From the NCBI GenBank assembly GCA_944322615.1, contig CALUPH010000002.1:62001-126000 (forward strand): DNA of 64,000 nucleotides. The letters are read 5' to 3'. Source of the DNA: Candidatus Gastranaerophilales bacterium (lineage in GTDB: Bacteria > Cyanobacteriota > Vampirovibrionia > Gastranaerophilales > Gastranaerophilaceae). Of the stretch, positions 1 to 64,000 are shown piece after piece. Position numbers and translations under genes: made by a program. The first letter of the stretch is position 1, and the number at the start of each line of letters is the position of its first letter. Under the pieces are notes generated by a model. It was not told where the DNA came from. It ran no database searches and saw nothing but the letters and a program-made list of their open reading frames with translations.

Positions 1-470
1 ACAGACAAAAGTGCAAATTTAGTATCAGTAAGCCAGCCGATTGCCGATAAACCAAATAATTCAGCCAAATAATTCAAAATGCCTTGCTGGGCATATAACC
101 ATTTAAAAGCTATAGCAACAACTACAATAGATATAATAACAGGCAGATAAATCAATACTTTATATATATTTACTCCCTTTATTTTTTGATTAATAAATAT
201 AGCAACAATCAAAGGTAAAACAGCAAGAATTGGAACTACCATAATCAAAAATAAAAAAGTGTTAGTCAACGTCGTATAAAACTCTTTTGACTTAAATAAC
301 TGTATATAATTAGAAAAAGCAATAAACTGCGGGTTGTATATATCTGTAGAGAAATCCTTAAAACTTAACAAAATTGTATCTATAAAAGGTATAAAGAAAA
401 ATACCGCAAGCAAAACAAATGCAGGTAACAAAAATAAATACGGTATATATTTTTTATAAAAAGTATTCAA
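1..470 (-). CDS. sugar ABC transporter permease (MalF/UgpA type), truncated by window edge
   Basis: This is my translation of the minus strand. The protein opens with a basic N-terminus and a first membrane helix (PYLFLLPAFVLLAVFFFIP), then a periplasmic stretch (SFKDFSTD, NPQFIAFSNYIQLF) and a second helix. That is the standard beginning of binding-protein-dependent sugar permeases of the MalF/UgpA class, which form the membrane channel of a carbohydrate importer. The N-terminal 156 codons or so are present; the rest, including the EAA loop that contacts the ATPase, lies beyond base 1. I chose the TTG at 470 because AAAGGG sits about 9 nt upstream and the protein then starts as the family usually does; an in-frame GTG at 524 would add 18 residues. 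No partner subunit is in view. Confidence 0.75.
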   Translation of the reverse strand, partial: MNTFYKKYIPYLFLLPAFVLLAVFFFIPFIDTILLSFKDFSTDIYNPQFIAFSNYIQLFKSKEFYTTLTNTFLFLIMVVPILAVLPLIVAIFINQKIKGVNIYKVLIYLPVIISIVVVAIAFKWLYAQQGILNYLAELFGLSAIGWLTDTKFALLS

Positions 471-560
471 GAAAAAACGCCCTTTAGTCTTTTCTATTAT
501 AATTGTTTTTAGCAATATTTGCACGTTATTTGTTTTTATTAATATATAAGAGGGCTAATT

Positions 561-1265
561 ATGCGTTTTTTTAATAACTTATTAAAAATATTAATAAAAA
601 AGAAAAAGCTTTCAGAAAGTGTATTTTTCAAAAATTCGACAACAAAGTATTCTATGAATTCAAGCTGTACACTTAACCTTTCAAGTGAAACAGAAAAGAA
701 GAAAACAGAAATTAACAATAAATTAAAACCCATTATAAAGAAATATGTAAATCATCCTGAAAAGCTATTACAATATATGCAATTAGAAGGAATGAAAGTA
801 TATAAATTTAATAATGCAGCTAAAATTTTGGCGAAACTTGGAGAAGAAGAAGGATTTTTGACTCCTTTAAAAGGATTTAAAGCTTTTATTATAAATTTGA
901 TAATTGGATTTGCCTTTGAAAGCAAATTAAAAATCAGTTTTACAACAAAAGAAATGTTTATATTTAATATTGATAATACAGAGATATATACAATTGCAAG
1001 AGCCTTGCATAAATATTACGGATATAAAGAAAAATTACCTGGATTTGATTATAAATCACAAGAAATCTTTAAAAAGGCATACAACAGCAGAAGAAAATCT
1101 ATATCCCCATTAGATAAATGTACAATTAAAGAAATGTATGCTTGTAAAGAAGCTTTGGCTAGAGATTTAGAATCAATTAATTTCACAATAGATTTATCTG
1201 TTGAACACGAACGATCTAAAAAAGCATTAGATAAGCTTGTAAATGAGAACTCAACCAGCGTATAG
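561..1265 (+). CDS. conserved-looking hypothetical protein, 234 aa
   Basis: I do not recognise the family. The gene has a good ribosome site (AGAGGG, 7 nt before ATG) and codon use like its neighbours, so it is probably real. The protein is lysine-rich and mostly helical. It has a very basic N-terminus (residues 1-20) and a hydrophobic stretch near residues 108-118 (AFIINLIIGFAF) that could be a buried helix or one membrane segment. It has no signal peptide and no recognisable motif. It is divergent from the upstream permease, and about 105 nt separate it from ffh, so it may be its own transcription unit. The tail is charged. No function is proposed. Confidence 0.6.
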   Translation: MRFFNNLLKILIKKKKLSESVFFKNSTTKYSMNSSCTLNLSSETEKKKTEINNKLKPIIKKYVNHPEKLLQYMQLEGMKVYKFNNAAKILAKLGEEEGFLTPLKGFKAFIINLIIGFAFESKLKISFTTKEMFIFNIDNTEIYTIARALHKYYGYKEKLPGFDYKSQEIFKKAYNSRRKSISPLDKCTIKEMYACKEALARDLESINFTIDLSVEHERSKKALDKLVNENSTSV

Positions 1266-1370
1266 ATAAATCAAACATAATTTATAAAATACAAAAGTAT
1301 ACTTTAAGAACTGAAACAATTTATTATAAACAGTACTTATAAAGCATATTTATAGTAAAATTTTATTATT

Positions 1371-2732
1371 ATGTTTGATAACTTATCAGAAAAATTACAA
1401 GAAATAATAAAAAAAGCATCCGGAAATACTTCTTTAACAGAAGAAAATATGTCAGATGCCTTAAGAGAAGTTAGACGTGCACTGCTTGAAGCCGATGTCA
1501 GCTTAAAAGTAGTTAAAATTTTTATGTCTAACTTAAAAGAAAAAGCATTAGGCGAAGATGTACTAAAAGGAGTTAACCCGTCACAGCAATTAATAAAAAT
1601 TGTACACGACGAACTTGTTAATATTTTAGGTAATGAAAATAAACCATTAATTTTGGATGGTTACCCTTCATTAATCATGATGTTAGGATTACAAGGTTCA
1701 GGTAAAACTACATCAGCGGCAAAACTAGCTATCAAACTAAAAAAAGAAGGTAAAAACCCATTATTAGTTGCAGCAGACGTATATCGTCCGGCAGCTATTA
1801 CTCAACTAAAAACATTAGGGGAACAAACTCAAACACAAGTATTCACAATAGATGAATCAAAAGATGTTCAAAAAATTGTAACAGAAGCCATTGAATATGC
1901 TAAATCAAACGGATATAACGTTGTGATAATAGATACAGCAGGCCGCCTTCAAATAGATAACGAGATGATGGCAGAATTAATGCTTATAGATAGAGCATTT
2001 CATCCGCAAGAAAAACTTTTAGTAATAGATTCTATGTTGGGTCAACAAGCAGTCAGCGTCGCAGAAAATTTTAATACTCAACTGGATATTACAGGTATTA
2101 TACTAACAAAATTAGATGGCGATTCAAGAGGCGGAGCTGCATTAAGTGTAGTTCAAGCGGCCGGTAAACCTATTAAATTAACAGGCACCGGCGAAAAACT
2201 TGATGCTCTTAACGATTTTCACCCATCAAGAATGGCAGACAGAATTCTAGGTATGGGAGATATTGTTTCTCTTGTAGAAAAAGCTCAAGAAGTTTTTGAT
2301 GAGAAACAAGCAAAAGAATTCGAAAAGAAAATGGCTAAAGCCGAATTCACATATAATGATTTCCTTAATATGCAAAAACAAATGAAAATGTTTGGTTCTA
2401 TTGATAATATTTTAGGGATGCTTCCAATTCCCGGATTAAACAAAGATGCAAAAGAAACAATTGCAACAGAAGGCGAGAAACAACTCAAAAAAATTGAATC
2501 ATTCATATCAAGTATGACACCAAGTGAAAGAGCAAATCCTCAATTAATAAATACATCAAGAAAAAGAAGAATTTCAACAGGATGCGGACTTCCTCTTCAT
2601 GAAGTAAATCAAATCATTTCACAATTTGATCAAATGCGTCAAATGATGAAAGGTATGAATGATATAAAACAGAAAGTAAAAAAAGGAAAATTAAAAATAC
2701 CAAAGAATTTTGGCGGAAGATTTCCATTTTAA
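1371..2732 (+). CDS. ffh: signal recognition particle GTPase Ffh (SRP54)
   Basis: Ffh binds signal sequences of nascent membrane proteins together with 4.5S RNA and docks on FtsY. All three domains are visible: the helical N domain (about 1-90); the G domain with P-loop GLQGSGKTT near 106-114, DTAGRLQ near 189, and TKLDGDSRGG near 246; and a methionine-rich M domain (about 300-453) containing KMFGSIDNILGMLP and the RNA-binding RKRRISTGCG stretch. At 453 aa it has normal length. There is no clear Shine-Dalgarno before the ATG; the upstream 100 bp is almost pure AT. The nucleotidyltransferase gene follows 21 nt downstream and is probably co-transcribed. No SRP RNA gene was found in the window. 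Confidence 0.97.
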   Translation: MFDNLSEKLQEIIKKASGNTSLTEENMSDALREVRRALLEADVSLKVVKIFMSNLKEKALGEDVLKGVNPSQQLIKIVHDELVNILGNENKPLILDGYPSLIMMLGLQGSGKTTSAAKLAIKLKKEGKNPLLVAADVYRPAAITQLKTLGEQTQTQVFTIDESKDVQKIVTEAIEYAKSNGYNVVIIDTAGRLQIDNEMMAELMLIDRAFHPQEKLLVIDSMLGQQAVSVAENFNTQLDITGIILTKLDGDSRGGAALSVVQAAGKPIKLTGTGEKLDALNDFHPSRMADRILGMGDIVSLVEKAQEVFDEKQAKEFEKKMAKAEFTYNDFLNMQKQMKMFGSIDNILGMLPIPGLNKDAKETIATEGEKQLKKIESFISSMTPSERANPQLINTSRKRRISTGCGLPLHEVNQIISQFDQMRQMMKGMNDIKQKVKKGKLKIPKNFGGRFPF

Positions 2733-2753
2733 CGGGTAATTTAGGGTGAGTTT

Positions 2754-3770
2754 ATGTTAAAAAAAGCAATGATTATGGCAGCAGGTGTAGGTTCAAGACT
2801 TGAACCTTTATCAAGTGTTATTCCGAAACCATTAGTACCATTGGCAAATACACCAACTATGGACATTTTGGTAAAACACCTTAAATCATTCGGAATAAAA
2901 GATGTTATAGCTAACACCTACTACAAAGCAGAGTACATTCAAAATCATTATAAAGAAAATAATTTCGGTGTGAATTTTCAATTCATAAAAGAGACGGAAC
3001 TTTCAGGCACCGCAGGCGGTGTAAAAAAATGTCAATTTTTCTTTAATGAAGGAGAAGACTTTATTGTAATGTCCGGTGACGGTTTAACAGACGTTGATAT
3101 TGAAAAAGCATATTTTTCACATAAAGAATCAAACTCTATTGCAACAATAATAACAAAAGAAGTAGAACACAAAGATGTTTCAAAATACGGAATTATTGTT
3201 ACAGATAAAAACGGTTTTGTAGAAAGTTTTCAAGAAAAACCATCTATTAATGAAGCGAAATCAAATCTTGCAAATACAGGCATATATATATTTAACTATA
3301 CTATTTTTAGTTTCATACCACAAAACACATTCTATGATTTTGCAAAAAATGTTTTTCCTGCTATTTTAAGCTCAGGTATAAAAATAAATACATATACCCA
3401 TACAGGATACTGGTCAGATATAGGTTCACTTGAACAATACAAAGAATCTAACCGTGATATAGTAAATAGAAAAATTTCATCTTTTTATCCGCAAATTATT
3501 GAAAGTATAAACGGGAAATATGTTTGCGGGAAAGATACAAAAATAGGAGAAAACACAAGTTTTCACGGAGAAAATATAGTTGGAAGTAATTGTACAATAG
3601 GTAAGAACTGCAAGATAATAAATTCTATTTTATGGGATAACATTTTTATTCAAAGCAATCTTACAATTGAGAATTCAATAATTTTACCAAACACAACACT
3701 AAATGAATCAATACAAGACAAAATACTATCAAGCAATGATGCCGTAAATAGTGCAAAAATATTAGTTTAG
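2754..3770 (+). CDS. NDP-sugar pyrophosphorylase (nucleotidyltransferase plus left-handed beta-helix)
   Basis: The protein transfers a nucleotide to a sugar-1-phosphate to make an activated sugar. The N-terminus has the pyrophosphorylase signature (AAGVGSRLEPLSSVIPKP, residues 10-27) with the GxGxR and PKP elements, and an LSGTAGG motif near residue 83. MSGDGLTD near 108 carries the metal-binding Asp in the usual position. After about residue 245 come hexapeptide-like repeats (IGENTSF, IVGSNCTIGKNCKI), a short left-handed beta-helix. This resembles mannose-1-phosphate guanylyltransferase or glucose-1-phosphate thymidylyltransferase homologues, but the sugar cannot be read from sequence. The Shine-Dalgarno is AGGGTGAG. 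It lies between ffh and aroF with short gaps. Confidence 0.88.
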   Translation: MLKKAMIMAAGVGSRLEPLSSVIPKPLVPLANTPTMDILVKHLKSFGIKDVIANTYYKAEYIQNHYKENNFGVNFQFIKETELSGTAGGVKKCQFFFNEGEDFIVMSGDGLTDVDIEKAYFSHKESNSIATIITKEVEHKDVSKYGIIVTDKNGFVESFQEKPSINEAKSNLANTGIYIFNYTIFSFIPQNTFYDFAKNVFPAILSSGIKINTYTHTGYWSDIGSLEQYKESNRDIVNRKISSFYPQIIESINGKYVCGKDTKIGENTSFHGENIVGSNCTIGKNCKIINSILWDNIFIQSNLTIENSIILPNTTLNESIQDKILSSNDAVNSAKILV

Positions 3771-3784
3771 GAGAGAGAAAAAAA

Positions 3785-4831
3785 ATGATTATAATAATGG
3801 AACCATCAGCAACAAAAGAACAAATTCAAACAGTTGTAAATGCATTACATAATAAAGGATTTAAGACAGTACTAAACCACGGCGACGTAATGACAGTTAT
3901 TGCTGCAATAGGTGATAAAAGACTAATAGATCCGCATTCTTTTCAATCATATGAAGGCGTTAGAAGTGTAAAATTAATTCAAGAGCCATATAAATTGGCA
4001 TCAAGAGAAGGAAAACAAGAAGATACCGTAATAGAATTTTCAAACGGAGTAAGAATAGGCGGATTAGAAAAACCTGTATTAATGGTTGGTCCTTGCAGCG
4101 TAGAAAAAGATTTAGACGGACTATTAAGAGTAGCCGATGCCGCAAAAGAAATGGGATGTCACTTTTTAAGAGGCGGCGCATTTAAACCAAGAACATCACC
4201 ATACGATTTTCAAGGTTTGGAAGAAAAAGCACTGGAATATTTAGCAATAGCAAGAGAAAGAACAGGCTTACTCGTAGTTACAGAATTAATGGATACAATG
4301 GATATTGATTTAGTGTGTCAATACGCAGATGTTATCCAAATCGGTGCAAGAAATATGCAAAACTTTAAGCTTTTAAAAGCAGTAGGAAAATGCGATAAAC
4401 CTGTTATTTTAAAAAGAGGTGCAGCTGCAACTATAAGAGAATTTTTACTTGCAGCAGAACATATAATGTACAACGGAAACGACAAAGTTATTTTATGTGA
4501 AAGAGGAATATTAGGCGTAGATAAGAACGCTACAAGAAATACTCTTGATATAGCAGCAATTCCTGTTATAAAGAAATATTCACATTTACCTATTATAGTA
4601 GACCCAAGTCACGGAACAGGAAGAAGATATTTAATAGAACCAATGGCAAAAGCAGGATTGATAGTAGGTGCACATGGTGTTATGATGGAAGTACATCATG
4701 ATCCTGAAAATGCATCTTCAGATGGAGCTCAAAGTTTAAGTATTCCTATGTTTAAAGAAGTAGCAAAAAGATTAAATAAACTAATCGGAAGAATAGACTA
4801 CGATAATAAGCATCTCACAGAGAAGGTATAA
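3785..4831 (+). CDS. aroF: 3-deoxy-7-phosphoheptulonate (DAHP) synthase, AroF-Iβ type
   Basis: This enzyme condenses phosphoenolpyruvate with erythrose-4-phosphate, the first step of the shikimate pathway to aromatic amino acids. Residues 1-75 form the ferredoxin-like regulatory domain found in Thermotoga-type DAHP synthases. The barrel follows, with MVGPCSVE near 101, the RGGAFKPRTSPYDFQG loop near 129, IQIGARNMQN near 186 and the metal-binding VDPSHGTGRR near 276. The usual family length is about 340 aa, as here. The start at 3785 gives MIIIMEPSAT, matching homologues, with GGAGAG about 10 nt upstream. The regulatory domain suggests feedback control by an aromatic amino acid; this is family knowledge, not visible in the DNA. 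Confidence 0.96.
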   Translation: MIIIMEPSATKEQIQTVVNALHNKGFKTVLNHGDVMTVIAAIGDKRLIDPHSFQSYEGVRSVKLIQEPYKLASREGKQEDTVIEFSNGVRIGGLEKPVLMVGPCSVEKDLDGLLRVADAAKEMGCHFLRGGAFKPRTSPYDFQGLEEKALEYLAIARERTGLLVVTELMDTMDIDLVCQYADVIQIGARNMQNFKLLKAVGKCDKPVILKRGAAATIREFLLAAEHIMYNGNDKVILCERGILGVDKNATRNTLDIAAIPVIKKYSHLPIIVDPSHGTGRRYLIEPMAKAGLIVGAHGVMMEVHHDPENASSDGAQSLSIPMFKEVAKRLNKLIGRIDYDNKHLTEKV

Positions 4832-4834
4832 ATA

Positions 4835-7129
4835 TTGTATAAATTTGATTTTGAACTGGATGATTTCCAAAAAGAAGCAGTAAAATGTATAGACGAATCA
4901 AAAAGTGTTGTAGTCTGTGCACCAACCGGAGCAGGGAAGACTTGTATAGCAGAACATGCAATACATAAAGCACTTGAAGAAAATACAAGACTGTTTTATA
5001 CAACACCATTAAAGGCTCTTTCAAATCAAAAATTTTATGATTTCGGAAGAAAATACGGTGAAGGAAATGTTGGTTTATTAACAGGAGACACATCTATAAA
5101 CAGGGAAGCTCCAATTGTCGTAATGACAACTGAAGTATTCCGAAATATGTTATATAATACTAACTTTGGCAAAGTTAAAGATAATCTCAAAGATGTAAAA
5201 TATGTAGTTTTAGATGAAGTTCATTATATGAACGATGAACAAAGAGGAACAGTATGGGAAGAAAGCATAATATATTGTCCTCCAAGCGTTCAAATAATAG
5301 CCCTAAGTGCAACAGTTGCAAATTCAAAACAATTATGTGATTGGATTAATACGGTTCACTCGGGAACAGAACACGTATATACGGATTTCAGACCGGTACC
5401 GTTAAGGTATTATTACTTTGACTCATCAAAACCAACCGAAATTCTACCATTATTAACGCCTGAAGGAAGATTAAATAAAAAAATAAAACCTGAAAAGAAA
5501 ATGAGTTTTCACTCTCGTCAGGCAAAAAGACAAAATACGGTAAAAGATGTTATAAATGTTTTACATAAAAAAGAAATGCTTCCTGCTATATTTTTTACAT
5601 TTTCACGTAAAAAATGTGACGAGAATATGGAAAAATGTTCAAACTTGAATTTAATAACAAATGAAGAAGCAAAAATTATACGAGATGAGATTAATGAATT
5701 TTTAAAAGATCATACATATTTAGAAAACAACAAAAACTTAGAATACTTATATAATGGAATTGCTTCACATCATGCCGGGTTATTACCCGCATGGAAATTA
5801 CTTGTAGAAAGACTATTTCAAAAGGGGTTAATAAAAGTAGTATTTGCTACAGAAACATTGGCAGCAGGAATAAACATGCCCGCCAGAACAACCGTAATAT
5901 CAGCCATAAGTAAAAGAACCGATTCAGGCCACAGAATGCTGACAGCAAATGAATTTCTTCAAATGTCAGGAAGAGCAGGAAGGCGCGGAATGGATAAAAT
6001 CGGTTATGTAGTAATAATGGGGACTCAGTTTCAATCACCGGATGAAGTAGCAAGCTTAGTAAAGAGTTCATCAAATCCATTAGAAAGCCGTTTTTCTCCA
6101 AGTTATTCAATGGTCTTAAACTTGCTTCAAAATTTAGAACTTGAACAAGCAAAAGAACTAATATTAAAGAGCTTTGGTTATTTTTCATCAAATGACAGAT
6201 TAAAACCGATTATCATGCAACAATTAAGCTGTGAACAAACACTGGCGAAACTAAAAAACGAAAAATGTCCATTTGGTCTAACAAATGAAGAATTTATCGA
6301 GTTCAACAAACTAAAAGAGAAATACATAGTCTATAGAAAACTAACAAGAACACTTCAAAAGCAAGCAAAACAAAAAGGACAAAAAGATGCACCTGAAGTT
6401 CTGGAGTATTTGAACAGAACCAGAGAAATGCGAGAAAAGTTGGAAAAATATAAATGTGAACTTTGCAAAGGTTACAAAAAACACGTAAGAAATTTAGAGA
6501 TTATTAACAGGTTTGAAAAGAAACTAAAAGATATAAACAAAAATGTTGCAAACCAAAAAGATATATATTGGAACAAATTTCTGGCACATAAGGATATTCT
6601 TGAAAAAATGGGCTATTTGGAAAACGGCTATCCGACAGATGCAGGAATAACTTGTTCAATGATAAGAGCAGAGAATGAATTATACATATCAGAAATAATT
6701 TTAAAAGGCGTTCTTGAAGGCTTAGAACCATACGAACTTGCATCAGTAATATGTGCACTTGTAACAGAAGATTTGAGAAGTGATGTATACCCAAATCAAC
6801 CAATCAGCAAAAATACAAGAAAAGCACTAAACAGAATAAAAGAGATAAGAAGAAAAATAGCAGTTTTACAGCGTGATTACGAAATAACAACAGAGATGTA
6901 TTTAAATTCATATTATTGTCCGTTAGTAGAACAATGGGTACAAGATACACCTTGGGAAGACATAGCAAAACAAGTTGATTCTTCTGAAGGCGACATAGTA
7001 AGAATATTAAAAAGAGTAGTTGATGTTTTAAGACAACTTACAATTCTGCCAAATATTTCCGAAGAAGTCAAAAACAATGCAAAAACAGCTATTCAATGTA
7101 TATTAAAAGAACCCGTAGATGCAGATTAA
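4835..7129 (+). CDS. Ski2-like DEAD/DEAH helicase with DSHCT domain
   Basis: This is a superfamily 2 RNA helicase of the Ski2/Mtr4 group, a type widespread in cyanobacteria. It shows Walker A APTGAGKT (near 30), DEVH (near 132), LSAT (near 157), and motif VI MSGRAGRRGMDK (near 379). Charged coiled-coil-like linkers follow near 500-580, and the C-terminal DSHCT domain ends with a winged-helix-like stretch (DTPWEDIAKQVDSSEGDIV). Residues beyond 560 are rich in Lys and Asn. The start is a TTG, supported by AGAAGG 8 nt upstream that lies inside the end of aroF; only 3 nt separate the two genes. It probably acts in RNA turnover or ribosome maturation; the exact role in bacteria is unsettled. Confidence 0.9.
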   Translation: MYKFDFELDDFQKEAVKCIDESKSVVVCAPTGAGKTCIAEHAIHKALEENTRLFYTTPLKALSNQKFYDFGRKYGEGNVGLLTGDTSINREAPIVVMTTEVFRNMLYNTNFGKVKDNLKDVKYVVLDEVHYMNDEQRGTVWEESIIYCPPSVQIIALSATVANSKQLCDWINTVHSGTEHVYTDFRPVPLRYYYFDSSKPTEILPLLTPEGRLNKKIKPEKKMSFHSRQAKRQNTVKDVINVLHKKEMLPAIFFTFSRKKCDENMEKCSNLNLITNEEAKIIRDEINEFLKDHTYLENNKNLEYLYNGIASHHAGLLPAWKLLVERLFQKGLIKVVFATETLAAGINMPARTTVISAISKRTDSGHRMLTANEFLQMSGRAGRRGMDKIGYVVIMGTQFQSPDEVASLVKSSSNPLESRFSPSYSMVLNLLQNLELEQAKELILKSFGYFSSNDRLKPIIMQQLSCEQTLAKLKNEKCPFGLTNEEFIEFNKLKEKYIVYRKLTRTLQKQAKQKGQKDAPEVLEYLNRTREMREKLEKYKCELCKGYKKHVRNLEIINRFEKKLKDINKNVANQKDIYWNKFLAHKDILEKMGYLENGYPTDAGITCSMIRAENELYISEIILKGVLEGLEPYELASVICALVTEDLRSDVYPNQPISKNTRKALNRIKEIRRKIAVLQRDYEITTEMYLNSYYCPLVEQWVQDTPWEDIAKQVDSSEGDIVRILKRVVDVLRQLTILPNISEEVKNNAKTAIQCILKEPVDAD

Positions 7130-7131
7130 AA

Positions 7132-7554
7132 TTAACCGTAGATAGCTTTTATACCTTGCAGATTATAAATAAGGCTATCTAGGGCTTCTTTATTCCCCTT
7201 TTTTATTTCAATAAATTTAAGGACCATTTCTCTGCTGGCATCTGCATCAAGAATATCAATAAGTCCGTTTAATTCTTCATTAGTAAGTTTCAAACGTTCC
7301 TGAAGCTGAGCTATATAAGCAATATCTTTTTCAGCTTTTTTAGTAATAAACATATTACCTCTACCGGATAGAAGCCAATTAATATTCACGCAGAATTTAT
7401 CAATCAGAGCATTTAAAAATTTAGGCCCGGGTTGAGCTTCATCACGTTCATAGCTCCCGATTGTTCTGACAGGAATAGATAATTCATTTGCCATTTCTAA
7501 AGAAGTGAGGTGCAATATTGTTTTAAGTTCTTTAATTCGTTTTCCAATAGTCAT
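7132..7554 (-). CDS. XRE-family HTH transcriptional regulator, 140 aa
   Basis: Residues 4-65 form a Cro/C1-type helix-turn-helix: the scanning helix LTSLEMANELSIPVRTIGSYE is followed by the usual sequence of helices (PGPKFLNALIDKFCVNINWLLSG). The ending INWLLSGRGNMF is typical of phage-repressor-like proteins. The rest (70-140) is helical and of unknown function, perhaps for dimerisation. It lies convergent to the helicase gene (2 nt apart) and divergent from the small gene at 7762, across a 207-bp AT-rich gap holding a perfect palindrome (7610-7623) that could be its own operator. It may repress its own gene and the divergent unit. No peptidase domain or toxin partner was seen. Confidence 0.85.
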   Translation of the reverse strand: MTIGKRIKELKTILHLTSLEMANELSIPVRTIGSYERDEAQPGPKFLNALIDKFCVNINWLLSGRGNMFITKKAEKDIAYIAQLQERLKLTNEELNGLIDILDADASREMVLKFIEIKKGNKEALDSLIYNLQGIKAIYG

Positions 7555-7609
7555 ACTTTTACCATTTAAACTTTTGTTACATTATCACGAAGAAAATCTT
7601 GCATTATTT

Positions 7610-7623
7610 TACATTATAATGTA
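7610..7623. promoter_or_regulatory. 14-bp perfect palindrome, candidate operator
   Basis: TACATTATAATGTA is a perfect inverted repeat in the gap between the XRE regulator and the divergent small gene at 7762. A related half site (TTACATTAT) lies about 30 bp away near 7578. Autoregulated Cro/C1-type regulators usually bind such palindromes in the divergent promoter region. The site also includes a TATAAT-like hexamer, so binding would block initiation. The AT-rich background makes short palindromes more likely by chance, hence the moderate confidence. Confidence 0.45.
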
Positions 7624-7761
7624 CTATAATACTATAAATTATAAAATAACGTAATTTCCAACTAAAACTATTATACTACAGAATACATTTTTTTGCACTA
7701 TTTTTTTAGTATATTACATGTTTAGGAAGTTACAAAACCAGGAATAAGGAGTGGGAATTTT

Positions 7762-8070
7762 ATGAAAAAGAGACACTTGCGTCTTGTTGTTTCACATTGT
7801 GAAAAAACAAGCGAAAATTCATTAATAACAAGCAATTTGAGAAAATTAAAAGACTTCTGGGAAGGTGCATTTTTATCAAAAAATGAAAAAATTTATATTA
7901 TAAAAGATATCTTAATAAAAATATACAGAGACTATGAACAAACTACAGGTTTTGTGGATATACCTTATTTTGTAAGAGCAGAATCACGTATGTCTCAAAT
8001 AATAAAAGAGAGGAAAGTTAATTATTATTACAATAAATTGAAAAAATTCCAAAGCAACAATTTTCAATAG
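7762..8070 (+). CDS. hypothetical protein, 102 aa
   Basis: I do not recognise the family. A strong ribosome site (AGGAGTGGG) precedes the ATG and coding character matches the neighbours, so I take it as a real gene. The protein is small, basic and rich in Lys and Tyr. It has two predicted helical blocks (20-60 and 68-98) and no membrane segment or signal peptide. The basic N-terminus (MKKRHLRLVVSH) hints at nucleic acid contact, but that is speculation. It opens a short unit 7762-8873 with another unknown gene (10 nt gap) and smpB, divergent from the XRE gene, so its expression may be under that regulator. Confidence 0.6.
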   Translation: MKKRHLRLVVSHCEKTSENSLITSNLRKLKDFWEGAFLSKNEKIYIIKDILIKIYRDYEQTTGFVDIPYFVRAESRMSQIIKERKVNYYYNKLKKFQSNNFQ

Positions 8071-8080
8071 TAAGGTTATT

Positions 8081-8410
8081 ATGGCTGAATCTTTCAACAA
8101 AATTAAACTAAAAAAACTTTATGAAAACGACCACTTCAAAGAAATATTTATTTTATCAGGATTTAAAATAACATTTGATAGATGCGGAAACAAAGCTTCT
8201 TTAATAAAGATTTTTAATAATAAATCAGTAAGCATCTATATAAAAGCAATTATTTGGAATATAAATAATCCATTAAAATATGAAACAGTTACAAGCAAAT
8301 TAACTTTATCTTCAAAAGAAATAGAAACTATTTCTCCAATAAAAATAAGAAAAGAACTTGTTAATAATATATATAAACAAGTTATTAAAAATAAAATTAT
8401 GATGATATAA
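8081..8410 (+). CDS. hypothetical protein, 109 aa
   Basis: The family is unrecognised. The ATG is preceded by AAGG at 5 nt. The sequence is basic and alternates short strands with helices (FKEIFILSGFKITFD, VSIYIKAIIWNI), like a compact beta-rich domain. No cysteine cluster, signal or membrane helix is seen. It lies 10 nt after the previous small gene and 7 nt before smpB, probably in one operon. Its last codons carry an extended -10 promoter motif that could drive smpB independently. Confidence 0.6.
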   Translation: MAESFNKIKLKKLYENDHFKEIFILSGFKITFDRCGNKASLIKIFNNKSVSIYIKAIIWNINNPLKYETVTSKLTLSSKEIETISPIKIRKELVNNIYKQVIKNKIMMI

Positions 8411-8411
8411 T
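8403..8411 (+). promoter_or_regulatory. extended -10 promoter element for smpB (leaderless geometry)
   Basis: TGATATAAT is a consensus extended -10 (TGnTATAAT) that overlaps the end of the upstream gene. It ends 6 nt before the smpB ATG, and there is no Shine-Dalgarno in between, so transcription would start at or next to the start codon. No convincing -35 hexamer is visible, which extended -10 promoters do not need. Because the upstream stop codon is only 7 nt away, translational coupling is the alternative explanation for the missing ribosome site. Confidence 0.55.
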
Positions 8412-8417
8412 CAACTT

Positions 8418-8873
8418 ATGGGTAAAAAAGTCATTTCAACAAACAGAAAAGCATATCATGAGTATCATATCTTCGATAAATATAATGCAGGTATGGTACT
8501 AACAGGAACGGAAATTAAATCTATTCGCAAAGGTGCAATTAACTTAAAAGACAGCTTTGTAAGAATAGATGATTGTGAAGTATTTTTGTACAATTGCCAT
8601 ATTAGTCCATATGAACAAGGCAACAGATACAATCACGAAGAAAAAAGAACACGAAAGCTTTTACTTAACAAAAAAGAAATAGAAAAATTAATAGGAAAAA
8701 TAAAAAAAGACGGATATGCAATAGTTCCGTTAGAAGTTTATCTTGAAAACGGTTGGGCAAAAATAGAAATTGCATTAGCAAAAGGTAAAAAATTATACGA
8801 TAAACGTGATGATTTGGCTAAAAAAGCCCAAAATAGGGATATTGACAGAGCAATGAAATCTAAAAATTTCTAA
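8418..8873 (+). CDS. smpB: SsrA-binding protein SmpB
   Basis: SmpB carries tmRNA into stalled ribosomes for trans-translation. The 151-aa length is normal. The beta-barrel core shows the family hallmarks NRKAYHEYHI (10-19), GTEIKSIRKG (30-39), HISPYEQGNRYNHEEKRTRK (61-80), and a C-terminal tail KLYDKRDDLAKKAQNRDIDR that becomes helical in the decoding centre. There is no Shine-Dalgarno; the start depends either on the extended -10 just upstream (leaderless mRNA) or on coupling to the preceding gene. No ssrA (tmRNA) gene was recognised in the window. Confidence 0.96.
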   Translation: MGKKVISTNRKAYHEYHIFDKYNAGMVLTGTEIKSIRKGAINLKDSFVRIDDCEVFLYNCHISPYEQGNRYNHEEKRTRKLLLNKKEIEKLIGKIKKDGYAIVPLEVYLENGWAKIEIALAKGKKLYDKRDDLAKKAQNRDIDRAMKSKNF

Positions 8874-8880
8874 GTTCCGT

Positions 8881-10704
8881 TTAGTTTATGTATTTACCGT
8901 CAAAAAGTTCTTTTACCATAGCAGCCTGGCTGGAAGAATCTATATCAGAAGCCGTTAACTTTTTACTTTCAGGATTTTCCTTTTTTGATTCCATAAAAGC
9001 CTGATATTCTTCCTCATCCTGTTTTTGAATATTTTGTTCTTCAATTTGTTTTTGCGCAGGAGTTGGAGGCGGGGTAACTTTTTTAGATAAATCAATATTA
9101 TCACTGGTTATAATTTCTATATCAGGATTTGAAACATTCAAATATTTTGAAACTGCATCAACCAAAGCCTGATGTTTAGCCCCTTCTCTTGCTTGCTTAA
9201 CAAACATTTCTTTTGAGAAAGCAACAACAACCTTATTTTGACTAATTTCGACAGGTCGGGCGAGGTTAGAATAAAATGCACGATTTGGAGGACTATCAAT
9301 ACTTTGAAGAATTGATACCCATAATGAATGCATATCATTGGCAGCTGAATTCATAGAAGTATTATTAGCTGTATTTTCTTTTTTTTGACTTTGACCTGAA
9401 GCCAAATTTACATTTTCTTCATTATTTTCAATTTTAGTTTCTTCAACTTTTCTTGGAATAACAATGTTTGGTTCTTCTTTTACAACAGGCTTTGAAACAG
9501 CTATTTTCTGAGGAACAGAAGAAACATTAACACTTCCTGAAGATATTTGTTGTTCTAGCTGTTCAATTCTTTTTAGTAGATTTTCTGCAGAAGGCAGATT
9601 TTTATAATTAGTCAAATCAATTATACAAAGTTCTAACCACAAATATTTATTCGTAGTATCTTTGATTTGTGTTGCATAATAAGATAACCTGTCAATAATT
9701 TGTATAATTTCTGATACGGATATTTTTTCCGCTTGTTGTTTTGTTCTGTCATAAGTCACTTCAGAAATATGAGTTAATGAGAAAACAAGTTCTTTATCAG
9801 AACAATTTTTAACAATCATCAAATCTCTAAAGTACTGAATCAAATTCATTACAATTTGAACCGGTTCATTTCCTTTTGCATAAATATTATCAATTAAAGG
9901 AACCGATTTTGAACAATCTGCTTCGATTATACATTGTGTAACTTCAAACAGAGTATCATAAGAAATTTTACCTAAAATTTCGTTTATATCATTTGTATCA
10001 ATCTGCTTATTAACACCTAATACGCTAATTTGATCCAAAAGTGCAAGTGCATCTCTCATACCGCCTTGAGAATTTTTAGCGATAGAATACAATGCATCTT
10101 TTGTAATATTAATATTTTCCTGTTGGGAAATATATTCAAGCCTTTTAACAATATCATCATTTGTAATACGTCTAAAATCAAACCTTTGACATCTTGAAAT
10201 GATTGTATCCAAAACTTTATGCGGTTCTGTTGTAGCCAGAATAAAAATAACATTTTCAGGCGGTTCTTCAAGAGTTTTCAATAAAGCATTAAATGCATGA
10301 TTTGAAAGCATATGAACTTCGTCTATAACATATATTTTATATCTGCCGTTAACAGGAACATATTGTATTTTTTCTAAAATTGCCTGCGTATCCTCAACGC
10401 TTCTATTACTCGCAGCATCTATTTCTATAACGTCAACAGGGATAGAATTCATAATATCCAAGCAAGCAGGACATTTTCCGCAAGGAGTAAGCGTAGGACC
10501 TTCTTTACAGTTTAAAGATTTTGCAAGTATTCTTGCAGAAGAAGTTTTACCGGTACCTCTTGGTCCGCAAAGCAAATACGCATGTGCAATTCTGTTCAGC
10601 TCTATAGCATTACTTAAAGCATGCACTATATTTTCCTGACCTATCAAGTCATGAAAGGTTTGAGGTCTGTATTTACGATATAAAGGAATATATTTTGTAT
10701 CCAA
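8881..10704 (-). CDS. dnaX: DNA polymerase III subunits gamma/tau
   Basis: DnaX is the clamp-loader ATPase, and the long tau form links polymerase cores. The sequence has RKYRPQTFHDLIGQ (10-23), Walker A GPRGTGKTSSA (near 47), a zinc module with spaced cysteines (NCKEGP...PCGKCPAC, about 65-81), Walker B DEVHML (near 128), and sensor 1/SRC ISRCQRFDF (near 170). The collar domain ends near residue 370. It is followed by a low-complexity linker and a tau-like domain (about 450-540), then a charged tail. The start is TTG with GGAG 7 nt upstream. An A8 run at codons 440-442 (see the separate entry) could yield a gamma form of about 446 aa. It is convergent with smpB, 7 nt apart. Confidence 0.96.
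   Translation of the reverse strand: MDTKYIPLYRKYRPQTFHDLIGQENIVHALSNAIELNRIAHAYLLCGPRGTGKTSSARILAKSLNCKEGPTLTPCGKCPACLDIMNSIPVDVIEIDAASNRSVEDTQAILEKIQYVPVNGRYKIYVIDEVHMLSNHAFNALLKTLEEPPENVIFILATTEPHKVLDTIISRCQRFDFRRITNDDIVKRLEYISQQENINITKDALYSIAKNSQGGMRDALALLDQISVLGVNKQIDTNDINEILGKISYDTLFEVTQCIIEADCSKSVPLIDNIYAKGNEPVQIVMNLIQYFRDLMIVKNCSDKELVFSLTHISEVTYDRTKQQAEKISVSEIIQIIDRLSYYATQIKDTTNKYLWLELCIIDLTNYKNLPSAENLLKRIEQLEQQISSGSVNVSSVPQKIAVSKPVVKEEPNIVIPRKVEETKIENNEENVNLASGQSQKKENTANNTSMNSAANDMHSLWVSILQSIDSPPNRAFYSNLARPVEISQNKVVVAFSKEMFVKQAREGAKHQALVDAVSKYLNVSNPDIEIITSDNIDLSKKVTPPPTPAQKQIEEQNIQKQDEEEYQAFMESKKENPESKKLTASDIDSSSQAAMVKELFDGKYIN
9365..9387 (-). other. candidate -1 frameshift / slippage site in dnaX
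   Basis: On the coding strand, codons 440-442 read CAA AAA AAA followed by G, i.e. C-A8-G. A -1 shift here gives AGA AAA TAC AGC and then TAA (stop at 9367-9365), so the shifted product would be about 446 aa. A +1 shift also meets a stop within about nine codons. E. coli uses A AAA AAG near codon 430 of dnaX for the same purpose (gamma is 431 aa), and Thermus uses transcript slippage on an A9 run. Position, run and quick stop all fit; no strong stimulatory hairpin was recognised by eye. Confidence 0.5.
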
Positions 10705-10776
10705 TTGCTTGCTCCAATGATATTTGATAATATCTATATTATATATGAAGAAGGCTAAAAAGTGGACTAATTTAAT

Positions 10777-11688
10777 ATGAAAATAATTAAACCTAACAAA
10801 TTAAAAAAAGGTAATACAATTGGAATATTAGCAATTTCAGGAAGAATTAAAGATTTTGAGAATATAGAAAAAGCTAAATCATTTTTTGAAGAGGAAGGCT
10901 ATAAAGTCGTTATTTCTGAAACCTGTAAAAGTTCACACCGATATATGGCCGGTTTGAATGATGATGAATGTATTAATGAGCTTCACAAATTTTTTTCGGA
11001 TAAAAATATTGATGTTATCTTATGTGCAAGAGGCGGTTATGGAACATTAAGATTGATTGACAAAATTGATTGGGAATTAATAAAAAATAATCCTAAAATT
11101 TTTGCAGGATATTCTGACATAACAACCCTTTTAAACTTGATATATAAAAAGACGGGGTTAATAACCTTTCACAGCGCAATGCCTAATGGTGATTTTTCAA
11201 AAGTGATTGATGATTATACAAAAGCAGCGTTTTTCAATACTTTAGAAGGTAAAACAATATGTTATCACGCTTATAACAGCAGTATTTTTAAAGAAGGTGA
11301 AGCTGTTGGAAAACTTTGGGGCGGAAATTTATCAACTCTTTGTGCTCTATGCGGAACAAATTTTATACCAAATGAAGATTTAATATTATTCTTAGAAGAC
11401 TTAAATGAACCGGTTTATAAAATTGATAAAATGCTGACGCAGCTATTTAACATTGCTAAATTAAGAAAAAGCGTTAGAGGAATTGCAATTGGTGAGTTTA
11501 AAGATATAGAAGATAAAAATCAACTTGATGAAGTTATTTTAGAACTCGCAAACAAATTAAATATTCCGATATGCGACGGATTTAAAATAACTCATAATAA
11601 AATAAAAGATACTCTTCCTATCGGCATAAAAGTATACTTTAATGCAAATGCAGGAATAATAAAAATTCTTGAAGAATATTGTAAATAA
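10777..11688 (+). CDS. ldcA: LD-carboxypeptidase (S66 family, LdcA/MccF-like)
   Basis: Enzymes of this family remove the terminal D-residue from murein tetrapeptides during cell-wall recycling, or cleave related acylated peptides. The N-terminus KKGNTIGILAISG is typical. The nucleophile lies in AGYSDITTLL (Ser about 112). The acidic residue is likely in FLEDLNEPVYKID (near 206) and the histidine in GFKITHNKIKDTLPIG (near 271), matching the Ser-Glu-His triad of S66. Length (303 aa) is normal. There is no signal peptide, consistent with a cytoplasmic recycling enzyme. A D-hydroxyacid dehydrogenase and a peptide-importer ATPase follow, so the three may handle peptidoglycan fragments and D-lactate; that is inference. 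Confidence 0.88.
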   Translation: MKIIKPNKLKKGNTIGILAISGRIKDFENIEKAKSFFEEEGYKVVISETCKSSHRYMAGLNDDECINELHKFFSDKNIDVILCARGGYGTLRLIDKIDWELIKNNPKIFAGYSDITTLLNLIYKKTGLITFHSAMPNGDFSKVIDDYTKAAFFNTLEGKTICYHAYNSSIFKEGEAVGKLWGGNLSTLCALCGTNFIPNEDLILFLEDLNEPVYKIDKMLTQLFNIAKLRKSVRGIAIGEFKDIEDKNQLDEVILELANKLNIPICDGFKITHNKIKDTLPIGIKVYFNANAGIIKILEEYCK

Positions 11689-11744
11689 AGAAACATAGGT
11701 ATATATTAAAATAGAAATACAATTATTATGGAGATAATTATAAA

Positions 11745-12734
11745 GTGAAAATAGCTTTTTTTGCACTGAGAAAATTTGATGAACTTGAACTATGTAAAGA
11801 ATTCAGCAAAAAATATAATATAGATTTTATTTGGACAAATGAATATCCGAATAAAGAAAATCTGTCATTAGCAAAAGATTGTGATGCAATAAGTATCGTC
11901 CCTTGTTTAATTACAAAAGATTATATTGATGAGTTTATATCATACGGAATAAAATACATTTTATGCAGAAGCATTGGTTACGATCATTTACCAATTGAAC
12001 ATATAAAAGAGAAAGGATTAAAAGTATCATCATCAAGTTACCCGCCTAATTGTGTTGCCGATTATGCAATTATGCTGATACTTATGTGCGCAAGAAAAAT
12101 GAATCAAATACTAATACGTTCAATGGCGCAAGATTATTCACTTCGCGGAAAAATGGGTAAAGATATCTGCGACTGTACAATTGGAGTAATAGGGACAGGA
12201 AACATAGGTTCAACCGTAATTAAACACCTCTCGGGATTTGGTTGTAAAATCTTAGCCTATAATAAATTCGGTGAAAATGAAGAATTAAAAAAATATGCTG
12301 ACTATGTAGATATAGAAACTCTTTATAAAGAAAGTGACATTATAACTCTTCACGTTGCGTCTAATTCAGAAACTTTCCATATGATTAATAATGAAACAAT
12401 AAATAAAATGAAAGATGGAGTAATGATAATCAATACGGCAAGAGGTAATCTGATAGATTCAAAAGCACTAATAGAAAACTTAAAGAACGGGAAAATAAGT
12501 GCAGCAGGTCTTGATGTTATAGAAGATGAAAACGGATTATATTACTACAACAGAAGCAGTGAAGTAATTGATAATGATGAACTTTCTATGTTAAGAAGTT
12601 TCCCAAATGTAATTCTTACCCCTCATACCGCATTTTACACATATACAACAGTATCAAATATGATAGAAAAATCTTTCTTAGCAATGAAAAATTACAAAGA
12701 AGGTAAAATTAATCCTTTTGAAGTGAAAATATAG
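11745..12734 (+). CDS. D-2-hydroxyacid dehydrogenase, D-lactate dehydrogenase type
   Basis: The enzyme interconverts a 2-keto acid, most likely pyruvate, and a D-2-hydroxy acid with NAD(H). Visible elements are the Rossmann motif GVIGTGNIGSTV (near 148), IINTARGNLID (near 227), the catalytic Arg in that segment, GLDVIEDE with its Glu (near 258), and LTPHTAFYT with the catalytic His (near 290). The internal segment NGLYYYNRSS resembles LdhA and VanH D-lactate dehydrogenases rather than phosphoglycerate dehydrogenases. The start is GTG, preceded by GGAG about 12 nt upstream. Its neighbourhood (murein carboxypeptidase, peptide ABC ATPase) would suit either fermentative D-lactate or a cell-wall role; no VanA-like ligase is adjacent. 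Confidence 0.88.
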   Translation: MKIAFFALRKFDELELCKEFSKKYNIDFIWTNEYPNKENLSLAKDCDAISIVPCLITKDYIDEFISYGIKYILCRSIGYDHLPIEHIKEKGLKVSSSSYPPNCVADYAIMLILMCARKMNQILIRSMAQDYSLRGKMGKDICDCTIGVIGTGNIGSTVIKHLSGFGCKILAYNKFGENEELKKYADYVDIETLYKESDIITLHVASNSETFHMINNETINKMKDGVMIINTARGNLIDSKALIENLKNGKISAAGLDVIEDENGLYYYNRSSEVIDNDELSMLRSFPNVILTPHTAFYTYTTVSNMIEKSFLAMKNYKEGKINPFEVKI

Positions 12735-12793
12735 TATTAAAACTATACTTTGTATATTGACCGATGGTTAATAATCAAAATAAAGAAATAATG

Positions 12794-12799
12794 TATAAT
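12794..12799 (+). promoter_or_regulatory. -10 hexamer TATAAT before the OppF-like gene
   Basis: TATAAT directly preceded by TG ends 7 nt before the ATG at 12807, with no Shine-Dalgarno between. The start of transcription would fall at about the start codon. No good -35 is seen. It belongs to the group of similar arrangements described in the findings. Confidence 0.45.
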
Positions 12800-12806
12800 A
12801 AACTTT

Positions 12807-13781
12807 ATGGAAAAACTTTTTGAAATAAAAAAATTAAATATGCACTATCCGATAATTGACGGATTATTAGGGAACATCAAAGGTTACACATACGCATTAA
12901 ATGATGTGGATTTAGATATATATAAAAATGAAATATTAGGATTAGTAGGCGAATCAGGAAGCGGAAAATCCACTTTGGGAAATTGCATATTGAAATTAAT
13001 AAATCCGACATCAGGTGAAGTTGTTTTTAATGGCGAAAATATTATATCTAAAACAAAAAAAGAGTTAAAAAGTTTTAGAGCACAAGCCCAACTTATATTT
13101 CAAAATCCATATATGAGCCTAAACCCAAGAATGAAAATATATGATATTTTGAAAGAACCATTTATCATTAACGGAATAAAAGATAAACAACAAATTAATG
13201 AAAAAATAAAAAAGATTATATCTCTAATCGGGATGCAAGAAGAAGTACTAAACAGATATCCACATGAATTTTCAGGCGGACAACGTCAAAGAATAGCAAT
13301 CGCAAGAGCAATAATATTAAATCCGAAATTTATAGTGGCAGATGAACCTGTAAGTGCACTAGATGTAAGTATTCAAGCCCAAATTGTAAACTTGCTTTTA
13401 GACTTAAAAAAACACTTAAACCTCACTATGCTTTTCATCTCTCACGATTTAAGCATTATAAAATATATATCAGACAGAATAGCTGTAATGTACTTAGGCG
13501 AGATTGTTGAAATTGCGGAGAAAGAAGAACTTTTTGACAACCATAAACATCCGTATACACAAGCTCTTTTGAATGCTGTACCTGTAATATCAAAAGACAA
13601 AACCCCAAAAATATTATTATCAGGAGATTTACCATCACCAAACAACCCGCCCAAAGGCTGTAAATTCCATACAAGATGCCCTTATGTTATGGAAATATGT
13701 AAACAACAGCATCCAGATCTGACAAATATATCCGAAACCCACAAAATAAGATGTTTTTTGATTAATAAAAATAAATCTTAA
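12807..13781 (+). CDS. oligopeptide/dipeptide ABC transporter ATPase (OppF/DppF type)
   Basis: This is an ATP-binding subunit of a peptide importer. It has Walker A GESGSGKST (near 50), the Q-loop in IFQNPYMSLNPRM (near 99), signature SGGQRQRIAIARA (near 155), Walker B VADEPVSALD (near 178), and the switch His in FISHDLS. The C-terminal extension (about 270-320) contains the cysteine-containing oligopeptide-transporter domain (HTRCPYVMEIC), which some members use for an iron-sulfur cluster. 324 aa is normal. No permease or OppD partner is adjacent, so it must work with subunits encoded elsewhere. It lacks a ribosome site and has a -10 box just upstream. Confidence 0.92.
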   Translation: MEKLFEIKKLNMHYPIIDGLLGNIKGYTYALNDVDLDIYKNEILGLVGESGSGKSTLGNCILKLINPTSGEVVFNGENIISKTKKELKSFRAQAQLIFQNPYMSLNPRMKIYDILKEPFIINGIKDKQQINEKIKKIISLIGMQEEVLNRYPHEFSGGQRQRIAIARAIILNPKFIVADEPVSALDVSIQAQIVNLLLDLKKHLNLTMLFISHDLSIIKYISDRIAVMYLGEIVEIAEKEELFDNHKHPYTQALLNAVPVISKDKTPKILLSGDLPSPNNPPKGCKFHTRCPYVMEICKQQHPDLTNISETHKIRCFLINKNKS

Positions 13782-13813
13782 TATTTTTTCTAGAGAAAAA
13801 ATTGAATTTATTG

Positions 13814-13819
13814 TAATAT
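13814..13819 (+). promoter_or_regulatory. -10 hexamer TAATAT before mlaE
   Basis: TAATAT ends 6 nt before the mlaE ATG at 13826, and no Shine-Dalgarno is present between -10 and start. Same spacing as the better promoters of mfd and the mannosidase gene. The -35 region is not convincing, so this is a supporting example only. Confidence 0.4.
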
Positions 13820-13825
13820 ACTGGT

Positions 13826-14638
13826 ATGGCAAAATTTCGCTTGTATTTAAAACAAACAATAACATACCAGCTAATATTAATGTTTTTAAGGCATGTAAGG
13901 GAGTTCTTTGAGACATTCGGCTCTATTGCCTATCAATTAGTTCAGGTTTTAAAATATATATTTTCTTTCCAAATAAACTTCAAACAAGTAATGGAACAAT
14001 CTTCAAGATTTGCAGTTGACTCTTTGCCAATAACTCTTTCCATCGTTTCAATGACTGCAATAATTTTATCAATGCAAGTAGCACCAGAGATGGTAAAACA
14101 GGGCGGAAAAGATTATATAGGCTTACTTGTTGCATTAACAATGGTAAGAGAAATCGGCGTAATAATGTCAGGTTTTGCAATTATATCAATGATAGGTTCA
14201 GCACAAGCCAGTGAACTTGCAACAATGCGTGTAACAGAGCAAATTGATGCAATGGAAGTATTGAAAGTTTCACCATTTAAGTATTTATTTTTGCCAAGAG
14301 TATTAGCAGGCGTAATAATGATGCCGTTTGTAGTAATAATATCATCTACTGTCGGTATTTTAGCAGGTGGTTTAACGGCAATGACAGCAGGAAAAGATGT
14401 AACTTGGCTGTGTTATACAACTTCTGTTTGGCAAGGTCTATACATAAGAGACATAAATATTATGCTATTAAAATCAGCTTGTTTTGGCGGAGCAATAAGT
14501 TTAATAAGTTCCAGCTGCGGTTATAGTGCTGAAGGCGGGGCAAAAGGTGTAGGTATTGCAACAACAAAAGCCGTTGTATGGTCTTTCGTTGCAATAGTTA
14601 TAATTGACTGCATTTTTGCAGTTGCATTCTATTTTTAA
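13826..14638 (+). CDS. mlaE: MlaE-type lipid ABC transporter permease
   Basis: MlaE is the inner-membrane permease of the MCE phospholipid transporter that keeps lipid asymmetry of the outer membrane. The 270-aa protein starts with an amphipathic region and has about five membrane segments. The conserved MlaE core is clear: a long central run with GLLVALTMVREIGVIMSGF (about 92-110), SELATMRVTEQIDAMEVL (130-147), and the LPRVLAGVIMMPF helix (156-168). It overlaps nothing and is followed 13 nt later by the ATPase gene. There is no Shine-Dalgarno; a -10 box ends 6 nt upstream. mlaB and mlaC homologues are not adjacent. Confidence 0.94.
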   Translation: MAKFRLYLKQTITYQLILMFLRHVREFFETFGSIAYQLVQVLKYIFSFQINFKQVMEQSSRFAVDSLPITLSIVSMTAIILSMQVAPEMVKQGGKDYIGLLVALTMVREIGVIMSGFAIISMIGSAQASELATMRVTEQIDAMEVLKVSPFKYLFLPRVLAGVIMMPFVVIISSTVGILAGGLTAMTAGKDVTWLCYTTSVWQGLYIRDINIMLLKSACFGGAISLISSSCGYSAEGGAKGVGIATTKAVVWSFVAIVIIDCIFAVAFYF

Positions 14639-14651
14639 GAAGAAGGTTAAT

Positions 14652-15380
14652 ATGACAATAAAGGTAGAAAATTTAACAAAAGAATTTGACGGAAGAAAAG
14701 TTTTAGATAACATTTCCTTTAATGTTGAAGAAGGTGAGATTCTTTCAATCGTCGGATTCAGCGGTTCAGGAAAAAGTACTATACTAAAAATATTATGCGG
14801 ACTATTAAAAGCAGATTCCGGGAATATTGACATCAGCAATGGTGACGTTGCAATGGTGTTCCAATATTCTGCACTTTTTGACTCTTTAAATGTATTTGAC
14901 AATATATCATTTGCTCTTCAAGAACGAAAAGAATTTAAAAATAAATATACACAAGATGAACTGAAAGAAATTGTAGCAAAGAGTCTTAGAACAGTAGGAC
15001 TATCCGGAATAGAAGATAAATTCCCGCATGAACTTTCAGGCGGTATGCAAAAAAGAGTAAGCTTAGCTCGAGCAATTGTAACAAAGCCTAAATTTATACT
15101 ATACGATGAACCGACAGCAGGTCTTGACCCAATTGCTTCAACAGTAATTGAAGACTATATACTAAGATTAAGAGATGAAACAAAAGCAACATCAATTATA
15201 GTAACTCACCAAATGTCAACAATCCAAAGATGTTCAGATAGAGTTATAATGTTATATGACGGACATATTGTATATAGAGGAACACCAAGCGACTTACTAA
15301 AACAAAATACACCATATACAAAGCAGTTTGTATCGGCTTCAATGGATGGACCGATGAAAATCACAGCTTCTGGTTTTTAG
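14652..15380 (+). CDS. mlaF: MlaF-type lipid ABC transporter ATPase
   Basis: This is the ATPase of the MCE lipid transporter. It shows Walker A GFSGSGKST (near 36), signature LSGGMQKRVSLARA (near 125), Walker B ILYDEPTAGLD (near 148), and switch IVTHQMSTI (near 180). The GGMQKR form of the signature is characteristic of MlaF and its plant homologue TGD3. I chose the ATG at 14652 with AGAAGG 6 nt upstream; an earlier in-frame start at 14604 would run into mlaE and gives no family similarity. It lies between mlaE and the MCE-domain gene in the order E-F-D. Confidence 0.95.
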   Translation: MTIKVENLTKEFDGRKVLDNISFNVEEGEILSIVGFSGSGKSTILKILCGLLKADSGNIDISNGDVAMVFQYSALFDSLNVFDNISFALQERKEFKNKYTQDELKEIVAKSLRTVGLSGIEDKFPHELSGGMQKRVSLARAIVTKPKFILYDEPTAGLDPIASTVIEDYILRLRDETKATSIIVTHQMSTIQRCSDRVIMLYDGHIVYRGTPSDLLKQNTPYTKQFVSASMDGPMKITASGF

Positions 15381-15417
15381 ATTTTTATTGTAAAATTAAT
15401 TTGGAAGAAGGAAATAT

Positions 15418-16776
15418 ATGAAATTTACATCATCATTTAAAGTTGGTATATTGGCACTATCCGCAATAATAATCTTATTATTCACAGTTATGTGGGTAAA
15501 AGGTAAGGCAATATCAAGCGCAGACAGAATAACTGTAAGCTTCAAAGATGTTAACGGAATGAGACCCGGTAGCGGCGTTCAAATGATGGGGGTTAGAATT
15601 GGTCAGGTTGAAGAAATAAAACCAAAAATAAATTCATCAGAAAGCTATGTTGATGTTAAATTTGTTATAACAGAGCCTAATGTTGAAATTCCTAAAGCTT
15701 CTGAAATATCTATTCAACAATCAGGTATTATCGGAGAACAATTCTTAGAAATAACTCCTCCAAAAGAAAAAATTATATATTTACCTGAATCTGATAAGTC
15801 ATTGGTATTGCACGCTGATGATAAAGTGCAAATGGAACTTGACCATAAATACTATGATATAGGAACAATTAAAAAAATAGAAATTGTTGAAACAAATATG
15901 CTTCCTATCTTAGTAAAAGAAAATATAAAAACAAAAAATGCATATAAAGTAAAATATATAGTCGAATTACCGGGACTTGTAACTCCGGATATGCTTGATG
16001 GCAAAATTGTAAAAGAAGATAATACAAAGAAATTAAGACTTATTCCTAAAGATTCTGTAGATATTCCTTATCCAAAAACAGATTCTCCATATACAGTTAT
16101 AGAGCCAATGAGAATTGCAGACTTTTTGGAACTTCAATACAGAAGTGCAGAATCATTAATTGAAACAAACGAAAGAATTTCTTTATTGTTATCAGATGAT
16201 GTTATAAGAGATTTGCAACAAACAACTGTTAACTTAGAAGAATTAACAACAAATGCAAATATCACTATGGCAAAAGCTCAAGAGTTAATTGATTTATCGA
16301 AGATAGAACTTGAAATGTTAACTGAAAACGCAAATAAACTTTCTGACAGATTACTCGTTCTTACAGATAATATAAATAAAATTGCAGGAAATCAGGAATT
16401 TGTAGAGAATGTTGCAAATGCTACAAAGTCATTTACAAGATTATCTGATAATTTATCAGGTTTAATGGAAGATCCAAAAACAAAAACAACACTTGCAAAT
16501 ATAGATATAACAGCAAAAAATATAGCAGAACTTTCAAGCTATATTAACGATATGTCTAAAGATGCACAATTAAAACAATATCTAAAAGAATCTGTTGTAA
16601 GATTAAATACTGCACTAGACAAATTAACAATTACACTAGATACAGTTAATTATGCAACAGAGGACGAGGAAAAACTTAAACAAACGATGGATGATATAAA
16701 TGTAACATCTGAAAATCTAAGAAAATTCTCAGAAAAATTAAATAAAAGATTTTTAATTTTCAGATTATTATTCTAA
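15418..16776 (+). CDS. mlaD: MCE/MlaD-domain protein
   Basis: This is the substrate-binding component of the Mla-type transporter, anchored in the inner membrane and projecting into the periplasm. One N-terminal helix (about 8-27) is followed by an MCE domain (about 36-130; VSFKDVNGMRPGSGVQMMGV and EQFLEITPP are characteristic). A family-unrecognised segment of about 90 residues comes next, and then a long helical/coiled-coil region (about 250-445) with repeated Asn-Leu-Thr-containing heptads. MlaD of E. coli is only about 180 aa; the long helical tail resembles cyanobacterial and plant TGD2-like MCE proteins. The Shine-Dalgarno is GAAGGA. Confidence 0.92.
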   Translation: MKFTSSFKVGILALSAIIILLFTVMWVKGKAISSADRITVSFKDVNGMRPGSGVQMMGVRIGQVEEIKPKINSSESYVDVKFVITEPNVEIPKASEISIQQSGIIGEQFLEITPPKEKIIYLPESDKSLVLHADDKVQMELDHKYYDIGTIKKIEIVETNMLPILVKENIKTKNAYKVKYIVELPGLVTPDMLDGKIVKEDNTKKLRLIPKDSVDIPYPKTDSPYTVIEPMRIADFLELQYRSAESLIETNERISLLLSDDVIRDLQQTTVNLEELTTNANITMAKAQELIDLSKIELEMLTENANKLSDRLLVLTDNINKIAGNQEFVENVANATKSFTRLSDNLSGLMEDPKTKTTLANIDITAKNIAELSSYINDMSKDAQLKQYLKESVVRLNTALDKLTITLDTVNYATEDEEKLKQTMDDINVTSENLRKFSEKLNKRFLIFRLLF

Positions 16777-16783
16777 GGCAAAT

Positions 16784-17848
16784 ATGAAACTATTTATATC
16801 GAAACTACACTACAAAAAAAAACTTAATTTATACGAAACAATGATTGTTTCTATGTTGAGTGTTGTCGGAATTTTCTATAATATCGTTTCAAAAATAAGA
16901 AATAAAATGTATGACAAGAAACTTATACCGACATACACATCAAAATCATTTGTAGTTTCAATAGGTAACATAACAACAGGCGGAGTAGGAAAGACTCCTT
17001 TAACCTTAGAAGTTGCAAGATATTTTCTTGGATTAAATAAAAAAGTTGCTATATTATCCAGAGGTTATGGGGCAAAATTAAAGAATAAAGAACCGAATCT
17101 TATTTCAGATGGTTCAGGTGCTTTATTCACAGCATCTATGGCTGGAGATGAACCTGTTTGGCTCGGTGATAATTGCAAAGGAGCATATGTTGTTACTTGC
17201 GCAAGCAGAATAAAAGCGGAAAAATTTATAAAAGATAAATACAATCCCGATATTATAATACTTGATGACGGCTTTCAACACAGAAAAATGAATCGAGATC
17301 TTGATATCGTTTTAGTTGATGCAAAAAATAAGTTCGGGAATAAACATATTCTGCCGGCAGGTCCTTTAAGAGAAGACTTAAATAATATAAAAAGAGCAGA
17401 TAAACTTGTTGTTGTGAATAAAGGTTTTGATTCACGTGATGCATTAAAATATTGTGATTATTTAAAGAAGCGATTCAAAAAAGATACATATTTATGTAAA
17501 ATAGTTCCCGATTACGCATATAATATCTTAACAGGCGAGACATTAAATAAAGACACAAAAATTATGGCTTTTTCTGCAATTGGGCAAAGCGCAGGTTTTT
17601 ATGATTTTCTAAGAAACGACTACAGATTAATAGCTGTTCTTGAATTTGAAGACCACCATTCTTATGAGCAAGACGATATATCAAAAATTATCCACTTTGC
17701 ACAAGAAGAAAATATTGATAGCATTGTAACAACAGAGAAAGATGCTGTAAAAATAATCGACATAATAAAAGATGTTGAATTACCAATAAAAATATATGCA
17801 CTAAAACTAAAAGCATATATAGATATCAAGGAAATATGCGGAAGATGA
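16784..17848 (+). CDS. lpxK: tetraacyldisaccharide 4'-kinase LpxK
   Basis: LpxK phosphorylates the 4' position of the lipid A disaccharide at the inner membrane. The N-terminal membrane helix (about 18-35) is followed by the P-loop IGNITTGGVGKTPLT (near 60), the conserved ILDDGFQHRKMNRDLD (near 158), LPAGPLRE (near 188), and TTEKDAVKI (near 325). Length (354 aa) is usual. It starts 7 nt after the MCE gene and ends with an ATGA overlap with the heptosyltransferase gene, so lipid transport, lipid A and core assembly appear to be co-expressed. Confidence 0.95.
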   Translation: MKLFISKLHYKKKLNLYETMIVSMLSVVGIFYNIVSKIRNKMYDKKLIPTYTSKSFVVSIGNITTGGVGKTPLTLEVARYFLGLNKKVAILSRGYGAKLKNKEPNLISDGSGALFTASMAGDEPVWLGDNCKGAYVVTCASRIKAEKFIKDKYNPDIIILDDGFQHRKMNRDLDIVLVDAKNKFGNKHILPAGPLREDLNNIKRADKLVVVNKGFDSRDALKYCDYLKKRFKKDTYLCKIVPDYAYNILTGETLNKDTKIMAFSAIGQSAGFYDFLRNDYRLIAVLEFEDHHSYEQDDISKIIHFAQEENIDSIVTTEKDAVKIIDIIKDVELPIKIYALKLKAYIDIKEICGR

Positions 17849-18870
17849 AAAAAATTCTGGTAGTGAGATACCGATTTATAGGAGATATGATTTTAACAAT
17901 ACCTTTTTTACGTAATTTAAGGTATATATATCCCGATGCACAAATAGATATGCTTGTTGCTCCAAATTCAGGAGAAGTAATAGAAGATTGTCCTTATGTT
18001 AATAACTTTATATACTTTGATACAACAAGAAAACACAAATATGAAAACGGTAAAGGCAAGAAAAAATCATTTTGGAGTTATGTTTTTGAATTAAGAAAAA
18101 ACAAATATGATAAAGCATATGTTTTAAAGCGATCATTATCAAGTGCGTTATTATGTTTTTTTGCCGGAATAAAGGAGAGAATAGGTTTTGATACGGAAAA
18201 CAGAGGTTTTCTTCTCACAAAAAAAGTTAAATATGATGAAACAAAACACGAATCATTATGCTTTTTAGATGTTTTAAAAGCAGAAGGTTTTAATATAAAA
18301 GATACTTATCTTGAAAATTGGATAAAAGATGAAAATAAACAAAAAGTAAAACAACTTTTTAAAGAAAATAATATAAAAGAAGAATATAGAAAAGCAGTAG
18401 TCAATGTTACTGCAACAAATCAATCAAAAGTATGGAATATTAATAACTTTGCAGAAGTTATTGAATATATGTCTAATAACAAAAACATACAGGTAATATA
18501 CATTGGTGCACCATCAGATAAAAAAATATATGAAGAAATTCAATTTAAGGAAGAATTAAAAATAAAACCTGTAAATTTATGCGGACAAGTAACAATAAAA
18601 GATAGTTTAGCTCTATTAAAAGAAGTTGATTTTATATTAGGTAATGACTCAGGCAACCTGCATATGGCATCATCAGTAGGAACGAAAGTCATAGGATTAT
18701 ATGGTCCAATGCCTTTTGAAAAATGGAAAGCAATTGGAGAGGGTAATATTTTGTTAAAAGCGAATCTTCCTTGTATGCCTTGTGCACTAAGAGGAAAATG
18801 TAAAAATAATAAAGCCTGTATGAATGCCATCAGTACTGAACAAGTTAAAGATGCAATAGATAAAATATAA
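17845..18870 (+). CDS. LPS heptosyltransferase-like protein (GT9)
   Basis: GT9 enzymes transfer heptose from ADP-heptose to the LPS inner core. The N-terminus KKILVVRYRFIGDMILTIP is diagnostic, and the donor site shows LGNDSGNLHMASSVGTKVIG (about 268-287) and LYGP. A cysteine cluster near the C-terminus (LPCMPCALRGKCKNNKAC) occurs in many WaaF/RfaF homologues. I chose the ATG at 17845, which overlaps the lpxK stop as ATGA; an in-frame ATG at 17836 adds three residues. Together with the separate rfaE2 gene at 34.9 kb it implies a heptose-containing surface glycolipid. Confidence 0.92.
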   Translation: MKKILVVRYRFIGDMILTIPFLRNLRYIYPDAQIDMLVAPNSGEVIEDCPYVNNFIYFDTTRKHKYENGKGKKKSFWSYVFELRKNKYDKAYVLKRSLSSALLCFFAGIKERIGFDTENRGFLLTKKVKYDETKHESLCFLDVLKAEGFNIKDTYLENWIKDENKQKVKQLFKENNIKEEYRKAVVNVTATNQSKVWNINNFAEVIEYMSNNKNIQVIYIGAPSDKKIYEEIQFKEELKIKPVNLCGQVTIKDSLALLKEVDFILGNDSGNLHMASSVGTKVIGLYGPMPFEKWKAIGEGNILLKANLPCMPCALRGKCKNNKACMNAISTEQVKDAIDKI

Positions 18871-18896
18871 GTGATAAACAAAATCAAGAACTATAA

Positions 18897-19232
18897 TCAT
18901 TTCCAATAGGGGTTAAATTTCGATATTTCGTAAAGAGTATTATTAAAATCACCTTTAAAACAAATTGTTCTATCATCAATATAAAGAAAAGATGGTATTT
19001 TAATATTAGTTATATCTTTAAAGTACTTATCTAAATCATTATTTATCAACCATTTACTTGCAAGTAAAAGATTTCTGCTTGTAAACAAGTATAATTCAAA
19101 ATCATTTGACAATTTTTGAATAAACTCTTTTGCTCCAATTTTTAAATTTGGAATATAGTTTTCATCAAATTTTTCTTTACCATATTGGTTTAATACACCG
19201 TCTAAATCAATTAGTATTTTTTTCTTATGCAT
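18897..19232 (-). CDS. small HAD-superfamily phosphatase-like protein
   Basis: The protein carries HAD motif I (ILIDLDGVLNQYG, nucleophile Asp and general acid Asp), a motif II-like LFTSRN, and a motif III/IV-like YIDDRTICFKGD. At about 111 aa it is a cap-less HAD, close in size to the 5'(3')-deoxyribonucleotidase-like and phage-associated proteins of the superfamily. Substrate is unknown. I prefer the ATG at 19232 because the HAD core begins at once; an earlier ATG at 19268 adds 12 residues. It lies convergent with the heptosyltransferase gene, and divergent from the HTH gene at 19285, at the edge of an accessory patch. Confidence 0.72.
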   Translation of the reverse strand: MHKKKILIDLDGVLNQYGKEKFDENYIPNLKIGAKEFIQKLSNDFELYLFTSRNLLLASKWLINNDLDKYFKDITNIKIPSFLYIDDRTICFKGDFNNTLYEISKFNPYWK

Positions 19233-19284
19233 AATTGGACTGTTATTCCTGTAAATAAAAAACAACATATCACATAATTGGAAT

Positions 19285-19509
19285 ATGAGTCAAGATAATA
19301 GATTTTCAAATAGAGAACTTTTAGCAAAAAATATAATTAAATTAAGAACTAAAAGAAATATAAGAAGAGAAGAATTATCTCTTGCATTAGGCTTTGATAA
19401 TTCATACATTTCAAAATTAGAAAAAAGCAAAATAAATATCACAATAGATAAATTGACACTAATTGCAAATTATTTTGAAATATCAATAAAAGAATTATTC
19501 ACAGAATAA
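19285..19509 (+). CDS. XRE-family HTH protein, 74 aa
   Basis: The protein is almost entirely one Cro/C1-type helix-turn-helix (residues 12-72): RREELSLALGFDNSYISKLE is the DNA-binding core and LTLIANYFEISIKELF the closing helix. With no other domain it is probably a small dimeric regulator. It sits next to a second small HTH gene 33 nt downstream and opposite the HAD gene. The ATG has no Shine-Dalgarno; CATAAT ends 6 nt upstream. Target unknown. Tandem single-domain HTH genes beside a tRNA are common remnants of integrated elements. Confidence 0.82.
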   Translation: MSQDNRFSNRELLAKNIIKLRTKRNIRREELSLALGFDNSYISKLEKSKINITIDKLTLIANYFEISIKELFTE

Positions 19510-19542
19510 TTTAATATAATACATAGTTTAATATAATAAAAA

Positions 19543-19758
19543 ATGGATAAGCCTTTTTTAGAAAAATTAGCAAAACAATTAAAAAGAATCAGAAAAGAAA
19601 AAAACTTAACTCAAGATGATATAGGAGTTAATGGAATTTCAAGAGCAATGATAAGCTTAATTGAGCTTGCCAAAACAGATGTAACTGCTTCAAAATTAAA
19701 AATAATTGCAGACAATCTTGGAATTGAAGTAAAAGATTTATTTGATTTTAAAGATTAA
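19543..19758 (+). CDS. XRE-family HTH protein, 71 aa
   Basis: This is a second compact Cro/C1-type HTH protein (residues 6-68: NLTQDDIGVNGISRAMISLIE, then LKIIADNLGIEVKDLF). It shares the fold with the upstream gene but little identity, so this is not a recent duplication. The recognition region contains a Gly-rich insertion-like GVNG where the turn is expected. The ATG has no Shine-Dalgarno; a TATAAT ends 5 nt upstream. It is the last gene before the tRNA-Pro scar region. Confidence 0.8.
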   Translation: MDKPFLEKLAKQLKRIRKEKNLTQDDIGVNGISRAMISLIELAKTDVTASKLKIIADNLGIEVKDLFDFKD

Positions 19759-19930
19759 TTTTAGAAACTTTTTTCCCTCTTTTTTTGATATTGCAAAACA
19801 CAACTCTATATGGATTTTCATAATTTTATTTATTAAAATAAAATCAAAGCTTTGTCTGTTTGAGAACAAAGTCAACGTAAGTAGGCTGGTTTTAATTCAA
19901 CTTAAACTTAAAAAGGATTGAAAAAATATT

Positions 19931-19997
19931 GTCTTTCAGACTAGAAAACTTTTTATAAAATTTCAAAAAACTTACATCTGAACTTCATTCATAATTT
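19931..19997. repeat. dispersed intergenic repeat, copy 1
   Basis: About 67 bp starting with the small hairpin GTCTTTCAGAC match 52543-52609 without gaps at roughly 54 of 67 positions (counted by eye). The copy lies in a gene-free stretch upstream of the tRNA-Pro scars. It has no ORF of note. See finding. Confidence 0.6.
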
Positions 19998-20026
19998 CAT
20001 ATAAAGTTAACTTGCAGAATATAACT

Positions 20027-20062
20027 TGCGAGCCAATAAAAAATTTCGGAACGACAAGATTT
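20027..20062. repeat. duplicated tRNA-Pro 3' end with flank, distal copy
   Basis: 36 bp matching 20162-20197 with two mismatches. The inner part is the tRNA 3' end (TTCGGAACGACAAGATTT on the plus strand) and the outer part the sequence just after the tRNA. A partial copy of a tRNA 3' end beside the intact gene is the usual scar left by integrative elements. Confidence 0.75.
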
Positions 20063-20103
20063 CACGACAAACAAGGCGAATCCTTGAGCCGTAGTTTGAC
20101 GGG

Positions 20104-20156
20104 TTCCGTAAGATGATTTTCTTTTATTTTCTTAATTAGAAAATCACGTTACGGAA
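20104..20156. repeat. 18-bp inverted repeat (large hairpin)
   Basis: Arms TTCCGTAAGATGATTTTC (20104-20121) and GAAAATCACGTTACGGAA (20139-20156) pair at 16 of 18 positions around a 17-nt AT-rich loop. It sits between the two copies of the tRNA 3' end. It could be a terminator, a folded RNA, or the remains of a small mobile element; it lacks a clear U-tract on either side. Confidence 0.6.
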
Positions 20157-20161
20157 GAACC

Positions 20162-20180
20162 TGCGAACCAACAAAAAATT

Positions 20181-20197
<17 letters not shown>
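20162..20197. repeat. duplicated tRNA-Pro 3' end with flank, proximal copy
   Basis: This is the copy that includes the true 3' end of the intact tRNA-Pro gene (20181 onwards) plus its downstream T-rich tail. Partner copy at 20027-20062. Confidence 0.75.
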
Positions 20198-20257
<60 letters not shown>

Positions 20258-20529
20258 TATTTACTTTTTTTATTTTAGGGCCTGAGCGCACTACGTGCTA
20301 CCTCTCGCAAAAATGATACTCAATCATTTTTTTCTTGAATTTTGCTGTCTCTCGAACCTGTCGTTCCTTTCGCTCTCGCTGTCGTCACTTCGGTTCTCAC
20401 ATACTTGGGTTTTACCCTTTCGCAAAATTCGCTCGGCAGAGTCAGGCTGCGCTACGTCCCGAAACTAAAATTGTATAAAACAATCTCTCTATTTAGTCTA
20501 ACACCCTTAAAAAATTTTTTCAATAAAGA
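20258..20529. other. gene-free stretch upstream of tRNA-Pro
   Basis: About 270 bp without a supported gene. Base composition is clearly more GC-rich than the surroundings. An ORF of 79 codons at 20342-20581 has no ribosome site and no sensible protein. On the minus strand the order is: tRNA 5' fragment, a run of short GA-rich repeats (CGACAGCGAGAGCGAAAGG), an AATGATTGAGTATCATTT hairpin near 20310-20330, then the intact tRNA. The stretch looks like debris between two integration junctions. Confidence 0.5.
20443..20464. repeat. orphan copy of tRNA-Pro 5' end
   Basis: 22 of 22 bases equal 20236-20257 (tRNA-Pro 5' end). The match breaks off after the D-loop, so this is a truncated tRNA fragment. 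It marks the outer boundary of the scar region. Confidence 0.75.
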
Positions 20530-22191
20530 TTATCTTATTCTAACATCGCATTTAGCATATAATTTGCCATCCGACTCTTGAAAATGCTTCTTAAATAATT
20601 CTTGCAACGTATATCCTGTATATTCTGAATAATCCTTGAATTCCTTTATTCTTGAGTTTTGTGATTTATTAAAATATTTTTCTACATTTGCTATTTTATA
20701 ATGTTGCTCAGGATCTATAGGTTTACCGGTTTGGGTAATAATTACATATTTTGCCAACTCATTAATATCAGTATTTTGTTCATATTTTTCTAACATAGAA
20801 GTTCTATCAATAATAAGTCCTGAATAATGAATCAATGGGTTCTGCTGTGGCATATCTTTATTAAACAAAAAATTATCAAGAATCATATATAAAATATCAT
20901 GTCCACTTAGCTCTGTAGTCAATATCTTTGCTTCTTCTTCTTTTATTCCGGATAAAACGCTCATAACATCAAGAAAAGAGTTTTTAGGTTTCTTTGAAAC
21001 ATTTAAAGGATGCCTTATTGAAGATGAATTTAATGCAAAAAAGTCAATAGAACCATCTTTTTTCTTTAACTCTTCAAGTATTGTATCCGTAATAAAATTA
21101 GCAAGAAAACTATTACCTTGTCTAACATCTTTTATGTCCAATTGCTGAACATTTTCCTTATCTGTTCTGATAGAATATTTATTTTTTGTATCTTTTGCAA
21201 ATAATTTTCTATATAGTTTTAATAAAGGTCCCTTTGTCTTATTTTCTAAAGGTGAAAAAGATTTTAGCCCAATATCTGCTAAATTTCCTTCATCATCAAC
21301 TTTCATCTTTGCATTCACTATCTTTTTGAAATTTTGCGACAAAGGAACAATAGGAGTACCATTAACTACTCTAATAGGATCCTTGTGTTCGTGACCGTCA
21401 AAAACCAAATCAACCTCTGATTCTCGAGCTAATGTATCAGCAAATTTTACTCCGGTATGACTCATTAATATAACATGCCCTTTCGGATTTTGCTTTTTAA
21501 ATTCTGAAATCCGACCCTTACAATACTCTAATGTTTTTTCATAATCTTCCTTTGTAACGTATCTTTGCGGTTTTGGAATAGCATCAATTAAACTTACACC
21601 ATCTAATTTTTTTTGATACGCAGGCATATTAACAGGACTTATACCTAAAAATAAAAATTTATGTTTTAATTCCGGATTTTTATCATCTTCAACTGCAACT
21701 ATTTTTTCATTAATGATTTTATTACCACTTATACTTTTCTGAAAACCGTCTGAAGAAGATATATCTAAATTTGAAAATAAAACTTCAGCATCTAAATTTG
21801 CCAAAACATCATCTAAAAGTTTAACCCCACCGTCAAATTCATGATTTCCAGGCGTAAATAAAGTCATTGTATTTGATGCAATACCTTTAATTTGTCTGAT
21901 AAATTCATTAAAAATATCGAGCTGAAATCTTGCCACTTCTTTACCGGGATTAGTTATATATCCCTTTCTTGCTCCGTCCATAAACCAATCACCACATACT
22001 GCAATGACGTTAGCACTTGCTTTATCATCACTCTTACAGAAAATATCAACTTTTCTGCTACGCATTTCTTCTAATGCATTATTTGCACATAATAATTCAC
22101 CATGAGTATCAGAAAATGCATTTATATTAAGCATTGCACCCTTAAATGAATTATTTTGATAAAAATTACTATATGATGGTTGAATTTTCAT
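20530..22191 (-). CDS. metallophosphoesterase / 5'-nucleotidase-like protein with N-terminal FKG signature
   Basis: The core is a UshA-type calcineurin-like phosphoesterase: NAFSDTHGELL (near 23, D-x-H), AVCGDWFMDG (near 70), TPGNHEFDGG (near 112), ILMSHTGVKFAD (near 242) and FDGHEHKDP (near 263) supply the metal ligands. The C-terminal half (about 335-553) resembles the 5'-nucleotidase substrate domain (NSSSIRHPLN, HYSGLIIDR). Family members are normally periplasmic with a Sec signal; here the N-terminus is MKIQPSYSNFYQNNSFKG with no hydrophobic segment, the signature shared with several neighbours. Length 553 aa is normal. There is no Shine-Dalgarno; TATTAT ends 6 nt upstream of the ATG. 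Confidence 0.85.
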   Translation of the reverse strand: MKIQPSYSNFYQNNSFKGAMLNINAFSDTHGELLCANNALEEMRSRKVDIFCKSDDKASANVIAVCGDWFMDGARKGYITNPGKEVARFQLDIFNEFIRQIKGIASNTMTLFTPGNHEFDGGVKLLDDVLANLDAEVLFSNLDISSSDGFQKSISGNKIINEKIVAVEDDKNPELKHKFLFLGISPVNMPAYQKKLDGVSLIDAIPKPQRYVTKEDYEKTLEYCKGRISEFKKQNPKGHVILMSHTGVKFADTLARESEVDLVFDGHEHKDPIRVVNGTPIVPLSQNFKKIVNAKMKVDDEGNLADIGLKSFSPLENKTKGPLLKLYRKLFAKDTKNKYSIRTDKENVQQLDIKDVRQGNSFLANFITDTILEELKKKDGSIDFFALNSSSIRHPLNVSKKPKNSFLDVMSVLSGIKEEEAKILTTELSGHDILYMILDNFLFNKDMPQQNPLIHYSGLIIDRTSMLEKYEQNTDINELAKYVIITQTGKPIDPEQHYKIANVEKYFNKSQNSRIKEFKDYSEYTGYTLQELFKKHFQESDGKLYAKCDVRIR

Positions 22192-22197
22192 AAATTA

Positions 22198-22203
22198 ATA
22201 ATA
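22198..22203 (-). promoter_or_regulatory. -10 hexamer TATTAT before the metallophosphoesterase gene
   Basis: On the minus strand TATTAT ends 6 nt before the ATG at 22191 with no ribosome site between. It is a weaker example of the leaderless geometry, without a recognisable -35. Confidence 0.4.
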
Positions 22204-22418
22204 CTTGTAAAAGAAAAATTTTGTTTTAAAAAAAATTGATATTAAGATTTGTAACATCGAATTTTTTAGGATGAGAGCTTACTCTCATAAGAAGAATTTG
22301 GATTTAAGTATATAACAGACCAAAAAGCATGTTTTTTTCTGTTATAATCAAAACTCTAAATAGCAAATTTTATTTTTTTGAGATTTAGAACAGATGTACG
22401 AGAGTATGGATGGATAAT

Positions 22419-23396
22419 ATGAAAATCAATTCTATTACAACAACTACGGGATATCTGAAAGGCAGGGCAACAGAGCACTTGCTGAGCCAAGGAAGAGAGT
22501 GTGAAAAAGAGCGACATAATTTAAAACAAAATAATAATGACCAAATAAACACGACCATCGAGAGTAATTCTGATGGTCGTGTGAGTTTTAAGGGCGGTAC
22601 ACCATTTCTTCATAAAGCAGCAAATTTCGCATCAGATAATCCACTAGTAGCCGAAGCATTATTTGCAATACTTATTACTTGCGGTTTAAGACCATTAACA
22701 ATTATGGCAACAGCAAAAACAGAAGAAGACAAAGAAAAATGCTCCTACCAAGCAGCAAAATCAGTTTCAACAGGGCTTGTAGGACTTGCAACTTCAGTTC
22801 TTGTAGGTATTCCTATTGCAGCAGCAGCAAAAGCAGCTCAAAAAAGAGGTGCCTTTAACATGCCGGAAGAAATGAAGAAAAAATCAATGGAAGTAGTTAA
22901 ACAAGGTGCGGAAAGTTTAACCAAACTTGCAGAAAAGTTTACAACAGAAGGAAAACATTCTGAACTTGTAGAACAAATAAAAGGTTTAACAGCTCCAATG
23001 GCAGAAAAAGGATCTATGAATCTTGATATATTTAAAAAAGCAGGTAAAGGTGCAGAAAAAATATTTAAAGAAAAAATAGACAATGTTGCACCTGAAATAT
23101 CAGAATCAGTAAGAAATGCAATTAGTGAGCAAAAAACTATAGACAATTTTGCAAGAACAGGAAAAAATGTTATAGACAAATTATTCCAACCAATATTTAT
23201 GCCAATTAGAGCAACAATAACAGTAGCATTGGTTCCAACCATACTTGCAGCACTTGGACTAAAGAAGGCAGGTAGCAAAAAACCTGAAGAAAAGATAACT
23301 CCATATGATTATCTAAGCTACAATGTTTTCACAACAAGTGATGATAAAAAGATTTTCCAAGCGTTTTCGGGGGTAACCAATTATGAGAATAAATAG
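22419..23396 (+). CDS. unknown protein with FKG signature and hydrophobic helices
   Basis: The family is not recognised. The first residues MKINSITTTTG match the style of the neighbours (MRINSI, MKIQPS), followed by an Asn/Glu-rich linker and VSFKGGTP near residue 55. Residues about 60-150 hold two or three hydrophobic helices (PLVAEALFAILITCGLRPL, GLVGLATSVLVGIPIAAAA), suggesting membrane association. The middle is charged and helical, and another hydrophobic segment lies near 265-285. I chose the ATG at 22419 because the signature then begins at once; an in-frame ATG at 22410 adds MDN. It overlaps the next gene by 14 nt, so the two are co-expressed and perhaps partner proteins. Confidence 0.7.
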   Translation: MKINSITTTTGYLKGRATEHLLSQGRECEKERHNLKQNNNDQINTTIESNSDGRVSFKGGTPFLHKAANFASDNPLVAEALFAILITCGLRPLTIMATAKTEEDKEKCSYQAAKSVSTGLVGLATSVLVGIPIAAAAKAAQKRGAFNMPEEMKKKSMEVVKQGAESLTKLAEKFTTEGKHSELVEQIKGLTAPMAEKGSMNLDIFKKAGKGAEKIFKEKIDNVAPEISESVRNAISEQKTIDNFARTGKNVIDKLFQPIFMPIRATITVALVPTILAALGLKKAGSKKPEEKITPYDYLSYNVFTTSDDKKIFQAFSGVTNYENK

Positions 23397-24273
23397 TATT
23401 AACAATACATATCAATACAAATCAAACAAGAACAACTCATACAATAATCCGAAAGCACAATCATTCAAAGGAGCCCCTACCGCAATAACAGAACCCCTTT
23501 CTAACTTTTATGAAAAAGTTGCCTCTAAAGGCGGTTTCCAAAAATTTATTTCAAAATTTAGTAAAACAAACTCCTTTACTCATTTAATGGTTGCTGAAAG
23601 TTGTTTCTTATCAGGATTTTATATGATAAATACTTTAAGAAACAAAAAAATAAAGAAAGAGCAAAAGCCTCAAATGATTATAAATGATGCATTAACATTG
23701 GGTGTATCAACAGCAGGGGCATATTTACTTGATGATAAAGTAACACAAGTAGTTGATAATCTTTCTAATAGTTACTTCACCAAAAATCAAGACTTTTACA
23801 TCAATAAAGCAAAAGAATCTGCAAAAAATCTGGCACAAAAAACAGGCATACTGGATGACATCTTTAATGCAGCAAAAGAAGCTTCTGATGATGGTATTGG
23901 TGCAGTTACAAAGAAAATAGGTGAACAATTAAGCGGAATTGTTGCAAAAGGTGATAAAACAAAAGCTTTCCAAATTTCTGCAGATAAACTAAAAGAAGTT
24001 CAGGAAGGTGTATCTAATGTTATTAAAGCAAACAAAGGTAATATGGAAGGTGCAAAGAAAGCTGCTACAGGTTTAATTGATGATGTTTATGATAAATTAG
24101 CCGGAAAAGTTGAAGCTGATAAGATAATTCCTGGTATAAACAAAATTAAAACTCTTGTAATATTCGGTATTATTTACAGATACTTAGGACCTGTTGTTGT
24201 AACACCTATTGCAAATAAATTAAGTTCTAAATTTTTCTCTAACAAGAAAGATAACGAAGCAAAAAAAGCATAA
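23383..24273 (+). CDS. unknown protein with FKG signature, paired with upstream gene
   Basis: The family is not recognised. The N-terminus MRINSINNTYQYKSNKNNS leads through an Asn-rich linker to QSFKGAPT near residue 28. A hydrophobic segment follows (HLMVAESCFLSGFYMI, about 66-81), then a second (ALTLGVSTAGAYLL, about 102-115), a helical charged centre, and a third near 250-275 (TLVIFGIIYRYLGPVVVTPI). The layout mirrors the upstream gene, with N-terminal signature, two hydrophobic segments, charged helices and a C-terminal hydrophobic segment, so the two may be distant paralogues forming a membrane complex. A strong terminator follows at 24303. Confidence 0.7.
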   Translation: MRINSINNTYQYKSNKNNSYNNPKAQSFKGAPTAITEPLSNFYEKVASKGGFQKFISKFSKTNSFTHLMVAESCFLSGFYMINTLRNKKIKKEQKPQMIINDALTLGVSTAGAYLLDDKVTQVVDNLSNSYFTKNQDFYINKAKESAKNLAQKTGILDDIFNAAKEASDDGIGAVTKKIGEQLSGIVAKGDKTKAFQISADKLKEVQEGVSNVIKANKGNMEGAKKAATGLIDDVYDKLAGKVEADKIIPGINKIKTLVIFGIIYRYLGPVVVTPIANKLSSKFFSNKKDNEAKKA

Positions 24274-24302
24274 ACTAATTAAGAATATGCATAATTTATA
24301 AA

Positions 24303-24337
24303 AAAGAATCTGTTTAATACAGATTCTTTTTGTTTTC
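24303..24337 (+). terminator. rho-independent terminator
   Basis: Ten-base stem AAAGAATCTG / CAGATTCTTT with a 7-nt loop followed by a T-rich tail. It ends the two-gene FKG unit 22419-24273. Confidence 0.85.
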
Positions 24338-24472
24338 AATTGACTTTTCATAATTCAACATTAAATATGAACAAAGGTAAGAATAACTGCATATAAACAA
24401 ATAATCTAAAGTTATTTTTTCTAAAATTTCATATCGTTTGATTAACATAACTTTACATATTATTTTTTTCAC

Positions 24473-24500
24473 TAAAGTTAATTTTTAATCCAGCCGATAA
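24473..24500 (+). promoter_or_regulatory. sigma-28 (FliA)-like promoter
   Basis: TAAAGTTA (24473-24480), a 12-nt spacer, then GCCGATAA (24493-24500). The enterobacterial sigma-28 consensus is TAAAGTTT-N11-GCCGATAA, so the -10 is perfect, the -35 is 7 of 8 and the spacer one base longer. It lies 35 bp upstream of the start of the next gene. A second CTAAAGTTA occurs at 24406 without a matching -10. Confidence 0.7.
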
Positions 24501-24535
24501 ATGAAATAGGATAACAAATAACAATGGAGAAAAAA

Positions 24536-25504
24536 ATGGGCTTAGCAGCTTCACAGGCAAGATTTTTAGGTATAACAGCAAGAAAATCAAATATAGAATA
24601 TGAAGGTCAACAAGTAAACCAACAACGTACAGCCTTAGCTGAAGAAGTTAATGCTTTATATAGTAAATTGCTTTCACTAAGTGTACCTGTTGCACCTGAT
24701 ACAACAGAATTCTATGAATCAAACTATAGCTTTACTATTTCAGATAAAACTAATAATCAAGATGGTGAATATATAGTTAAGAATTATTATGAAAACGATG
24801 ACGGTTCTTATTATATGGACGTAGAACGTACATATGATAAAAATATGGCTGAACAAAGTGACTTGTCTAACCAATGGAAAATTGTTAAATCTGATGATGG
24901 CACTTATAGTTTAGTTAATATAAAAGATGAAACAAGTTATGCACTAAGCTTATCAAGCGATCCAACCGAAATAAAAAGCTTAATAGATTCAACTGCCGGT
25001 ATTCAACCACTACCTGAAGGAACACAAAATTTATACACATATAAAGATAGTGATGGAAAAACACACTATATTCCTGATGTTCAAGTAACAGGATATGATC
25101 TAAATGCAGAACAAAATCAAATATATTCTTATATGAAAACAAACAAAACAGTTACAGAAACAACAACCTTCGACAAAGTACAAGTTACTTTTGACGGTAA
25201 CAACAGAATGAGTTCTGTTACTATACCGGGTGTTGTTACAGGCTTGGATGTAGATACTACAAGAACATATGATTCTGAAGGTTATGATGCTGCATTAAGA
25301 GATTACACAATGAGCAAAGATGAATATGACAAAATGGTTGCAGACTTAAATGCTCAAACAGAATCTTTACAACAAGAAGATAAAGTTCTTGAATTAAGAT
25401 TAAATCAAATCGATACAGAACAAAACGAATTGCAAACAGAATTAGAAGCTGTAAAAGCAGTATTAGATAAAAACATAGAAAATACATTCAACACATTCTC
25501 ATAG
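24536..25504 (+). CDS. unknown protein (MGLAASQARF family), sigma-28-like promoter
   Basis: I recall this N-terminus (MGLAASQARFLGITARKS) as recurring in Gastranaerophilales proteins but know of no assigned function. An amphipathic N-terminal helix of about 45 residues is followed by a beta-rich middle (YSFTISDKT, DGSYYMDVERTYD) and a Glu/Gln-rich coiled coil of about 60 residues ending NIENTFNTF. Helical ends around a beta-rich centre recall the layout of flagellar axial and type III-exported proteins, though no homology is evident. I chose the ATG at 24536, which has GGAG 7 nt upstream; the ATG at 24524 adds MEKK. No signal peptide. Cysteine-free, as in many exported filament proteins. Confidence 0.75.
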   Translation: MGLAASQARFLGITARKSNIEYEGQQVNQQRTALAEEVNALYSKLLSLSVPVAPDTTEFYESNYSFTISDKTNNQDGEYIVKNYYENDDGSYYMDVERTYDKNMAEQSDLSNQWKIVKSDDGTYSLVNIKDETSYALSLSSDPTEIKSLIDSTAGIQPLPEGTQNLYTYKDSDGKTHYIPDVQVTGYDLNAEQNQIYSYMKTNKTVTETTTFDKVQVTFDGNNRMSSVTIPGVVTGLDVDTTRTYDSEGYDAALRDYTMSKDEYDKMVADLNAQTESLQQEDKVLELRLNQIDTEQNELQTELEAVKAVLDKNIENTFNTFS

Positions 25505-25563
25505 ATTGAATGTATAAGTAAATAAGCAGCAAACACAAATAAACACATTGAGGAATGTAGGAA

Positions 25564-26370
25564 ATGAGTTACAAAAACGATAGTTATTTAGTTATATCAA
25601 ATAAATATGGGACCTTAAGTGGCGACGCAAAAGCAATGTTATTTGAAACTTATGACCTTTTAAGAGATATAACAGTCAGCGGAAGTGCTTCTGATGGTGC
25701 GGGTTTTGGTACAGCCGGAAGCTTCTTGTGGAAAATCGCAAGTATGATTGCCCCAAGCTCATTTATGTCTACAATGGGTGGCGGAACCGCAATTAATATA
25801 CCTGGGACCTCCTATTGGTCTCCAACCAATTCTACAACAGGAACTACATCTGCTTTTGGAATCGGCTCATTATCTCAATACTCAGGATTTACAGGTGGCG
25901 CAAGTCCAGTTGTACAAGGTTTTGGAACTTCTGGTGAAGTAGGCTACTTAACAGGTGGTGCTTCTTCTTTAACTTCAGTTTCTGAAATCGCAAATTCTGC
26001 AGGAGTAAATGCTCTTGGTTATACCGCAGGTTTAGCTTCAGGTTTTGGTTTTGGTGATAGTTTCTTATTACCTGCTGCCGGTGTTGTTTCAGGATTTGGC
26101 GGTATTTTACAAGCAATGTCTCCTTATTTAGGTGAATTTGGACTTGGTACTACATTAATTGGTAATTTATTACAAGGTACAGCAAGTGCTCCACTAGCTG
26201 CATATCAAAAAGTAACAAGCAGTATTTTAAGTAATGCTGATACTATTCTTCAAAACAAAGTTAAAAATATTGAAACTGTTTGTAAAATGTTAGATGCTCA
26301 AAATGATGTTGTTAAGAAAATGTTGAAAGATGATATTGAAGGTATGAGTGATAAAATTCAAAATATGTAG
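25564..26370 (+). CDS. unknown Gly/Ser/Ala-rich protein, 268 aa
   Basis: No family recognised. The first 40 residues are ordinary (ISNKYGTLSGDAKAMLFET). Residues about 40-215 are strikingly rich in Gly, Ser, Thr, Ala and Phe with repeated GFG, GGAS and SGFG elements, unlike any other protein in the window, and the DNA is less AT-rich there. The last 50 residues form a charged amphipathic helix (QNKVKNIETVCKMLDAQNDV). It lies 59 nt after the MGLAASQ gene, GAGG precedes the ATG by about 9 nt, and a terminator follows, so the two genes are likely one sigma-28-type unit. A secreted or surface role is possible but unproven. Confidence 0.72.
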   Translation: MSYKNDSYLVISNKYGTLSGDAKAMLFETYDLLRDITVSGSASDGAGFGTAGSFLWKIASMIAPSSFMSTMGGGTAINIPGTSYWSPTNSTTGTTSAFGIGSLSQYSGFTGGASPVVQGFGTSGEVGYLTGGASSLTSVSEIANSAGVNALGYTAGLASGFGFGDSFLLPAAGVVSGFGGILQAMSPYLGEFGLGTTLIGNLLQGTASAPLAAYQKVTSSILSNADTILQNKVKNIETVCKMLDAQNDVVKKMLKDDIEGMSDKIQNM

Positions 26371-26402
26371 TTATATTTTCCTTTCCTTATACATACACAA
26401 CC

Positions 26403-26428
26403 GAACCCTCTTCCGAGGGTTCTTTTTT
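26403..26428 (+). terminator. rho-independent terminator
   Basis: Stem GAACCCTC / GAGGGTTC with a TTCC loop and TTTTTT tail, 33 bp after the Gly-rich gene. The T-run is only on the plus strand side. Confidence 0.9.
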
Positions 26429-27983
26429 AATTATTATAATCAAACTTAGACTTTCCTATTTTAATCAATATAAAATCACCGCAATCCTTAATTGAACCAT
26501 TAATTGGATATATAGTCATTCCTAAAGACAGATTCTTTATATATTCAACAAAATCATTATAATCTTGTTCATTATTAATTTCTACCATATCTTTATATGC
26601 TTTTACTTCATAACCTTGCTCTTTCATAAAAGCATATGGTCTATTAACGCATATTTCGGCTTCAAAAGAATCATATCTATCCCAATTAAAAATACTGACA
26701 TTTATTTCTGGGGCTTCAATATAATAATTTCTATTTAATTTTGGATTATCTTTAACCCCAATTATAAGTAATGGCTTATCACCTAACTTCAAAACTTCTT
26801 GATAAAGAGAATATGCAAACATCCTATCATTTTGAAACTTTAAATATTCTGTATAAAATATTCTGTTAAGTTCTTGTATCAACGAGAAAACAACATAGAA
26901 TATTACCACTATACAAATCTTTCTCAATATTTCATTTTTTTTGCATATTTTATATAAAAGAACAAACGATATAGCACAAAAAATATTATATGGAGAATAA
27001 ACTCTATAATAAAAGTCATAATTTCCTGTTGATAAAAAAGGGAGTATTGGCAATAGAAAAACCGCTATACTAATAAAAATCAGATTTCTTTTTTTCTTTA
27101 TTGAATAAACTATCATTATAACAAAAAAAATAAGGCAAGAAATTACGATTACTTGCGATGCTATGTCATATTTGCAAGTTTCTATAAAATTATTTATAAA
27201 CTTTAACATTATATTCTCAAAAGATGTTATAAAAGAATTTAAAGAAGAAAAATCATATTTCATTAATTCATATATTCTTTCTTCTCTATTAAAATTAAAA
27301 ATTTTTCTTAAGGATAATAGAAAACACCAATTAATAAATGCTGTTAAAAAAAACAACAACAATGAAGATAATAATTCTGGATAAACTTTACTTTTATCTT
27401 CATTAACTATTATCTTTAATATAGATATTGTAAAGATAATCATCAAAAAGTATATAAGTCCTGTTTCATAAAATGAAATACTAAAAATCAAAAGTATAAT
27501 TGTATTTATATACTTTCTATAATTATTAGATTGTTCCTTATTATAAAAACTATAAACAGATATAATACTGAGTAAAAAAGATAAAGCATACTCTACATTT
27601 GTATCCATAAAACAATATATAAACCCTATATAGGGGAAAGATAACATTATACAAGAAAATATTATTGAAGCTCTTTCACAAAAAATCTGTGGAAATTTTT
27701 CAGAAAATAACTTAGAGCATAAATTTATAGAAATCATGTATATAAGAACAAAGAAAAATTCTCTCACAAATGGAATATATTCATACGCCATTAATAATTT
27801 TCTTGTCAAAAACAAACCCAATCTATTTACACCAAGTAGTACATAAAAATTAGACCAAGTCCCAAGTATTTCATCATCTACTCCCATAGAAGAATGAGTT
27901 AAAGCAAATCCATAAGAGAGTATAGCTGTTAATATTAATAAAAACCAATAATAAAAACTATTTTTTAACAGTTTTTCTAGCAT
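26427..27983 (-). CDS. polytopic membrane protein, GtrC-like glucosyltransferase (Glucos_trans_II-like)
   Basis: About 518 aa with roughly ten membrane helices in the first 380 residues and a soluble C-terminal part. The first loop carries THSSMGVDDEI, an Asp-Asp element after helix 1 as in GT-C type glycosyltransferases, and the general layout fits the Glucos_trans_II/GtrC group that adds glucose to O-antigen from a lipid carrier. I chose the ATG at 27983, 4 nt after TGAGGA; an upstream ATG at 28016 has no ribosome site. It is convergent with the Gly-rich gene and 55 nt downstream of the GH77-like gene. No GtrA or GtrB partner is adjacent. The family call is from layout and one motif only. 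Confidence 0.6.
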   Translation of the reverse strand: MLEKLLKNSFYYWFLLILTAILSYGFALTHSSMGVDDEILGTWSNFYVLLGVNRLGLFLTRKLLMAYEYIPFVREFFFVLIYMISINLCSKLFSEKFPQIFCERASIIFSCIMLSFPYIGFIYCFMDTNVEYALSFLLSIISVYSFYNKEQSNNYRKYINTIILLIFSISFYETGLIYFLMIIFTISILKIIVNEDKSKVYPELLSSLLLFFLTAFINWCFLLSLRKIFNFNREERIYELMKYDFSSLNSFITSFENIMLKFINNFIETCKYDIASQVIVISCLIFFVIMIVYSIKKKRNLIFISIAVFLLPILPFLSTGNYDFYYRVYSPYNIFCAISFVLLYKICKKNEILRKICIVVIFYVVFSLIQELNRIFYTEYLKFQNDRMFAYSLYQEVLKLGDKPLLIIGVKDNPKLNRNYYIEAPEINVSIFNWDRYDSFEAEICVNRPYAFMKEQGYEVKAYKDMVEINNEQDYNDFVEYIKNLSLGMTIYPINGSIKDCGDFILIKIGKSKFDYNN

Positions 27984-28038
27984 AAAATCCTCACAATTAT
28001 AGCTAAATATTATCAAACAGCTGAAATTAAATCAAATA

Positions 28039-29991
28039 TTAAAGAACTCTTTCTAATTTGCCAGTTTTAAATGCATTATTAGCTTCTTCTTCTGTCATTG
28101 GGCCATTACTTCTTAAAATTTCTGCAGCTTTATTACATTTTTCTATTAATTGACTATCATCTATATTTCTCATACTCAAAGCATTAGAAAGTACTTTGGG
28201 CATATTTAAACCATATCCTTTTGAAAGCTGTGTATAATAAAATCTTTCATAATCGCTTGGAATTCTGACGGTCCAATTATCTTTATCTGATTTTCCAGAT
28301 ATATTTATTCGTTCAGACATACCAAACATATCAGGCAAGGTAAAAAACTGTTTTGCAGATGTAAATATTTCTGCAAATTTAGCAGTTCTAAAATCTTCTT
28401 CGGCTTTTTGCGCTTCTGTTTGTTTTTTATACTCTTTTGCTGAATATTTTAACTTGTTCTCATCTATATTATAATCTCTATGCATTCCATCAAGATGAAG
28501 TTTTCTTTTGCCTGTGTCTTTCGATAAATTAACAAGTGAATCATTATCGTGACACCCGACACCTACATAAAATTTACCATTTTGATAACCTTTTTCTAAA
28601 AACTTTGCAGGTGTCTCGTCATACTCTGCATATGCAGTTGTATATAAATGAGGATATGTATTAAGCGTCATTTCTCTACTCTTACCTGCAGAAATTCCTA
28701 CAAGTTCCAACATTATATTATTCGGATTATTTTCATCAAATTTATCCCCTAACGCATTTTTTGCTGCCGCTTTCATTATGTTAAAAATCGTGAAATTAAT
28801 TTCCGGCAATTTAACTTCTTCATAATTTCCATTAACAGCTTGATATATAAATGGTGTAACAAATTGCCATGCCGCATCCATTCTTATACCATCATATCTT
28901 TTGAAAAATTCTGTATATTTATCATATAAAAATTTACCTACTTCTCCTAATTTAGATAAATCACCATCATCTGTGCATTCACCCAACTTCGTATAATCTA
29001 ATGCCGGAAGCCCCCAAGTTTGAATACAGTTTGTTTCAGGACAACCGGGATCTGGTCCGCCATAATACAAATTTTCTCTAAAACAATCTATATTAGCCCA
29101 CATCTCACCTTGAGAAAATCCAATTAAGCAATCTCCATATAATTTTATATTTTCAGAATTCAAGAAAATTCTGCTCTCTTTCTGTTGCTTTGATGCTATA
29201 AATTGCTTAAAATTCTCAAAACCAATAACTTCTTGGTACTGACTTTTTAATTCTGCAATTCTATTTTGTCGAACAGAATCAGGAATTTCCGAACTATATA
29301 ACATTCTGTCCGTTTCACTCCATTGAGATATGTCAGAAGTCCCATAATGAACTATTAATGCTTCATAAAGAGCATTTTTATCTAGCCAAGAAGAATTCTC
29401 TTTTTGGAAGCTCATAAATTCATTGTATAAACTTACCGCTTCAGGTTTTTCTGCTTCAAATGCTACTTTATAATTTTCATATGCTTTCTTTAATAGTTTT
29501 TCTTGTATTCCATCTTCTTTTTTAGAACCAAGTACATATTCATAATCGGTCTTATATTCCCTTGTAATTTTATCTCGAGGATATTCTTCTGCTGCTTTTT
29601 TTATATCATCCGATGAAAGAATATTTGCATATTCCTTTTTTGTAAGCTTCTTTAAATCTATAATATGATCACCAAATGCATAATTTGTGCCTGAATAAGG
29701 GGAAGCATTGTTTTGGGTAATTTTACCTTGTGGCTGCAGTTGAATTGATGTTATGCCGGTCATTGACTTTAAAAAAGACATAAAATTTTTCAAAGAATCT
29801 GAAAATGTTGTACCTATACCTGTATTATATCCTTTTTCTGATGGTGTATTAAAATCAAAAACAATTGCGGTTGTATCTTGTATTTGTAAAGCGTCTTTTG
29901 CCTCATTGATTAATTCAACATATGCTTTCTTTTCTTCCGTAGTAAAAGCTCTTCCAAAATTTTGATTTGGTATTATCGGATTTATACGCAT
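28039..29991 (-). CDS. GH77-like 4-alpha-glucanotransferase, divergent, with N-terminal signature
   Basis: Conserved GH77 elements can be placed in order: ASPYSGTNYAFGDHIIDL (near 95), LYGDCLIGFSQGEMWA (near 287), IQTWGLPALDY (near 335), YDGIRMDAAW with the nucleophile Asp (near 372), LELVG with the likely acid/base Glu (near 428), and GCHDNDSLVNL (near 488). Classical enzymes (amylomaltase, MalQ) move glucan chains between maltodextrins. Here the motifs deviate from textbook forms (RMDAAW rather than RIDH), and a lysine-rich insert separates the first two. The N-terminus MRINPIIPNQNFGRAF is the lineage signature, not a GH77 feature. The Shine-Dalgarno is AGAGGA. Family confidence is good; activity is less certain. 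Confidence 0.8.
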   Translation of the reverse strand: MRINPIIPNQNFGRAFTTEEKKAYVELINEAKDALQIQDTTAIVFDFNTPSEKGYNTGIGTTFSDSLKNFMSFLKSMTGITSIQLQPQGKITQNNASPYSGTNYAFGDHIIDLKKLTKKEYANILSSDDIKKAAEEYPRDKITREYKTDYEYVLGSKKEDGIQEKLLKKAYENYKVAFEAEKPEAVSLYNEFMSFQKENSSWLDKNALYEALIVHYGTSDISQWSETDRMLYSSEIPDSVRQNRIAELKSQYQEVIGFENFKQFIASKQQKESRIFLNSENIKLYGDCLIGFSQGEMWANIDCFRENLYYGGPDPGCPETNCIQTWGLPALDYTKLGECTDDGDLSKLGEVGKFLYDKYTEFFKRYDGIRMDAAWQFVTPFIYQAVNGNYEEVKLPEINFTIFNIMKAAAKNALGDKFDENNPNNIMLELVGISAGKSREMTLNTYPHLYTTAYAEYDETPAKFLEKGYQNGKFYVGVGCHDNDSLVNLSKDTGKRKLHLDGMHRDYNIDENKLKYSAKEYKKQTEAQKAEEDFRTAKFAEIFTSAKQFFTLPDMFGMSERINISGKSDKDNWTVRIPSDYERFYYTQLSKGYGLNMPKVLSNALSMRNIDDSQLIEKCNKAAEILRSNGPMTEEEANNAFKTGKLERVL

Positions 29992-30111
29992 AAACTTCCT
30001 CTTATTACTTACAATAGTTTAAAAATACTAAACAAATAATTTGTTATTTTTATAGAATTTATTTACAATTTAAAAATATAATCTAAGTTTTTGGAATAGT
30101 GGCTTTTTGAT

Positions 30112-30531
30112 ATGAAAAAAATAATACAATTAATTATTTATTTAGCTTTCTCTATTATCATAATTTTTTCAATAATTGAAAATGATAATGATACTGAAAA
30201 TGTAATCAAATCAAACTCAAACAAAAAACTAACAGAAAAAGATTATGTAAATATGTACTGCACTGGCATAAAAGAATATGTTTTAGAAGATAGAACAAGA
30301 GTTGACTGCTTAACGGATGAATATGCTATTGAATTTGATTATGCAAAAAAATGGGCAGAAAGCATTGGTCAATCTTTGTATTATTCTAAAAAGACAGGGA
30401 AAAAACCGGCAGTTGCAATTATTACAAATGGAGAAAACGATTTAAAATACATACAAAGAATTAAAGAGACGGATGAAAAAATTACAATTTTTGAGATTCC
30501 GGCCAATATCGTAAAAAATAAAAAAGAATAA
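30112..30531 (+). CDS. membrane-anchored small PD-(D/E)XK-like protein
   Basis: Residues 4-22 form a hydrophobic N-terminal helix (anchor or uncleaved signal). The compact domain after residue 40 matches a small conserved bacterial family and shows a PD-(D/E)XK-like pattern: E55, D65, E74 with nearby K79/K80 (DEYAIEFDYAKKW), and a Q87-x3-Y91 element as in RecB-type nucleases. If active it would cut nucleic acid outside the cytoplasm, perhaps for salvage or competence; catalysis is not proven. It is divergent from the GH77-like gene and ends in a bidirectional terminator shared with the M29 peptidase gene. Confidence 0.6.
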   Translation: MKKIIQLIIYLAFSIIIIFSIIENDNDTENVIKSNSNKKLTEKDYVNMYCTGIKEYVLEDRTRVDCLTDEYAIEFDYAKKWAESIGQSLYYSKKTGKKPAVAIITNGENDLKYIQRIKETDEKITIFEIPANIVKNKKE

Positions 30532-30534
30532 AAG

Positions 30535-30567
30535 AAGAGGATGAATTTTCATCCTCTTTAATTTTTT
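30535..30567. terminator. bidirectional rho-independent terminator
   Basis: AAGAGGATGAA pairs with TTCATCCTCTT; T-rich tails follow on both strands. It closes the small gene on the plus strand and the M29 peptidase gene on the minus strand. Confidence 0.9.
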
Positions 30568-31669
30568 ATATTAAAAATTTTCCATTTTCATAAATAAGTT
30601 CATCATCAGCAAAAATTTGACCGCCATTTTTCATATTTTTAATCAAATCCCAATGCAAACCTGAAACATTCTTTCCACCCGTATCCGGATAAGAAGCCCC
30701 AACTGCCATATGGATTGAACCACCTATTTTTTCATCAAATAATATATTTCCGGTTACATCTTGAATCATATCATTTGTGCCTATTGCTATTTCACCGACA
30801 AATCTAGAACCTTCATCCATATCAAGCATATTATTCAAAAAGTCTTCACCTTTTTCTGCTTTTGCATCAACAACTTTTCCGTCTTTTAATGTTAAAAGAA
30901 CTTTTTGTGCTTCATTTCCTCGGTACAATTGAGGAAAATCAAAATATATTTGCCCATTTGCACTATCTTCAACCGGAGAAGTATAAACTTCACCATCAGG
31001 GAAGTTACACTCGCCGGCACAACTTTTCCATATTCTGCCTGCTACATTAAAGGTTATATCTGTTTTATCTCCAACAATTCTAATTTTTGATTTTTTATTG
31101 AGATAATCAGCTATTTTTTCCTGTTTTTCTCCAATTTCAATCCATTTTGAAACAGGATCTTCTTCATGTAAATAACAAGATTTTATCAAGAATTCAGTAT
31201 ATTCCTCTAATGACATCTTTGCTTCTTGAGCCAAAGCATTAGTAGGAAAATCGGCAATGACCCATTTCAATTCCCCATCAGCGGCACGTTTTAGCATTTT
31301 TTCAGACAAATGTTTCATTACACTTGAACGCTTTGCCAACTTTTTAGAATCTAATCTTTCCATATTTTTCAAATTTAATAGTGCACCAATAGATATAAGA
31401 TTTTTAGCCTTTTCATATTCTATTTCTGTCATTGGATCAATATATTCAAGCTGTTCATCCGTTGCATTCTTGATGTATACTTCATTTAAACCTTCTACCC
31501 CCATTCTGACAACAGGGTATGCTCCTTTTAAAAGAACTTGTTTATAGATTTCTTTTACTAAAGGTTGAGAAAGGTATGAATCTGTTCTTATTATTGTAAG
31601 TTCACCTTTTTGAACTTTAACGGAATAATCAACAAGAACTTTGGCATATTTTTCCCATAATTTATTCAT
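30566..31669 (-). CDS. M29-family aminopeptidase
   Basis: M29 enzymes (AmpS, PepS, aminopeptidase T) are cytoplasmic two-metal peptidases. The length of 367 aa and the C-terminal half are typical: GECNFPDGEVYTSPVEDSAN (near 218, first metal Glu), SRFVGEIAIG (near 290, second Glu), GSIHMAVGASYPDTGGKN (near 316, His) and SGLHWDLI (near 339, His and Asp). The start follows the lpxA stop by 3 nt with GAGGT upstream, so it is the last gene of the lpxD-lpxC-fabZ-lpxA unit; a functional link to lipid A synthesis is not obvious. Confidence 0.92.
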   Translation of the reverse strand: MNKLWEKYAKVLVDYSVKVQKGELTIIRTDSYLSQPLVKEIYKQVLLKGAYPVVRMGVEGLNEVYIKNATDEQLEYIDPMTEIEYEKAKNLISIGALLNLKNMERLDSKKLAKRSSVMKHLSEKMLKRAADGELKWVIADFPTNALAQEAKMSLEEYTEFLIKSCYLHEEDPVSKWIEIGEKQEKIADYLNKKSKIRIVGDKTDITFNVAGRIWKSCAGECNFPDGEVYTSPVEDSANGQIYFDFPQLYRGNEAQKVLLTLKDGKVVDAKAEKGEDFLNNMLDMDEGSRFVGEIAIGTNDMIQDVTGNILFDEKIGGSIHMAVGASYPDTGGKNVSGLHWDLIKNMKNGGQIFADDELIYENGKFLI

Positions 31670-31671
31670 CT

Positions 31672-32475
31672 TTATACCTCTTCATCAGGCAAATCATTGC
31701 ATCTTGAAAGATAAATACCTCTTTTAGATGTCTTTATAAACTCTGCAAGCCTCATAACATTCTTATCGTCTGCATACTGCTCTTCAAGTATTTTGACAAC
31801 TTCAGAAAGCAGATAAGTTCTCGACTGAATCAATTTATAGGCATTTCTTATATTTTTTCTTTCCTGCGGAGTAAACCCACGTCTTTTTAAGCCAATAGTG
31901 TTAGGTCCGTGCATAATTGCAGGACGACCATCTGCCTTGCAGAAAGGCGGTAAGTCCATTCTTGCAGCTGAGAAACCTGAAACAATTACATATTCACCTA
32001 TTCTAACATTTTGGTGATATACGCTCATTCCGCCAAGAAATGCACCTTTCCCAACATGACAGTGCCCACCGATTGTTGCAAGGTTCGCAAAAATTGCTTC
32101 ATCTTCAACAACACAGTTATGCGCAACATGCGATGATGCCATAAACAAACATTTATCACCAACTTTTGTTACTGCGCCATCTTCACCTGCACCACGATTA
32201 ATTGTTACATATTCTTTTATTATACAATTTTTACCAATTACAGCCTTTGTCTTTTGACCTTTATAGCTTAAATCTTGAGGAGCTGTACCTAAACTTGCGA
32301 ATGGAGATATTAAAGTACCGTCACCAATTTCGCAGCACTCTAAATATGCATTTGCCATTACTTTAACATTTTCACCTAATACAACATCTTCACCTATTAC
32401 TACATTAGGTCCGATTTCACAACTTGCAGGAATTACTGCATTATCTGCGATTATTGCGGTTTTATGAATAGCCAT
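31672..32475 (-). CDS. lpxA: UDP-N-acetylglucosamine acyltransferase LpxA
   Basis: LpxA adds the first acyl chain to UDP-GlcNAc in lipid A synthesis. About ten hexapeptide repeats make a left-handed beta-helix (CEIGPNVVIGEDVVLGENV and onwards). The catalytic His is in SSHVAHNCVV (near 115-120), and the helical C-terminal domain includes GLKRRGFTPQERKNIRNAYK. 267 aa is usual. The Shine-Dalgarno is CAGGAG. The gene follows fabZ by 18 nt, the order lpxC-fabZ-lpxA being that of cyanobacteria and proteobacteria alike. Confidence 0.96.
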   Translation of the reverse strand: MAIHKTAIIADNAVIPASCEIGPNVVIGEDVVLGENVKVMANAYLECCEIGDGTLISPFASLGTAPQDLSYKGQKTKAVIGKNCIIKEYVTINRGAGEDGAVTKVGDKCLFMASSHVAHNCVVEDEAIFANLATIGGHCHVGKGAFLGGMSVYHQNVRIGEYVIVSGFSAARMDLPPFCKADGRPAIMHGPNTIGLKRRGFTPQERKNIRNAYKLIQSRTYLLSEVVKILEEQYADDKNVMRLAEFIKTSKRGIYLSRCNDLPDEEV

Positions 32476-32493
32476 ATTTTATCTCCTGACTTT

Positions 32494-32964
32494 TTATTTT
32501 TTATCTATTACTGAAAACATTAAATCTGCTTCAACAGCTAAGTGTCCATCAACTGAACCTTTTGCATGAACTTTAACTAATGGTCCTTTTATTTTTACAA
32601 CTTCGGTTTCAATATCGAACCTATCACCAGGGACTACTTGTCTTCTAAATCTTACACCATCAACTCCCGCATACAAGAATAATTTATTTCTATATTGCGG
32701 CAACGGAGCCAATGCACCTGCTGACATTTGTGCCATCGCTTCAAGTTGTAATACTCCAGGCATAACAGGAACGCCAGGGAAATGTCCGCAGAAGAATTCT
32801 TCATTTATTGTAAGATTTTTATAACCTTTACAATATTTTCCCAATACACATTCTGTAACCCTATCTACTAATATAAAAGGATATCTGTGCGGAATTAACT
32901 CCATTATTTGATTAATATCAAGAGTTATTATTTCACCTTCTTTTAATACTTTCTCCTCTGCCAT
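32494..32964 (-). CDS. fabZ: 3-hydroxyacyl-ACP dehydratase FabZ
   Basis: FabZ dehydrates beta-hydroxyacyl-ACP in fatty-acid elongation and competes with LpxA/LpxD for the same acyl-ACP pool. The hot-dog fold motifs are intact: PHRYPFILVDRV with the catalytic His (near 26), and GHFPGVPVMPGVLQLEAMAQ with the Glu (near 73). 156 aa with the usual N-terminal extension. The ATG overlaps the lpxC stop (TAATG), with GGAGG upstream, so translation is coupled. Confidence 0.97.
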   Translation of the reverse strand: MAEEKVLKEGEIITLDINQIMELIPHRYPFILVDRVTECVLGKYCKGYKNLTINEEFFCGHFPGVPVMPGVLQLEAMAQMSAGALAPLPQYRNKLFLYAGVDGVRFRRQVVPGDRFDIETEVVKIKGPLVKVHAKGSVDGHLAVEADLMFSVIDKK

Positions 32965-33770
32965 TATTCCTCCGTAATATACTTATCTTTTAAATCTTTT
33001 GCAACTATTGTATGAACTGTGTGTCCTGCCTCTTTTACTATTATTTCTGCTTTTGAGTTCAAAATATTAAAACCAGCCAAATAAAAGTCACCTATCAAAT
33101 CAAGTATTTTATGTTTTATTGGTTCATATTCTGATTTCAATTCAGCAGTATAACCATCTTCAGTAAGACCTAATGTATTTTCTATACTTGCACCTCTCGC
33201 ATAACCTGCTTTTTGAAGCATTTCCAGTTCATTTAAATAGCCAAATGTTCTTGCTTCAATAATTTCTGATAACTTTTCCATATTTAAAGCTACCCACCTG
33301 TTTGATAAATCTTTATGTCTAAAATTCACACTATAAGTAACATTAAGGTCTTCAGACGGCAATACAACCAAATGAGTTTTTCCGTTTAAATAGCTCAAAG
33401 GTTCTTTTATCTTGTATTTTTTACAATCCGGATTTTCAATTCCGACATTATTGAATGCTTCTACCCACTCTTTAGAACCACCATCTAAAATTGGTAACTC
33501 ATAATGAGATAAATAAACATCTAATGAATCAATCTTGCAAATTGCACAAGCTGCCATAAAATGCTCTATCAACATAACTTTAATTTCATTATTACCAATT
33601 ACGGTACAATGTTCAGTTGATACTACGTTATCTATATTTGCATCAATGGTTTTCCCGTTAAAATGGAAACGCAAACCTTTTTTATCAGAAGGACACACTC
33701 TTGCTTCTGATTCGACACCTGTCATTAGCGCAACTGATTTTAAAATTACTTCTTGTTTTATTGTAGACAT
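32964..33770 (-). CDS. lpxC: UDP-3-O-acyl-N-acetylglucosamine deacetylase LpxC
   Basis: This is the committed zinc-dependent deacetylase of lipid A synthesis. Zinc ligands are in IEHFMAA (His about 70) and PIKHKILDLIGDFYLAG (His and Asp near 220), with a further conserved GHTVHTIVAK at the C-terminus. The protein has 268 residues, somewhat shorter than E. coli LpxC (305). The Shine-Dalgarno is AAGGA. It sits 3 nt after lpxD in a tight four-gene lipid A/fatty-acid operon. Confidence 0.96.
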   Translation of the reverse strand: MSTIKQEVILKSVALMTGVESEARVCPSDKKGLRFHFNGKTIDANIDNVVSTEHCTVIGNNEIKVMLIEHFMAACAICKIDSLDVYLSHYELPILDGGSKEWVEAFNNVGIENPDCKKYKIKEPLSYLNGKTHLVVLPSEDLNVTYSVNFRHKDLSNRWVALNMEKLSEIIEARTFGYLNELEMLQKAGYARGASIENTLGLTEDGYTAELKSEYEPIKHKILDLIGDFYLAGFNILNSKAEIIVKEAGHTVHTIVAKDLKDKYITEE

Positions 33771-33773
33771 TAA

Positions 33774-34862
33774 CTAATCCTTCAAAAGATGCTCATACTG
33801 TTTGAATTTATTAACCAAATCTTCTGCTTTTTTCATTGTTTTCATTTGTTTAATAAAATCTTTTCTTGGCATTGCTGGAGCCCCAATAAGGATTTGCTTT
33901 TCCGGGAAACTTCTTGTAACTCCGGCTTGCGCCATGATAATAGTGTCACTGCCAATCTCAATATGATCAGCCATGCCCACTTGACCGGCTATAACTACGC
34001 GGTCACCAATTTTACAACTTCCTGCAATTCCGACTTGAGATACAATCATACATCCCTTGCCTATTTTGCAGTTATGACCTATTTGAACCAAATTATCTAT
34101 TTTAGTTTGTTCACCAATTACGGTATTTTCAATAGTACCTTTATCAATACAAGTATTTGCACCGATTTCGACGTCATCGCCTATAACAACGGAACCAACT
34201 GAAGGTATTTTATAAATTTTTTGGTCTGTATTATCTTCTTTTACTTTACCTTCTTCCCTTGCATTTTCTACATTATTAGGATTTTCAGTAACGAAACTAA
34301 AACCATCCGCAGCTATACTTACACCGTGCTGAAGGATAACTCTATTTCCAATAATTGCATTATCACCAATATTACATCCAGCATGGAACAGACAATTTTC
34401 GCCTATTTGAACACTTCTGCCAACATATACATTGGCAAGGATTTTAGAATTTTTACCAATTGATACATTTCTTGATATAACTACATTCGGACCAATTGAA
34501 ACATTTTCACCGAGTTTTGCCGTAGGGTGAACCGTTGCTGTAGGATGAATACCGGGAGTTGATTCAGGAGGCATATAAAACAAATGCAATAATTTCATCA
34601 TTGCAAGACGAGGTCTTTCTGCTTCTATTGTAGAAATCAATTCAGAAGTTACGCCTATAGGAACTAAAGCAGCCTTAGCCTTTGTTTTTGACAAATTTTC
34701 AATTTCATCTTCATTCAATGCTAATGCCAATGTATTTTCATCCGCTAGTAAAGGCGGTCCTAATCTTGATATTTTTACGTCTTCTAACTTTGTTAAAATA
34801 CCACCGACAATTTGTGATATTTCTTCAAGTGAATATTCTGTCATCTTATCTATATCCCTCAT
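33774..34862 (-). CDS. lpxD: UDP-3-O-acylglucosamine N-acyltransferase LpxD
   Basis: LpxD adds the second acyl chain in lipid A synthesis. An N-terminal uridine-binding domain (about 1-90) is followed by a long left-handed beta-helix of hexapeptide repeats and a helical C-terminus. The catalytic His lies in [14 protein letters not shown] (near 236). Residues about 200-216 ([17 protein letters not shown]) are an acidic/basic insertion in a loop of the helix. I chose the ATG at 34862 with GAGGG 7 nt upstream; the longer reading from 34913 has no ribosome site. First gene of the operon. Confidence 0.95.
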
Positions 34863-34923
34863 TATAATTCCCTCTATTGCATATATATTGTAATACTTTG
34901 CAAGAAAAAACACAAATAATTAA

Positions 34924-35385
34924 TTATTTACGCATTTTTTCAATAATTGAAGTAGTTGATTTCCCTTCTACAAAAGAAATAAACTCTATTCTTCCGCCTG
35001 CTTCCATTATCCCTTTTGCTTCAGGAAGTGTTTCGATTGTATAATCAGCTCCTTTTGTATGAACATCAGGCTTAATTTTTAAAAGCAAATCTATAGGAGA
35101 ATCTTCATCAAAAAGAACAACATAATCAACACTTCTTAATGCGCTTAAGACCTCTGCTCTGTCATTTTCATTATTTATAGGACGGCTGTCGCCCTTTATA
35201 CTTTTTACCGATTTATCTGAATTCAACGCAACAATTAATACATCGCCAAAACTTTTTGCTTTTTCTAAATATCTTACATGTCCCACATGCAAAATATCGA
35301 AACAACCATTAGTTGTAACTATAGTTTTCTTTTCTTGTCTTAATTTTGATAATAATTCAGGTAATTCTGATTGTTTAACTAACAT
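34924..35385 (-). CDS. rfaE2: D-glycero-beta-D-manno-heptose 1-phosphate adenylyltransferase
   Basis: This cytidylyltransferase-fold enzyme makes ADP-heptose from heptose-1-phosphate. Signature TTNGCFDILHVGHVRYLEKA (about 24-43) carries the HxGH motif, and KGADYTIETLPEA is conserved. At 153 aa it is the stand-alone C-terminal domain of HldE; the kinase domain is not fused here and must be elsewhere. With the heptosyltransferase at 17.8 kb it supports a heptose-containing core. It lies 60 nt upstream of lpxD in the same direction. Confidence 0.95.
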   Translation of the reverse strand: MLVKQSELPELLSKLRQEKKTIVTTNGCFDILHVGHVRYLEKAKSFGDVLIVALNSDKSVKSIKGDSRPINNENDRAEVLSALRSVDYVVLFDEDSPIDLLLKIKPDVHTKGADYTIETLPEAKGIMEAGGRIEFISFVEGKSTTSIIEKMRK

Positions 35386-35448
35386 ATATATTCTCCGTAA
35401 AAAATAGGGTAATATTAAACAATATTACCCTATATTAATCAATTATAT

Positions 35449-36588
35449 CTATTTTTTGTCTGTTTGATTTTGTTCGCTGAACTGTTTCATATCAGGATTT
35501 GACTTTGCTGATTCTTTTATTTTCTTTTGAATATTTTCTGGATTATATGCTTCATCATAATATTCAATTTTTGCATCTTTTCTTAGTTCTTCAATTTTAT
35601 TTTTTAATATATCAACTTTATCTAAACTTTCTAAATAATTAATAATATCTTTTTTACTTTGTTCAAAAGATAAAACACCAGCTTCATTCCTGTCTGTTAC
35701 CATAATAATATGGAAACCATATGGAGTTTGAACAACTTCACTTATAGTATTTGGTGCCATAGAAAATGCTTTATTTGCAAAAGCTTCAACCATTTCTTCT
35801 TTAGCAAAGAAACCTAAATCTCCGCCACGTATAGCACTTGCCGTATCTTGTGAATTTTCTTTTGCTACCTTTGCAAAACTTGAAGGAACTTTCTTTACCT
35901 TAGATTGAAGTATTTCTGCTTTCTTTTTAAGTTCATTCATCTTTTCACTTAATTTTGCAGCTAATTCTTCATCGGTAATTTCTTTATTGTCTTCTTTTAT
36001 TTTTGCAGCAATTTGTTCAGGATTTGCAGCTATCAATATATGAGATGCTCTTACTCTTTTTGGATATTTAAATTTATCCAAGTTTTCATTGTAGTATTTT
36101 TTAGCTTCACTTTCTCCAACTGAAACCATTGCAATTGAATCTACAAATTTTTTCAATTTAATTTCTTCTTCAATATCTTTTTTGAACTTATCATAAGTTA
36201 CACCATTTACTTTTAATACTTGCATAAATTGTTCTTTTGAACCAAACTTACCGATAATATCTTTTTCTGCATTTTCAAGTTCTTCTTTAGAAACAGTAAT
36301 TTTATTCTTTTCCATTTCTTCATTCAAAAGTGCTTTTACAATAAGTTCTGATACAACTTTTTCTCTTATCATCAATGCAAATACATTATCAGGATCTTTT
36401 TTTAAATCTATTCCCATTTGTGAAAACATATTGTTTGTTGTAACAGATTCATATGCTTTATCAAATTCATTTTTTGTAATAACCGTATCATTAATTTTAA
36501 TCAGGTCATTATCATTTTTCTTCAAAGAACATCCTGTAAAGACAAACATTGCCAAAAGTGCAAATATTGTTACTTTTAATTTGTTCAT
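35449..36588 (-). CDS. SurA/PrsA-type peptidylprolyl isomerase lipoprotein
   Basis: This is a periplasmic foldase. The N-terminus has a lipoprotein signal with lipobox FTGC (Cys about 20). A SurA_N-like helical chaperone domain (about 30-165) is followed by a parvulin rotamase domain (about 175-320; RVRASHILIA, DTASAIRGGDLGFFAKEEMV and TPYGFHIIMVTDR are hallmarks) and a charged C-terminal tail. It carries a long lysine-rich insert inside the rotamase domain (KIKEDNKEITDEELAAKLSE). The Shine-Dalgarno is AAGGAG. It follows mfd by 20 nt and may help outer-membrane protein folding. Confidence 0.92.
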   Translation of the reverse strand: MNKLKVTIFALLAMFVFTGCSLKKNDNDLIKINDTVITKNEFDKAYESVTTNNMFSQMGIDLKKDPDNVFALMIREKVVSELIVKALLNEEMEKNKITVSKEELENAEKDIIGKFGSKEQFMQVLKVNGVTYDKFKKDIEEEIKLKKFVDSIAMVSVGESEAKKYYNENLDKFKYPKRVRASHILIAANPEQIAAKIKEDNKEITDEELAAKLSEKMNELKKKAEILQSKVKKVPSSFAKVAKENSQDTASAIRGGDLGFFAKEEMVEAFANKAFSMAPNTISEVVQTPYGFHIIMVTDRNEAGVLSFEQSKKDIINYLESLDKVDILKNKIEELRKDAKIEYYDEAYNPENIQKKIKESAKSNPDMKQFSEQNQTDKK

Positions 36589-36608
36589 ATATTTTCTCCT
36601 TAGATTAA

Positions 36609-39600
36609 CTAACCTTTATTATTTGGATTATAATCATATCCTATCTTTAATATATGATAAAATAAATTAGACAATATGTTAAACAATTCTTCAAAATTTA
36701 GATAATTTCTGTTTAACAGTAATATGCTATTCCCGTCTTTGCAAGTATTTGGGGCAATTGTATACTTAATATATTTCGTAATATTTCTATCCGCTTTTGC
36801 TGAAATTATATTCCACTCGCCCTTTGAAAGATTCGTATATATTCTGATTGTAGAATCTGTTTCTCTGATTAAAGTTATTCCTGCTTTTGTCGCCAATAAT
36901 CTTAATTGAACTAATTTTATCAAATTTTCAACAGGCTCAGACATTTTTGAAAATCTATCTTTCCATTCCGATTTGATTAATTCAAGTTCAGATTCTGATT
37001 TTACATCTGCGAGTCTCTTATATTCAATCATTTTCTGTTCTTTTGATCCGACCCATTCATCCGGAATATATGCCGTTACATTTATATCAACTATAGCAGG
37101 CTTATTTTCAACAACTTTACCATCTTGTATTTTTAAAACAGCTTCTTCCAATAATTGGCAATATGTATCAAAACCTACATTTACCATTTGACCGTGCTGT
37201 TTTGTGCCCAATACATTTCCGACCCCTCTAATTTCAATATCTCTCATTGCAATTTGATATCCGCTTCCTAAAGTCGTAAATTCTTTGATATATTTTAGAC
37301 GTTTAATTGCATCTTGAGTTAGTGTTTTTGATTGTTTATACAAACAATAACAAAATGCTTGTCTGTCTGTTCTCCCTACTCTTCCTCTTATTTGATATAA
37401 CTGAGCCAAGCCAAATTTATCTGCATCATGTATTATCATTGTATTGGCATTCGGTATATCTAACCCTGATTCAATAATTGTAGTACATAGAAGAACGTCA
37501 TATTCTTTATTCAAGAAATCCATCATTATTTGTTCAAGTTGATTTTTATCCATTTGACCATGTGCAACTGCCAAACGGATATTAGGCAAGAGTTTCTTTA
37601 AATTTTCAGCAAACTCATATATGCTTTCTACTCTGTTATACAAATAGAAAACCTGACCTTCTCTTTCTATTTCATAATTTATTGCATTTTTTACTATTGA
37701 TTCTTTATATTCACTAACAAAAGTTTTTACAGGCAATCGGTTTGTAGGCGGAGTATTAATTACGCTCATATCTTTTATACCAGATAAAGACATATATAAA
37801 GTTCTTGGTATAGGTGTCGCTGACATTGTAAGTATATCTATATTTTTCTTCAAACGTTTTAATTTTTCTTTATGAGCAACACCAAATTTATGTTCTTCAT
37901 CTATTACCAGCAGACCTAAATCTTTAAATTGAATATCATCTTGAAGAAGTCTATGAGTTCCGACAACAACATCTACTTCACCTAAAATCAATTTTTTTAT
38001 TACTTCTTTTTGCTCTTTTGCACTTTTGAATCTTGATAAAAGTTCAACTTTTACAGGATATGGCTTAAATCTTTCAGATATAGTTTGGTAATGTTGCATT
38101 GCTAATATTGTTGTCGGAACAACAATAGCTGCTTGTTTGGAAGACATTACTGCCTTAAAAATGGCTCTAATTGCAACTTCTGTTTTACCGAAACCAACAT
38201 CCCCGCATATTAGCCTATCCATAGGTTTATCGGATTCCATATCTTCTTTAGTTTGAGATATAGCTTTCATTTGATCAGGAGTTTCTGTATATCCGAAGGA
38301 ATCTTCCATTTCATATTGCCAAACAGTATCAGGCTCAAACGCATAACCTTGAGAGAGCTTTCTCATCGCATACAAATTAATCAAATCTTGAGCGACATCT
38401 TCAACTGCTTTTTTAACCTTTGCTTTTGTATTATTCCAATCATTTCCGCCCATTTTCGATAATGACGGTAATACATTTCCCGAACCTCTATAGCGGCATA
38501 GCATATTTATTTGTTCTGCCGGAATATGAAGTTTATCCCCACGTGCATATTCTAATGTTAAATAATCTTTTTCCTCATTATCTATTATTTGTTTAGATAT
38601 TCCTTTAAAAATACCTATACCATGCACCATATGGACTATATAATCGCCTTCTTTTATATCATTAAGCGTTTCTATAAAATCAAGATTTTCTCTTCTGTAG
38701 TTAAAACGAGTTGCAGTTATATCTTTTGAACGTTTATTGAAGAGCTCTTTATCAGTAATAACTATTAATTTACAGTCTTCTATAATACTGCCTGCCGAGA
38801 CAATATTATCCGTTACATATACTGCATTTTTTTCTTCTATATTATAAGTATAAGGAATTTCATACTCTGTAAAAATTTCTTCTATTCTTTTCTTATAATC
38901 AGTTGCCGTAATAATCTTATAATTACATTTTAATTTTTCACGAATAAACTTAGCTATATCTTCAAGACCGGATGCAAAATATGGAATTAATTCAGTTGTT
39001 AGTTCAATATTAATATCAAACTCTTCCGAAATAAAATTATCAAAATATACTTTCTGAAAAGTACTGACAGTTGTTAAAAAGTCTTTAAGAGGAAGATGAT
39101 TTTTATTCTTTAAAGGCAGAGTAAGTTTTGTTTTTATATTTTCATCATATTGTTTATTAAGATTTTCATCTGTTTGTTCATATCTTGATTTAAACTGAGT
39201 ATAATCATCAAAAACAAATATAAAATCACTGTCTGTTAATTGCGAAATAACCTTTAAATCATTATTAAAATAAGATTCATAATATTCTATACCTTCAAAA
39301 TAATTTTCACTTTTTATTTGTTCCAATATTTCAAGCTGATTTTCTTCATTACAGTCAATTATTTTTTCTATTTTTTTATATGATTCATTATTCAGAATAA
39401 ACTTATATATCGGTTGAATGTTAATATCTTTTTGTTTTGAAATACTTCTTTGATTAGATGCGTCAAAAATTCTTATATCAGTTACTGTATCCCCCCATAG
39501 TTCCAACCTGTATGGATTTTCACTTAATGGATAAATATCAATTATATCGCCTCTAATACTAAATTCTCCAATATCAGCAACAAGAGTCTTTCTTTTATAG

Positions 39601-40067
39601 CCCATTTTTACAAGTTTTAGAGCTATTTCTTTTATATTAATATCATCATCGACTTTTATATTTAGAGTATTAATCTCAAAAAAGTTTTTATCGGGGAATT
39701 TTTCAAACAGAGCTTTTTGCGGCACAATAAGAATTTCATTAGACAATGCGGAATTTAATATATTTATTTGTTTTGCATATTTATATAGATTTTTTGAATT
39801 TGTATCGTAAATAGAGCCATCTTGATATGGAAAAATAATAGCATCTATATTAAACATTTTTTTTAAATCATTACAATATTTAAGTGCAGCTTGTTCTGTT
39901 TCCACTATATAAACAAGTTTTTTATTATTCTTTAATAAAAAATCAGCCAAAATAAAAAGTTTTGAGCAATTAGTAATGCCGCTCATTGCAAAGGAAATAC
40001 GTTTTTTTAATAAAGCAGCTATTTCTTCAGAATATTTGCATTTTAGATTTTTAATATACTCTTGCAT
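36609..40067 (-). CDS. mfd: transcription-repair coupling factor Mfd
   Basis: Mfd removes stalled RNA polymerase and recruits UvrA. At 1152 aa it has the expected order: UvrB-like domains (1-350), the RNA-polymerase-interacting domain EGDYIVHMVHGIGIFKG (near 490), the RecG-like translocase (ICGDVGFGKTEVAIRA near 637, DEEHKFGV, SATPIPRTLYMSLSG near 762, and QIRGRVGRTDRQAFCY near 910), and the C-terminal TRCF domain. There is no Shine-Dalgarno; instead a near-consensus promoter lies immediately upstream (see entry), making this one of the clearest leaderless candidates. Confidence 0.97.
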   Translation of the reverse strand: MQEYIKNLKCKYSEEIAALLKKRISFAMSGITNCSKLFILADFLLKNNKKLVYIVETEQAALKYCNDLKKMFNIDAIIFPYQDGSIYDTNSKNLYKYAKQINILNSALSNEILIVPQKALFEKFPDKNFFEINTLNIKVDDDINIKEIALKLVKMGYKRKTLVADIGEFSIRGDIIDIYPLSENPYRLELWGDTVTDIRIFDASNQRSISKQKDINIQPIYKFILNNESYKKIEKIIDCNEENQLEILEQIKSENYFEGIEYYESYFNNDLKVISQLTDSDFIFVFDDYTQFKSRYEQTDENLNKQYDENIKTKLTLPLKNKNHLPLKDFLTTVSTFQKVYFDNFISEEFDINIELTTELIPYFASGLEDIAKFIREKLKCNYKIITATDYKKRIEEIFTEYEIPYTYNIEEKNAVYVTDNIVSAGSIIEDCKLIVITDKELFNKRSKDITATRFNYRRENLDFIETLNDIKEGDYIVHMVHGIGIFKGISKQIIDNEEKDYLTLEYARGDKLHIPAEQINMLCRYRGSGNVLPSLSKMGGNDWNNTKAKVKKAVEDVAQDLINLYAMRKLSQGYAFEPDTVWQYEMEDSFGYTETPDQMKAISQTKEDMESDKPMDRLICGDVGFGKTEVAIRAIFKAVMSSKQAAIVVPTTILAMQHYQTISERFKPYPVKVELLSRFKSAKEQKEVIKKLILGEVDVVVGTHRLLQDDIQFKDLGLLVIDEEHKFGVAHKEKLKRLKKNIDILTMSATPIPRTLYMSLSGIKDMSVINTPPTNRLPVKTFVSEYKESIVKNAINYEIEREGQVFYLYNRVESIYEFAENLKKLLPNIRLAVAHGQMDKNQLEQIMMDFLNKEYDVLLCTTIIESGLDIPNANTMIIHDADKFGLAQLYQIRGRVGRTDRQAFCYCLYKQSKTLTQDAIKRLKYIKEFTTLGSGYQIAMRDIEIRGVGNVLGTKQHGQMVNVGFDTYCQLLEEAVLKIQDGKVVENKPAIVDINVTAYIPDEWVGSKEQKMIEYKRLADVKSESELELIKSEWKDRFSKMSEPVENLIKLVQLRLLATKAGITLIRETDSTIRIYTNLSKGEWNIISAKADRNITKYIKYTIAPNTCKDGNSILLLNRNYLNFEELFNILSNLFYHILKIGYDYNPNNKG

Positions 40068-40073
40068 TCCACA

Positions 40074-40102
40074 ATTTTAAAACTTACATAACAAATTATC
40101 AA
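40074..40102 (-). promoter_or_regulatory. mfd promoter (TTGATA-N17-TAAAAT), leaderless geometry
   Basis: On the minus strand -35 TTGATA (40102-40097), a 17-bp spacer and -10 TAAAAT (40079-40074) match the housekeeping sigma consensus well. The ATG begins 6 nt after the -10, so the transcript would start at or within a base or two of the start codon. Confidence 0.75.
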
Positions 40103-40173
40103 TTATTTATACGATTGTCTAAATAGTAAAAAAAATGTTTTAATACTAACAGATATACAATAGGGGTACTAAT

Positions 40174-40587
40174 ATGAAAAAGAAATTTTTAATATTGTCA
40201 ATAATCCTTACAATGACAACAGGAATAGCATTGGCAGAAGGAATGGTGTTTGATCCTACGGAATATCAAGCAACTACAACACAAAAAGGCGCTGTTCAAT
40301 CTAATGCAAGTATAGAAAAGAAAACACAAGCATCCTCAACATATGCTCAAGACGCTATCTCCGGACAAAACTCAAATTTTGACAAGGCTCTTTTTGAACT
40401 TGATAGCGCACAAGTTAATATAAGAAACGAACTTTTAGACTATAAAGCAAAATACCAAGAAGTTGATACTCAGTATAAATTAATAAAGGAACAAAGACGT
40501 GTTCTTGGTGATCAAATAAAAACAATTGAAAGAAGAATAAAAGAAATTGAGCGTTCAAAAAGCCAAATAAGAAAAACAATGATATAA
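40174..40587 (+). CDS. secreted coiled-coil protein, unknown function
   Basis: A Sec signal peptide is visible: KKK, then a hydrophobic core LILSIILTMTTGI, and a likely cleavage after ALA (about residue 21). A low-complexity Thr/Gln/Ser segment follows, and the last 75 residues form a coiled coil rich in Lys, Glu and Arg (KEQRRVLGDQIKTIERRIKE). It is probably periplasmic; it could be a structural or scaffold protein. GGGG precedes the ATG by about 9 nt. It is divergent from mfd and closed by a terminator ahead of comEC. Confidence 0.7.
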   Translation: MKKKFLILSIILTMTTGIALAEGMVFDPTEYQATTTQKGAVQSNASIEKKTQASSTYAQDAISGQNSNFDKALFELDSAQVNIRNELLDYKAKYQEVDTQYKLIKEQRRVLGDQIKTIERRIKEIERSKSQIRKTMI

Positions 40588-40592
40588 TAATC

Positions 40593-40625
40593 TAAGACTC
40601 TTACAATAGTAAGGGTCTTAATTTT
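40593..40625 (+). terminator. hairpin, probable terminator
   Basis: TAAGACTCTTAC pairs with GTAAGGGTCTTA (one G-U pair) around an AATA loop, followed by a short ATTTT. The U-tract is short, so termination may be partial and allow read-through into comEC. Confidence 0.7.
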
Positions 40626-40640
40626 AAAGGAGTGTTATTG

Positions 40641-43013
40641 ATGAATAAACAGGCAAAAATAATTGTATTTTCATGCCTGTATATGATTGGAATTTACAGC
40701 TTCTTTACTGAATATTTTTTACCTGTTTCAATTGGCATTTTTATCATTTTAGGCTATTTATATAAATTTAAAAACTTAATTTCAACAAAATTATTCTGTA
40801 CATACGCTTTTATATTTTTATTCGGTTTTTTCAATGCATCATTTAATTTACATACGGAAGACGACCTTACATCATATGCAAATGAAAATGTTAATATAAC
40901 AGCAAAAGTACTAACAATTCCAACGAACAGCCAAGAATATAGAACAAAGTTTTATGCAAAAGTCTTAACAATATCAACAAAAGATGAAACAAATAAAAAT
41001 ATCACAGCAAAAACATTAGTAACAATAAATGATGAAAGAAAAGACCTAAGAGAAATTAAAATCGGGGACACAATAAAACTTGAAGGTAAGTTAAAACTTC
41101 CAAATATTGCACAGAACCCTTCGCAGTTTGATTATGCAAGATATTTACAACTAAAAAAGACCTTTTCACTTCTTTATGTCAATGAAAATTGGAAAATTCA
41201 AAACAGGGCAAATGATTTTTTAGGGAAGTTAATACGAAAACTAAATGACACAAGAAATAACATTATAAAAATACATAGTCAAAATATAAAATCGCCAATG
41301 CTAGAAGTACTTGGCGGCATTATATTTGGAGATGATGCTGTAAATCCTGATGACAGCATAAGAGAAAATTTTATAAATTCAGGTATTTTGCATATTCTTT
41401 CTGCTTCAGGAATGAATGTAACATTAATTTTCGGTATTTGGTATTTTATAGCGAGAAGTTTAAGACTAAATTACAAATTTTCAATAATTTCAGGAATTTT
41501 ACTTATTTTATTCTATACTTGTATGACAGGTTTTGGCACACCTATTATAAGAGCAACAATAATGTTAACTCTAATTTTAATAGGTAAGTTAATAGATAAA
41601 GCAACATCTACAATATCTTTATTATTTATTGTTGCCTTTTTAATGTTGCTTACAAATCCTTTGACTATTTTCGATATTGGTTTTCAACTTTCCTTTATTA
41701 CTACTTTTGCATTGATTATTACAGCCCCTTTATTAGCATTTAGTTTTAAACATAAGTTTATAAATATTACATTAGGTGCTTGTTTAATACCATTTATTGC
41801 CCAGCTTTATGCAGCACCTCTGCAAATGTATTATTTTAATACTTTTTCTGTATATGCTGTCCTTGCAAATATTGCTATAGTTCCAGTGTTGAGTATTGTT
41901 TCATTTATAGGCTTTATAAGTTCTATAATTGCAATGATACCTGCTGTAGCAAAACAAATTTGCTATTTCGCTGATTTAATCTTAAATCCAATCTTAATTT
42001 ATATAGTAAAAGTGGCGGAACTTTTCTCAACACTCCCTCATTCAATCATTTATGTAAAAAAGCCATCATTAATTCAGATTATCTTATATTTCACAATAAT
42101 TGTAAGTATTACATGTCTATTAAAATTCAAAATAAAATCAAAGAAAATAATTATCTCAATAACAACCTTGTTAATTATATTCACATTAACCTTTATTACC
42201 ATCCCAAATAAAAACGCTGAAGTTATATTCTTTTCGTTAGGAAATGCAGATGCGGTTTTATTGAAATCGTCCAATAATGAATATTTCCTTATTGATACAG
42301 GCAGAAGCGGATACCTAAAAGGTGCTTCTCAAGCAAAAAACATAATAATAAAATACCTGAGAGATAAAGGAATAAAAGATATAAACTCATTAATTCTTAC
42401 ACATTTTGATTCTGACCATGCCGGTGGAACCATAGATATTCTAGAGAATATCTATGTAAAAAAGTTATATATAACTGAAACTTACGAAAATACAATGCTT
42501 TCAGACAATATCAAAGAATATTTAGACTCAAATAAAATTAATTATGAAATAGCAGAAAATATTGAGGAAATATATAATAAAGACAACTTTATAATAACAA
42601 TAATTGAACCAGTTGGGGAATTAATAAAAAGCGAGAATCAGAAATCTTTAATAGTTCACTGTAAATATAAAGACAAAAGTCTTCTGTTTATGGCAGATGG
42701 TGATATAAAAACATATGAGTCAATTCCTAATAAATATAAAAAGAATATTTCTATAATAAAATCAGGACACCACGGTGCAAAAGATACTATTAATAAGGAA
42801 ATGATTAATAACTCTGATTTATTTATACTATCAACAAGCGGGTATTTTTATAATCATCCGCACCCACAAACAATAAGAATTCTTGAAGAAAATAACAAGA
42901 AATATTTAAGAACAGATTACCATAATGCAATTAAATTGGTCTTAAATAATAGTAATTACAGAATTTATATGTATTCTCCCAAAACAAGAAAATTTATAGA
43001 AAAGAGCAATTAA
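40641..43013 (+). CDS. comEC: DNA uptake channel protein ComEC/Rec2
   Basis: ComEC is the inner-membrane channel for single-stranded DNA in natural transformation. Membrane helices at the N-terminus (to about residue 70), an OB-fold-like soluble region, the competence domain with ILSASGMNVTLIFG (near 250) and many helices to about 510, then a metallo-beta-lactamase-like domain: ILTHFDSDHAGGTIDIL (near 592) and IIKSGHHGAKDT (near 705). 790 aa is a full-length protein. I chose the ATG at 40641 with AAAGGAG 7 nt upstream. It suggests natural competence together with the type IV pilus/T2S-like pilC at 52.6 kb. Confidence 0.93.
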   Translation: MNKQAKIIVFSCLYMIGIYSFFTEYFLPVSIGIFIILGYLYKFKNLISTKLFCTYAFIFLFGFFNASFNLHTEDDLTSYANENVNITAKVLTIPTNSQEYRTKFYAKVLTISTKDETNKNITAKTLVTINDERKDLREIKIGDTIKLEGKLKLPNIAQNPSQFDYARYLQLKKTFSLLYVNENWKIQNRANDFLGKLIRKLNDTRNNIIKIHSQNIKSPMLEVLGGIIFGDDAVNPDDSIRENFINSGILHILSASGMNVTLIFGIWYFIARSLRLNYKFSIISGILLILFYTCMTGFGTPIIRATIMLTLILIGKLIDKATSTISLLFIVAFLMLLTNPLTIFDIGFQLSFITTFALIITAPLLAFSFKHKFINITLGACLIPFIAQLYAAPLQMYYFNTFSVYAVLANIAIVPVLSIVSFIGFISSIIAMIPAVAKQICYFADLILNPILIYIVKVAELFSTLPHSIIYVKKPSLIQIILYFTIIVSITCLLKFKIKSKKIIISITTLLIIFTLTFITIPNKNAEVIFFSLGNADAVLLKSSNNEYFLIDTGRSGYLKGASQAKNIIIKYLRDKGIKDINSLILTHFDSDHAGGTIDILENIYVKKLYITETYENTMLSDNIKEYLDSNKINYEIAENIEEIYNKDNFIITIIEPVGELIKSENQKSLIVHCKYKDKSLLFMADGDIKTYESIPNKYKKNISIIKSGHHGAKDTINKEMINNSDLFILSTSGYFYNHPHPQTIRILEENNKKYLRTDYHNAIKLVLNNSNYRIYMYSPKTRKFIEKSN

Positions 43014-43025
43014 AAGGATATAACA

Positions 43026-43541
43026 ATGTCAACATATATTAATATTAATACAATATTTATCATTTTATCTTTATTTTTCTCATCTTTTATAGAATGTATA
43101 ATTTTATATACGTTGTGGGATAAAAATAAAACTTCGGAAAGAAAATTATTACTAAATTTTATATTTTATTTTTTTCTCGGTTCAACAATATTAATGTTTC
43201 TATTTTATAAATCTTTTCAATACATAACAATCAATAATTTTATATATCTTGTATTTTTGATTATTGGAATTATATCTTGTATGTTTATTTTACAGCTCGT
43301 TATACTGGGATTTTTATGCATAGATAAAATTACAAAAAAAATTAACACATTAATTATAGTATTTCTTACAACGCTTTATTTGTCATTGCCGGTTTTAATA
43401 GATTATATCGCCTGCAATAAATATAATAATAATATTCAGAAAGTACTATTATTCAAAAGAATAGCTTTAAAAATATGCATAATTCCACAGATAAAATCTG
43501 AAATAGAAAAACCTTTGTTTGTAAAAACTAACCAAGATTAA
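43026..43541 (+). CDS. hypothetical membrane protein, 171 aa
   Basis: No family recognised. The protein has four likely membrane helices (about 7-28, 42-62, 73-97, 107-130) and a short basic C-terminus. It follows comEC by 12 nt with AAAAGGATA as ribosome site and is probably in the same operon. A role with ComEC is only suggested by position. It is very rich in Ile, Leu and Phe, as is usual for AT-rich genomes. Confidence 0.65.
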   Translation: MSTYININTIFIILSLFFSSFIECIILYTLWDKNKTSERKLLLNFIFYFFLGSTILMFLFYKSFQYITINNFIYLVFLIIGIISCMFILQLVILGFLCIDKITKKINTLIIVFLTTLYLSLPVLIDYIACNKYNNNIQKVLLFKRIALKICIIPQIKSEIEKPLFVKTNQD

Positions 43542-43604
43542 AAAGCTCTCCAAACATTATGTAAACAAATATTACATTTCAACGAATAAAAATGACATAA
43601 AAAC

Positions 43605-43631
43605 TAAAGTTCATTAAAAATATGTCGATGG
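43605..43631 (+). promoter_or_regulatory. sigma-28 (FliA)-like promoter
   Basis: TAAAGTTC (43605-43612), an 11-nt spacer, then GTCGATGG (43624-43631). The -35 is 7 of 8 to the sigma-28 consensus, the spacer exactly 11, and the -10 keeps the CGAT core. It lies 34 bp before the ATG of a small protein carrying the lineage signature. It resembles the better site at 24473. Confidence 0.55.
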
Positions 43632-43665
43632 TATGTGTGTAACAAACAATTGGAGGAAAATAACA

Positions 43666-44040
43666 ATGTCAAACATCAATCCATTAAAATTCGGAGTGAC
43701 AGGTAACCAGTATTTCAAACAAGAAACAAAAGAAGATTTATCAAAGAATACAGAAAAAGAATCAAAAACCCAACAACAACAAAAACAAGTTAATTCAAAT
43801 GAAGTTTTTGGATTTTTAGCAGCACAAAATGCCGACTTAATTCCGGTCAAAACAAAAAAGACAGTAGAAGTTTCAAAATATGTAAATTCTGAACAAGAAA
43901 CAAGAATAGCAGATTTTATGAAAGGTTTTGAAGCTGATTTTGATGAAGCATTCAATATCGCAATAGATGAATTTCCTGAAATTTCAGAAAAAACAGCAGG
44001 CGATATAGCACTTGCATACATAAATGCTTCGTATGCATAG
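43666..44040 (+). CDS. unknown small protein with N-terminal KFG signature
   Basis: The N-terminus MSNINPLKFGVTGNQYF resembles the signature (INP plus KFG) of other proteins in this window. A Gln/Lys/Glu-rich linker (about 18-52) follows, then a compact helical domain (about 55-124) with acidic surface (GFEADFDEAFNIAIDEFPEI). No signal peptide and no cysteine. I chose the ATG at 43666, which has GGAGG 9 nt upstream; a longer reading from 43633 adds 11 residues without support. It is preceded by a sigma-28-like promoter and closed by a strong terminator, so it is a single-gene unit. Function unknown. Confidence 0.75.
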   Translation: MSNINPLKFGVTGNQYFKQETKEDLSKNTEKESKTQQQQKQVNSNEVFGFLAAQNADLIPVKTKKTVEVSKYVNSEQETRIADFMKGFEADFDEAFNIAIDEFPEISEKTAGDIALAYINASYA

Positions 44041-44078
44041 TTTCCCCAATCCCAATTATTGTTTGTTATTTTTTAAAC

Positions 44079-44106
44079 AGACCGCATTTTTGCGGTCTTT
44101 ATTTTT
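44079..44106 (+). terminator. rho-independent terminator
   Basis: AGACCGCA / TGCGGTCT stem with a TTTT loop and T-rich tail, 38 bp after the small KFG protein gene. Confidence 0.92.
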
Positions 44107-44200
44107 ATCATATAAAATAAAATTGCCATTTTATAATATTTTTCACTCAAATTTATGTATGATATAATATTTTCAAATAAGCAAAAAGGAGGTTTTAACC

Positions 44201-45049
44201 GTGGGTTATAAAATAATAGACAAAATTGAATTGTGCCCAAACCAGTATGAATTAAAAATAGATGCACCATTTGTAACAAGAAACGCCCAAGCAGGTCAGT
44301 TCATAATTTTCAGAGTTGAAGCAAATGGCGAAAGAGTGCCAATAACAATTGCTGATGTAGATAGAGAAAAAGGCATATTAACAGTTGTATTTATGGCAGT
44401 TGGATATTCCACAAAAAAACTTGCACAACTAGAAATTGGCGATGAAATTCTTGATGTAGTAGGGCCATTAGGAAAACCCACAGATATAGAAAAATACGGA
44501 ACAGTAGTTTGTGTTGCAGGCGGTTATGGTGCAGCACCTTGCTATTTAATATCTAAAGCATTCTATGATGCCGGAAATAAAGTTCATATGATAATGGGTG
44601 CAAGAAATAAAGATTTATTATTCTGGCAAGATAAAATGGCAAAAGCTTGTGATGAACTTCATATTGCAACAGATGACGGTTCATTAGGTCATAAGGGATT
44701 TGTTACTGAAGTATTAGCAGATATTATGGCTAAAGAAAAAATAGACTATGTAATAGCAGTTGGACCAATGCCAATGATGAGAGCAGTTGCAAATCTTACA
44801 AAAGAAAAAAATATAAAGACAGAAGCAAGCATGAACCCAATTATGATAGATGGAACAGGTATGTGCGGAGCTTGCAGAGTAACAGTTGGCGGAGAAGTAA
44901 AATTTGCCTGCATAGATGGACCTGACTTTGATGCACATAAAATAGATTTTGATGAAGTTATAAACAGAACAAAAATCTATAAAGATGAAGAAAGAAGAAG
45001 AAGTGAAAACTGTAATCTTCTAAAAAAAGCAGATGCTGTTGCAAAATAA
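44201..45049 (+). CDS. ferredoxin-NADP reductase-like subunit A (NfnA/SudB-type)
   Basis: This is an FAD/NAD-binding and [2Fe-2S] protein related to dihydroorotate dehydrogenase electron-transfer subunits. The FAD domain (about 1-100), NAD domain with VCVAGGYGAAPCYLI (near 104), and C-terminal cluster region GTGMCGACRVTVGGEVKFAC (near 223-242) are typical of NfnA, which bifurcates electrons with NfnB. Length 282 aa is normal. The start is GTG with a strong AAAGGAGG site. The usual partner, the glutamate-synthase-like NfnB, is missing next door; instead a small four-cysteine protein follows 12 nt later. Confidence 0.88.
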   Translation: MGYKIIDKIELCPNQYELKIDAPFVTRNAQAGQFIIFRVEANGERVPITIADVDREKGILTVVFMAVGYSTKKLAQLEIGDEILDVVGPLGKPTDIEKYGTVVCVAGGYGAAPCYLISKAFYDAGNKVHMIMGARNKDLLFWQDKMAKACDELHIATDDGSLGHKGFVTEVLADIMAKEKIDYVIAVGPMPMMRAVANLTKEKNIKTEASMNPIMIDGTGMCGACRVTVGGEVKFACIDGPDFDAHKIDFDEVINRTKIYKDEERRRSENCNLLKKADAVAK

Positions 45050-45061
45050 AGGAGAATCATA

Positions 45062-45241
45062 ATGGCAAACAAAATACCTATTTGTCCTTTAATGAGTGCT
45101 GGAAATGAAATTCATATAGTATGTGCACAAGAGAATTGTGCTTGGTATATGAAAAATTATAAAACCTGCTCAATATATTTGATTGCACACAACGCAATAC
45201 TAGATATAAAAGAAAAACAAGAAAAAAATACTCCTCAATAG
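45062..45241 (+). CDS. small four-cysteine protein, 59 aa
   Basis: A short gene translated directly from the sequence. The strong site AAAGGAG precedes the ATG by about 7 nt. Cysteines occur as C8-x12-C21-x4-C26-x9-C36 with CAQENCAWY and a following CSIY, the spacing of a metal or iron-sulfur site. I have the impression that short CPLM...CAWY proteins occur in several anaerobes, without a known function. It is 12 nt after the NfnA-like gene, so an electron-transfer role next to that flavoprotein is a reasonable guess. Its stop codon lies inside the following terminator hairpin. Confidence 0.8.
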   Translation: MANKIPICPLMSAGNEIHIVCAQENCAWYMKNYKTCSIYLIAHNAILDIKEKQEKNTPQ

Positions 45242-45256
45242 AGGAGTATTTTTTTA
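45226..45256. terminator. bidirectional rho-independent terminator
   Basis: AAATACTCCTC / GAGGAGTATTT with an AATA loop and T-runs on both strands. It overlaps the stop codon of the small cysteine protein and ends 5 bp before the protease gene of the opposite strand. Confidence 0.93.
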
Positions 45257-45260
45257 TAAA

Positions 45261-45950
45261 TTATATATAAGCACTAACTATTTTTTTTACTTCATTAGCC
45301 GGAACAGCAAACCCTATACCAATATTTGATTTATTATTATCAGGATTAAATATAGATTGACTAATACCAATAACTTCACCATTTGCATTTAAAATAGGGC
45401 CACCGGATGACCCGGGATTAATAGCAGCATCCGTTTGGATTTTATTTCTTTCATAATCAATTCTTGATACAATGCCTGTAGTTAATGTACCGTTAAACCC
45501 AAACGGATTACCAATTGCAAGAACTTTTTGCCCGACTTTCACCATAGATGAATCACCAAGCTTAATGGTAGGCAAAGGTTTGTTAGGTTTTATTCTTAAT
45601 AAAGCTAAATCACCATTTGCGCCATCAGAAGGCAAAATTTCAGCCTTATATGTTTCACCTTTTGATGTTGTAACTTCTACATAAGAAGATTTCGCTACAA
45701 CATGTGAACTGGTTAAAATTATTCCACTCTTATTAATAATACATCCTGTACCGCTGGAAAGCCCATCAATCATCTGAGCTTCAACAAGAACAATAGCAGG
45801 ATTTATTCTCTCATAAACCGTGACATTTATGAATTCTTCGCCTTTAAAATCATTATCTCTTGAATAAACACAATCATTCAACATAACTCCACTCATACAA
45901 GATATAATTATAAACATTGTTACAGATAAAAACTTCATATGTTTTGGCAT
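45261..45950 (-). CDS. HtrA/DegP-like trypsin-type serine protease without PDZ domain
   Basis: Catalytic triad in chymotrypsin order: ILTSSHVVAKSS (His near 87), ANGDLALLRI (Asp near 117), and AINPGSSGGPIL (Ser near 194). At about 229 aa the protein ends right after the protease domain, so unlike DegP/DegS it has no PDZ domain. The N-terminus has a hydrophobic segment (FLSVTMFIIISCMSGVM, signal or anchor), placing it in the periplasm. I chose the ATG at 45950 with GAGAGG 12 nt upstream; a TTG at 45962 touches the ribosome site and is unlikely. Envelope protein quality control is the likely role. Confidence 0.88.
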   Translation of the reverse strand: MPKHMKFLSVTMFIIISCMSGVMLNDCVYSRDNDFKGEEFINVTVYERINPAIVLVEAQMIDGLSSGTGCIINKSGIILTSSHVVAKSSYVEVTTSKGETYKAEILPSDGANGDLALLRIKPNKPLPTIKLGDSSMVKVGQKVLAIGNPFGFNGTLTTGIVSRIDYERNKIQTDAAINPGSSGGPILNANGEVIGISQSIFNPDNNKSNIGIGFAVPANEVKKIVSAYI

Positions 45951-46074
45951 AATGTAACACAACCTCTCTTACAAATATAATTAAACATTTGTTTTATATA
46001 ATCCGCATTGGTAACTAAGCAGGCTGTTTTATTAATTAAAACAGTTATTATAACTTCAAATTTAGTACAAAAGA

Positions 46075-46104
46075 TTGTTATAAAAATTTGTTTTGGAGTA
46101 CAAT
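46075..46104 (+). promoter_or_regulatory. glcD promoter (TTGTTA-N18-TACAAT), leaderless geometry
   Basis: -35 TTGTTA (46075-46080), 18-bp spacer, -10 TACAAT (46099-46104), then 6 nt to the ATG at 46111. A GGAG lies between the boxes but is upstream of the expected transcription start, so it could not act as a ribosome site for this transcript. Confidence 0.65.
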
Positions 46105-46110
46105 TTAAGT

Positions 46111-47511
46111 ATGCTAAATACATTAATAAAATTAACAAATAATACAATCAGAACTATGGAAAATATAGTCGGCAAGGATAATGTTCTATCTGCCTATGAA
46201 GAACTGCTGACATATTCAACCGATTCTACCAATATAACAAATCCAGATGAAATAGCCGAAGTTGTTGTTTTTGTTGAAAATGTCCAACAAGTAAGTAAAA
46301 TAATGAAATATGCTTATTCAAAGTCAAAACCGGTTATAGCAAGAGCAGCAGGAACAAATCTTTGCGGAGCATGTTTACCGAAAAAAGGCGGAATAATAAT
46401 AGACTTTGCAAAAATGAATAAAATTCTTGAAATCAGTAAAGACAATTTAATCTGCAAAGTAGAACCCGGAGTTGTTATTGAAGATTTACAAAAAGAAGTG
46501 GGAAAACTAGATCTTTTTTACCCGCCTGATCCATCTAATTTAAAAGCCTCAATGATAGGCGGAAGTATAGGACTATCCTCAGGCGGACCTCATACATTCA
46601 AGTACGGAGCAACTAAAGATTTTGTTATAGATTTAGAAGTAGTACTCTCAGATGGAACAATAATGCATACAGGTTCATCTTGTTCGAAAGATGTAACCGG
46701 CTATAATATGACACAATTGTTTGTAGGTTCAGAAGGGACTTTAGGTATAATAACCCAAGCAACCATAAGATTAATACCAAAACCAGAAGCAAAAAGAGTA
46801 ATGTTAGCATATTTTGACACATTAGAAGATACATCAAAAACAGTTAACGATATAATATCAAACCTAATAACTCCGTCTGTTATTGACTTAATGGACAATA
46901 ATACATTAAAAACAATAGAAAGCTTTTACCCTTGTAATCTAAAAACAGATAAAACCGCAGCTTTATTGATTGAAATAGATGGATTTAAAGAAATTCTGGA
47001 CAGTCAATACAATAAAATAATAGAGATTTGTAACAGGAATAATTCCTCATATATACAGACAGCTTCAACAAAGGAAGAAGAAGCAAGAATTTGGATTTCG
47101 CGCCGTTCATCATTTGGAGCTACAGCAAAACTTGCACCAAATGTATTAACAGAAGATGTTGTTGTCCCAAGAGAAAACATTGTTCCTTTAGTAAAAGGAA
47201 TATGGGAAATATGTAAGAAATATGAATTAAAAACATGTATAATGGGACATATAGGAGACGGCAATATTCACCCTAATATAGCACTTGATTTAAGAAATCC
47301 CGTTGAGCGTTATAATTTTGACAGAGCCAAAACTGAATTATTTGAACTTGCACTTTCACTAAACGGAAGACTATCGGGTGAACATGGTATCGGCTGCGAA
47401 AAATCTGAGTTTATAAGTAAGGCACTAGACCCTAACAACTTAGAATATATGAAAAAGATAAAAAAATTATTCGACCCTAAAAACATACTAAATCCCGGAA
47501 AGATTTTCTAA
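46111..47511 (+). CDS. glcD: FAD-linked oxidase, GlcD/D-lactate dehydrogenase family
   Basis: The enzyme oxidises a 2-hydroxy acid such as D-lactate or glycolate. The FAD-binding PCMH fold shows PVIARAAGTNLCGACLP (near 78), SMIGGSIGLSSGGPHTFKYG (near 147) and VGSEGTLGIITQATIRL (near 208). The C-terminal domain has the conserved MGHIGDGNIHPN (near 382) and GRLSGEHGIGCEKSEFI (near 424). About 466 aa, normal for GlcD. I chose the ATG at 46111 on promoter geometry; an upstream TTG at 46093 would add six residues. cutA follows directly. With the D-lactate dehydrogenase at 11.7 kb it may cycle D-lactate. Confidence 0.92.
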   Translation: MLNTLIKLTNNTIRTMENIVGKDNVLSAYEELLTYSTDSTNITNPDEIAEVVVFVENVQQVSKIMKYAYSKSKPVIARAAGTNLCGACLPKKGGIIIDFAKMNKILEISKDNLICKVEPGVVIEDLQKEVGKLDLFYPPDPSNLKASMIGGSIGLSSGGPHTFKYGATKDFVIDLEVVLSDGTIMHTGSSCSKDVTGYNMTQLFVGSEGTLGIITQATIRLIPKPEAKRVMLAYFDTLEDTSKTVNDIISNLITPSVIDLMDNNTLKTIESFYPCNLKTDKTAALLIEIDGFKEILDSQYNKIIEICNRNNSSYIQTASTKEEEARIWISRRSSFGATAKLAPNVLTEDVVVPRENIVPLVKGIWEICKKYELKTCIMGHIGDGNIHPNIALDLRNPVERYNFDRAKTELFELALSLNGRLSGEHGIGCEKSEFISKALDPNNLEYMKKIKKLFDPKNILNPGKIF

Positions 47512-47826
47512 ATGGCTTACTGTATAATAAATTGCACGACAAAAAATAAAGAAGAAGCAATCTATATAGCGAAAAGTCTTGTAGAACGCAAATTAATTGC
47601 CTGCTGTAACATTATTCCATCAATCACATCAGTATATGAATGGGATAACGAGTTATGCTGTGATGAAGAATGCCTTATGGTTATGAAAACAAAAACAGAA
47701 TTATTTAACGAAGTAGAAATTGCAATAAAGGAGCTTCATACATACGATACTCCAGAAATCATATGTATTCCTATAAATAATGGAAGCAGGGAATATTTAT
47801 CCTGGGTAAATGAGCAAACAAAATAA
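47512..47826 (+). CDS. cutA: divalent cation tolerance protein CutA
   Basis: CutA1 is a small ferredoxin-like trimer implicated in copper tolerance and signalling. 104 aa with the family motifs LVERKLIACCNIIPSITSVY (about 24-43), EECLMVMKTK (near 57) and YDTPEIICIPINNGSREYL (near 80-98). The ATG comes directly after the glcD stop, so the two genes are coupled. Function in most bacteria remains unclear. Confidence 0.95.
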   Translation: MAYCIINCTTKNKEEAIYIAKSLVERKLIACCNIIPSITSVYEWDNELCCDEECLMVMKTKTELFNEVEIAIKELHTYDTPEIICIPINNGSREYLSWVNEQTK

Positions 47827-47838
47827 AGGAGCAATGCC

Positions 47839-48723
47839 ATTTTTAACTTTTTAAGAAAAGAAAAAGAACCTGAATACACTGTAAAAATGAGCTATGACAA
47901 ATCAAAGCCATTAACCAAAAGAAATCTCATTGCATTTTTAACCTCATTAAATATAGAAGTCAGAACAAATACAAAAGCAAGAGGGAACCAAGGGCTGTAT
48001 CAAAAAAACAGAATTGATGTTGCAAGGGGACTTGATGAAGAGAGGGCAATAGAGGTTTTAGTTCATGAATTTGCACACCATATACACTATAAATTAGATA
48101 AAGATTTTATAAAAAATGGCGGCAGTTTAGAAACTCTCTTTAAAACATCAGATATAACAGAAATAAAAGATGAATTGATAAATGTAACAAAGTTAATTGA
48201 TAAAAATTCAAGACTTCAAATATTTCTAAATGCTAAAGAAGAAGCTTCAAAAACCATAAAAAGTATGCAGAACGCCATACAAAGAGAGTACCCGAATTTT
48301 CAACGTTCCAAAAAATTTAATGAATTTGAAAAATACATAAAGAACTCAGAAGCAAAATATCTTGTAAAGTATGATGCAATAAGATTAATGCAAGGTTTTT
48401 TCTTTAAAAAAGAACGCATTCTGACAGTAAAAAATATAGATAACGATTTTCCGGAAATGCCTTATGCCTTTAGAGTATATATAAGACTTTGTTCTCTCAA
48501 ACGAAAACAATCAAAAATTACAAGAAGAATAAATAAATTAAATAAATATTATGAAAAACCAACCGAATTATTTGCAAGATACGTGCAAGGTTATTTCTCA
48601 ACACCTGAAACAATTTCAACAATTGCACCCATAACAACAAAAAAATTCAATGAACTTTTGCAATCAGGCTACTATAAAGAAATGAAAGATTTGTTTGAAA
48701 TTTTCAAGAAAAAAGAAATGTAA
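47839..48723 (+). CDS. HEXXH zincin-like protein, apparent ATT start
   Basis: The protein has a zinc-protease motif VLVHEFAHHIHYKL (HEFAH) and a later ELFARY that could supply the third ligand, so it is probably a gluzincin-like metallopeptidase; I recognise no closer family. It is lysine-rich and helical, with no signal. The start is unusual. The first in-frame ATG (47887) has no ribosome site, whereas a strong AAAGGAG at 47825-47831 lies 7 nt before an ATT that would begin a sensible N-terminus, MFNFLRKEKEPEYT. An out-of-frame ATG between the site and ATT gives only six codons. If ATT is not used, the protein begins at 47887 (278 aa). Confidence 0.72.
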   Translation: MFNFLRKEKEPEYTVKMSYDKSKPLTKRNLIAFLTSLNIEVRTNTKARGNQGLYQKNRIDVARGLDEERAIEVLVHEFAHHIHYKLDKDFIKNGGSLETLFKTSDITEIKDELINVTKLIDKNSRLQIFLNAKEEASKTIKSMQNAIQREYPNFQRSKKFNEFEKYIKNSEAKYLVKYDAIRLMQGFFFKKERILTVKNIDNDFPEMPYAFRVYIRLCSLKRKQSKITRRINKLNKYYEKPTELFARYVQGYFSTPETISTIAPITTKKFNELLQSGYYKEMKDLFEIFKKKEM

Positions 48724-48727
48724 AATC

Positions 48728-48756
48728 TTGAAAACTTATAAAAAAAATATTAGAAT
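48728..48756 (+). promoter_or_regulatory. mannosidase promoter (TTGAAA-N17-TAGAAT), leaderless geometry
   Basis: -35 TTGAAA (48728-48733), 17-bp spacer, -10 TAGAAT (48751-48756), then exactly 6 nt to the ATG at 48763. No Shine-Dalgarno is present. The promoter starts 4 bp after the previous gene's stop, so it can drive the mannosidase independently. Confidence 0.72.
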
Positions 48757-48762
48757 CAGGTT

Positions 48763-51087
48763 ATGAAAAAAGTAATAGCTTATGTTCATACTCATTGGGA
48801 CAGAGAGTGGTACAGAGAATTTGAAGAATTCAGACTAAGACTCATTGAAGTTTTTGATGAAGTATTAAAAAATTTAGAAACAGAAGAACTGCCATATTTA
48901 TATTTTGACGGTCAAACTGCTGCATTAGAAGATTATTTAGAAATCCGTCCTGAGAAACTTGCAAAAATAAAAGAATTAATCAATCAAAAAAAATTAAAAA
49001 TAGGTCCATTTTACTGTTCATCTGATAGTTTTCTGGTTTCAGGTGAATTATTATGCCGAAATTTAGAACTTGGATTATCAAAAGCAAAAGAATTCGGAGA
49101 AACTGAATTTATAGGATATTTATCAGATACTTTCGGTCACAGTCAATGTATTCCAAGCATATTAAAAGCATACAATATAGATAAAGCCTGTTTATGGAGA
49201 GGATTAGGTAGTCTTCCTGCTGATATTAATTGGCAAGATATAAAAACAACATATCTTATACAAGGTTATTTCCAAGATTTTTTAAATACTTCTTTACCCA
49301 TAGAAAAAAAAGCAGAAGCACTAAAAAAATATATTGATAAAATTGCACAAAAAAGCAAAGATTATATACTTTTACCAATTGGAGCCGATCATTTAGCTAT
49401 TGCAAAAAACTTAAAAAAACAAATTGAAGATTTAAATAAAATATATAAAGACTATAAAATAGAAATTAAAACTCCTTTTGAATATTTTGAAAAAATAAAA
49501 TCAAGAACAAAAGTAAATGGTGAGTTTCTAAATAATGAACTTAATTTTATACTGCCCGGTGTATATTCATCAAGGATATACATAAAACAAGCAAATGCAC
49601 ATTCGCAATGGTTATTAAGCAGAATAGCAGAACCATTACAAGCATTAAGTCATTTTTATTTCGGAACAAAATCAAAACAAAATGAAATTAATCACGCATA
49701 TAAAACCTTAATAAAAAATCACGCACACGATTCAATATACGGATGCAGTATAGATGAAGTGCACGATGAAATGCTAACAAGATTTAAGAAAACAGATACT
49801 ATATCAAACGGAATAATAAAAAGAACAATTAGAGATTTATCACAAAATAATGCTCCTCTTTCTGTTATAAACCTTTCAAATTTTAACTACTCCGGCAAAA
49901 TCAAAATCCAAACAGAACAAAAACTTCCAAAATGGATGAATGCAATAAAAATATCATCTCAAAAAGGTTTTACGGATAATAAACTTTATAATATTCAAGA
50001 AATCCCAATAACAGAAGATATTACTGACATAAATGAATATCTTATAGATGTAAAAAATCTAGATTCATTTTCACTAACTCAAATTAAAAAAGAAAATATC
50101 TGCAATGAAAAATACATAAAAACAACAAAAAACTCTATAGAAAACAAAAACATAAAAATAGAAATAAAAAACAATAAAATCAATATAACAGATAAGAAAA
50201 GAAATGAAGAATATAAAAATATAATAACAATTTCAGATAGAGCCGATATTGGTGACAGCTACAATTTTGGAGCATTAAAAAATGATACTCCAATTAATGC
50301 AATATTAAATAAATATGAAATTAAAGAATCAAATCAACAAAGAGCAATTATAAAATTAAGCTATACTATTAATATTCCTGCAACATCAAACTTAAAAGGT
50401 CGAAATAAAACAACAAAAACACATAAGCTTGATTTATTTATAACACTTTATAATCAAAATGAATTCGCAGAATTTAAGATTAATTGGGAAAATAAAAGTA
50501 AAAATCACATCCTTCAAATAGGATTTAATTTAAAAAATAAAATTACAAAAACAATTAATGAAGATTTATTTGGAACAGTAGAACGCAATTTTAATGCTGA
50601 TTATGATATATACAAATATATTCCGGCTCCAAAAGGGAAAGAACTAAAGTATAATACTTCACCAATGCAAAGATTTATGTCAGCACAAAATTTTGCACTA
50701 ATAACGAAAGGCAATTGCGAATACGAAATAAATAAACAAACAATAAATTTAACTCTTTTAAGAGCAACAGGCATAATATCAAATCCGATAAATCCAACAA
50801 GAGGAACCCCAGCCGGTCCACCGCTAAAAACGCCTAAACTACAATGTATCGGACAAAATAAAGCAAACTTTGCAATTGCATTTACAAATGAAGAAAAAGA
50901 TTTATTCAGATTAACTGAAGAATTTTATTCTGCATATGTACCATTATTTAGTAATCTAAAAAATAAGAAATTTGACATAAAAACAAAAGATTTAATATAT
51001 TCTATCTTGAACGAAAATGATAATTTAAGAATAAGAACATATAACACAACAACAAAAGAGATTAAAAATATTGTAATAAAAGATTAA
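48763..51087 (+). CDS. GH38 alpha-mannosidase / mannosylglycerate-hydrolase-like
   Basis: GH38 retaining mannosidases release alpha-mannose. The N-terminal catalytic domain shows YVHTHWDREWYREFEEF (about 7-23, zinc ligands His and Asp), YLSDTFGHSQCIPSIL (near 126, nucleophile Asp), and the helical domain has KNHAHDSIYGCSIDEVHDEM (near 322-341, zinc His and Asp). C-terminal beta domains are present but short; 774 aa against about 870 in many bacterial members. The motifs are closest to MngB-type enzymes. No signal peptide, so the substrate is probably an imported, small mannoside. Preceded by a near-consensus promoter. Confidence 0.9.
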   Translation: MKKVIAYVHTHWDREWYREFEEFRLRLIEVFDEVLKNLETEELPYLYFDGQTAALEDYLEIRPEKLAKIKELINQKKLKIGPFYCSSDSFLVSGELLCRNLELGLSKAKEFGETEFIGYLSDTFGHSQCIPSILKAYNIDKACLWRGLGSLPADINWQDIKTTYLIQGYFQDFLNTSLPIEKKAEALKKYIDKIAQKSKDYILLPIGADHLAIAKNLKKQIEDLNKIYKDYKIEIKTPFEYFEKIKSRTKVNGEFLNNELNFILPGVYSSRIYIKQANAHSQWLLSRIAEPLQALSHFYFGTKSKQNEINHAYKTLIKNHAHDSIYGCSIDEVHDEMLTRFKKTDTISNGIIKRTIRDLSQNNAPLSVINLSNFNYSGKIKIQTEQKLPKWMNAIKISSQKGFTDNKLYNIQEIPITEDITDINEYLIDVKNLDSFSLTQIKKENICNEKYIKTTKNSIENKNIKIEIKNNKINITDKKRNEEYKNIITISDRADIGDSYNFGALKNDTPINAILNKYEIKESNQQRAIIKLSYTINIPATSNLKGRNKTTKTHKLDLFITLYNQNEFAEFKINWENKSKNHILQIGFNLKNKITKTINEDLFGTVERNFNADYDIYKYIPAPKGKELKYNTSPMQRFMSAQNFALITKGNCEYEINKQTINLTLLRATGIISNPINPTRGTPAGPPLKTPKLQCIGQNKANFAIAFTNEEKDLFRLTEEFYSAYVPLFSNLKNKKFDIKTKDLIYSILNENDNLRIRTYNTTTKEIKNIVIKD

Positions 51088-51196
51088 AAATATTGATTTT
51101 GAAGCGTTTTCAAGATAATATCAAAGATAAGTTCAGTTTGAAATTAATATAGTTACAGAAAAATAAAAGTAATTTTTTCTGCTTTTGGAGGTAAAA

Positions 51197-52444
51197 ATGT
51201 CAAAGAGACGTGTAGTAGTAACAGGTATGGGATGTGTAACACCATATGGTATAGGTGTAAATACATTATGGAACAACCTAAAAGCCGGAATAAGCGGAAT
51301 AAAAGAGCATAATCTGGATAAAGATAAACACTTGGTAAAAGTAGCAGGTCAAGTTCCTGCAGACTTAAATATAGATGATTATATAGATCCGAAAGAAGCC
51401 AAAAGACTCGATAAAAGTATAATATATGCACTAATAGCAGCAGAAGAAGCTTTTAGAGATTCAGGATTGGACTTAGAAAAAGAAGATAAAACAAGAATAG
51501 GAACGATAGTATCAACCGCAGCAGGCGGACTTGTTGTAGTAACAACAGGTTATAAAGATATGATGGCAAGAGGTTTTCATAAATGTTCACCATTTACAGT
51601 TCCAATGATGATAGCAAATATGGCATCAGGAAAAGTTTCCATAAAATATGGACTAAGAGGTCCAAGTAAAGCAGTATTATCAGCATGTGCAACAGGTGCA
51701 CACTCTGTTGGAGATTCATTTAGAACAATCCAATATGGTGATGCAGATATAATGTTTGCAGGCGGAGCCGAATCAAGTGTATGTGATTTTGGTATAGGTG
51801 CATTTACAAGTGCAAGAACTCTATCAAAAAGTACAAGACCTGCAGAAGAAGTTTCAAGACCGTATGATGCAGAAAGAGATGGATTTGTTTTATCTGAAGG
51901 CGGTGCTGTTCTGATACTTGAAGAAAGAGAACACGCAATAGCTCGTGGAGCAAGAATATATGCAGAGCTTTCCGCATACGGACAAAGTTCTGACGCATAC
52001 GACATGGTAGCACCTGATCCGGAAGGAAGAGGGGCAGAACTTGCAATAAGAAACTGCCTAAAAGAAGCCAATAAAACACCTGATGATGTAGACTATATAA
52101 ATATGCACGGAACAAGCACTCACCTAGGTGATATAGCAGAATCAAACACAGTGGCAAGAATTTTTGGTGACAGAAATAAAAACAAAAAACTATGCGTAAG
52201 TTCAACAAAATCAATGACAGGACATATGCTTGGAGCAGCAGGAAGTGCCGAAGCAATTGTTGCAGTAAAAACAATCACAGAAGGAATAGTTCCTCCTACA
52301 ATTAATATTGTAAAATTAGACCCCGAAGTAGCAGATTTAGACTATGTAGCAAATAAAGCAAAAGCAAAAGATGTAAAAGTTGCATTATCTAACTCATTTG
52401 GTTTTGGCGGACATAATGCTGTATTAATGTTTGAAAAAGCATAA
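51197..52444 (+). CDS. fabF: 3-oxoacyl-ACP synthase II FabF
   Basis: FabF condenses malonyl-ACP with growing acyl-ACP. The start at 51197 has GGAGG 6 nt upstream; an upstream in-frame TTG adds four residues. Catalytic residues are present: LSACATGAHS (Cys near 164), NMHGTSTHLGD (His near 301), STKSMTGHMLGAAGSAEA (His near 341), and the family's SNSFGFGGHNA at the C-terminus. 415 aa. acpP and other fab genes are not adjacent. The upstream gap (51088-51196) is AT-rich, without a recognisable operator. It ends with a terminator. Confidence 0.96.
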   Translation: MSKRRVVVTGMGCVTPYGIGVNTLWNNLKAGISGIKEHNLDKDKHLVKVAGQVPADLNIDDYIDPKEAKRLDKSIIYALIAAEEAFRDSGLDLEKEDKTRIGTIVSTAAGGLVVVTTGYKDMMARGFHKCSPFTVPMMIANMASGKVSIKYGLRGPSKAVLSACATGAHSVGDSFRTIQYGDADIMFAGGAESSVCDFGIGAFTSARTLSKSTRPAEEVSRPYDAERDGFVLSEGGAVLILEEREHAIARGARIYAELSAYGQSSDAYDMVAPDPEGRGAELAIRNCLKEANKTPDDVDYINMHGTSTHLGDIAESNTVARIFGDRNKNKKLCVSSTKSMTGHMLGAAGSAEAIVAVKTITEGIVPPTINIVKLDPEVADLDYVANKAKAKDVKVALSNSFGFGGHNAVLMFEKA

Positions 52445-52467
52445 AAAATAAACAAATAATAAAAAAA

Positions 52468-52505
52468 GGAAAAGGCTCTTTTTCATAGAGTCTTTTTCTT
52501 TTTAA
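52468..52505 (+). terminator. rho-independent terminator
   Basis: GGAAAAGGCTC pairs with GAGTCTTTTTC (one G-U) around a 9-nt loop, with a T-rich 3' side. It ends fabF. Confidence 0.8.
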
Positions 52506-52542
52506 TACTACACTATACATTTAACCATTCCATTTTAAGATA

Positions 52543-52609
52543 GTCTTTCAGACAAGAAAATATTTCATAAAGTTTCATAAAACTTTTGTCTAAATTTCGT
52601 TCATATTTT
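52543..52609. repeat. dispersed intergenic repeat, copy 2
   Basis: Matches 19931-19997 without gaps at roughly 54 of 67 positions, beginning with the same GTCTTTCAGAC hairpin. It lies between the fabF terminator and the end of pilC. Confidence 0.6.
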
Positions 52610-52633
52610 TTCAAAATCATAACAAAATAATCA

Positions 52634-53827
52634 TTAAAACATTGAAAAAAGGCTGCCAAAATATGCTTTATATCCGTTTACGGCGACCATTGCTACTATT
52701 ATACCGACAAATATAAGCATAATAGGTTCTACAACCTGTAGAAATACATTCATAGAAACTTCTAATTTATTTTTATAGTCTAATGCAACGGTTTTTAACA
52801 TTTTATCAAGTTCTCCGGCTTTTTCACCTGCCGTAATTTGAGACATCGCATAACTTGAAAATAACCCAGTAACACCAAGCGCTGTAGCAACTTCACATCC
52901 ATTGTATACCATATTTTCTGCTTTTTTTAACTTGTTATTTATCTCTGGCACATTAATTACTGAAGCAGACAAATTGATTGATTCAGCAGATGTAATGCCT
53001 GCAGAATATGCAAGCGAAAAGACAGAAAAGAAATTTAAAAAATAATAGCACTTCATCAAATTCCCAAATATTCTAATATTCAGAATAAAAGAAATAAAAT
53101 TATTAAAAAGTCTTTTATTTTTGTATATATAAAAACATCCTGCTAAGAAAGCAGCAAAAATAACTATAATTTTTATAATTGCTGTAACTAACAACATAAA
53201 TAAAGCCGAAAAACAAACCCCTGTACCCATAAGAGAAAAAGCTTTAAGTATAAAGAACTTAAAAAGTAAGGCAACTGCAATAGCCATAAAAAAAATGCAA
53301 GTCGGGTATGTTAATTTGGCAATTAAATTTGATTTTATTTCTTCTTCACGTTTGATGTTTATTAATATATCAGAAAGTATTTCGTCTAATTTTCCTGCTT
53401 GTTCTCCTGCAACAATTAAAGCCGTATATGCTTTACCAAGCACATTTGAATAATTAGCCATTGCTTCTTTTAAAGATTTTCCTTTTTCTATTTTTTTTAC
53501 AATATAAGAAGCGAACAATTTAACCTGTTGTTTTGTAGATGAATTTGCAATCGACTTAAAAATATCAAGAACAGGCAGCGCTGATTTATATAAAAAATAG
53601 AAAGAATTAAAAAACTCTTTTTTTTCTTGAAGAGAAAAAGGTAATATACTATCAGAGAAATTTATTCCTGTATTATTAAATGAATTTTTGAATTCCTGTT
53701 TTATTTCAAGAATTATATATCCTTTTTTAATAAGTTTTTCAGCAGCATCAGGCATACTCAAAGCGTCAATATATCCTTGAGAAATCTTGTTTTGTTTAGT
53801 TTTAACTCTATAAAAAAACCTAGCCAT
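52634..53827 (-). CDS. pilC: type IV pilus / type II secretion inner-membrane protein (PilC/GspF)
   Basis: This is the polytopic platform protein of type IV pili and related machines. The N-terminal ARFFYRVKTKQNKISQGYIDA is typical. It is followed by two T2SSF domains, each a helical bundle with a membrane helix: the first around 65-200 (ALIVAGEQAGKLDEILSDI), the second around 260-390 (MSQITAGEKAGELDKMLK). Length 397 aa is standard. No pilB, pilT or pilin genes are adjacent. The ATG has no Shine-Dalgarno; TATAAT ends 6 nt upstream. With comEC it points to natural DNA uptake. Confidence 0.93.
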   Translation of the reverse strand: MARFFYRVKTKQNKISQGYIDALSMPDAAEKLIKKGYIILEIKQEFKNSFNNTGINFSDSILPFSLQEKKEFFNSFYFLYKSALPVLDIFKSIANSSTKQQVKLFASYIVKKIEKGKSLKEAMANYSNVLGKAYTALIVAGEQAGKLDEILSDILINIKREEEIKSNLIAKLTYPTCIFFMAIAVALLFKFFILKAFSLMGTGVCFSALFMLLVTAIIKIIVIFAAFLAGCFYIYKNKRLFNNFISFILNIRIFGNLMKCYYFLNFFSVFSLAYSAGITSAESINLSASVINVPEINNKLKKAENMVYNGCEVATALGVTGLFSSYAMSQITAGEKAGELDKMLKTVALDYKNKLEVSMNVFLQVVEPIMLIFVGIIVAMVAVNGYKAYFGSLFSMF

Positions 53828-53833
53828 AAAGCA

Positions 53834-53839
53834 ATTATA
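53834..53839 (-). promoter_or_regulatory. pilC -10 hexamer TATAAT, leaderless geometry
   Basis: On the minus strand a perfect TATAAT ends 6 nt before the pilC ATG at 53827. No clear -35 at 17 bp (a run of T). It faces the zupT promoter across a 77-bp divergent gap. Confidence 0.5.
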
Positions 53840-53867
53840 TATGATTATTTACAATAAAAAAAGATAG

Positions 53868-53898
53868 TTGATTGCAATATAAGTTTTTGTGCTACGAT
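53868..53898 (+). promoter_or_regulatory. zupT promoter (TTGATT-N19-TACGAT), leaderless geometry
   Basis: -35 TTGATT (53868-53873), a long 19-bp spacer, -10 TACGAT (53893-53898), then 6 nt to the ATG at 53905. No ribosome site. The spacer is longer than ideal. Confidence 0.5.
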
Positions 53899-53904
53899 AT
53901 TCGT

Positions 53905-54687
53905 ATGAGTAACTATATATTACCGTTAATTTTAACTTTATTTGCCGGAATGTCGACCTTATTGGGAGGCTTTGTCACTTTTTTTGTGAAAAGAAATAAT
54001 CTGAAAGCTCTTTCTATAGGTTTAGGATTTTCTGCCGGCGTAATGGTTTATATAAGTCTAAGCGAACTTATGAATGAAGCACCGCAAATGCTAAGCAGTT
54101 TTTATAGTTCAATCCCATCAAAAGCATTAGCGTTTATTGGTTTCTTATTCGGTATAATTATTGCAATTCTTATTGACTATTTTATACCTGATCATATTGA
54201 ATCAGACTTTTTAAATACATCAAAGAAATGTCAAAGACAAAAAATAAGAAGAGCAGGATTAATTACAGCACTTGCAGTAACATTGCATAATTTTCCTGAA
54301 GGTATCGCAACATTTTTGGTATCCAGCCAAGATTTAAGATTAGGTATCCCCGTTGCAATAGCAATTGCTATCCACAATATTCCGGAAGGAATAGCTATCG
54401 CCCTTCCTATTTTTCACTCTACAGGCAAAAAAAGATTAGCGATTCTTTATACATTTCTATCAGGAATATCTGAACCAATAGGCGGGTTAATCGGAGTTTT
54501 ACTTTTAAGAACAATTATGCCTGATCAAGCAATAGGCATAATGACAGCTGCCGTTGCAGGTATTATGGTATATATTTCATTTGATACATTGTTACCTTTA
54601 GCAAGAGAATACGGTGAGAACCATCACGTAATTATTGGTATCGTATCAGGAATGTTAATTATGAGTTTAGGCTTAATTTTCCTATAA
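53905..54687 (+). CDS. zupT: ZIP-family metal transporter (ZupT-like)
   Basis: ZIP proteins import zinc and other divalent metals. Eight membrane helices can be drawn; helix IV has VTLHNFPEGIATFL (near 132) and helix V AIAIHNIPEGIAIALPI (near 155), the HNxPEG pairs that bind metal and define the ZupT/GufA branch. About 260 aa, normal. I chose the ATG at 53905, where the first helix begins; an upstream TTG at 53872 would add 11 residues and has no support. It overlaps the end of the convergent acetyltransferase gene by 6 nt. Confidence 0.93.
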   Translation: MSNYILPLILTLFAGMSTLLGGFVTFFVKRNNLKALSIGLGFSAGVMVYISLSELMNEAPQMLSSFYSSIPSKALAFIGFLFGIIIAILIDYFIPDHIESDFLNTSKKCQRQKIRRAGLITALAVTLHNFPEGIATFLVSSQDLRLGIPVAIAIAIHNIPEGIAIALPIFHSTGKKRLAILYTFLSGISEPIGGLIGVLLLRTIMPDQAIGIMTAAVAGIMVYISFDTLLPLAREYGENHHVIIGIVSGMLIMSLGLIFL

Positions 54688-55173
54688 TTCAAATTCCATA
54701 ATAAAATCATCCATAACAAAGCCTTTTCCTATATCGGTAACAACGGAATCAATTGTATGGAATCCCCATTTTTCATAGGCTTTAATGGTATTTATATTGT
54801 TCTTATTTACAGTAAGTTGAATAGATTTTTTATTGTGCTGTAGAGCAATTTGTTTAATTTTATTAAAAGCTCTTTTTCCGCATCCTAAGCCTCTAAAATC
54901 TTTCTTTATGTATAGTTTGGAAAGAAAGAGATAATCATCTTTAATTGAAACACCAAAATATCCTATTATATTTCCGTTATCTTCCAAAATATTGTATATA
55001 TATCTTTCATTTTCCAATTGTTCTTTTATAGCAGCATAGGATTGGAATTTATCAACCATATAATCAATTTGTTCATCAGAAAGTATTACAGGCCAATACT
55101 CATGCCAAATTTCAGAAGTCAATTGAGCAAGCTGCTTTATTTCTTCATCAGTTTTTATATTTAAAAAATTCAT
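54682..55173 (-). CDS. GNAT-family N-acetyltransferase
   Basis: Acetyl-CoA-binding fold with the motif A region LSKLYIKKDFRGLGCGKRAF (about 93-112; RGLGCGK is the CoA-pyrophosphate loop) and a motif B-like NTIKAYEKWGFHTID (near 134). 163 aa. Substrate cannot be predicted; members of this type often acetylate polyamines, amino acids or ribosomal proteins. AGAGG precedes the ATG. It forms a short unit with the upstream phosphatase gene (10 nt). Confidence 0.88.
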   Translation of the reverse strand: MNFLNIKTDEEIKQLAQLTSEIWHEYWPVILSDEQIDYMVDKFQSYAAIKEQLENERYIYNILEDNGNIIGYFGVSIKDDYLFLSKLYIKKDFRGLGCGKRAFNKIKQIALQHNKKSIQLTVNKNNINTIKAYEKWGFHTIDSVVTDIGKGFVMDDFIMEFEL

Positions 55174-55183
55174 AATTTACCTC

Positions 55184-55807
55184 TTATATAGGAATATAAG
55201 AATAATACACCAAACTGGCAAAATCTTCAAAATAACTTATTTGAGTGGCACTGCCTGTAGGAACATAAAGCTTGAACTGACTACTGTGCGGAATATTCAA
55301 AGCATTTGCAACAGCTGCTTGAATTACTTCGCCATGAGTAACTATAATCAAGCGTTTATGTAAGTTATCAGCAATAATTTTATTTAGGACTTTATCAACT
55401 CTTTTGTTAAAAGTATCAAGAGATTCAGCACCTTTAGGGCAGAAATTTTCGGGATCTTCATGAAACTTATCAAGCAAGTTAGGATATTTTACGGTTATTT
55501 CTTCAAAAGACAAGCCACTCCACTCACCTGCTTTTCTATTTGACAAATCAGGTAAGATTTCAAAATCGTGTTCGCAAACATCAGATAATATTTGTGCACT
55601 TTGAACAGTTCTTAATGCTGAACTGGCATATATTTTATCAATTTTGAGTCCTTTGTTATAAACCCACTGTGAAATCTTCTCCATTTCATATTTACCGTTT
55701 GCATTTATAGCAGGGTAATTTTCATCATCAAAAAAACGGTTTTCTTCTGTATTTATTGTTGCGCCATGTCTTATAAAAGTAATTTTGCATTTTCTCTTAA
55801 ATAACAT
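55184..55807 (-). CDS. histidine phosphatase family protein (phosphoglycerate-mutase-like)
   Basis: The catalytic RHG is in KITFIRHGATINTEENRFF (near 9). Supporting residues appear in IYASSALRTVQSAQIL (near 63), RKAGEWSGLSFEEI (near 96) and the second His in IIVTHGEVIQAAV (near 158). 207 aa fits cofactor-dependent phosphatases such as CobC or GpmB-like enzymes rather than glycolytic mutase (about 250 aa). Substrate unknown. AAGGAG precedes the ATG by 12 nt. Divergent from gyrB. Confidence 0.88.
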   Translation of the reverse strand: MLFKRKCKITFIRHGATINTEENRFFDDENYPAINANGKYEMEKISQWVYNKGLKIDKIYASSALRTVQSAQILSDVCEHDFEILPDLSNRKAGEWSGLSFEEITVKYPNLLDKFHEDPENFCPKGAESLDTFNKRVDKVLNKIIADNLHKRLIIVTHGEVIQAAVANALNIPHSSQFKLYVPTGSATQISYFEDFASLVYYSYIPI

Positions 55808-55931
55808 TAGTTAACTTTTCTCCTTGCTAAAATTTACTAATTTTTTAATTCCCTGTTTTATCATTTTTATAAACAGTTAAGCAATAGTAATAAAATGGCA
55901 TTGAGGTAATTTTTGTAGTACAATATTAACG

Positions 55932-55952
55932 ATGAGTAGAGTTGGGGTTTAA
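55932..55952 (+). other. six-codon mini-ORF upstream of gyrB
   Basis: ATG AGT AGA GTT GGG GTT TAA (MSRVGV) ends 3 nt before the gyrB ATG. A TACAAT hexamer (55919-55924) ends 7 nt before the mini-ORF ATG, the geometry of the leaderless genes. The GGGG that could serve as the gyrB ribosome site is inside the mini-ORF, so its translation could tune gyrB. The length makes chance occurrence easy. Confidence 0.3.
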
Positions 55953-58403
<2,451 letters not shown>

Positions 58404-58414
58404 CAAAAATATAT

Positions 58415-58448
58415 AATATATTGTGCCTATAAAAGGGCACAATATATT
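58415..58448. terminator. perfect 13-bp hairpin after gyrB
   Basis: AATATATTGTGCC pairs perfectly with GGCACAATATATT around an 8-nt loop, 12 bp after the gyrB stop. The 3' side is AT-rich but lacks a true U-run (TATAAATATG), so it may act as a partial terminator or an mRNA-stabilising element before the TPR gene, which has its own Shine-Dalgarno right after it. Confidence 0.65.
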
Positions 58449-58467
58449 TATAAATATGAGGTATTGA

Positions 58468-59565
58468 GTGAACCTAATAATAAAACTTTTAAAATTGAGA
58501 ATAACAAAAGTCATTTTATCTCTGCTTATGGTTGCATTTTTTCTTTCTCTATATTTTTGCAGAGATTGGTATTTTGTGCAGTATCATAAATGCATAGGGT
58601 TTTATTATGTACATAAAGGTGACAAGGCATATAAAGATAAGAAATATCAAAAAGCAATCGATAATTATAAAATTGCATTAAGAAATTATCCGGGTCACTC
58701 AAGAGCCAGTTGCAATCTTGGCAACATATATGTAAGTTTTGAAAATTATTATGAAGCAGTAAATGCGTATGAAAATGCTTTAAAATACAGTCCTAATTTT
58801 ATGGTTTGCAGAATGGACTTGGGAATAATCTTATCAGAAAAAATGGCTGACTATGATAAAGCAATTCAGGAATATGGAAGAGTTGCAAATGCAAATCCTT
58901 TTACTATAAACATTCCGTTTGTCTTCAATAATAAAAAAACAACGAAAGAGAACAAAGGTCTTGCCTATTACAATATGGGATTAGCATACAGAGGCAAAGC
59001 TGTATATATGGGAGATAAATCAAGCACAGCTATAAAGTATTTAAAGAAAGCAAAAGAATCATATGAAAAAGCTGAAGAATATTTGAAAAATAATTTTGAT
59101 AATACATATAATTTAGCGTTAACAAATCATCTTTTAGGTGATTATAATTCTGCAGCACAAGAATACTGTGATGCAATAAATATAAAACCTGATAGTTTTG
59201 AAGCACATTACAATTTTGCACTTCTTTTAAGAAGCATGAACAAAAACAAAGAAGCACTTGCAGAATTTGAAAAAACAACAATCTTACTTGATTATTACGG
59301 TAATGAGGCAAGAAATAAATATGTATTTGGAATAATAAATGAAATAAAAAGAAGAATACTTAATGAAGGTAATTATGATTATCTCAAAGAACGAGATGAA
59401 ATAACAGCATTAAGAGATGAAGATATAACCTACACAAACGGAAAAGTTATAGTATCAAAACAAAAAAACTTTAAAATGAATGAACTTCTAAAGTGCACAT
59501 ATGATAAAGACATGAAAAATATACAAGATGATTCAAAAAGAACAAAATATAAACTTTTTAAATAA
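58468..59565 (+). CDS. membrane-anchored TPR-repeat protein
   Basis: An N-terminal membrane helix (about 14-31) is followed by at least four TPR-like units (AYKDKKYQKAIDNYKIALR, NYYEAVNAYENALKYSP, DYDKAIQEYGRVANANP, DYNSAAQEYCDAINIKP) covering residues 50-270, and a charged C-terminus. TPR proteins are scaffolds for protein complexes; partners are unknown. The start is GTG with GAGG about 6 nt upstream. Its 3' end overlaps the diguanylate cyclase gene by 38 nt, so the two are translationally linked and may act in the same signalling pathway. Confidence 0.85.
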   Translation: MNLIIKLLKLRITKVILSLLMVAFFLSLYFCRDWYFVQYHKCIGFYYVHKGDKAYKDKKYQKAIDNYKIALRNYPGHSRASCNLGNIYVSFENYYEAVNAYENALKYSPNFMVCRMDLGIILSEKMADYDKAIQEYGRVANANPFTINIPFVFNNKKTTKENKGLAYYNMGLAYRGKAVYMGDKSSTAIKYLKKAKESYEKAEEYLKNNFDNTYNLALTNHLLGDYNSAAQEYCDAINIKPDSFEAHYNFALLLRSMNKNKEALAEFEKTTILLDYYGNEARNKYVFGIINEIKRRILNEGNYDYLKERDEITALRDEDITYTNGKVIVSKQKNFKMNELLKCTYDKDMKNIQDDSKRTKYKLFK

Positions 59566-60967
59566 ACTATCAAGCATATTAACTAAAAAAATCTCACCAT
59601 CAAATACAATTGGCGAGATAAACAAACTATTCAGAGCATATCTCAATATAGACAAAGCCGAATTTGTAATATGGGATAATAATAATATGGCTTTAAGAGA
59701 TTTTGTATGTGACTGGAAACTTTTTGATAGTGATATCAAGGAGAAAGGAATAAATACAATATACGGAAGTCTCGCAATTACGGAAGGGAAAAGATTTTTC
59801 TTTAACGATTCAGAGTTTGACTGTAATTTAGATGAAGAAGAACAATATAGAATCCTGGAACTAAAATCAGAACAAAACAATATAATATATCCGCTTGTTT
59901 CTAACGGAGAAGTTTTTGGATTAATGAATGTGTATACAGAAAAAAATGCATTCACAAAAGAGTTTTTTACTATTTTGAATATTTCATCAAAGTTAATATC
60001 AGGTGCAATTATAAACTATATATTAAATGAGCAAATGGAAATAAGCCTGAACTTCTATAAAGCAATGAAGGACATAGCTAAGATAATAGAAAGCCAATAT
60101 GAACTATCATATATTATCCCATTAATCGGAGAAATGATAGACAGATTTATGACCTCACATTTAATATATATATTTATATACAAAGAAGACAAATATAAAC
60201 TTGTTTGGCCAAATGCCTGTAAAGATGAAAATGTATATAAATTATTGGAAAAAATAAATCAAACTACAGAGTTTATATTATCAGAAAATAGTAAAATAGG
60301 TGTTTTCCCTCTTATAAGCGAAGAAAATATATTAGGCGCAATTGTAGCATATAGCAATATAGAAAAACTTCTGCAAAAAGATATAGATTACCTTACACAA
60401 TTGACAAGACAATCAGGTCTAACAATACATAGAGCAAATGTATATGCAGAAGTATTAAAATATGCAACATTAGATGCATTAACAGGCTTAAATAACAGAA
60501 GACAGTTTGAAATAAGATTAAAACAAGAAGTATCAAACAGTAAAAGAAATAATATTCCATTATGCTGTATGATGATTGACGTAGATTATTTCAAGAAGGT
60601 AAATGATACCTATGGACACGCAGCAGGTGATTGCGTATTAAAGCAAGTTTCAGAAGTTATAAAAAATGAAATAAGAGAATATGATATTGCTTGCAGATAC
60701 GGCGGAGAAGAATTTTTTATAATACTCCCACAAACAAAACTTGCAGAAGCAACATCAGTTGCACAAAGATTAAGAAAAGTCATAGAAGAATCCAAAATGG
60801 ATATAAAAGAAGCAGAGATAAATGGTATATCCTATATAAAAGTAACTGCAAGTATAGGTGTATGCGAATACAATAATACAATGAGCGCAAATGCCTTTTC
60901 ACAAAAAGCAGATAAAGCCTTATATGAAGCAAAAACAACAGGAAGGAACAGAGTAATTGTTGTATAA
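59528..60967 (+). CDS. GAF-like plus GGDEF diguanylate cyclase
   Basis: The C-terminal GGDEF domain (about 310-475) contains the active site RYGGEEFFIILP (GGEEF, functional variant) with substrate-binding DVDYFKKVNDTYGHAAGD (near 350). An RxxD inhibitory site (REYD) lies 5 residues before the active site, so c-di-GMP feedback is possible. The first 300 residues hold two GAF-like sensor regions without a membrane segment; the ligand is unknown. The ATG at 59528 lies inside the TPR gene, with only weak ribosome signals. c-di-GMP would fit control of surface motility or pili in an organism with pilC and sigma-28-type promoters, but this is inference. Confidence 0.9.
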   Translation: MIQKEQNINFLNKLSSILTKKISPSNTIGEINKLFRAYLNIDKAEFVIWDNNNMALRDFVCDWKLFDSDIKEKGINTIYGSLAITEGKRFFFNDSEFDCNLDEEEQYRILELKSEQNNIIYPLVSNGEVFGLMNVYTEKNAFTKEFFTILNISSKLISGAIINYILNEQMEISLNFYKAMKDIAKIIESQYELSYIIPLIGEMIDRFMTSHLIYIFIYKEDKYKLVWPNACKDENVYKLLEKINQTTEFILSENSKIGVFPLISEENILGAIVAYSNIEKLLQKDIDYLTQLTRQSGLTIHRANVYAEVLKYATLDALTGLNNRRQFEIRLKQEVSNSKRNNIPLCCMMIDVDYFKKVNDTYGHAAGDCVLKQVSEVIKNEIREYDIACRYGGEEFFIILPQTKLAEATSVAQRLRKVIEESKMDIKEAEINGISYIKVTASIGVCEYNNTMSANAFSQKADKALYEAKTTGRNRVIVV

Positions 60968-61016
60968 AAAAATATATTTTATAATATATTAGGAAAAGGA
61001 ATGTAAAGAATAGTTT

Positions 61017-63005
61017 ATGAAGTATCTAAAATATATAATCGGAATATTAATAATAGTAGTGCCTTGCATAGTAACGGTACTTATTTATAACGATAAAATA
61101 ACACAAAATTCACCATTATATTACAAACAAGGAGTCCAATTTTATAATGATGGCGACTATTCAAATGCATACTATAACTTTGGGAAAATAAAATGGATTA
61201 GCCCATTATACCCGGCAGCATTATACAAACAAGCCAAAAGTGCTCAAAAAGTTGGAGACTTCAAAACAGCCGCTATTAAATACAAACTATTTTTGGAAAA
61301 ATTACCTAATTCTATTTTTGATTTAAAAGCAAAACTAAATTTAGGAAAAAGTTATTTTTATTCCAAACAATATCAAGAAGCAAAAATACAATTTGAAGAA
61401 TTATATAAAAAAGCAAACAACCTTGGAACAGAGGAAGTATTTTTTCTTGGACTAATTGAAAAAAATAATGACAAAAAGCAAGCATATGAATATTTTAAAG
61501 GATACTTAGAATCAGCACTATCAAATAAAGCACTTAATAATAACTATATATTATCTTCTGCAGAGGAACTATCTTCTTTAGGTTATGAGTTAAGTTCAAA
61601 GGATAAGCTATTATTGGGTAAAGCTTATTACAAAACGGATAAGTATAAAAAAGCATTAGAATATCTGTCTCAAATTCCAATTAGCAGCTGTTGGGATTAC
61701 TTTGTACTAGCAAATCATTATGCAGGTAACAAAGTTATTGCCAAAAAATTGATAGAAAGCGGATTACCGGTATATGCAGCTCTATCAGAAGAAGAAAATT
61801 TACATGCAATATATGATATATATGCATCTTACCTAATTGGAACAAAGAAGAAAAACTGGACTCAAATATTAAAAACAGTAAAAGAAAAATCAATAAAAGG
61901 AGAAGACTATGTTCTATATCAATTGGCAGAAATTTCTCCTCAAGAAGAAGGAATAATACTATACAATGAAATAATAAAAAAATATCCTGAAAGTAAATAT
62001 GGTCCTGATGCTATATGGAAAGTATTTTGGGATAAATACAAGAAAAGAGATTATAAGAGTGCAGAGCAACTTGCAATAAAACACATTAATACATATAAAA
62101 ACATAGACTCAACACCTAAAATTGCATTTTGGCTTGCTAAAACAGCTATTAAGCAAAATAAGTTATCAGAAGCACATAATTATTTATCAAAAATAACTAA
62201 TAAATATCCTGACAATTATTACGGGTTAAGAGCAGAAAATATCTTAAACAAAAAAAATGATTTTTGGACAACGAATAATACAAATAAAATTCCATCACAA
62301 AAAGATGAAATAGAGTTTCCTATATCAATGTCACAATTTGAAATAAAAGATATAAAAATGATTAATACTCTATTTGAAATGGGGGATTATGAAATATGGA
62401 GTGACGCTAATTTCAATAATCCTATAGTAGAAAGCTGGTTTGCACTAAAAAGAGATAAAAAAGCTCAATCAATAGTACTTGCCAGAGATGAAATAGATAA
62501 AATGGACATCAAACCGCCATTTATCAGTGCCTCATACAAATTAGCATATCCAAGACATTGGGTAGATGAAATTAATATAGCTGGTAATAAATTAGGACTT
62601 GATCCATTTCTAATTGCAGCATTGATAAGAGAAGAAAGTTATTTTAATGAATATGCGAAAAGTTCAACCGGTGCTATAGGTCTAATGCAGCTTATGCCTC
62701 AAACTGCAAATTATATGATATCAAAATTAACATCAAATATAGCATCTATACAAAACATAGAGAATCCGAGAACAAACTTATACATAGGATGTAATTATTT
62801 AAAATATCTGAAAGAACAATTTAATGATGATTTAATGGTAATAGCAGCATATAATGGCGGCGAAGGTTCTGTAAGAAGATGGATGAAAAAATACGGAACA
62901 AATGACTATGATGAATTTATAGAAGAAATTCCATACGAAGAAACTCAAAACTATGTAAAAAAAGTTTTCAGAAGTTACCATATGTATCAAAAAATATATC
63001 AATAA
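61017..63005 (+). CDS. soluble-lytic-transglycosylase-like protein (SLT domain)
   Basis: This peptidoglycan lyase is anchored in the membrane by one N-terminal helix (about 4-26). A long superhelical region of TPR/Slt70-like repeats (about 35-480) precedes the SLT domain: LIAALIREESYFNEYAKSST (catalytic Glu near 540), GAIGLMQLMPQTANYM, and AAYNGGEGSVRRW (near 615). 662 aa, close to Slt70. AAAGGA lies about 15 nt before the ATG. It follows the cyclase gene by 49 nt. Wall cleavage for remodelling or for assembly of cell-surface machines is the likely role. Confidence 0.93.
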   Translation: MKYLKYIIGILIIVVPCIVTVLIYNDKITQNSPLYYKQGVQFYNDGDYSNAYYNFGKIKWISPLYPAALYKQAKSAQKVGDFKTAAIKYKLFLEKLPNSIFDLKAKLNLGKSYFYSKQYQEAKIQFEELYKKANNLGTEEVFFLGLIEKNNDKKQAYEYFKGYLESALSNKALNNNYILSSAEELSSLGYELSSKDKLLLGKAYYKTDKYKKALEYLSQIPISSCWDYFVLANHYAGNKVIAKKLIESGLPVYAALSEEENLHAIYDIYASYLIGTKKKNWTQILKTVKEKSIKGEDYVLYQLAEISPQEEGIILYNEIIKKYPESKYGPDAIWKVFWDKYKKRDYKSAEQLAIKHINTYKNIDSTPKIAFWLAKTAIKQNKLSEAHNYLSKITNKYPDNYYGLRAENILNKKNDFWTTNNTNKIPSQKDEIEFPISMSQFEIKDIKMINTLFEMGDYEIWSDANFNNPIVESWFALKRDKKAQSIVLARDEIDKMDIKPPFISASYKLAYPRHWVDEINIAGNKLGLDPFLIAALIREESYFNEYAKSSTGAIGLMQLMPQTANYMISKLTSNIASIQNIENPRTNLYIGCNYLKYLKEQFNDDLMVIAAYNGGEGSVRRWMKKYGTNDYDEFIEEIPYEETQNYVKKVFRSYHMYQKIYQ

Positions 63006-63264
63006 AAATAGTAAAATATTTGACTTTTTCAAATATAAAATATTGTAAAAACATGTTGATAAAAAAGTAATACCACTTATCATATTTTTTAAACTTAATC
63101 TAAATATCAATATTATAGAAATATAATATATACCTCTGATATATTTACAAAGTAAGAAAAAAGGACTATGATAAATAGACTTTAAAAAAGTGGAATATAA
63201 AACATGCATTAAATCATGCAAATTTTTGGGAAAAAATCGGGATAAAAGTATTTGAGGAGATTTC

Positions 63265-64000
63265 ATGGATAAGATTGTAAAAAGAGACGGGGCAATCGTT
63301 AGTTTTGACGCAAACAAGATTGAAACAGCAATCTTAAAAGCAGCAAAAGTAACAAAAGAATTTGGCGAAAAAGAAGCAACCAATGTAACAAGAAAAGTTG
63401 TATTAATGGCACAAGAAATTGCCAATAAAAAAGAGTCTAATTTAAAAGCGCCAACAGTAGAAGAAGTTCAAGATGCAGTTGAAGTTGCACTTTATTCATT
63501 CGGATACACTGCAACAGCAAAAGCATATATTTTATATAGAGAACAAAGAAAAAGAATCAGAGATTTTGCTTCAGGTCTAAATATTGATATGGTTGACGAT
63601 TACTTATCTCAACTTGATTGGCAAGTTAATGAAAATTCTAATATGTCTTATTCAATCCAAGGTTTAAATAACTACATTGCATCAAACATAAGTAAAAATT
63701 ACTGGTTGAATAAAATTTATCCTAAAGAAATAAAAGAAGCACATCAAAATGGCGATATTCACATTCATGACCTGAATATAATATCCGTATATTGTGTAGG
63801 CTGGGATTTAAAAGACCTTTTAATGGAAGGATTTAAAGGTGTAAAAGGAAAAGTTTCAAGTGCACCTCCAAGACATTTTAGAACAGCATTGGGTCAAATG
63901 GTAAATTTCTTATATACAATGCAAGGAGAAAGTGCGGGAGCACAAGCATTTTCAAACTTTGATACACTTCTTGCACCTTTTGTAAGATACGACGGATTAA
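63265..64000 (+). CDS. nrdD: anaerobic ribonucleoside-triphosphate reductase NrdD, N-terminal part
   Basis: This is the glycyl-radical class III ribonucleotide reductase, truncated by the window end (about 245 residues seen). The N-terminal ATP-cone VKRDGAIVSFDANKIETAIL (about 5-24) regulates activity by nucleotide binding. The start of the catalytic domain has GDIHIHDLN (near 167) and a Gly/Ala-rich SSAPPRHFRTALGQMVNF region. The start codon has GAGGAG 8 nt upstream. The 259-bp upstream region is AT-rich; I found no clear NrdR box. It marks an anaerobic lifestyle. nrdG is expected just beyond the window. Confidence 0.93.
   Translation, partial: MDKIVKRDGAIVSFDANKIETAILKAAKVTKEFGEKEATNVTRKVVLMAQEIANKKESNLKAPTVEEVQDAVEVALYSFGYTATAKAYILYREQRKRIRDFASGLNIDMVDDYLSQLDWQVNENSNMSYSIQGLNNYIASNISKNYWLNKIYPKEIKEAHQNGDIHIHDLNIISVYCVGWDLKDLLMEGFKGVKGKVSSAPPRHFRTALGQMVNFLYTMQGESAGAQAFSNFDTLLAPFVRYDGL

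What the first reader, a model, noticed from the sequence alone, without database searches (positions are those of the whole stretch)
24473..26370. Sigma-28-type promoter drives two unknown proteins with export-like architecture
TAAAGTTA-N12-GCCGATAA is nearly the textbook FliA promoter and lies 35 bp before a gene whose product begins MGLAASQARFLGITARKS, has a beta-rich middle and ends in a long coiled coil. A Gly/Ser/Phe-rich partner gene and a terminator follow. Helical termini around a beta middle and absence of cysteine are traits of flagellar axial and type III-exported proteins. No flagellar gene is nearby. This may be an undescribed surface structure or effector pair under flagellar-type control.
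Basis: partly seen in the sequence, partly recalled or inferred. Interest (0 to 1): 0.72.

Follow-up and report, generated by a model that had tools for sequence, protein, structure and literature searches.

The report
Export-like protein pair under sigma-28
In a gut relative of cyanobacteria that has lost its flagellin, a promoter of the kind that normally switches on flagellar filament genes still drives two unknown proteins, the first built like a flagellin without being related to it, and related genomes place these genes next to a second, flagellum-like export machine, which suggests an undescribed surface structure or secretion system.

Summary
A sigma-28-type promoter (24473-24500) precedes a two-gene unit (24536-25504, 25564-26370) closed by a terminator. 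The window lies in a Candidatus Gastranaerophilales genome. A site at the same place, -60 to -67 from the start codon, precedes 20 of 21 orthologues in the genus (TAAAG and CGAT invariant; 2 of 10,500 shuffles). The genome has a FliA-family sigma factor. The first protein belongs to a family, unmatched in Pfam or NCBIfam, found in 131 of 131 genomes of its order and 0 of 161 others sampled from the phylum. Its terminal helices are 87-94% conserved and its beta middle 34-48%, as in flagellins, but no sequence kinship to flagellin was found. Flagellated relatives carry two sets of FliF/FlhA/FliP/FlhB. The window's genus keeps only the second, divergent set and has no flagellin in 21 of 23 genomes. 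In at least 29 genomes of the same family the window-type genes lie within 15 kb of flhA2. Best reading: a sigma-28-controlled pair exported by this second apparatus, the first protein an axial or surface subunit. Regulation is near certain; export is inferred; assembly into a filament is speculative. Earlier papers read these partial sets as decaying flagella.

The parts
24301..24331 (.). terminator-like hairpin that separates the unit from the upstream genes (22410-24273)
   Evidence: 13-pair stem plus T-run
24473..24500 (+). sigma-28-type promoter TAAAGTTA-N12-GCCGATAA
   Evidence: 1 mismatch to TAAAGTTT-N12-GCCGATAA; conserved at -60..-67 in 20 of 21 genus orthologues
24526..24529 (+). ribosome-binding site GGAG for the ATG at 24536
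   Evidence: sequence; orthologues begin at MGLAASQ
24536..25504 (+). gene 1, 322 aa: family with conserved terminal helices and variable beta middle; proposed exported axial or surface subunit
   Evidence: no Pfam or NCBIfam family
25564..26370 (+). gene 2, 268 aa Gly/Ser-rich partner, conserved next to gene 1; function unknown
   Evidence: 79-99% identity in 18 genus orthologues; found beside gene 1 in other families too
26403..26422 (.). bidirectional intrinsic terminator closing the unit
   Evidence: 8-pair stem, 5 GC pairs, T-run

Best explanation
The unit is a sigma-28 (FliA-type) transcribed pair. Protein 1 is a substrate of a second, divergent, flagellum-related type III export apparatus (rod proteins FlgB/C/F/G-like, FliE, FliF, FliG-like, FliH, FlhA2, FliI, FliO/P/Q/R, FlhB2) that all Gastranaerophilales examined carry and that is the only such apparatus left in this genus. 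Shown: the promoter sequence and its conservation, a FliA-family sigma factor, the two apparatus sets, loss of flagellin, gene neighbourhood in related genera, helix-beta-helix architecture (predicted) with conserved ends. Inferred: that protein 1 leaves the cell through this apparatus; that its terminal helices make the axial contacts and its variable middle faces outward, as in a flagellin. Not known: whether it forms a filament, a tip or a free secreted product, and what the Gly-rich partner does; my guess for the partner is a co-exported cap or junction protein, at low confidence.
For: Site conserved 20/21 at a fixed distance, TAAAG and CGAT invariant, 2/10,500 shuffles. FliA_WhiG sigma over its cut-off. 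Two FlhA/FliP/FliF/FlhB sets in flagellated families; only the divergent set in the genus, one copy of FliF and one full-length FlhA2 per genome as a rule. No flagellin in 21 of 23 genus genomes. Set-2 genes identified in the own genome; FlhA1/FlhA2 clades separate at 100/100. Gene order [gene 1]-[gene 2]-[90 aa]-[108 aa]-...-fliE2-fliF2-fliG2-fliH2-flhA2 read in five genomes of other genera, and a family hit within 15 kb of flhA2 in at least 29 genomes (rows). Ends 94% and 87% identical, middle 34-48%. AlphaFold2 pLDDT 88. Top Foldseek hits, though not significant, are flagellin filaments. No Sec signal or membrane helix suggested by hydropathy.
Against: No export, surface location or filament was measured. 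No sequence kinship to flagellin or rod proteins by profile comparison; Foldseek best E 9e-3, probability 0.38, TM 0.18. In the window's own genome the pair is not beside the export locus. In several other genera the site is missing and a sigma-70-like TTGACTTT...TATTATAA stands there. The same-class family f8 has an FlhA2-like protein but no detected member of this protein family, so the apparatus does not always need it. Two genus genomes gave a flagellin hit (G003; G016, 9% contaminated).
Confidence: 0.57

Rival explanations
1. Protein 1 is a late flagellar protein (hook-associated, cap or adaptor class) of the ancestral flagellum, kept for a while after the filament was lost; the apparatus is a decaying flagellum.
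For: Sigma-28 promoters also precede family members in flagellated genera, some perfect 16/16 (L196, L209). Papers read the partial sets as reduced flagella (PMC3787301, PMC4040986).
Against: Flagellated relatives have two gate and ring sets, and the retained one is a separate clade, not the canonical set. The family and FlhA2 are kept intact across nearly all genomes of the order, with many copies in genera that lack canonical FlhA.
Confidence: 0.17
2. Protein 1 is a secreted but non-assembling surface protein or adhesin: the conserved ends are an export signal and chaperone-binding coil, the variable middle a binding domain.
For: Variable beta middle, multi-copy family with different middles, neighbourhood with export genes.
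Against: Members of about 96-105 aa consist of little more than the two helical ends, which fits structural subunits better than binding proteins.
Confidence: 0.15
3. Protein 1 is a cytoplasmic or envelope coiled-coil protein unrelated to export, and the shared promoter and neighbourhood reflect only co-regulation.
For: No direct export evidence; no sequence match to known substrates.
Against: Neighbourhood with fliE2-flhA2 in at least 29 genomes and a hypervariable middle between fixed helical ends.
Confidence: 0.11

Closest known systems
Flagellin (PF00669) and other flagellar axial proteins
   Same: Helical ends strongly conserved, beta-rich variable middle, cysteine-free in this copy, sigma-28-type promoter, paralogues
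   Different: No sequence match by Pfam, NCBIfam or profile comparison; terminal motif MGLAASQARFL...VIDKNIEnTFKTF is its own; shortest members lack a middle; a Gly-rich partner follows
Reduced flagellar gene sets of Melainabacteria (MEL.A1; Soo 2014 genomes)
   Same: Same lineage; the 13 shared flagellum-related genes listed by Di Rienzi 2013 (two flgG, flgC, fliF, fliH, two flhA, fliI, flgE, fliP, fliQ, fliR, flhB) match most of the retained set described here
   Different: Those papers treat it as an incomplete flagellum; here it is a second set, distinct in sequence from the canonical one that flagellated relatives also carry, with its own candidate substrate family
Buchnera basal bodies without filament
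   Same: Flagellum-type export machine kept without a motility filament (PMC8109811, abstract)
   Different: An endosymbiont; no such substrate family or second set is mentioned in that abstract
Non-flagellar type III secretion systems (injectisomes)
   Same: Export gate homologous to the flagellar one, without motility filament
   Different: FlhA2 scores 592 bits against the SctV cut-off 692 and 683 against the FlhA cut-off 772; flagellar-type rod proteins, FliE and FliF are present

Membership tests
Sigma-28 (FliA) promoter | TAAA -35 and GCCGATAA -10 boxes at proper spacing | tested here: met
   15 of 16 positions, spacer 12 against the usual 11
Sigma-28 (FliA) promoter | conserved upstream of orthologues | tested here: met
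   20 of 21 genus orthologues with 13 or more of 16
Sigma-28 (FliA) promoter | FliA-type sigma factor in the genome | tested here: met
   245.9 bits against cut-off 189.6; a second, divergent sigma gene lies after flhB2
Sigma-28 (FliA) promoter | transcription start and sigma dependence | not testable with these tools
   needs 5' end mapping
Flagellin | Flagellin_N/C sequence domains | tested here: not met
   no Pfam match; hhalign E 0.41 and 0.37
Flagellin | terminal helices around a variable beta middle | tested here: met
   AlphaFold2 model, identity profile
Flagellin | fold match to solved flagellins | tested here: inconclusive
   flagellin filaments rank first but E 9e-3, TM 0.18
Flagellin | exported and polymerised | not testable with these tools
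   needs experiment
Flagellum (apparatus in this genus) | export gate, ATPase, MS ring and rod genes | tested here: met
   FlgB/C/F/G-like, FliE, FliF, FliH, FlhA2, FliI, FliO/P/Q/R, FlhB2
Flagellum (apparatus in this genus) | FlhA equivalog score (TIGR01398) | tested here: not met
   683 bits, cut-off 772.1; canonical FlhA1 of G032 872.6
Flagellum (apparatus in this genus) | flagellin filament | tested here: not met
   no PF00669 match in 21 of 23 genus genomes, the own genome included
Flagellum (apparatus in this genus) | hook, cap, L and P rings, stator, C ring | not tested
Injectisome (NF-T3SS) | SctV equivalog score | tested here: not met
   591.9 bits, cut-off 692.25
Injectisome (NF-T3SS) | secretin and needle | not tested
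   not searched

The most novel reading that the evidence does not exclude
Gastranaerophilales carry, beside or instead of the flagellum, a second flagellum-derived export machine that builds a surface filament or appendage from a non-flagellin family of helix-beta-helix subunits with hypervariable middles, and sigma-28 has been kept in flagellin-less lineages to control it.
Probability: 0.33. Interest if true: 0.86.

Novelty: new variant of a known kind. Interest (0 to 1): 0.73.

Why it matters
The partial flagellar gene sets of gut Melainabacteria have been read as flagella being lost. If they are instead a second, working export apparatus with its own large substrate family, a widespread and almost uncultured group of animal-gut bacteria has an unrecognised way to place variable proteins outside the cell, and the evolution of type III export gains a branch that is neither a canonical flagellum nor an injectisome.

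Tried and rejected
Pfam, NCBIfam and PDB sequence searches of both proteins and profiles gave only coiled-coil noise. Profile-profile comparison with flagellins of the order and with set-2 rod proteins found nothing. AlphaFold2 of the partner was uninformative (pLDDT 38). The genome-wide pattern TAAA-N14/17-CCGATA is no more frequent than its reversed control, so loose matching cannot define the regulon; only the near-perfect sites and orthologue conservation carry weight. The ORF-listing start at 24524 was rejected for 24536. The idea that the remaining flagellar genes are one decayed flagellum was rejected as the leading reading because flagellated relatives have two sets. No Rfam family in 22000-28100. 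Papers linking Gastranaerophilales or Vampirovibrionia to a type III secretion system were not found in the held library.

Full report
WHAT IS THERE. The unit begins with TAAAGTTA-N12-GCCGATAA at 24473-24500, is bounded by a hairpin terminator upstream at 24301-24331 and a bidirectional one at 26403-26422, and holds two genes: 24536-25504 (322 aa, GGAG ribosome-binding site at 24526) and 25564-26370 (268 aa). The stretch TAAAGTT-N13-GCCGATAA is unique in the window and absent from 100 shuffles.

IS THE PROMOTER REAL. The own genome (1.96 Mb, 29 contigs, window = C2:62001-126000) has a FliA_WhiG sigma factor at 245.9 bits against a cut-off of 189.6. It has two perfect TAAAGTTT-N12-GCCGATAA sites elsewhere and the window site with one mismatch. 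Allowing up to three mismatches, or with a loose pattern, counts do not exceed the reversed control, so the motif alone is weak evidence at that level. The strong test is conservation: 20 of 21 orthologues in the genus have 13 or more of 16 matches, spacer 11 or 12, beginning 60-67 bases before the start codon; TAAAG and CGAT are invariant in all 21 while the spacers differ freely; 2 of 10,500 shuffled upstream regions reach this. Members in other families also carry it, and L196, L197 and L209 (other genera) have 16 of 16. In named GTDB genomes 47 of 101 family genes with a readable upstream region have it. Several genera instead show a sigma-70-like TTGACTTT...TATTATAA at the pair, so the control is lineage-specific.

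WHAT THE PROTEINS ARE. Neither protein has a Pfam or NCBIfam family. Protein 1 belongs to a family defined by its ends: an N-terminal MGLAASQARFL...R.S..E..GQQ.NQ and a C-terminal D..LE..L...dTq...vqTE.eavKkviDKNIE.tFKtF. Members run from about 96 aa, nearly all ends, to more than 500 aa. Within the genus, residues 1-46 are 94% and 247-322 are 87% identical, the middle 34-48%. AlphaFold2 (pLDDT 88) gives helix 2-46, a beta middle and helix 247-321. Foldseek finds no significant match; flagellin filaments lead the list (E 9e-3, probability 0.38). Profile comparison shows no kinship to flagellins or rod proteins. The partner is 79-99% identical within the genus and follows gene 1 in other families too; its model is uninformative.

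WHERE THE FAMILY OCCURS. The organism is a Candidatus Gastranaerophilales gut bacterium (nearest named genomes). The family is in all 131 sampled genomes of the order and none of 161 others in the phylum, including five of the same class.

THE SECOND EXPORT APPARATUS. Flagellated families of the order carry two sets of FlhA, FliP, FliF and FlhB; the window's genus keeps only the divergent set and 21 of 23 genomes lack any Flagellin_N match. Canonical FlhA1 of G032 scores 872.6 in TIGR01398 (cut-off 772.1), FlhA2 690.5 in the same genome and 683 in the own genome. In a tree the two FlhA groups separate at 100/100, and the FlhA of a sister family of the class joins the FlhA2 side, on a long branch. 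In the own genome set 2 comprises FlgF/G-, FlgB- and FlgC-like rod proteins, a transglycosylase, FliE, FliF, a FliG-like protein, FliH, FlhA2 and FliI in one locus (L085), FliO-P-Q-R in another (L158) and FlhB2 in a third (L007).

THE LINK. In five genomes of other genera read in full, gene 1, gene 2, a 90-aa and a 108-110-aa gene lie on the same strand a few kilobases before fliE2-fliF2-fliG2-fliH2-flhA2; the rows place a family hit within 15 kb of flhA2 in at least 29 genomes. In G013 the orthologue lies next to a stand-alone FlhA C-domain gene; in flagella the FlhA C-domain docks chaperoned filament-type substrates (PMC8166844, abstract).

HOW IT PROBABLY WORKS. A sigma-28-type factor transcribes the pair; protein 1 is exported through FlhA2/FlhB2/FliPQR2 and the rod, and its helical ends pack while the variable middle faces out. 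The first step is well supported, export is inferred from neighbourhood and architecture, assembly is a guess. Which sigma factor reads the site is open: FliA (C11), or the divergent sigma gene that follows flhB2 in the own genome and in 9 of 10 flhB2 neighbourhoods read in relatives.

AGAINST WHAT IS KNOWN. Di Rienzi 2013 (PMC3787301) and Soo 2014 (PMC4040986) describe incomplete flagellar gene sets in this lineage and explain them by gene loss. The two-set finding, the substrate-like family and the conserved sigma-28 control were not found described in the held library; subscription literature was not searchable.

Noticed in passing
L007:1171-1830 (G000:C3), also L303, L305-L312: A ~220-aa divergent sigma-70-family gene directly follows flhB2 in the own genome and in 9 of 10 flhB2 neighbourhoods read in relatives; a dedicated sigma factor for the second export set is possible.
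   Followed up: partly
L090:16402-17868 (G000:C2:156.4-157.9 kb): A stand-alone protein with a FlhA C-terminal domain (FHIPEP 321-652, 171 bits) and no membrane part occurs in nearly all genomes of the order; shorter fragments of the domain occur at G000:C5 and C8.
   Followed up: partly
L091:6221-8449 and L093:10571-11101 (own genome): The two perfect TAAAGTTT-N12-GCCGATAA sites of the genome precede a 742-aa protein with SLT and EF-hand domains and a 176-aa protein of unknown family.
   Followed up: partly
L204-L218, L274, L276, L293, L298: In several genera the sigma-28 site of the pair is replaced by a sigma-70-like TTGACTTT...TATTATAA at the same place, a possible promoter swap.
   Followed up: partly
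L014:1480-2112 (G000:C19); L163, L189, L192, L201, L214-L218: In other families and genera a ~90-aa basic and a 108-113-aa helical gene follow the pair; in the window's genome their likely homologues sit alone on another contig.
   Followed up: no
window 22410-24273: Two genes for proteins with an SFKG motif lie just upstream, separated by a terminator; at least one genus relative (L160) keeps the same order. Similar motifs recur in other proteins of this genome.
   Followed up: no
G003:C32:21421-21831, G016:C5:301-453: Two genus genomes give a Flagellin_N match although they lack canonical FlhA; G016 is 9% contaminated, G003 is unexplained.
   Followed up: no
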